Assembly (NCBI GenBank): GCA_009602725.1
Contig: WELB01000015.1
Location: 712,802-747,315, forward strand
Direction of reading: 5' to 3'
Origin: Spirogloea muscicola
Lineage: Eukaryota; Streptophyta; Zygnematophyceae; Spirogloeales; Spirogloeaceae
Length of the DNA stretch: 34,514 bases
Shown here one piece after another: positions 1-34,514 of the stretch. A program made the translations under genes and the position numbers. Below the pieces are notes generated by a model. That model was not told the origin of the DNA. It searched no databases and saw nothing but the letters and a program-made list of their open reading frames with translations. Each line of letters starts with the position of its first letter. Positions within the stretch are counted from its first letter, which is position 1.

Positions 1-3000
1 CGGCCGCAGCTGCAGCGCCGCGCCGCTGGCGCCGGCCGCTCGGGCTCCATCGCCGCGCGTCCCGTCGCCGCATGTCTGGCCTCGGCGCCACACGCCGTCT
101 CCGCGACGTTGAGCGCCTCGATCGACGGACAAGCCCTGCTGGCGACGGCAGCGCCGCAGCCATTGCGCGTCGACGAGCTCGCCGCGGCCGGAGGGCCGGA
201 GACGGCAACGCCGCCGGCGGCAGCGGCCGCCGCGGAGGCCGGGAGGCCAAAGAAGGTGGTCGTCGTCGGCGCCGGCTGGGCTGGCCTCGGCGCCACGCAT
301 CACCTTGCCAAGCAGGTGCTGCCGAGCCCTGCTGCCGTCACTTGCTGCACGCACAGCGTGCCATCAGAAGCTGCTGTATTGCAGCTCCTACTGCTGGATG
401 GAGCCGTTCAAGATGGTGATAACAGTGGCTTGACTGATGGATGACAGTGTGTTGCTGGCGATAATGACGCAATGCCGTCAAGCCTTGCAGAAGACAGAGA
501 TTGTCTATCAAGAGACTGTCGTGTTGCTAGCCCGCAATGGCTTGCCATGAAATTTGTCCTTGCTCACGACGTCCTCGCCCAAGTCTCTATCAACCAGATC
601 AAAGCCGAGAGGCAATGATTGTACTGTGACTACGAACGGGCAGAATGCAATGTTAGATTTATTAATGGTGCAGGTCCGTAACCCCTGGCTCCCATATCTC
701 GGACTGCTGTCGAAGTCAGTCTGCGATCCATAGGCAGAGTCTGAGGATGCCTTTGTGAGCTTGTCACAGGGGTTTGACGTCACACTGCTTGAGGCTGGCC
801 CGCAACCAGGAGGCCTAGTCGCTGGGTGGAAGACGGAGCGCGGCAGGTCCGTTGAAGTTGGCATTCACGGTGCGTTCTTAAGTGCAATGAAAATCTCATG
901 TTCCGTTGTCTTTGGATAAGAATCCTTCTGGAAGGTATTGTTACTCATTGCAATGCAAGTCTTTTGTTGATCGCATGCAAGAGCAGGCTTTTGGTATCCG
1001 TACCGCAACATCTTCTCTCTCATCAACCATTTGCAAATCCACCCTTTCACTGACTGGACAACATCGTCGCAGTACTCGCCGGCTGGTCTTGAGGTTTGTC
1101 TGTGGCACTTTCTTGACAATTAGCCCGCTCTGACACTGGACAGCCTTTGACAACTTGACGAGGTAGCCGGAGTGGCAGCAAGTTTTGCTGCTTATCCCTG
1201 CATCAGTCAAGTTGAAGCAGGTGAAGTCATGACTTTGCAAGGTCTTTTTGCAGGTGGAGTCGCCCATTTTCCAAGACCAGCCATGGTTGCCCAGCCCGCT
1301 TGGGACTTTTGTATGGACTAAGGCAAGCTCTCTACCCAGTCATGACTGTAACTGCTTCATAAGAGCAATTTGAAACCATAGTGTGGAACAGCAAGTTTCC
1401 CTGTCGTAGTTGCCGTAATATCAACCAGGAAGAGGCATTTGGCATGAGAGAGGGCAAGGGAAAGGCCAATAAATAATGTAGAGCCAACGCCATTGTGCAG
1501 TTCAAGAGACTGCCATTGTGGGATCGCTTGACAGCCCTCCCTCTCATGTATTCAGGTTTGAGATTGAGAGACTGTTCCTCAGCAACTCATGTTGGATAGA
1601 GTTTCTTGACAATTGACGAATTTAGCACAGCTCTTATGTGGCTGCTTGACCGATATGTAAGTGCAGAATACGTCCCAGGTAGCAAAAAAGCTCACACGTG
1701 TTTAATTAACGAAGGTCCTGACTCCCTAAAATCTTTCATCGCATGTGTTATTCAGTCATTGACTTTGACAATAGTCACGACGCCTGGACACGCTATGACA
1801 AATGTGAGTACCTCTGTATATCCTAAACGAAACAGCAGCATACTGAAGTGCTACTACTGCTCCTTGCCTTCTTGATTGCGTTCGTCCCACTATCGTGACT
1901 TAATGTCAGAAATGGCTGAAACTTAACTTCATTTGTGCTCCTTCTTTCAGTGACAGCAAGGGAGCTGTTCAAGCAGTATGGTTGCAGCAGCCGAGTCTAT
2001 GATGATGCATTCAATCCGATGCTATTAGTGGGGCTCTTTGCACCTGGAGAGCAATGCTCTGGTGCAGCCACCCTCGGCATGCTCTACTTCTTCATATTGG
2101 CGCACCAGGTCTGCCACACTCAACCACAAAAGAGCATACCCTTTCAAACCCACAGTGGATGTAAGCTCATCAAGCATAAAGACAAGTGCCTGTCATGACA
2201 ATCAGCAGATTCTTCTGCAAAATCCTCACGGCCTTCGTGGAGGCGGGAACGTGATTGGAAAAATGTGTTGTGTGAGCTACTGAGAGCATTATGAGCCTGT
2301 CACAGGCTGATTTTGACGTAGTCTGGTGTAGAGGGACAGTAGGGGAGAAGATCTTCAAGCCCTGGGTGGAGTACATTAGCTCGCTTGGGGGCAACTTCCT
2401 TGCAAACAAGAGGATGACAGATGTGACATTCGACGAGAACACTGGCAAAGTCAGTGGTGTAGTTTGTGGTGACGAGACATATGATGCTGATGCTGTCGTT
2501 TTTGCTGTTGGCATCAGCGGCATGCAACAAATTGTGGCAAAGAGGTGTGTAACAAAAAGCCATCTTCCCTGTTGATCAATCAAGTTCGTAGTGTATAGTT
2601 GTCAACTGACCTTTTCACACGCATTACCTTCTCAAAGACGTCATTTACATCACTTTTGTGAAGGTGCAGTGCCTATGACGACTTACAAACCTCTCAAACT
2701 TGCAGTGAAGTGCTCAAGTCGCGGGAGGAGTTTGTCAATACAGCCAATCTTGGTGCTGTGGATGTACTCGCAGTCCGCCTGTGGCTCGATCGCAAGGTGA
2801 TATCTTTAAGCAGAATGTTTTGGCTTACTAGATGAGCATCGTGCTCTGAAATCTGCATAACATGTATCTTGGTGATTTGCTCCTGCCACTAAAACATATG
2901 CTTTTGTTGTCAGGTCGACATACCGAGGCCAAGCAATGCTTGCTTTGGATTTGATACAACCACTGGCTGGACGTTCTTTGATCTGAACAGTCTCCATGAC

Positions 3001-4250
3001 GAGTACAGAGACGAGCCTGGTTCAGTGGTGGAAGCAGATTTTGTAGGTTCTCCACTTCCCTTTCTCGATGATATACTTGGCTGTCTTGCCGTCCTACTTG
3101 CAAGCATCCTATGGGTCATAGCAGCTCTACTAATGCCTAATTTGTTCTCCCCAAGCACAATTAAACACCAGCTTTTTCTTACGGCATCTCGTCAATGTTC
3201 TGTGGTCGTTGATCCTGCATTGCTCCTATTAAACGTTGGAGGTCGCACTCCTGTCTAATACCGTTGCTTGATGAGTGCAGTATCATGCAAATCAGTTCCT
3301 TCCCTTGACTGATGAGCAAGCCGTGGCCAAAGTCATGGACTACCTGGCCACTTGCATACCTGAATTTGCTGAGACCAGAGTCCTTGACAAAGTTGTCGTG
3401 CGATTTCGGCGAGCTGTCACTCACTTCTTTCCAGGTGTGCCTTGATGCCTTTGCTCAGATGTGCAGCAACTATGCACTCTTAGCACTTATCAGCAACTCA
3501 CCAAACAAGAGCCTCAATGGGGATTCTTTCACATGACCAAGACGAAATGTACTCAGGATAACAGTAACCTTTCTGCAGCAGAATTGTGTCTTCACTTCAG
3601 TTATCTCAGTTGCTAGGAGCATGGGCCTTTGCTTGACTGGCTCACTATTATCAACCGGTTCCAATACGTGCGAAGGTTGACCTCGCGGCTCTATTCTGCT
3701 ATTGCTGATGTTGCCAGGCTCCTATCAATACATGATGAGAGGGACTACCAGCTTCCCAAATGTCTTCATGGCAGGCGACTGGATAGTGAACGAGCATGGG
3801 TCATGGTCGCAGGTGCACATTGTAGCCACACTCGTGTCTCTTGCAGTGCAACATCATCACCCTCGTACTTCATGGTGCAGAGCTTGTAGTCCAACTCTGC
3901 AGTACAGATACATCACAGTAAAGGTTGCCTCTCAGAATGCTGTGCAGCTCAGCTACATCTTCTATCTCACCTTTACTCGAAACGCCAAATTTCTGTTTAC
4001 CTGTTTATTGCACAAGGAGTGGTTAACTTGTCAAGTAATTGGCCAATTATCAATTCGACTTTTGCAGGAGAAGGCCTATGTCACTGGTCTGGAGGCGGCT
4101 AACAATGTTGTGCGCCACTTTGGAGAGGGCCATTTAGCAAAAATCATTCCAGTGGAAGACGATGAGGCGCATGTCAGCATGCTGCGGGCTCTGAATCGTC
4201 AGGCGCGGGCCGCCCTCTCGCAGCTTCCATTCGCGAGCTTCTTCTTGTAG
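1..4250 (+). CDS. Plastid FAD-dependent amine oxidase / carotene desaturase-like flavoprotein (5' partial)
   Basis: Thirteen exons read in phase: <1-315, 770-869, 987-1093, 1254-1322, 1501-1555, 1756-1803, 1951-2108, 2306-2544, 2706-2796, 2914-3042, 3281-3434, 3718-3812 and 4068-4250 (TAG), giving 580 visible residues. The first exon is open from base 1 with no ATG in frame, so the start lies upstream. Its first ~80 residues are rich in Ala, Arg and Ser, as in a plastid transit peptide. Next comes the FAD dinucleotide-binding motif VVVVGAGWAGLGATHHLAK, then LLEAGPQPGGL. The family's C-terminal FAD segment VFMAGDWIV...GSWSQEKAYVTGLEAAN is also present. The protein matches the plant/algal FAD/NAD(P)-binding oxidoreductase family related to zeta-carotene desaturase (Arabidopsis At1g57770 type). 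A redox role on a polyene or amine substrate is expected, but the substrate is not known. Intron 4 (1323-1500) appears to start with GC. The family call is firm and the reaction is uncertain. Confidence 0.88.
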
Positions 4251-4890
4251 CAGCAGCTCGAGCTGCCCACATGAGTAGGCCCCCACTTGAACTTTATTAT
4301 AGAGCACCTCGACAAAGTCCTTGTGCTTTGCTGCCATTGCTGACTAGCTAAGATGAAGGCTGGTCAGCCCATCAAAGCGGCAGGCACATGGAGGTCGGCA
4401 CCTCGTGACTTTATCATTCTTTGAGCAATTAGCTCCCCAGTGCGTTGGCCATGTCAGACTTTCCTCAGCATAAGGATCCCTGCGGCAGGGCACATCACCC
4501 GCAGCCGTTTGCAGCAACCTTCCTAAGTAATGGTCGAGACTATCTTGAAAAGACTACATAGTGAAGGCACATCCTGCACAGAGTTAAGCTGACTCCCACC
4601 AGTGTTTGACTCAAGTTGAGAGTCGCACTCAGTAGAGACACATGCTCTGGCACTGCACTTATTGGGTAGGTGTCTTGTAATATCCGCTACTGTGATGTGC
4701 TAGCTGGTCACTCCTGCTGCAGGGAGCAGCCAACTGCTACTGCTACTTATTGGCAGGCAATCGCCATTCCAATGCATTGGCCAAGTAATTCAGGGCAATG
4801 ACTTTGCGTTACTGTGGGCCTACTTTGCAGGACTGTGCGACAGTCCTGCCCAACAAGTCTAGCAAATTCTTGGAGGATTTTATGGGCCAG
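4251..4890. other. Convergent 3' intergenic region
   Basis: The plus-strand flavoprotein gene ends at 4250 and the minus-strand ferredoxin reductase gene ends at 4891, so this stretch holds both 3' UTRs. A TGTAA, the usual green-algal polyadenylation signal, lies at 4676-4680 on the plus strand. That is about 425 bases past the stop, so its use is uncertain. I see no further gene. Confidence 0.5.
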
Positions 4891-7800
4891 CTACACTCCG
4901 GCAATCTGGAGCATGTCAGCTGTGCTGACAATCTTCTCGCGGGGCTTCCCCGCCAGCACTCCCCGCCGCACCTCCTCGGCGTCGATGCGCTGCCACCCTG
5001 CCAGGTCGACCGGCCGCGCGCCACTTTCCGCCAGACGGTTCAGCAGCTGCAGCCGCCCACAATCACTTGCGGGTCGTGGCAGACAGCCGGCCCAGCTGTC
5101 CTCTGCAATGGACGCAACCTGCAAATATTGCAAACCCCTCATTATTCACAGTCTTGCCCATCTCAGTCCTGCCTCAGCACAAATTGGGCTGTTCTGTGAC
5201 TTGCTAACCCACAACTCAATTATCTAGCTTTGCATGCTAATTTAGCAGTTACTGCCCAGAAGGACCCTGGACAAACATACTGAGATGTCTAAGTCGGAGC
5301 TGTATTGCTAGACGAGAATGAGTTGACGATAAAGCATTTGAGACAATAAGCAGTTGATTTCATTGTTGAGTGAGTAAGGCGATTATTGCAATTGCCACTG
5401 ACAGTCTCCTCGGCATCGATGAGGTTGGTGGCAATCACGCCTGTTGGCCCCCTCTTCAGCCATCCCACAACGTAAAGGCCATCCTCGTAGTGCTCAGCCT
5501 TTGTGCCCCAGCCACCAACATCGTCCTGCTGCTCTGAGGGGACCTCCCTGAGCACCCTTCCCAGTTTATTAGGCACAATGCCTGCATCATCAACAGGTGA
5601 TGCAATATCAACTTTGTCAGGCCTTTTGGTGAAGCCATCAGGTTGCAAGCAATTGACACGGCTGCCTCTCAATCAGCAAGTTCAATTAACAAAATTGTTA
5701 GAAGCTCTCCATATATGCTCCGGCATGCAGGACCACAAGCCTGCTGACTCCGAGAATCATCTCTTGTTACTGCAGACTGACGCATCTGCAGCAAGGAGGA
5801 CGCACGGGCTGCCTGGCCTGGCACCTTTGGTATGATCAAAGTGCAGCTCTGGAACTGGTATGGACTTGTATCCAATACTCCGCAGGATGAGCCTGCAAAC
5901 AGCGATCTAGTCAATTCAGCACTAAGAGCATCTGGGTACAAGACAATGGAACGACCTGATTTTTGGCCTTAAATATCTCAGTCTCCGTTTGGTTGGTAAA
6001 CCCAGCCAGGATGCTGAGCTGCGCTTACCTTAGCAGGCGCCACTAGTAAACAACAGTCAACTTAGTTCTTCTTGTTAACGTTGTTGATTATGCAATGAGA
6101 AACAACTACAAATGGGGCACATTCTCACCCACAGGGTATGTCCTCAAGCTCGCCAAGGCCAATGGCCCGCTGAGGCTTCCCAAGCCCTCCAGCTGTAGAA
6201 CAACCTCACGCTATGTCAAATGAGTCCCTCACTCCCGTACTATGACATTCCCTTTAATTCCAGGGTTATGCGACAGACCTTAGCAGACAGTTCGGTTCCT
6301 GATACATGCCACCAGCTGCCCGTGCTTCGAGTGCCTAAGTCGTGTTGGAGCCTGGCTATCTGACTTACATGCAGAAGGCAAAAATCCTACGCCTCACTGG
6401 TGAAGAGATTACACTTGCCAGAGAAGCAAAGGTACTGACTACTCGTCATTACACTGATCTCAAGTGGTTACAGTAAAGCAAGGAGGCGCACGCTGCAGGG
6501 TGGTCTTCTCAAGACGCACGCCGTTGACGTGGGTGTTATCCACATTCCCCAGGATCTCTGTGGGCCTTCTGAAGAAGACGAAGTACACCTGCCGCGCCGC
6601 CGGGCTGACCGGCTGCGCGCCAGTCCGGACCACCTTCTGGAAGAGCTCAAAGACCCGCCGGTGGCTCCTGTTGACCTTCAGCTCTGCCTACCATGCAGAC
6701 AGGAAGACCAGTCAATAGCGCCACTCACTGATAGCTAATGCTCTTTGCCTAACGACTTTACATTAAACCGTGGAAGCCAAATGGCCTGTAAAAGCAGCAA
6801 GCGCGCACAATTCCAACCTCTAGCATGGCTTTCGTGTCGAGATTACATGTGACCCCTGAATCTCCACAGCAATCTCAAGAGCCATGAGCTTATTGTAATC
6901 TCTGCTTATCAGCACATCAGGGTGCTCCGCAGTCACAATGGAAGGGCAGTCACATGCTGCAAGTGCATGCAGGTACCTTATCTGCTTCAGAGATGTCGAG
7001 GTCCTCCGGAGAGACATGTACGTGGATTGACTTCAGATCTGCAAGCACAACAAAAGCCTAAGACGCGTCAGTAATCACCTCAAGCTATGCAGGCATTGAT
7101 GTATTGTTGAAGGCTACATTACTGTTTACTTAATAGCCTCAAGGAGTGGGTCAAGACAGCAGCCAGAGTGCAGCAGATGTTCCTCATAAGCTTGGCAGTT
7201 ATGCACCTTCTACATTAGAGTTAGGGGGACTAAGGGACTATTCAAGATCACTGCAGGGTTTGGGAATGAAGAGATTGGTTATTCATGTCACTGTATCAAT
7301 TTTAAATTGGCAATACCAGTTCAGGATAACAGGTGGGCCAAGTGCTGCAATACAAGGCAGGAATCCCAAATAATTCTTTGGATACAGAGGACGGTCCAGG
7401 CGGGGCTCACCGAGCAGCTCACGGAGCTCCCGAGCCGTGCAGGCGGCCTGCGCAGGGCCCCGCCTCCCGACCAGGTACACCTTCCTGGAGCAGGCTGGGC
7501 GGCTTGCACTATGTCAGCTCAACCTGGCCACACTTAATTAACCGGCTCTAGAGTACAACACATGGAGCTTCATGTAAATCCACCAGTGTATGCACCTTGC
7601 GTGCATGAAGCCTCTTGCTTCTATTCTGAAGGCTAAGAACATGTTGACAACTGGAGATAATGCATGCATTCGCCTAAAGCAACAGCAGGTGCTGATTGCT
7701 GAAGGATACAATCCTAAAAAACACTGCATTGCAAATGTATAAGCCAGTAGTCCTTTACACGAGCTCCCTAATGGAATTGGGTGGCACCTGATCGTGCTCT

Positions 7801-9480
7801 TGCGGAGAACGGTCAGAGCGTGCGCCGCGATGTCAGTCGCAGCAAGCTCATCGGGGTCCCGCAGGAGGATGCGTGCGACGTCCAGCGCCACATTGCCCTG
7901 GCTTTTCTCACTCGCGCACAGGCAGGCTGGCTCAGAAAACCTGCTGACTTCATTAGCAGCCTCTAATCTGATTAGCCTTCTCTGCTCTCTAAGTGTCACA
8001 GAAGATGCCCACTGCTCTCACTGCTTAACTGTGTGGATTTAGAGTTTGAGGTTTAAATTTACTCTAGGGTCTAGAACCGAAGATGCAGGCTTGGGTTTAA
8101 GTGAGGGTTTGGCCTAAGGATCTGGTGTGAGACCACAGGTGACCCCGGGCTTGCCTGGCCAAGTACAACGGCTGACTCGTGGGCATTGAGATCTGGCGCG
8201 AGATCCGCGTGCCATGGGTGGCCGTTGTACCACCACACAAACTCCCGCGCCGAGTGCATGCCTCCAAGGTCCTGTGCATGGGATGCCAGCTACCATAAGG
8301 AGTTAATCGTCTTAGATACTCCAGACTGTAGCAGGATTCCATGCAAAGCTTGGAATTTGATAAGTCAAATTGAACCGTTCCATTAGCTCGTGTAATTTCA
8401 TGACTTTCAACTGCAAGCGGGTACAATTGATACATGTCTTCAAAGTGCATCAAGAGACGAGCCAATGCCAGGAATGCTGGCTCACCTCGCCAGAGATGCC
8501 CAGCCGCCGGTCACTCTCGGCACCGTATGCCAGGATCACCTGAGTCAACCACGCCACGGGCTTAACAAGGAGCTATTGGGTCCAGTAACTGACATAAGCC
8601 AGAGTAGTGAGTGCATGAAGGCTATCAATACACTGAAATATGTATCTGATGATATGCCAATCTACTTGCTTGATTATCTGCTTGAACGCGGGAGGATGGA
8701 GTAGGGATGCACACCCCATGGTAGTGCCGACGAAGCTGCGCCAGCGACACGTCGCGGCCGAGTGCCACGTTGCCCACAAAGCGGCACCGTGCATCGCTCG
8801 TGGCCAGCGCCGCAAACTGGTTGTTAACCAGCTGCAGGCCGCCAGCCAGAGTACCAGTACCGTCAATTAGGGGCAGCTTATGCCAACGCAGACGGACGCC
8901 TACGAGCGTCCTCTGCAGTAGCAACAGCCACAACAGAGGCCTGATCTAGCCCTGCTGTAGACTTTTTTGAGACCAGTATTGAGATCAGTCATGACTAACG
9001 CCATATCTCAGTATCTTGCTTTAGGGTTAGGGTTCGGAGCTCACCTTGGTCTCGGGGTGGTCGGGCGCGACGCCGGAGCGCACGAGGCCAAAGGGCGTCG
9101 GCAGCTGGTCCAGGACGTCGACGCGGGCGGCATCGCCAAAGTGGCGCAGGAGCTGCAGCGGCAGGCACCCAAGTGACGGGCAGCATCAGGGCGCGGGCCG
9201 GCTGACAGCGGCGGCAGCGGCGGCCATGGCGGCGGCGGTTACTGGGCGAGCTGCTGACCTTCTCAGCGGTGTAGAAGCCAGCAGGCCCACTGCCAACTAC
9301 GCAGAACTGGAGCTCCTTGCTTGGAGCAGGAGCTCCTGGGAGCAGCTCGCCAGCGGCGGCGGTAGATGGGGCCACAGTCAGATGGCGGCGGGCTGGGAGC
9401 GGCAGCGGCGGACCGCCGCAGCGCCGCAGGAAGGTCCGGAGGACTGCCGCTGCCGTCGTTGCGGCAGGCGGAGGCGGCAT
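4891..9480 (-). CDS. FDXR: NADPH:adrenodoxin (ferredoxin) oxidoreductase, mitochondrial
   Basis: Thirteen exons, in transcript order: 9480-9259, 9152-9045, 8831-8715, 8539-8486, 8271-8155, 7897-7788, 7484-7411, 7038-6977, 6681-6492, 6192-6129, 5892-5825, 5581-5403 and 5118-4891 (TAG). All are in phase and give 530 residues. The first ATG in frame is at 9480; the leader ([16 protein letters not shown]) is basic and hydroxylated, typical of mitochondrial import. Landmarks are the FAD site [14 protein letters not shown], then [20 protein letters not shown], the NADP site [34 protein letters not shown], and the C-terminal [18 protein letters not shown]. The enzyme is known to pass electrons from NADPH to mitochondrial ferredoxin for Fe-S cluster and heme A synthesis. 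The intron at 8154-7898 starts with GC. The 6681 acceptor was chosen to keep frame; a site two bases upstream does not fit. Confidence 0.93.
8040..8115. repeat. Degenerate telomere-like repeat in FDXR intron
   Basis: The plus strand carries spaced variants of TTTAGGG (GGTTTAAATTTACTCTAGGG, GGGTTTAAGTGAGGGTTTGG). They sit inside the GC-AG intron 8154-7898, starting about 40 bases after its donor. The match is loose and was judged by eye. Confidence 0.45.
9019..9034. repeat. Short telomere-like repeat next to FDXR intron 2 donor
   Basis: CTTTAGGGTTAGGGTT on the plus strand. On the transcript this reads AACCCTAACCCTAAAG and begins about ten bases after the donor of the intron 9044-8832. Confidence 0.6.
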
Positions 9481-9680
9481 CCGCTGCGCAGCTTTGTGGG
9501 TTTCGGCCGCAGAGCGCTGCAGTCGCTGGTGGGGCGCTGCTGTGCCCGGTGTCCGTGTCGGCAGAGGTGGAAAAGGGTGGTGGCTGCGGCCGCCTCTGTG
9601 TGCCACGGCAGGCGGGGCTAGAGAATAGTGGCCTAGGGGGGTGGGAAAGACGGTGGGAGAGGGAGGGAGGAGATGGGGGG

Positions 9681-9720
<40 letters not shown>

Positions 9721-9804
9721 TGAGTGGGCGAGTAATTCTGTTAAGTGGGTCAGATGACCTGCAATCTCTCTTGCAGCACAGGCAACGTCTCGTAGTCGCC
9801 TGCC
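9481..9804. promoter_or_regulatory. Divergent promoter interval between FDXR and EXD3-like genes
   Basis: Only 324 bases separate the two start codons (9480 minus, 9805 plus), so both promoters and 5' UTRs must fit here or overlap. The half nearest EXD3 is purine-rich on the plus strand (about 9640-9720) and includes a pure (AG)n tract. No TATA box stands out. A bidirectional promoter is inferred from geometry only. Confidence 0.5.
9686..9718 (+). repeat. (AG)n microsatellite
   Basis: About 16 uninterrupted AG units in the EXD3 5' flank, preceded by a G-rich run. Similar GA-rich tracts recur at about 30785-31010 and 32057-32075. Confidence 0.95.
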
Positions 9805-12800
9805 ATGCCCCTGCGCTCAGGTGAAGGCCACGGCAGCGGCGGCAGCGCAGCTGTCAACAGCGACAGGCCCGGCAGCGGCGGCGAGGAGGGGTTGCAGCCC
9901 AATTCCCTGTCGTCAGAATATTGGGAGCTCCCGCTGCCGCCGGAGCGCGTTTACTTCGTCGACTCGGCGGCGGCGTTCCGGGAGGTCGCGGAGCCGGCGC
10001 TGGCCGGCGCCGCCGTGCTGGGCCTCGATGCCGAGTGGCGCCCGACCACCGCCCTTCAGTAAGACCCCGCAAACCCTAACCCCAACCCCAAAGCCTAAAC
10101 CCTAAACCCCTAACCCTCTTGCCGACTCGACGTCGTCGTCGTTGCGACATCGTGTGTCAGCGAGCTCAGGCTCATGCTGTGCACCAGAAAGCCGGTCGAG
10201 CCTCAGCTGGTGGCACAAGGGCTTGCCTATTACCGTCCGGTATTTGGGCGTCAATTAGCGACATCTATGTATTGACTCGTGGTCACTGAGCGGGTCAGCT
10301 TAGCAGCAGCTGATGTGCATCTGTCAATGTGCTTGCCTTTGTACTTGGCCACTCGAACCCTCCATCACTCAAAAGACACTCCATTTCCCTTGCTGCCACT
10401 GCCACATGGCTCAGTTAAGCGCTGTTTTTGCTGCCGTCGATGCCGCACTCTTACCACAGAGTAGCCAGGAGCAATATGGAGAGGCGCCACCATTGTCAGC
10501 AGCTGCGGCGGCATCCATGAGAGCCAGGGAATTGTGGCAGTACAGGCGCTGGTCATAGCCTGTTACTTGGACTTAACTTACAGAAGCTGTAACTCCTAAA
10601 CCTTTGTAACTCATACTCTTGCTCATGATAGCTTCTGGTGGCGCTCATTTGCAGGGGCAGCGCATCGCGCGTGTCCATCCTCCAGATCGCCTGCCGACCC
10701 GCCGGCAGTGGCGCCAGCGGCGCTGTCGTGCTTGTGCTGGACATGCTGGCACTGCCGCCGGCGACGTTCGCGGGCGCCCTCGGCGCTGCGCTGCGGGCGC
10801 CGGCCGTGCCCAAGCTCGGCTTCCAGTTCGCCGACGATGTGCGCCGCCTGGCGGCCAGCCATCCACACGCCGACGCCCGAGGCTGCTTCGACATCGTGCG
10901 CAACCACTAACCTCTCATCAATAATCTGGTCATACACCCTAGAGCCCGCATCAGCTCAGTGTATTTAGTGAAATTAGTGTACTCACTAAACACTAGTGAG
11001 TAAATTAGAATGTAGTGTAATCAGAAATCAGAAATCAGTTGTGAGTTAGCGTGCAGAGATAGGGGTCCTCTGTTGAGCTCAGCGCCCGATTCTCAGGTGG
11101 CACCGTACGTCGACGTAGGCGTGCTGGAGGAGCGCGTGGCAGCTGCCAGCGGGCGGCGGGCGGCGCCGCTGGCGCCTGGCCGGGGCCTGGCCCAGGTCGC
11201 TGAGGCCACGCTTGGCCTGCCCCTCTGCAAGGTAGCTGAGCTTGCACATTTACTTACATTGATCACTTAAGGGATATATTTCAGATAAACACTTAATGGA
11301 GTTTCATTACAGAACACTACATAACAACCGGTAACAACCAGTGGCAAGAGGTGGTTGACTGTGTGCCAATGTCACCAAGAGTTCCCCTCCTCCTCCCTCC
11401 TCCTCCCTCCGTCCTCCAGGACCTGCAGTGCTCCGACTGGGAGGCGCGGCCGCTGAGCGCTGCCCAGCTGCAGTATGCGGCGGCCGACGCCTACTGCCTG
11501 CTCGCCATCTTCGACGCTCTCGCTGCCAAGGAGGCCACTGCCGGAGAAGCGGGAGACGGACCGGGTGGCAGCATCGGCGACCAGAAAAGCAGTGCCCCCG
11601 CACCGCAGTGGTGGCGACGGCCTCCACTGGAGCCGAGTGAGCGCAGGAGAACCACCATGGGGCTCACTGAGCTGCTTCGCGACTACGAGGGCTTGAGCAG
11701 TTGGAAGGCCAGCGACAGGCCCGCACTCGACCGAGGCGACGCTCCTGTGGCGGTGGCAAGGGCGGCACTGGCGCAGCTCCCCGGCGGCAGCGAGAGCGAG
11801 TGGTGGCGGCTGCACGCTGGTTCACTTTCGCTGCGAGAGCTGAACAGTCGACGGAGAGGCAACAAGGTGCGCAAGAGTTCACGTGCCACTAACCGGGTGA
11901 TCGCCGGCGATGATGAGACGGAAAAGAGCGAGGGAGGAGGGAAGCAGGCGGCGAGCACCGGCCGCGGCAGTGGCAGTGGAGGCGACGAGGATGCTGGCGA
12001 GTGGCAAGGCCCGCCGCCGTGGTCACGGGCACTCGGCGGCGACGGCCGGCCCCGATTCCTGTGCGACGGCATGGTGTGGGCCCCCCACTCTTAATAAGTA
12101 AATCTCAGTCTCTCTGTAATTATTTACACTAGCAATTCATTGCTCACGTTCCTAAGAGATTCCTGTTGGTCTGTACTCGCTGCAATTGTTGAGCTAACTT
12201 CCGTTAAGCTAAGCTCTAATACTCCTGAACTATTTCTAAATCTTAGCCGTGTTTTGGGTGCTCGCTACCAGGTGGAGGGTCTGGCACGGCAGCTGCGGTG
12301 CGTGGGCATCGATGCAGCCTCGCCGCACAGGCCGGCGACGGCGGCGGGCGCGGACCCCGCACGGCGGCTCGTGGAGCAGGCGGTGGACGAGGGCCGCGTG
12401 CTGCTCACACGCGACCTCAAGCTCCTGCGGCGGCGGCTGCTGCCGCCCTACCTGGCGTATCGCGTCCGCGCGCTCGGCAAGCAGGACCAGCTTCGCGAGG
12501 TGAGGGCCGTCCTGATCCTCAATGCTCAAGCTATCACAGCCAGAGTCTACCCCTGAGACCCCGTACTCCCCCACCTGGCCGTGATTACGAGATCACGGCC
12601 AAGTAGTAATTGAGCCCAACAATAGTAGTGCAACCCTCTTCATCTTTGTAATGGCTCCTGTATCTTACTTTTTGTTGCGTTTAGTAGCCTGGGAAGTGAT
12701 TCCTTTCAATTTTATACCACTCATGAGCTCTCTTTTCGCCTGTGTCGAACTCTTGACTCAGACACAACACTTTGGCCAGCACTCCGTGATTCTAAGCTGA

Positions 12801-13860
12801 ATCGCCTGGAAGTTAAACACCTTGTTTGGCGATTACTCAGGCAATAGTTCAGATTCAACATCACGACTTAATGTAACTAGAAGCTCTATCTCGCCTGGCA
12901 GGTCATTGCTGTGTTTGGGCTGGAGATTGTGCCCGAGAAGCTGCTGTCTCGGTGCACGCGGTGCAATGGAGAGTTTGCGCCGGCGCCGCTTGATGCTGCG
13001 GCAGCCGCCACTGCTGCGCCCTGGACACAGGTCCTTCCTGAGTGCGTGCTTCGCGGCGACATCTCCGAGTTCTGGCAGTGCACGCGCTGCCGCCACCTCT
13101 ACTGGGAGGTAAGTCGTCAGCTGAATGAAGCCAATGGGAATTGCAATTTAATTGCTGTACTCCATTCTCCAAGATCAGCATGAGACCACGATCTGAAGTA
13201 ACCCAGTATCCATGTCGAATGCAATGAATCAGTTTCCATCCATATGAAATCTCGTGCATTGCCAGATCTTGAAATAGAGATTGGTCCTATGTTGTCCCCT
13301 GCTCCATTGTCTCATCTGTGGGTTCTGAATCTAAGCACGTTGAGCCTTACTTCAGTTCTGGCTAGACTGGTGACTTCAAGAAAAAGTCCCCGTAATTTCA
13401 TGTTCCTCTGTAACAGCCACAGCACTCAGCTGACTAGAGCACACCACTCAATATGGACGACTTCACATTGTAGTGATTCTTCCGCCAAGTCCTGAGCTGT
13501 ACGCTTGCTTCAGCCATTGTGCGTCTTGGGGCAATCCTTGCTAACACAAATGGGACGACTTACACACAAGCTCACCCTCCTGTTGTTTGTGCTCGCGGCC
13601 AGGGCTCGCAGTTTGATCGGGCGCTGCGCCAATTTGCGAGCGAGTTCTGCCAGGCCGCCGACGCGGGCGAGGGCACAGCGGCCAGTGGGGAGCTCCAGCC
13701 GCAGAGCAGCAGTCTCCTGGACTGGCAGGCAGTAGAGACTGCGGCGCCAAAGCCAGGCAGCCGCTCGGGGGCCGGCCGGCCGCGTTCAGCGGCCACGGCT
13801 GGCAGCTGTGTTTGTAGACGAACCAGACCGCCAAAGCCTGCATGCATTGCTCCTCCTTGA
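9805..13860 (+). CDS. DEDDy 3'-5' exonuclease with Mut7-C domain (EXD3/Mut-7 type)
   Basis: Seven exons keep frame: 9805-10058, 10655-10895, 11097-11231, 11420-12073, 12272-12499, 12902-13108 and 13603-13860 (TGA), giving 658 residues. The exonuclease domain shows all three DEDDy motifs: motif I VLGLDAEW, motif II LGFQFADDVRRL, motif III LQYAAADAYCLL (Tyr-x3-Asp). A basic, then Gly/Glu-rich low-complexity linker of about 150 residues follows. The Mut7-C domain runs RFLCDGMVEGLARQL, DEGRVLLTRDLKLL, then a zinc-ribbon-like pair CTRC...CTRC and WEGSQFDRAL. In animals this pairing occurs in EXD3/Mut-7, linked to small-RNA 3' end trimming and RNA silencing; that role here is inference. The last ~60 residues are low complexity, so the 3' exon end is less sure than the domains. 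A TGTAA lies 22 bases past the stop. Confidence 0.9.
10071..10117 (+). repeat. Interstitial CCCTAAA telomere-like array at EXD3 intron 1 donor
   Basis: Seven or so imperfect units (AAACCCTAAC, CCTAAACCCCTAACCCT) start about twelve bases after the splice donor at 10059. This is the clearest telomere-like stretch in the window. It matches the plant/Chlorella-type TTTAGGG unit on the opposite strand. Confidence 0.75.
10982..11002. repeat. Small hairpin in EXD3 intron 2
   Basis: ACTCACTA and TAGTGAGT form an 8-bp perfect stem with a 5-base loop. It lies about 90 bases after the donor of the intron 10896-11096. No function can be assigned. Confidence 0.5.
12577..12600. repeat. Hairpin in EXD3 intron 5
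   Basis: GGCCGTGAT and ATCACGGCC form a 9-bp perfect stem around a six-base loop, 78 bases into the intron 12500-12901. It could be a cruciform or RNA hairpin. No function can be assigned. Confidence 0.5.
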
Positions 13861-13881
13861 CAAGATTTCCTTGTATATATC

Positions 13882-13886
13882 TGTAA
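13882..13886 (+). terminator. TGTAA polyadenylation signal of the EXD3-like gene
   Basis: TGTAA, the canonical chlorophyte poly(A) signal, lies 22 bases after the TGA at 13858-13860. The converging minus-strand PTRHD1 gene ends at 14105, so the two 3' ends are 244 bases apart. Confidence 0.6.
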
Positions 13887-14104
13887 TTGACTATTGAGGA
13901 TGTCAGAGTGCTATGTAGAGACGCTGCAGTATGGCACGCTTATAGATGGCCACTTAATCTACGCCTTGCGGCGGAAAGAATGGTAATCTGCTTAAACCAG
14001 CTGGTACAGATTCAGCAGGAAAGGGAAGCAATAAAAATGCAGACTGAGTATTGCAGATTCGGTCGGCAAATGCATTCTGTCAGCAATTGGCGCAGAGCAA
14101 TTTG

Positions 14105-15131
14105 TCACTTGAAGAGCTTGTACTTCTTGAGGAGCGGCGCGACATCCGACTTGCGATACGGCTTGGTGGCGAGGCACGTCGGGATGCTCTCGGGCTTCTC
14201 CAGCCACAGCTTGTGGGCGATGCCCTCAGAGTCCAGCCTGCTGGCAAGGTCAACGAGCTGCGCCTCGCCCGGAACCTCCAGAGTGACCTGTGGCAGAGCG
14301 AGGCGACGTCAGCCTCAGCCCTGCTCTCAACAAGAGCATGTCAGCGCCAGCCGCTGTCAGGGAAGAAAGAGACTTCCATTAGAGGGCGATGGCTGTGATT
14401 GGCCAGCCCACAAAAAGAATAAACGAAAACTCGAAGAACTGAGGGTTTGAGGTTTTGTATTAAGGGGGTTTGGGCTTTAGGTGCCAGATAAGCACTTAAG
14501 CATGCAGCGAATCAAGTGGCCTGATAAGAGGCCTGATGGCGGTATTTAGGTTTTACTGTTAAACCCCAAACCCTGAATCCTAAACCCTGACCGTGTGCAT
14601 GTCGTTGATGGCGGCAGGCCCACAGTAGGCCTTGGTGGCGGCGTCGCCGCGGTGCTGCCAGACGGCAGCGACGGCGGCGTGGCAGCCTTGGGCCACGACG
14701 CTGCCCAGCGGCCAGCCCAGGCCGCCGGGCGCCACCAGGTCGCGCCGCAGCAGGACGTACTGCACAATTGGGTCCTGCGAACACAAGAGCCATGCACATT
14801 TGTTAGATATGATTCACTGCTAGATACGGTCTCCAATTTGGCTCAGATTAACGCACAACTTGCAGAGACGGGAGTCGAGTAAGGGAATGACAGCAATCAA
14901 GGTTTAGGAATAGCATATATGCCGGCAAAACGCACGCAAGATTTTGACGGGCCTTGAACCATTAGAGTTGAACCCGAGACCCTTCATCCTAGAATCTAAA
15001 CTCTTAAACTAAGTGCTGCCGGAGGGCTGTCGGAGGCCGGAGAGGCAGAGCCGCCGGCTCGGCCTGCGCCGCCAGCCCCGCCGGCGAGCGCGCCTCACCT
15101 GCGGGTCGGCGGCGTCGGCGGCGTCGGCGGC
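14105..15131 (-). CDS. PTRHD1: PTRHD1-like peptidyl-tRNA hydrolase-fold protein (5' end in assembly gap)
   Basis: Three exons are visible in transcript order: >15131-15099, 14774-14592 and 14287-14105 (TGA), all joined at phase 0, with about 132 visible residues. Exon 2 reads DPIVQYVLLRRDL...GWPLGSVVAQGCHAAV and exon 3 ends KPYRKSDVAPLLKKYKLFK. These match the Pth2-fold PTRHD1 family along almost its full ~140-residue length, including the LWLEKPE segment. The family resembles peptidyl-tRNA hydrolase 2, but its in vivo activity is poorly defined. The N-terminus is an Ala-Ala-Asp repeat running into the N gap, so the start codon cannot be seen. The gene is divergent from the leucyl-tRNA synthetase gene across the gap. 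Intron 2 carries both a dispersed repeat and telomere-like sequence. Confidence 0.9.
14371..14425 (+). repeat. Copy of dispersed GGCCAGCCC short repeat in PTRHD1 intron
   Basis: GGGCGATGGCTGTGATTGGC followed by CAGCCCACAAAAAGAAT. The same block recurs in variant form in the repeat island at 27826-27935, and inverted at 31045-31080 and 31845-31870. It lies in the intron 14591-14288, so this family is also inserted inside a gene. Confidence 0.65.
14440..14590. repeat. Telomere-like motifs in PTRHD1 intron 2
   Basis: Two clusters occur: GGGTTTGAGGTTTTG...GGGTTTGGGCTTTAGG at 14440-14480, and AAACCCCAAACCCTGAATCC then TAAACCCTGA at 14560-14590. The second abuts the intron donor, so on the transcript the intron starts GTCAGGGTTTAGG. 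The two clusters point in opposite directions. Confidence 0.6.
14955..15010. repeat. Weak telomere-like motifs in PTRHD1 intron 1
   Basis: GAACCCGAGACCC, TCCTAGAATCTAAACTCTTA and related words look like strongly decayed CCCTAAA units. The intron is 15098-14775. This is the least certain of the telomere-like sites. Confidence 0.3.
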
Positions 15132-15801
15132 NNNNNNNNNNNNNNNNNNNNNNNNNNNNNNNNNNNNNNNNNNNNNNNNNNNNNNNNNNNNNNNNNNNNN
15201 NNNNNNNNNNNNNNNNNNNNNNNNNNNNNNNNNNNNNNNNNNNNNNNNNNNNNNNNNNNNNNNNNNNNNNNNNNNNNNNNNNNNNNNNNNNNNNNNNNNN
15301 NNNNNNNNNNNNNNNNNNNNNNNNNNNNNNNNNNNNNNNNNNNNNNNNNNNNNNNNNNNNNNNNNNNNNNNNNNNNNNNNNNNNNNNNNNNNNNNNNNNN
15401 NNNNNNNNNNNNNNNNNNNNNNNNNNNNNNNNNNNNNNNNNNNNNNNNNNNNNNNNNNNNNNNNNNNNNNNNNNNNNNNNNNNNNNNNNNNNNNNNNNNN
15501 NNNNNNNNNNNNNNNNNNNNNNNNNNNNNNNNNNNNNNNNNNNNNNNNNNNNNNNNNNNNNNNNNNNNNNNNNNNNNNNNNNNNNNNNNNNNNNNNNNNN
15601 NNNNNNNNNNNNNNNNNNNNNNNNNNNNNNNNNNNNNNNNNNNNNNNNNNNNNNNNNNNNNNNNNNNNNNNNNNNNNNNNNNNNNNNNNNNNNNNNNNNN
15701 NNNNNNNNNNNNNNNNNNNNNNNNNNNNNNNNNNNNNNNNNNNNNNNNNNNNNNNNNNNNNNNNNNNNNNNNNNNNNNNNNNNNNNNNNNNNNNNNNNNN
15801 N
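15132..15801. other. Assembly gap (670 N)
   Basis: A run of N. It hides exon 1 starts and the shared divergent promoter of the PTRHD1-like (minus) and leucyl-tRNA synthetase (plus) genes. The left flank ends in a (GGCGTC)n-like repeat, which probably broke the assembly. Open frames that appear to cross the gap are artefacts. Confidence 0.99.
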
Positions 15802-18800
15802 CGCTGGGCCGCCGCGCGCGCCTTCGACGCCGCGCCCGGCGCCGCCGCCGGCGCCGGCGGCAAGTTCTTCGCCAACTTCCCGTACCCGTACATGAACGGC
15901 CGCCTGCACCTCGGCCACGCCTTCACCTTCTCCAAGGTCTGCGCCTGCCCGGCCGCCGGCCGCCATGGCCGCCGCTGTCGAGTTCGACAGTGAAGGTCAC
16001 AGGTTCGAATCCTGGAGAGTGCATTAAATCGAAGAGCCGCCGCTGGCCCAGCTTGGTATCAGTCATCCACGCGGCGGCCTCTCAAGCTCAGATTGGAGTA
16101 ATGGAAGTGTGTTACGATTATCAGAAACAAGTAAGATTAGTATAGTTTACAGGTATATGTAGGTAGATATGTAGACATATGTAGGTAATCTCAGGCCTCT
16201 GGGGCTTAGGCTAGGTCCACGACCTCCACTGCGCTTCTGCCACTGGTCGCCTCTTGCAGAGCCACCGGCCTCCTTGCCTTATCCGGCTTGCTATTGCGGC
16301 GGCGCCAGCTAGACAGCCAGCCTCCTTCTGCACCATCCTGGCTTGCCACGTCCCTTTGACACATTTTATGTCATCCTGAGCTAGCGGGATGCCAACCTAG
16401 TCACGGTAGTGACGTGCGCTGAAGCCAGGCCAGGAGGCGCTGCCATTGTGGCACCCTTTGGCCGCAGGTCCTTGACCATCTCCTCACTTGTTGTCTCCTT
16501 CTTGCGCTCCAGGTGGAGTTTGCAGCGGCGTACCATCGCCTTCGGGGCGCCCGCGTCCTGTGGCCGTTTGGCTTCCATTGCACCGGCATGCCCATCAAGG
16601 TATTTAAGCTAAACCACTCGCTGCAGCCTAAAAATCCGCCCACCGTTTCTGCAAGGACACCAAGTTTCCCCTCTAACTCCTGATTGAATAATCACTGGTG
16701 CTATGATCAGGAACTACGGGTTACAGTTAAGGGTTAAGGGGTTAGGGAGTCAGGGTTTAGGCCTAGGGTTCAATCCCCAGTCGTTCTGTGCAAGGCGCGC
16801 TTGATCAACGTGTTCTTTGTTGATCTTCTGAGATCCACACGGTTTTGTTGTCAGACTCGGGACTTACAATTAGGTGCATTTCACCAACTGAAAGCCTGTC
16901 TGATGAGGCCTGCCTACATTGCACATCCTGCATCAAAGTACATCTAAGGAAACCTTGAATTCTGCCTTCAGAGGGATCCTGAATGATTCAGGCAAAGCAT
17001 AAGCTTCTGATTGCTGGCTTAGAAGAAGTCCAGGCAATGTGCAGAGGGCCCGTGCTTTGGCGAGGCCCTCAGCTGCCAGGGTTCCATTAAGCCCTTAACT
17101 GTCAGTTTAGCCCTTAACTGTCACTGCACCATGGCGTGCGTAGGCGTGTGCGGACAAGCTGGAGCGAGAGTGCCAGATGTTCGGCTGCCCTCCGAACTTT
17201 GCCGAGGCAGAGGTCGAGCCTGAGCCCGTCGGGCCGCCTGCTGCCAGCGAGCCCACGCCAGCGGAGGACAGTGATCCCACCCGGTTCAAGGCCAAGAAGG
17301 TATTCACTTTAGGTGCACATATAGTGGCCAATTAGATTCGATTATGGTGTGTTCTTGCAGAGACATTGTCTCACCTTGTATGCAAGTCATTGACCTTAGG
17401 TACTGCGGGCTAACATTCTCAGCAAATACTGTGGATGCGCGTGCAGTCTAAAGCTGTGGCCAAGACTGGTCATGCTAAGTACCAGGTGATATATCTTCGC
17501 CCAAGCTGAACCTCCCCGGAACACTTGTGAGCGTGCTCTAGTATATAGCACATGGCAGCCTTCAGACAAACCTTATGAAGCAGCATCTCTGCCTTGTCCT
17601 CTGCAGTGGGAGATAATGAAGTCTCTCGGCTTGGATGACGAGGAGATTGCCAAATTTAGGGACCCGACCCACTGGCTGAAGTATTTTCCCCTCGTTGCTG
17701 TGGTGAGTATAAGCAAGGTCAAGGCACTGCTGGACTCCTGTCTAGAGTGACTCCTATGCGTGCCACCTTTCTGCAGATCAATTGTTGAGCTCCAGCTAAT
17801 AATATAGAAGTTGAAGCTCGTATTGGTTGTTTTGTCCTGATTCCCAGGATGACCTTAAAGTGCTGGGTCTCGGGGTGGACTGGCGGCGGTCCTTCATCAC
17901 GACCGATTACAACCCCTATTATGATTCATTCGTCCGGTGGCAGTTCAACGTTCTCAAGGAGAAAGGCAAGGTGTTGTTTGAAAATGCAACACATATCTGC
18001 CATCTGGCAGTTTACTTAGGAACAATGTCTTCTTGGGGTTCGTCAAGCAAGTGTTGGTTTTATTGCAGATGCTACTGTGGACTGTTTGCATGTAGTAAGA
18101 ACCATCTGACATCTCATTTGCTGACCAGTGCATTTAGCCAACAAAATTGTCACCCACAGCTATACAAAGAGTCACAGACTGCCCAGATGATTCCAGATAA
18201 GAGAACTGATGCTTGAAATAGTGGCCAGGTCGTCAAGGACCGCCGTTACACGATATACTCCCCTCTCGATGGTCAGGTTAGTCCAGATGCGTCCTTGTGG
18301 AAATATCATAGATCCTATTGGAGTTGATGGCTTTCCACAATTGTAGCATGCACGACTTCTGTGCTACTAGCAGGGAGGTCTGCGAAGACTCAAGCATCAA
18401 GCTGTCTATGCAATGCACCGCTAGTTGACTTATGACGAGTCGATGATGATGATGATGGGTGTCAATGGCAGCCCTGCGCCGACCACGACAGGGCGTCCGG
18501 CGAGGGGGTGCTACCGCAGGAGTACACGCTCATCAAGATGGAGGTCTTGCCACCACTCAAAGGTAATGTATATTAGAATAGTAGACTCCAGACCAGCGAC
18601 TAAAAGAGATTCATTGGAGTCAGACTGGCAAGCTCAGATGCCACACTCCTCAAGCCCTACGGCATAGATTTGAGTTCCTCTTGCTTGTCAAGTGCTAAGG
18701 CCACCGGAAGTCCGTCTATTGTTGACGTGCGAGTGTCAACAACATGCAGGCTTAAGGTTGTATTTGGTCTTGGCTCAGGATCTGCTCCTTGACTTCTAAT

Positions 18801-21800
18801 TCTCAGTATTTGAGTCATGCCGGTCTACAGTCTTGGGTCAAGCAAAGTGTGTCTGAGCGAGTCTGACGTGCTCCATTGGTCTCACTCTTTGACTGTTGAA
18901 GGCAAGCTTGCGCCTCTTGAGGGGAAGAGGGTGTTCCTGGCTGCGGCCACGTTGCGACCAGAGACCATGTACGGCCAGACGAACGCATGGGTGCTGCCCG
19001 ATGGCAAGTACGGTGCGTACGAGGTCAACAAGACCGATGTGTTCATCGTGACTGAGCGCGCGGCCCTCAACTTGTCCTACCAGTATCACTCAAAGGTATG
19101 CACAGCTATTCCTGTCCATTAACAGCCTAGAGTTTGTACCTTGCATGGCCTCTCCTCTGGCACTGGCATCCCAATTTGATGTTTACATACTGACAGTCAG
19201 AAGATGACTTACTGTTTACAGGAGACTGGAAAGCCGGTGTGCCTGGCAGAGTTGACTGGACACGACCTCATTGGGCTCCCTCTTCGAGCGCCCTTGACCA
19301 GCTACGATGTCATCTACGCCCTGCCCATGCTTACCATCCTCACTGATAAAGGTGAGCAGCCTCCAAGACGTCTTCCTGTATTCGCATGCTCTGCTTCAGT
19401 CGAAAATGCTATTGCTCGTGGAATGATGGGAAGTTCGCACCTGGCACACCACGTGCTTAGCAGGTTAAGTAATAAGATAAGGCATTTCTGTTTCGTATGT
19501 CAGGCACTGGCGTTGTGACCAGTGTGCCCAGTGACTCCCCAGACGACTTCATGGCCCTGAAAGACCTGACGAGCAAGCCAGGTTGGCTACATCCTGCAGT
19601 CAAGTTTTGTGTCCGCATCTGCATCCAGTGTGCTCACTTGGTCTGCTTCAGAATTTACCTGCAGTCCACCCAAGCTTGTGTGGTCGTCACTGACACTTGC
19701 GGTCGACTTGGATTTACTCGGGCACTTACCAGCCACAGCTTTATCACGACGAATATTTACAGGAACTTTGTACTTGTTCCTGTCTTCATTCTACAGCACT
19801 GAGGGCCAAGTATGGGGTGGACGACAACTGGGTGCTGCCCTTTTCAGTCATACCCATCATCAACATACCTGGCTTTGGTGACATTGCTGCCGAGAAGGTT
19901 TGCATGGACCTGAAAATTAAGAGCCAGAATGACAAGGAGAATCTTGCGGAGGCGAAGCGTCTGACTTACTTGAAGGTGAGCAGTCTCCCTTTGCCATGTC
20001 AGTGGATGAATTATTGATTTCTCAGTCAAGGTCTGTGAATCTGTTAGGAGCTACGATGGTCATGGAGAGGTCATGGCACTTAAGATGTGATGTCATGATG
20101 CTGCTCCTTGCTTCTGGTACCCCCTCGTCGAAAGGACCTGCGGTGCTTGAAGCAGAGGAGCTATGCTTCTACGTGCTCAATCTCCGGGGCTTGCTACAAA
20201 TCGCACTTCTTAGAGGGTGTTTATGCGCTACCACTGAAGTGTGCAAGTCTTGGTGCCATACGCTTGTTCACTGACAGGGCTTCACTGACGGCGTCATGCT
20301 GATCGGCGAGCACAAGGGCAAGAAAGTTCAGGAGGCTAAGCCTCTAATCAAGAAGGTCTGCCTCTGGTCAAGACGGTTTCAATCTATTTGTTTGAGGCAG
20401 GACACAGGCATGTCATTTCCATCAGCTTTGCCTGTGCGTCAGAGTCAGTCTCAATTGGTCTACAGGGAGCCTGCAAGGACTCGGGTTTCTGATGTCCCGT
20501 CAGTGCTTGCTGCATGGCCATGAGGCAAGCAGATGCTGCTGGAGGCAGGGCAGGCGGTGCTGTACAGCGAGCCCGAAAAGAAGGTCATGTCACGGTCGGG
20601 GGACGAATGCCTGGTGGCTCTCACAGACCAGTGGTGAGTGTGCACTTGTGCCTTGGCTCTTGCTTGCAGAGGTACTCTTACATCATGGTTAGGTGTAGGA
20701 GAATTGGGCAGTGATTGTGATTGCGGACCAAGTTTATTTGATCTCAGATAGTGTGGTAGGTACCTCACATATGGAGAGGAGGAGTGGAGGGGGCTGGCGG
20801 AGGAGTGCCTCAAGTCCATGGAGCTCTATGCAGATGAAACGAGGCATGGGTTCGAGCACACACTTGGTTGGCTTGACAAGGTCAGCTTGTCAGTCTGTGC
20901 GCCAACCTTACAAAGACTATCCATAAAGGAGTCAGGTCTATGTGACTGTGTGACCAGGTCTGCCAAGTGTATGACGTTCTTGAGTCTTTGTTAGATCTCC
21001 AAGACATTTAAGAAACACCTTGATAACGTACATGTAGTGATTGTCTCTCGTGGCAGTGGGCGTGCTCTCGCTCCTTTGGCCTGGGATCAAGGATACCTTG
21101 GGACCCGCAATACCTTGTCGAGTCCCTCTCTGACTCCACAATCTACATGGCCTATTACACCGTCGCTCACATTCTCCATGTGAGGCCCAGAAGTCCGCTT
21201 GTCCATCAATTGCATGCCCATGTTGTTGTATTGAACTCCGTAAGCTCTCAATGTATAGTCACCTCAGGTCAGATGTCCACACTGCAGAGACTGTCGATTA
21301 TTAGCAAGATGGCAGCAATAGTTGTCCACCTTGATGAGCGGCAAGTAGAACTAATAGTTTCGCATTGAATCATAGTCGAACAAAATGGTGACTATCCGTC
21401 TGCTATATGTACAGGGTGAAGACCTTTTTGGACAAACGCCTGGACAGATCAAGGCCGAGCAGATGACACCAGAAGTCTGGGACTTTCTCTTCAGGGATGG
21501 CCCATTTCCAGACACAGATATTGACGCTGACATTCTCAAGGCATGTCAATATCTTGCCGACACTGAAGCACATGACCTCGAGATTCTCCATTACGATTGG
21601 GCTATGTTTGTATAACACAGGAAGACAGATGTGGAGTATCTATCAGCTGATATTGACACTGCCCTGAGGTCTCATCAAGTGCAGAGTGCGAAGGCGGAGT
21701 TTGAGTACTGGTACCCATTTGACTTGAGAGTGTCGGGCAAAGACCTGATTAACAACCACTTGACTTTCTGTATCTACAACCACACTGCGTTTTTCCCAAA

Positions 21801-24800
21801 GGTATCACAAGCAATATATTGGTGTAGACTAAGGATGGCTTGTGACATCATGCGACACACTATTGCAAGTCTTGTTGCCTTGTCAGTAAGCAGGGTCAAT
21901 ACAAGCTTAAGGAGACTCTGAGGTTGCTTATATACAATTCCACAGGAAAAGTGGCCCAGGGGCTTTCGGTGTAATGGACACCTACTGCTCAACTCTGAGA
22001 AGATGTCCAAGCAAACAGGCAACTTCAAGACCGTGCGGGATGCTGTTGGTGAGCCTTAGTAGTAGCCTAGGACAGATGTTTCAGAACACTGAACAGAACA
22101 TCGCATCAACGAAGCAGCAATGACTAGCGTAGCTGCTCCTATGGAAGTTGTTCACGGACTAGTGAAACCTGCCAGTGACCATTGCAGAGGTGTAAATTTT
22201 GACGACTCTTGCTGTGAGGATTGTTTGTGGTCTGTTGCAGCCCTGCTCTGCCCTGTACGTGTAGTTGTCCTGATAAAGAAAGTCATCAGAATGATATCAG
22301 GAAATGGCCAGATAAGTTTGAATTCTGCATGCCAAGGAGTATTTCAGCATAGCTTGTGTTACAGAAAGCTAGCTGGTGATCTGATTGAAGCCCATGTGAA
22401 TTATGTGTGTCCTTTGTTTTTGTCTGGTTAGCACAGACGAATACTCTGCCGATGCAACTCGGTTTGCTCTAGCTGATGCTGGGGACACTGTGGATGATGC
22501 CAACTTTGTGGCGACGACCGCTGATACAGCCATACTCCGTCTTACCAAGTACGTCATTGCTGGCCCCTCCCAATCAGTTTCTCATTTGCAAGAGCAATGT
22601 TCTTTGTCTCAGAGTAGATTACTAAAATATAAATATAATCATTATGTTGACATCGAGCTTACATAAGAGTATGTGACCATGAGGAAAGGGTTTATTGGCT
22701 GTTGATGAGCAACTGACATATGCATCAGGCTTTTGTGCTGAATGTTGTCATGTTGAATACTGTGTTTCTAGGAATGTTAAGTCAGTTGGTGCTTCTGTGA
22801 TGTAGAGAGCTGGCGTGGATGGAAGAAGTGATTGCGGCAGACTCCAGCCTAAGGGGCGATGAGACAAAACTCACTTTTGCAGACAGGGTCTTCCAGAACG
22901 AGATAGAAGTTGCCATCAGTCGGACAGAGACAAATTACAAGAACATGATGTTCAGGGAAGCCCTAAAGACAGGCTTCTATGACTTCCAGGTAACCCATTT
23001 GCACATGTTTTGAGTGGCATATTGTGGACAGATATGCAGCTTGTCTTTGAGCCGTTCCGGATATTGGGGCTAAGTCAACCCAATTTCTTTCAACCATTTC
23101 ATTTAGTCTTAGTCATTCAATTGTTTGCTGTTTGTTTGATTGAGGACTGAAGCTTGCAAGAGATGAGTATCGTTTTTCCTGCGGAGCTTCTGGGATGAGG
23201 CGAAGTCTTGTTCGCCGTTTTATGGAGGTGCAGACACGGCTAATAACTCCTGTAAGTTCAGTACCTACGTCTCAGCATGTTGACAAATTACTGCATGTAT
23301 ATCTGAGGATGAGGCCTGCAAGCTGTGGTTGATCAAATGCATTGTCCTTGTTGCACAAAGCAAGCCATGTGGCAGACTGCCTTCCAAGCTCTGCAATGCT
23401 TGCTCACTCCTCCATTGCTTGGAGAAGCACTGAGGCACATAGGCCAACTCTGCAAGCAGAGGCTTTAGGACAACACATATTTCCAATCAAGCAGTTTCTA
23501 TGGGCATGTTTCTTGTGATATCTCATCAACATTTTGCTTGACAGCTTCGCCTAGCATCTGTTGTCCAGATCTGCCCGCATTACGCCGAGCATGCATGGAC
23601 AGAAGTCTTGGGGAAGGATGGACTAGCAATCACTGCTGGCTGGCCTTCCAGCAGTCCGCCAGACTACACTCTTCAAAGCGCCAACAAGTACCTTCAGGTG
23701 CACCGATGCAATTTAGAATTCACCATGGCTTGGAGCTCCTTATTATCTTACGTAAAATTGATGCTGGACCTTGCAGCAGTATACACAGTGGACGATTTTG
23801 ATGCAGGAAATCTGTCTGCCACTCTTGCTAGTTGCGCCGTATCTCAATTACACTCGTCTTCATGCATTTCAGGACACGATAACTGATTTCAGGAAATTGA
23901 TGAGCAAGCAAGCAGCCTCTAAAGAGGCCAAAAAGCCCTCTGCAGCGGCACCTGCGACTGCACAAGCAGATCAGTGCCTGGTCTTTGTGGCAGAGACATA
24001 TGGGGGCTGGCAGGTAGCGCCACCTGCAATCTGACCCAACATACAAGAAGCGTTTGTCAGCTCATTGAAAGCATGATCAAGCACAAAGCTTGAGGGGTTT
24101 GCAACTTCTGCTGCTGTGCTCTGCGTTGTGCATGACTCATTGAGGCAAAATCGCAACATTTGCTGAGTTGGTAAGCTTGTGACGTGGTATCAACGTGGTC
24201 ATTGATGATTGAAGGAGGAGTGCTTGAAGCTGCTACAGACTCACTATGACAAAGAAAGAAAGACTTTCCCAGACGATGCAAAGCTCATTTCTGCTCTCAA
24301 ATCCAGCCCTATTGCAAAGGTAGCAACTATGGCAGTTGAATGTTGCTTGCACAGCTAGCTCAGAGTACGAAGAGACTATCTTAGACTATCTTGTCTCCTC
24401 CACAATCCTGTTGGCATCATCTGGCTCGGTACACGTCTGATAATTTTGCAGCATCTAATCTCCTCATATCACTGGGTCTAAGATCTGTAGCACATGCTGA
24501 TATTATTTAGGAGTCTCAACATACTTATTGTGTGGTGTGGCATATCTACATTGCCTTGTGCTACTGTGTTATGAGATTATCCCTTCTAGCTAATCTCTAT
24601 CATAGCATCTTGCTTGAAGATGGGAGACTTCAAGAAGATCATGGGCCAGTGTATGGGCTTCCTCAAATTCAAGAAGGACGCCGCTCTTTTGACTGGCCCA
24701 CAGGTATCACCAAATCTTCAAAAAAAATGCGGGGGTATGAGTGTCCTAAGATGTACACAGAGGAGAAAAAGCTGATGCAGATTTCAGAATCTTACCAGAA

Positions 24801-26725
24801 GTATGAGATTGCATGCATTCCCGTCCGGCGGGACATGGGAAGACTTGTGTGGAGTTTTCAAAGATGACCTCTGTTTTCTTAGGCTTTCAATATTTCATTG
24901 TAGCTGGGCACCTTGCTAAGAGACTTCCTTCATGGACATTCAGGCTCTTGAGCTACGGCTTCCCTTTGACGAGGCTGCTGTGTTGCTGGACAATGCCGAC
25001 CTCATCAAGGTACACCCAGCCACAGCAGCTGCATTGGGCTGGCACCTCTTGCTTGCAAGAGACATGCTAACATTCACTCAACAGCAGGCAGTACATTTGA
25101 CCTGTACAGTGGTCAACTGCACTCGCCTTGTTAAAGTAGGAGAAATGAACCTGAAGATTGTCATAGTGGGGCTATTGCTGAGTGCAGAGGCAGCTCGGCC
25201 TTGAGAAGCTGGAGCTGCTCTCCACCACCGATGAGGCAGCGGTCAAAAGGGCAGGGGCTCAGGGATCGCGGATTCTGACGGCAGTACCTGGCAGCCCTGT
25301 AGCTGTATTTTTGTCGCCTCAGCAGGCTGAGAGGGTCAAAGCAAAGGTGAAGAGAAAGGCCAAGATGGGCTGCCATTTGCATTGCCTTTTGTCAGAAACG
25401 CAGCTTCCATCATGCATTGCTGCAGTATGCTTTCCAATGTAGATCTCACATGTGACATGATTAGGCGACCTGACCTGTGACACACCGTTGGCCAGGTGTA
25501 CCTGCGGCCGAAGTCGTCCAGCGAGTCGGCAGTGAGGCAATGCCTAGCCATGCTGGGGTCTGACATTGAGGTCCACGACTTGACTGGTGCCCCGTCAGAG
25601 CCAGTGGTAGCAGCTGCCTGTGAGGCTCCAAGCATTGAACCACTGCAGAAGGCCTCTAAGTCCTCGAGCAGGTGGCTGTCATGTAGCCATCGGGCACGCA
25701 TAGCTGTAGTCCTCTTGACAAGTCTGACCTTCTGCTAGCTTAGGACCAGAGTCACTATGAAGGTTGTGGGAATTGGGTCTTCAAAGCAGGCTACTCTTCT
25801 CCTTGTTGCTGCATACTTTGCTGCCTTCTGATGATGCTTGCTCAAATTGGAACAACAGCTTTCTCATTAGGGGTCTTGTATACCTTTGTCGGACCCTTGA
25901 TGGACAGCTTTCAGCCTGGGCCTGTTGTACCTGTGCTGAGCTTGCTGCAGCTTCTGGAGCAGCTGCCGTGCTCCAGGGGGATGGCCTGCTAGTGGCCGGC
26001 ACCGCCAGCATCCTGCGCTACTTGGGCAATGCTGCACCCATGGGGTCGTCAATATATTCTCGTGACCCTGCAGGTGACAGTCTATTATGATCATCCCCTG
26101 TTGTTTCTCGGTGGTCCTTACTAATTCCCTCTGCTTTGTGGCTGCTGTGCATTCTGCCTCAGGAGGGGGGTTTTGGTGGTGGCATTTGCGGGGGTTACAT
26201 TGCATTCATTCAATTGTCCACACAATTGTAGACAACAGAAGAAATATAGCTACAGGAGATATACATTTCATCTTGGACTTCACAACGTGAGCATCTTGTT
26301 TGGATGGCTGCTGCAGTACGAGCAGAGACTGACGAGATCCTGGACTGGATCACAAGCAACCTCCAGCCATCCATCTCGAACGGCGACCCTAACGCAGCGC
26401 TGAGTGCTCTCGAGCACTGGCTTCCTTCCTGTAAGCGCTTCTGCTTTGCCGCCTACCGTGTACTAAAATGTGATATATGGTGCCTTCTGTTCACATAGTG
26501 CTTCTCAATATTGTTAGTCTAGGCAGCATGTTATGGCACTAGTAAGTGGGATACACTTTGAGAGATTTGGTTGGGTGAACAGGGAGGGCCCGGAAGTCAA
26601 GAAGCATCGCGGACGTGCTGCTGGCAGCTGTTTTGAGGGATATTCAGAACGACCTTGCAAATGGCCCCTATGTTAGGACGAGGACTTGGCTCCAAGATTT
26701 TGGTCCTGCCCTTACATCTGTTTAA
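15802..26725 (+). CDS. LARS: Cytosolic leucyl-tRNA synthetase with C-terminal GST-like domain (5' partial)
   Basis: Thirty-two exons join in phase: <15802-15936, 16513-16599, 17144-17299, 17447-17485, 17607-17702, 17848-17970, 18229-18276, 18472-18562, 18902-19095, 19222-19351, 19504-19581, 19797-19975, 20278-20355, 20530-20633, 20760-20880, 21057-21179, 21415-21540, 21685-21801, 21946-22048, 22437-22548, 22806-22989, 23153-23251, 23545-23697, 23873-24013, 24215-24319, 24620-24703, 24944-25009, 25188-25346, 25496-25671, 25871-26073, 26317-26430, 26583-26725 (TAA); 1,288 visible residues. It charges tRNA-Leu: class I HIGH site is HLGH (15907-15918), KMSKS site is KMSKQ (22000-22014). The CP1 editing domain keeps [12 protein letters not shown] and [16 protein letters not shown], so proofreading looks intact. 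LeuRS similarity ends near FLSPQ in exon 28; about 212 extra codons follow. They resemble synthetase-type GST domains: [37 protein letters not shown]. The fusion rests on phase and the absence of a start codon, not on transcripts. Confidence 0.9.
16718..16770 (+). repeat. Telomere-like TTAGGG/TTTAGGG repeat in LARS intron 2
   Basis: GGGTTACAGTTAAGGGTTAA, GGGGTTAGGG and CAGGGTTTAGGCCTAGGGTT form a degenerate array inside the intron 16600-17143. Unlike several of the other sites, it is more than 100 bases from the donor. Confidence 0.6.
25496..26725 (+). other. GST-like C-terminal extension of LeuRS
   Basis: The last four exons encode about 211 residues absent from ordinary LeuRS. The first ~60 ([16 protein letters not shown]...) may form the start of a thioredoxin-like half. 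The next exon contains [19 protein letters not shown], very like the SILRYLAR segment of the GluProRS GST domain. The last two exons give the all-helical half, with the S-x-x-D N-cap motif ([13 protein letters not shown]) of GST-C folds. No glutathione-binding residues are recognisable, so a docking role in a synthetase complex is inferred. A separate gene is the alternative, but no in-frame ATG precedes VYLRP. Confidence 0.7.
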
Positions 26726-27478
26726 GGTTACAAGTAGAGAAGTGCACCATATTTTTGGCTTGAGAGAGCGATGAAGGTTGATGAAGGGATGTGAACAAGA
26801 TGTTAAGCTCGTCCAGGGAGCAGGACACACACTGTCATTCGGGCACACGCTATGACTGCCAATCCGGTACTTAAGATTGTCAAAGATTGTGTCGATGACG
26901 TTGATCTGTTGAAGTACTACAAGTGTTAGTGTGGTGGGGTGATAATGTGACGACTGCAATGACGAATTATTGGCATCATGCCAGGTGCACCCAAACAACA
27001 GCGATGTGCACGCGAAAATAAGGAAAGCACTCAACTACCAGTGCGATGGCCAAGCAGGCTGTTCTTGATAGTATTGGAGGCGGCATGAGCCACGTCACAT
27101 CCACACGATACAAGGTTGTTGCAACCACCGCAGTCTTGAAAAACGCGTCTGACTGCCTCCACAGCTCATGTTGGAGTGCCGAACCTGTGCATTGGAATGC
27201 TTGGCAGATCTGCCCTTGCGTAACGCTCTCATGCAACTGCTAATCTCTCAGAGCGCTCCGCTTTCAGCGTTCATCTCCCAGGCTTCTACCACTTTCACTG
27301 GCTACTAGCAGATGAGGGCAGTCCCTGCACGACACTGGCTCCTTGTACGCCAATTATTGCCACCAGGGCACCCTCATACTGGATCAAGCTCAGGAGCAAG
27401 ATGGATGAATGTTGGCTGATTTAGGATGCAAGCATTCAAGGGCTGTGACAATGTGAAGCTAGTCCTTGCTGCGAGGCA
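26726..27478. other. LARS 3' flank, no assignable gene
   Basis: This holds the LARS 3' UTR and intergenic DNA. A 65-codon ATG frame at 27046-27243 (MAKQAVLDSIGGGMSHV...) and a short peptide-like piece, VHPNNSDVHAKIRKALNYQ, near 26988 are the only coding-looking parts. I recognise neither, and splice sites around them are not convincing. Confidence 0.4.
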
Positions 27479-27608
27479 GGTTTGGCACGGCGCTGCGGGC
27501 TTATCATGCAGATAAGGCATCACGGGCAGCAGAGCAAGCAGCCCGGCTTCAGTTCCGCCAGGTCGCTCGCTCTAGTTTTGCATGCGCCTCTCCAACCTGC
27601 GAAATCTC
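27479..27608 (+). pseudogene. Possible J-domain-like exon remnant
   Basis: After a plausible acceptor (GAGGCAG) the frame reads FGTALRAYHADKASRAAEQA then ARLQFRQVARSSF. It resembles J-domain helix II, loop and helix III (xxYHPDKASR...FxxVxxS), with HAD in place of the essential HPD. The frame runs straight into a dispersed repeat at about 27609, so any gene is truncated there. Helix I is not seen upstream. Similarity is short and could be chance. Confidence 0.25.
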
Positions 27609-27730
27609 CAGCGGTCCGTGGCCCACGCCTTGCATCTGCGTGCTGGCCGTGCTCTAGCTGCAGCCTCTGGCTTTTGTCAAGGGGATTGCTTTCCGGCGTT
27701 AAGTCTTTCTGACTTGCGGCTCCTGAGTCC
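27609..27730 (+). mobile_element. Truncated retroelement-like tail copy 1 (plus orientation)
   Basis: Encodes LQRSVAHALHLRAGRALAAA then SGFCQGD...SLSDLRLL, the same C-terminal tail as in four minus-strand copies downstream (28257-28505, 28700-28835, 28980-29120, 29832-30470). This is the only one of the five in plus orientation. It is 5' truncated. Confidence 0.65.
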
Positions 27731-27825
27731 AGTCCACAATGTGATTATTCTGCCGAGAAAGCTTTGGGACAGCGCTTTTCGGCCCCTTTGGACCTTGTCA
27801 AACGTTCCTCGGGCTGGCTGTTCAC

Positions 27826-28165
27826 AGCCCTTGCCCCCTTTGGAAGAGAAGACGCTTCCAGGAGAGGGCGGTGGCTGTGAGAGGCCAGCGCAAAGGAATG
27901 GACAAGGTCCGAAGGAGCCGGATGGCGCAAAAAAGCCAGGTACTTGAGTGCTAAGGCGGCAACAAGGGGGCAAGGGGAAAAGCACCCGTCCCCCGGCGCA
28001 TGGTCCGCATGTTTCAAGCTCCTTGGCCGGGGCGGCGCAGGCCACCGCATGCCCCGCCTTGGAGGCAGAGGGCGTGGAGAGAAGGGCTCGCCCATTGGGG
28101 ATATGGGCTGGAAAAAGCCAGCCCAAAAGAGAATGAACAAAGGACGAGAAGGGCCAGGGGAACAA
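27826..28165. repeat. Dispersed short hairpin repeat, two variants
   Basis: 27826-27935 carries CAGCCCTTGCCCCCTTTGG and GGCGGTGGCTGTGAGAGGCC. 28085-28165 carries CTCGCCCATTG, the hairpin GGGCTGGAAAAAGCCAGCCC and GAATGAACAAAGGACGAGAA. Both blocks recur several times up to 32000. GGGCTGG/CCAGCCC is a 7-bp stem conserved between copies. Confidence 0.65.
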
Positions 28166-28256
28166 AGTGCTCGCCCATAGAGAAGCACTGAGGAAAAGCA
28201 AGCACAAAAAGGAAACAGCTAAGCAGCTAAGCAGCTACGAAGCACTCAGTAACCCC

Positions 28257-28505
28257 TGCTAAGCAGCCTCAGGTCAGAGAGGGACTGGGTTCCTGGAAGC
28301 GGGGCCCCTGGCCAAAGCCAGAGGCAGCAGCGAGGACTCTGCCGGCACGCAGGTGCAATGCGCGGGCCTTGGACCTCTGCAGCGAGACGGCCAAGTGCAT
28401 GCGACCCGGCTGCATGAAGTCCACCGGCTGCGCATGGAAGCGGCGGACAATGGCGTGACGTGAGAGCTGGTTGAGCAGCTCGAGCCACCGAGCGCCCATC
28501 GCCCA
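28257..28505 (-). mobile_element. Truncated retroelement-like tail copy 2
   Basis: The minus strand reads MGARWLELLNQLSRHAIVRR, then MHLAVSLQRSKARALHLRAG and RVLAAASGF. This is collinear with residues ~196-262 of the longest copy (LGSQWLDLLARLARRAV...). It joins the CTCAGTAACCCCTGCTAAGC end that is also found in the inverted repeat at 31443-31809. Confidence 0.6.
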
Positions 28506-28699
28506 TCGTGGAGGAAAGAATTCGCAGCCTCTACCTTATATTGGAAGAGTTATTTGCGTCCAAAGGGGCCGACAAGCGCTCTAAAAGACATGATCAAGTA
28601 AGGGCCATGTAGGAACATCACGTAGGAATCTCTACTTAGTAGCCCCGCAAATAGAAGGGGCCTGAAGAAGTTATGGCAGTACGAGGGGAGGATGGACCA

Positions 28700-28835
28700 C
28701 TCAGTCGGTACGAGTGAGGAGCCTCAAATACGACAGACTAGCTGCCGGAAAGAAAACTATCCCCCTGACAAAAGCCGGAGGCCGCAGCGAGAGCACGGCC
28801 AGCACGCAGATGCAAGGCTTGGGCCATGGACCGCC
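28700..28835 (-). mobile_element. Truncated retroelement-like tail copy 3
   Basis: The minus strand encodes RSMAQALHLRAGRALAAASG then FCQGDSF before diverging. On the plus strand its left edge is CTCAGTCGGTACGAGTGAGG, shared with copies at 28980 and 29830. Confidence 0.6.
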
Positions 28836-28839
28836 GAAG

Positions 28840-28980
28840 AAGTGGCACTCCCAATGGGGGCAAGGGCTGCGAAAAGCCAGCCCAAGAAGAACTGACAAAG
28901 GTTTGGAGGGGCCTTCAAGCGACTAGCAGCTACAAAGGGGCCGGAAGATGCTATGTCAGAACAGGGGAAGGATGGATCAC
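28840..28980. repeat. Dispersed short hairpin repeat
   Basis: GGCACTCCCAATGGGGGCAA, GGGCTGCGAAAAGCCAGCCC and AGGGGCC..GGGGCCGGAAGATGCTATG. The same block and order recur at 29690-29830, so the tail copies and this hairpin repeat form composite units. Confidence 0.65.
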
Positions 28981-29120
28981 TCAGCAGGTACGAGTGAGTA
29001 GCCTCAGATCCGACAAACTAGCTGCCGGGAAACTATCCCCCTGACGAAAGCCGGAGGCCGCAGCGAGAGCACGGCCAGCACGCAGATGCAGAGCGTGGGC
29101 CATGGACCGCTGAAGGGATT
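28980..29120 (-). mobile_element. Truncated retroelement-like tail copy 4
   Basis: Near-identical to copies 3 and 5 over about 130 bases (CTCAGCAGGTACGAGTGAG, then the revcomp of CATCTGCGTGCTGGCCGTGC). It is cut short at ATGGACCGCTGAAGGGATTC. Confidence 0.6.
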
Positions 29121-29234
29121 CTGACAATCAAGCGGGAGAGCAGTGCTCGCCCATTGAGAAGAGGGGCTGGCAAACAAAAGCGAGCCCAAAACGAATGGAC
29201 AAGAATGGCCACTTTCGCCTTACGCTTTTGATCC

Positions 29235-29540
29235 CTCCGCTGCTGGTGGAAGCTGGACCGCCGCGAGCCGCCCCGCGTCTGCGGGGTTGACCCCCGTTGA
29301 CCCTGCCGCGTCAGCAGATCACGTGCGACCCTTGTCGCGACGTGCCGGCCGACACGTCGGCAGCCGCCGGCGCGGATCGCGGCGGCAGCGGCGGCGCCGC
29401 GCGCGGAGATGCGAGTCATGCACGACTGCTGTGGTGGCGGCGGCGGCCGCCGTGTGGTCACAGCAAGCCGTCGCCGGGCCCCGCGGCGCCTAGGCCCGCC
29501 TGGCGAAAGCGCAGTGAGAATCATCGAGTTTGAGAAACTA
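29235..29540. other. GC-rich stretch inside the repeat island, unassigned
   Basis: About 300 bases rich in GGC/CGC triplets with three long overlapping open frames and no recognisable protein. It differs in composition from the flanking repeats and looks like an unrelated insertion or an old exon. Confidence 0.35.
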
Positions 29541-29689
29541 GCTCTTCCTCGGCCATCGCCTCCAACATCGACCATTGCCCCCGTTGGGAGTACCTTGTTG
29601 AGCACTTTGTTGAGTACCCACTTCTTCATGATATCTTCCTTCGAGAGAGACGCTTCCAGGAGAAGAAGAAATGGGCTCGCCCATTGAAA

Positions 29690-29830
29690 GAAGTGGCACT
29701 CCCAATGGGGGCAAGGGCTGCGAAAAGCCAGCCCAAAAAGAATTCACAAAGGTTCAGAGGGGCCTAAGAGTGGTGAGCAGCTACAAAGGGGCCTGAGGAT
29801 GCTATGGTAAAACCAGGGGAGGATGGATCA
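29690..29830. repeat. Dispersed short hairpin repeat
   Basis: AGTGGCACTCCCAATGGGGG, GGGCTGCGAAAAGCCAGCCC, AAAAAGAATTCACAAAGG, then GGGGCCTGAGGATGCTATGG before copy 5 of the retroelement tail. The order matches 28840-28980. Confidence 0.65.
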
Positions 29831-29831
29831 C

Positions 29832-30470
29832 TCAGTAATGACGAGTGAGGAGCCTCAGATCCGACAGACTAGCTGCCGGGAAGCTATCACCCTGACGAAA
29901 GCCAGAGCCCGCAGCGAGAGCACGGCCAGCTCGCAGATGCAGAGCGTGGGCCATGGACCGCTGCAGGGATACAGAGAGGCGCATCCGATATACCTGAGCC
30001 CACGAGCCCGCGGCGTTGAAGTCGGCTGGCTCGCCGCGTCTGCGGGACACAGCCCGCCGCGCAAGCCTAGCCAATAGGTCAAGCCACTGGGACCCAAGAG
30101 CCCCGTGCACGTCCACCGCCAAGGGGACGAACTCGTCGGCAGGTGGGTGGTCGGAGTGCTTGGCCGCCTTGCAGCGAGCGGCCTTCGAGGCAGCGTGGCC
30201 GGCCCGCGAGGCAGAGAGCCCCAGGTTGGAGCGGTCGACCACATCGGTGGTGACTACATCTGCTATGATCCGCGCGCCACCTCCCAGCGTGGACGCCACC
30301 AGGTCCACACGACGCATATGGTGTCCGTCAGCCCTCTCGAGGATGAGCATGACCGAGGCGTTCTCCATCGCCACCGTGTAGCCCGCCTCCTTAAAGATCC
30401 CGAACATAGCATCACGCAAGAGATCGTGCGCAGCTGTTCGTTCGCCTCCAGTGGCGCAGCGGATATGGGC
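29832..30470 (-). mobile_element. Non-LTR retrotransposon-like C-terminal endonuclease fragment (longest copy)
   Basis: About 210 residues are open on the minus strand. Landmarks are HDLLRDAMFGIFKEAGYTV, RRVDLVAST...ARIIADVV, AARCKAAKHS, then FVPLAVDVHGALGSQWLDLL. The pattern R-x-D ... A-D-V ... K ... F-x-P-L-A-V-x-x-x-G resembles the C-terminal restriction-like (PD-(D/E)xK) endonuclease found after reverse transcriptase in some non-LTR elements. No reverse transcriptase is present, so this is a 5'-truncated copy. Upstream the frame runs into the short hairpin repeat near 30480. The assignment is by pattern only. Confidence 0.55.
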
Positions 30471-30600
30471 GAGCCCTTTCCGAATGGGGGCAAAGGGCTG
30501 TGAAATGCCAGCCCGAAAAGAATTGACAATGGTTCGAAGGGGCCAAAAACCGCCGCTTAGCAGCGACGAAGGGGCAAGAAGAAGGGGCCTGAAAGCCGCT
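30470..30600. repeat. Dispersed short hairpin repeat
   Basis: GAATGGGGGCAAAGGGCTGT, GAAATGCCAGCCCGAAAAGA, ATTGACAATGGTTCGAAGGGG. This copy has a decayed hairpin and abuts the endonuclease fragment. Confidence 0.6.
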
Positions 30601-30784
30601 TCCAGTACACAGTGACTCGCGAGAACGTGTTGGAGGCGGCCCAATGCGCGCCTCCGAGCTCGTGGGGCGAGCAAGTTAGCCAATAATGGCGGCCCGGCCA
30701 GGTCGGCGAGCGCGTCCCAGCCTGCGGTGTGCGCAGGTCGGCGCCAAGCGCTGGGGAGGCCGGCGCGGCAGCGGCGGCGATGAG

Positions 30785-31015
30785 ACTTCGGGGAGAGAGA
30801 GAAGGCGCGCGGTGCGCGGGGAGAGGGTGGGGTTTTGGGTCATCTCTTCTGCCTCAGCTCACTGTCGCTGGGGGCGGGGTTTCTAAGGTGGGGGAGAGAT
30901 ATGAGGGAGGGAGAGAGAGAGGGGAGGGAGCGAGACGGGGAGGCGAGCGCGAGAGCGATGGGGGCGAGTTGGTGAGGGAGGTTGGCACGGCGGGAAAAGC
31001 TGGGGGAGGGAGGGC
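30785..31015 (+). other. Purine-rich GA tract
   Basis: A GGGAGA/GAGCGA-rich run of about 230 bases (for example GGGAGGGAGAGAGAGAGGGG near 30905). It resembles the promoter-side tract at 9640-9720 but no start codon or gene follows closely, so it may be a displaced promoter region or simple low-complexity DNA. Confidence 0.5.
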
Positions 31016-31155
31016 ATGGTGACGGCACCCACCGACAGGCTAGCAATGCTGGCCAATCACAGCCATCGCCCTTTATTGGAAAGGATGTCGTGTGTTTGGT
31101 TAAACAAGCGAAGGCGAAGGGCAAATGGCCACGTACAAAGGGCAAGCAGCACATC

Positions 31156-31185
31156 ATGTATGTAGGTCTGAAGACCTACATACAT
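31156..31185. repeat. Perfect 14-bp palindrome with 2-base spacer
   Basis: ATGTATGTAGGTCT, then GA, then AGACCTACATACAT. It lies just before the second copy of a 16-bp direct repeat (GAGAGAAGGCGCGCGG at 30797-30812 and 31197-31212). Confidence 0.85.
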
Positions 31186-31339
31186 AACCCTACAGCGAGA
31201 GAAGGCGCGCGGGGCGCATGAATGGAAAGGGAGGCCAATTCAAGCCAATACATTGTTCAGGCAAAGTCGAGTGCAGACTAAACAAGGCTACATGATACGG
31301 AGACCTAATCTAAGGTACCTAAGGTGACATTAGAGTAGA

Positions 31340-31405
31340 AGGCTCGCCCATAAAGAAAGAGGGGCTGGCAAAGCCAGCCCAAAAAGAATGGACAATGTCC
31401 AAAGC
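31340..31405. repeat. Dispersed short hairpin repeat
   Basis: GGCTCGCCCATAAAGAAAGA, then GGGCTGGCAAAGCCAGCCC, a perfect 7-bp stem with a 5-base loop, then AAAAAGAATGGACAATG. Confidence 0.7.
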
Positions 31406-31442
31406 CGAAGGATGAGAAGCCGAGGAAGGACTACATTGAAGA

Positions 31443-31809
31443 AAGAAGAAAGTGCTCGCCCATTGAGGATAGGGGCTGGACAAGCCAGCCCAAAAAAGAA
31501 TGAACAAAGAACGAGAAGGGGGCCAGAGGAAGCGCTAAGAAACCAAAGCACACAAATAAATAAAGCAGCTACAAATTACTCAGTAACCCCTGCTAAGCAG
31601 CCGCAAATCAGAGAATTCTTTTTCTTAATCAGAGAGGCTGGCTTTTGCGGCTGCTTAGCAGGGGTTACTGAGTGATTTGTAGCTGCTTTATTTATTTGTG
31701 TGCTTTGGTTTCTTAGCGCTTCCTCTGGCCCCCTTCTCGTTCTTTGTTCATTCTTTTTTGGGCTGGCTTGTCCAGCCCCTATCCTCAATGGGCGAGCCCT
31801 TTCTTCTTT
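31443..31809. repeat. Long inverted repeat, two repeat copies head to head
   Basis: The arms are 31443-31607 and 31644-31809 with a 36-base spacer and only a few mismatches. Each arm holds CTCGCCCATTGAGG, GGGCTGGACAAGCCAGCCC, AAGAATGAACAAAGAACGAG, CACACAAATAAATAAAGCAG and CAGTAACCCCTGCTAAGCAG in mirror order. A more decayed single copy of the same unit lies at 28093-28270. Transcription would give a stem of about 165 bp. Confidence 0.9.
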
Positions 31810-31814
31810 TCGCA

Positions 31815-31970
31815 GCCCTTGCCCCCATGAGGAGTGCCACTTCTCACAGCCATTGCCGTCCATTGGAAGAGCTGGTTCTATTCTCACAGCCATCGCCCAC
31901 TTCAGGAGCTGTCACTGACGGCTGGGGAAGAAGTGGCACTCCCAATGGGGGCAAGGGCTGCGAAAGAGAG
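31815..31970. repeat. Dispersed short repeat pieces flanking the inverted repeat
   Basis: 31815-31870 holds CGCAGCCCTTGCCCCCATGA and GGAGTGCCACTTCTCACAGC in one direction. 31925-31970 holds the same words reversed (AAGTGGCACTCCCAATGGGG). Together they form a looser outer inverted pair. Confidence 0.6.
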
Positions 31971-32000
31971 AGCAGGGAGGGTGGGAGGTAGGAGAAAGCG

Positions 32001-32693
32001 GCTGCTGATATGAAAGAATCGGCTGTGAAAGGGGAGGGCTGAGGACCGGCGCGGGGGAGAGAGAGAGAGAGAGGCAGGGAAGGCAGGACCTCGGGGCAGC
32101 AGAGAGGCCTCACGCTGCTACTGGCCTGAGCGCGCTGCCCAGGCGAGCCTCAGTCGCAGGCCGTGCTGCGCGACAGAGACGAGCGCAGGAGCGCAGTCAG
32201 GTTTGGGAAGTGCGCTGCCGTCTTTGCAGCCACAGAGGTGCCGGGGCCATGCCTCCATGTCCGCGCAGGCTGGGGCGCGGCCCTGCACCGAGTGCTCGAG
32301 CGGCACCGACGGCCTGCCCTTAGAGCTTGGCCGGCAGGTGCCGCCAGCGTCGCTGGGCGCCGCTGTGGACACGCGAGCTGGAAGCTGGGCCGCACTTGGA
32401 ACAGCTTCAAGGGCCGCCAACGACAAGGTGGAGCGACCGCCAGACTGGACCAGCGGACGACGAAATCCGGCGAACGGCTCGCTGCCTGCAAGGCCCGGCT
32501 CGTGGACTGCAGGCAAGAGACTTGTCGCAGATTACACGGCATTGTGACACAGTGCTGCAGACATGCTCGTGAGCTGACCGCCCGCAGTCCTGCCTTGTAG
32601 ACCCACAACGACCTGTTGGCCAACGAGAGTCTGCAAGCTCCGTGAAGCCCTCCAGGCTTCCAGACAGGCAGATGCGAGTCGCCTTGGTCTGCC
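32001..32693. other. 5' flank of the secreted protein gene, no assignable gene
   Basis: A short (GA)n tract lies at about 32057-32075. From 32150 to 32600 the DNA is GC-rich and open in four frames at once. None of the translations shows a recognisable domain, so I cannot say whether an exon is present. It probably contains the promoter and 5' UTR of the next gene. Confidence 0.4.
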
Positions 32694-34514
32694 ATGAAGC
32701 CATTCCATGGTGGCGCTCGCCGCGCCAGGCTGGCGTTGCAGCTGCTGCTCTGCCTCGCAGCTCTCTGCGTTCCTGTGGACGGCCTGGTGAATGCTGCACA
32801 CGCTTGTGACTGCTGCTGCAAGGATGACGCCGGCTGGAAAGTTGCTCTGGACACGTACCCAGTTGAAACACCAGTTATCTCTAGCATTCTTAAGCTCAGT
32901 CCACCAGTTGCAGCTGTGCCATCAGTTAGTTGATGATTTAGGGTCTTACTTATGTCCCCGTGCCTGTGACTGACCAGCTCTGCAGCTTACTCGGTGTCAC
33001 GGACTTACTTGTGGCCATCGGCCTGCTCAGCGCGCCATCAGTCTTGCAAAGCATCAGCCCCACAGCCACGGCCCTCTGTCGAGTGGACGGGACGGTGTCG
33101 GACCTTCAATGCTTGTGCAGCGATACGCTCGGTGGTGACATAACGCAGGTATGCTACCGTCAGCTTTATACTGTCAGTCTGCTTCTACTCTTCTTACGTA
33201 CACAGCTACTTGCAGGCGATGACCTGGCAACTTGCATCGACTGTGCCTGAACCAAGATCTTGGAGCTGTTCAATCTGATCAGCCTGAGCTGCCAGGTGAC
33301 GCAAGTTGTTGGAAAACAAATGCAGACACCAGGCGTGGTAATATTTGATGACTAGAATTGGTGCATGTCTTTGTCAGCTGTCTGCTGAGCTTGCAGCGCG
33401 AGATGTCAACCTTATACTAGGCCTCAACAAGTGCAACTTTGCAGTCTACTACGAAGATGTATCTGGGAATTGCTTCCTGTTCACAGGTGGGGCACCGCAG
33501 AAGACTTAACATGCTGATATACGTGCTACGGTGATAGCAGTCCACTCATCTATAATCACCCAGGCTTGCGCAACTCAGTAGCACATTCTCGTGGTGCAGA
33601 TTCTGCAAGCATGACTCCTCTTTCAGCCTGCTTGGCTTGCCACAATGGTGACTTCTGATGGCACGTCAGTCATTTTCCATGCCGCACTTGTGGTTCCTTG
33701 ATGCTGATGCTGATGAGAAGCCATTGCTGTTTGTCCGGGACTCAGCGTTTGCCCCATTCCCACCACCACCGCCGCCGCCCCCACCGCCACCGCGGCCACC
33801 ACCCCCGCGATCTCCGCCACCGTTGCCTCCACCTCCGCCTCCTCCCCAGCCACCTCCGTCACCTCCACTGCCGCCGCCACCACCTCGACCTCCACCACCA
33901 TCGCCTCCATCTCCACCTCCTCCGCCGCCATCGCCTCCGCTGCCGCCGCCGCCGCCTGGGCCTCCGCCACCACTGTCACCACCTCCACCTCCTCCGCCGC
34001 CACCTCTGTCGCCGCCGCCGCCGCCGCCGCCGCCGCCTGCGCCTCCGCCACCATTGCCACCAGCTCCGCCTCCTCCGCCGCCACCTCCATCGCCTCCGCT
34101 GCCGCCGCCGCCGCCTGGGCCTCCGCCACCACTGTCACCACCTCCACCTCCTCCGCCGCCACCTCTGTCGCCGCCGCCGCCGCCGCCGCCGCCGCCTGCG
34201 CCTCCGCCACCATTGCCACCAGCTCCGCCTCCTCCGCCGCCACCTCCATCGCCTCCGCTGCCGCCGCCGCCGCCTGGGCCTCCGCCACCACTGTCACCAC
34301 CTCCACCTCCTCCGCCGCCACCTCTGTCGCCGCCGCCGCCGCCGCCGCCGCCGCCTGCGCCTCCGCCACCATTGCCACCAGCTCCGCCTCCTCCGCCGCC
34401 ACCTCCATCGCCTCCGCTGCCGCCGCCGCCGCCTGGGCCTCCGCCACCACTGTCAACACCTCCACCTCCTCCGCCGCCACCTCCGTCGCCGCCGCCGCCG
34501 CCGCCGCCGCCGCC
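32694..34514 (+). CDS. Secreted Cys-rich, Pro-rich (hydroxyproline-rich glycoprotein-like) protein, 3' partial, frame interrupted
   Basis: The ATG at 32694 starts a clear signal peptide: basic n-region (GGARRAR), hydrophobic core (LALQLLLCLAALCV), then PVDG. Exon 1 may end at 32786 (GTGAAT donor) or run on through CDCCCKDD. Later exons that fit splice consensus and phase are 32978-33148, 33206-33295, 33378-33486 and 33746 to the window end. They give a globular part with about eight Cys (ALCRVDGTVSDLQCLCSD, NKCNFAVYYEDVSGNCFLFT) followed by AFAPF and a long PPPSPPLPPPPPG-type tract. This architecture suits an algal wall or matrix hydroxyproline-rich glycoprotein, pherophorin-like in the rod only; the globular part is not a pherophorin domain I recognise. 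A TGA at 33248-33250 interrupts exon 3 between CIDCA and TKILELFNLI. It may be an error, a pseudogene lesion, or a misplaced intron. Confidence 0.6.
33931..34514 (+). repeat. 159-bp (53-codon) tandem repeat in the Pro-rich rod
   Basis: The word TCGCCTCCGCTGCCGCCGCC starts at 33931, 34090, 34249 and 34408, exactly 159 bases apart, with almost no change between units. The period is a whole number of codons, so copy-number change keeps frame. The array runs off the window end. Confidence 0.95.

Follow-up and report, generated by a model that had tools for sequence, protein, structure and literature searches.

A leucyl-tRNA synthetase whose C-terminus probably continues, once spliced, into a shortened GST-like domain in a photosynthetic eukaryote

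In eukaryotic multi-synthetase complexes, glutathione transferase (GST)-like domains serve as the standard connectors. As carriers of a GST domain, AARS Online tabulates CysRS, GluRS-E, MetRS and ValRS (PMC11580382). For Arabidopsis, the excerpts of a paper used here list a GST domain on GluRS and give those of human CysRS, MetRS and ValRS as absent (PMC7564348). For leucyl-tRNA synthetase (LeuRS), excerpts of a review on complexes in evolution describe a C-terminal appended domain that is needed for complex assembly, with no mention in them of a GST-like one (PMC4394549). Human LeuRS has 1176 residues, of which the last 106 (residues 1071-1176) constitute UNE-L (PMC7229842), and the cited excerpts describe this domain as dispensable for catalysis and required for entry into the synthetase complex through IleRS (PMC7229842; PMC9643514). 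We found no description of a LeuRS-GST combination in the open-licence literature as far as its text could be searched, and algal LeuRS records with such a tail may exist. The initial annotation of the DNA analyzed here, which proposed a LeuRS with an in-frame C-terminal GST-like tail and held that no established LeuRS is known to carry one, is in keeping with the survey table and the literature excerpts (PMC11580382, PMC7564348, PMC4394549).

The window, i.e. the whole stretch of 34,514 nucleotides that was analyzed, corresponds to C15:712802-747315 in a 153-Mb genome of 471 contigs. At least 39 matches to chlorophyll a/b-binding domains are listed for this genome (best E 4e-33), and these light-harvesting genes identify the host as a photosynthetic eukaryote, which bears out the algal lineage assumed at the outset to that extent. 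Upstream of the LeuRS gene the window has a run of N, either a gap or a withheld stretch, at about 15100-15900, and its end, from 33650 to 34514, is of low complexity, proline-rich on the plus strand and glycine- or alanine-rich on the minus strand. A genome search retrieved two further copies of the tail region, C144:381650-383176 (91% identical) and C280:144456-145971 (86%). The LeuRS locus therefore exists as three diverged copies, the two extra ones making a comparative test of the tail possible. Other genes also occur three times, namely GluRS (C17, C22, C9), a second set that is probably GlnRS (C33, C38, C147), eEF1B-gamma (C27, C28, C76) and one MetRS set (C29, C135, C189), which suggests that the genome is allotriploid or that three related lineages were assembled together. 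Tail paralogs elsewhere in the genome were not seen among the 14 matches listed, 12 of which correspond to the LeuRS tail exons themselves, four in each of the three copies; the remaining two reach E values of only 4.4 and 5.4.

The gene upstream of the tail (Table 1) encodes a cytosolic-type LeuRS, as judged by homology to the eukaryotic cytoplasmic enzymes. Its C-terminal half matches the cytoplasmic leucine--tRNA ligase 9w01 with an E value of 3.4e-51, four distinct LeuRS sequences being matched, and the LeuRS identity given to the exons before intron 1 is thereby upheld. The class I signature at 22000-22014 reads KMSKQ in all three copies, differing from KMSKS in the last residue. The initial annotation had placed the normal LeuRS end at 25346; the core before this point is sound, but 25346 may not be the normal end, because the alignment with 9w01 (1176 residues, as long as the human enzyme) passes it and stops at residue 1103, inside the first tail exon.

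Table 1. Features of the LeuRS gene and its predicted tail, in window coordinates
Feature	Position	Strand	Basis or remarks
LeuRS C-terminal-half exons	22807-25009	+	alignment with cytoplasmic leucine--tRNA ligase
LeuRS core exons	22807-22989, 23545-23697, 23873-24013, 24215-24319, 24620-24703, 24944-25009	+	alignment
LeuRS core exon, approximate end	near 23153-23254	+	alignment
Last LeuRS core exon (A)	25188-25346	+	alignment with cytoplasmic LeuRS
Intron 1 (phase-0 GT-AG, core/tail)	25347-25495	+	splice sites; 7.4-17.7% divergence between copies
Tail exon B	25496-25619	+	predicted beta-alpha-beta; GST N-terminus and UNE-L fit it about as well as each other
Intron 2	25620-25914 (or to 25950)	+	frame-breaking indels in C144 and C280; 9.9-18.8% divergence
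Tail exon C	25915-26073 (alternative start 25951, possible alternative end 26079)	+	GST-like strand-strand-helix and helical-domain start
Tail exon D	26317-26430	+	first helix or helices of GST-like C-domain
Tail exon E	26583-26725	+	SIAD ([ST]xxD) motif; stop TAA 26723-26725

The exon model of the tail was obtained by aligning the three copies and listing the splice-site combinations that are kept in all of them with an open frame, of which there were 216. The 12 with the highest identity agree on exon B (25496-25619) and exon E (26583-26725); exon D starts at 26317 or 26323 and ends at 26430, and in exon C the start is at 25951, 25960 or 25963 and the end at 26073 or 26079. An exon C start at 25915 lies outside the best 15 of the 216 combinations but is in the same phase; C144 does not differ at this place, and C280 has an in-frame 9-base deletion there. 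Exon C begins either at 25951 or, possibly, at 25915, with 25960 and 25963 also scoring well, and two tail models were used, of 179 residues (from 25915) and 167 residues (from 25951). Neither has the 211 residues originally predicted. That prediction implies a donor at 25672, which does not belong to the set of GT sites shared by the three copies and is shortly preceded in C144 by a 1-base deletion. The most likely end of the first tail exon is 25619, where the donor GT at 25620 is kept in all three. Similarly, the exon C start at 25871 that the 211-residue prediction implies is contradicted by frame-breaking indels between 25871 and 25914, a 4-base insertion in C144 and a 2-base deletion in C280. 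The three peptides quoted in the initial annotation are nevertheless all found in one spliced frame ending at the TAA at 26723-26725. Such a frame, open from the LeuRS core into a tail of about 165-180 residues, is present in each of the three copies.

Comparison of the copies indicates that the tail codes for protein in the LeuRS frame and is subject to purifying selection like that on the core. For the three copy pairs, the dN/dS values of the tail were 0.08, 0.09 and 0.12 (the longer exon C gives 0.08, 0.12 and 0.14), and those of the LeuRS C-terminal core were 0.14, 0.14 and 0.12 over 297 codons, a count that omits the exon near 23153-23254, the end of which is imprecise. In the introns 5-23% of the aligned sites differ between copies, and in the stretch 3' of the stop codon 18-24%. 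Values for single exons, which are rough because they depend on few changes, were 0.23, 0.04 and 0.04 for exon B, 0.19, 0.19 and 0.22 for exon C, 0, 0.07 and 0.04 for exon D, and 0.04, 0.09 and 0.25 for exon E.

The junction between core and tail might also be read as the boundary of two genes, with LeuRS ending inside intron 1 and a separate GST-like gene starting downstream. Reading on from the core does meet a stop at 25440-25442 in the window copy and C144, and an in-frame ATG lies in the intron 5' of exon B in C144 and C280. However, the window copy has an in-frame TGA at 25478-25480 that closes the frame 5' of exon B, and no ATG follows it before an internal one at 25550, which agrees with the claim that the exon after the intron lacks a start codon. 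In C280, moreover, intron 1 is open and in frame throughout, so that the core reads into exon B with no stop at all. The intron itself, proposed as a phase-0 GT-AG intron at 25347-25495 and recovered as such, has canonical phase-0 sites and diverges as introns do (up to 17.7%), and the conservation of exon B sets in with its first codons. Two separate genes are thus quite unlikely. One spliced protein is favored by the dN/dS of the tail, the closed frame of the window copy and the open intron of C280, and we infer the fusion of the tail to LeuRS from this three-copy comparison. The intron of C280 is opened by a 2-base deletion, and its retention would insert ~ 50 residues between core and tail and no stop.

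The nearest relatives of the tail among the sequences searched are ordinary GSTs. A phmmer search of the Protein Data Bank returned 13 sequences at E values up to 10; GSTs take the first five places, led by 4iel (E 2.4e-4), and the others comprise two GST-type and six STAT1 entries. With a profile of the three copies, 10 of 11 matches were GST-type and one was a lectin. The matches listed for the single sequence and for the three-copy profile include no GST-like domain from a synthetase, from an AIMP or from eEF1B, and most of the Protein Data Bank alignments span only tail residues of about 55-116. Among plasmids, tblastn gave 48 records at E values up to 10. The best match (H31, E 1e-3) sits in a GST frame, and six of the best 40 of the 48 are annotated as GSTs; another 25 of these 40, at E values of 3-10, are on Escherichia or Shigella plasmids, nine of them annotated as IS3-family elements, and look like chance. 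Of the eight plasmid loci inspected, seven have a GST frame (interrupted in L016) and L019 has none. No relatives of the tail were confirmed among 66 pattern matches in viral contigs or 31 in prokaryote genome contigs.

A profile was then built from six GSTs (L012, L013, L014, L017, L018 and L009), leaving out the near-duplicates L015 and L010, L016, L019, and L011, an eEF1B-gamma in several exons. This profile matched tail residues 4-103 with a probability of 97.2%, in one colinear alignment through exons B and C and into D; five of its six members had been picked from the tail's own matches, a choice that favors the exon C-D region. The whole tail scored 40.6 bits against it, a value reached by none of 1000 shuffles (best 7.7), and exons C-E scored 38.8 bits (best shuffle of 1000, 8.0). 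For exons D-E the score fell to 8.0 bits (best of 1000 shuffles 7.1), for exon B alone to 0.8 bits, reached by five of 1000 shuffles, and for exon E alone to 0.0 bits, reached by 78. In a global alignment the SIAD of exon E is placed opposite TLAD or SLAD of the GSTs, exon E alone being no better than shuffles. As far as these sequence comparisons go, the GST assignment is firm in exon C and where exon D begins, fair in exon B and weak in exon E taken by itself. The tail is homologous to the thioredoxin-like N-domain of GSTs and the start of their helical C-domain, and the proposed GST-like C-terminal tail on LeuRS accordingly stands on the database matches and the GST profile.

The domain search suggested for the 211-residue tail was run with Pfam and matched no family, as did the same search with the corrected tail; for exon B alone, Radical_SAM_C (E 0.11) was the single match and lay below threshold. 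In NCBIfam, all three copies matched weak GST-fold models only (FzlA, best E 0.01; PRK15113, best E 0.015). When exon C was folded by itself, the model had a single helix of low confidence and no strands (mean pLDDT 64, pTM 0.31).

Because the alignment with cytoplasmic LeuRS extends past the core into exon B, this exon, and perhaps the whole tail, could descend from UNE-L and not from a captured GST, the likeness of exons C-D being then a second acquisition or convergence. The score of exon B against the UNE-L piece was reached by 10 of 2000 shuffles, and those against four GST N-termini by 29, 196, 234 and 1921 of 2000. The UNE-L alignment covers only the first piece, to residue 1103, and is about as good as the GST fit. 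On the other side, the GST profile aligns in one colinear run with exons B and C and part of D, five of 1000 shuffles match what exon B alone scores against it, and a Protein Data Bank search with exon B alone yields neither LeuRS nor GST at E values up to 10 (together with the preceding residues it finds RuvA fragments only, E 0.2). We consider a UNE-L origin unlikely, and a GST-like tail is kept as the preferred reading.

An active glutathione transferase fused to LeuRS, for example linking redox state to translation, is a very improbable interpretation of this GST-like tail. In its favor are the ordinary GSTs that are its nearest relatives among those searched and a serine-rich segment in the beta1-alpha1 region of exon B. 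However, in the alignment with the six-GST profile, the Pro that precedes the third strand of GSTs is Ala and their Trp-Glu-Ser is Ala-Gly-Thr in all three copies. The replaced Pro and Glu/Asp-Ser positions are what we take to be the glutathione site of the family, so the features expected of a catalytic GST (the cis-Pro and the Glu/Asp-Ser) are absent from every copy. The C-domain is also about 35 residues shorter than in GSTs, with a candidate [ST]xxD motif kept. The tail thus probably no longer binds glutathione and is expected to have no enzyme activity, the replaced residues making it more probably a binding module.

Docking would be the likeliest role for such a module, a proposal made mainly because the tail takes the place that UNE-L has in human LeuRS. 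In yeast or human, GluRS or MetRS engages in GST-GST contact. In this genome, however, such contact is not supported by the GluRS copies and the MetRS copy read. In each of its three copies, GluRS appears to start with a Met immediately ahead of the catalytic domain, and no GST-like N-domain was found in the 5-kb stretches holding these gene starts; the DNA 5' of the start is poorly conserved, rich in GC repeats and variable from copy to copy, C17 having a long insert that does not align. The best tblastn match at a GluRS start (C22, E 0.012 in the 5-kb stretch) proved to be another frame of a GluRS exon and contains a stop. Derivation of the tail from the genome's own GluRS N-domain was rejected, as no such domain was found in the three stretches. 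Likewise, the N-terminal exon of the one MetRS copy read, on C213, shows no GST-like N-domain, a far-upstream exon being possible, and an EMAPII-type domain lies about 3 kb downstream on the same strand. eEF1B-gamma does carry GST-like exons in three copies, and it and a second LeuRS (homodimerization) are equally possible candidate partners.

Taken together, our preferred reading, to which we give a probability of about 0.7, is that splicing would extend the C-terminus of this cytosolic-type LeuRS into a GST-like domain, shortened and probably non-catalytic, that serves as a docking module. Having lost glutathione binding, the tail would act in protein-protein contact, at the position of the UNE-L that joins human LeuRS to the multi-synthetase complex through IleRS, and its partner would be a second LeuRS, eEF1B-gamma or another scaffold. 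A more far-reaching version, which is tentative and on balance doubtful, is that a green-lineage LeuRS independently captured a plain GST at the site of animal UNE-L and became the GST-bearing hub of a rewired assembly with other synthetases or eEF1B. If so, the captured GST would not be one already used on another synthetase or scaffold, and, with no GST-like N-domain seen on GluRS and MetRS in this lineage, LeuRS would be the hub of an independently rewired assembly. A LeuRS with a C-terminal GST-like domain would mean, when set beside human UNE-L, that LeuRS acquired a connector on two occasions by different means, and the tail would offer a direct handle on synthetase complexes in algae.

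Compared with known systems, the tail has something in common with each of three. Bacterial GSTs resemble it at 40.7-44.4% identity over 54-58 residues in five of the better plasmid matches (H29-H32, H34), but they are free-standing, keep the Pro and Glu-Ser, and have a longer C-domain. Human UNE-L is likewise placed after the LeuRS C-terminal domain and its first part is weakly similar to exon B; unlike the tail, it has no counterpart of the GST-like exons C-E, the alignment stopping at residue 1103. The GST-like domains of synthetases share with the tail an expected non-catalytic, protein-binding character. Those listed for CysRS, GluRS-E, MetRS and ValRS are, like it, appended to class I synthetases (PMC11580382, GST row), but where the review excerpts describe the domains of MetRS, GluRS/GluProRS and ValRS as N-terminal (PMC4394549), the one predicted here would be borne by LeuRS, at its C-terminus.
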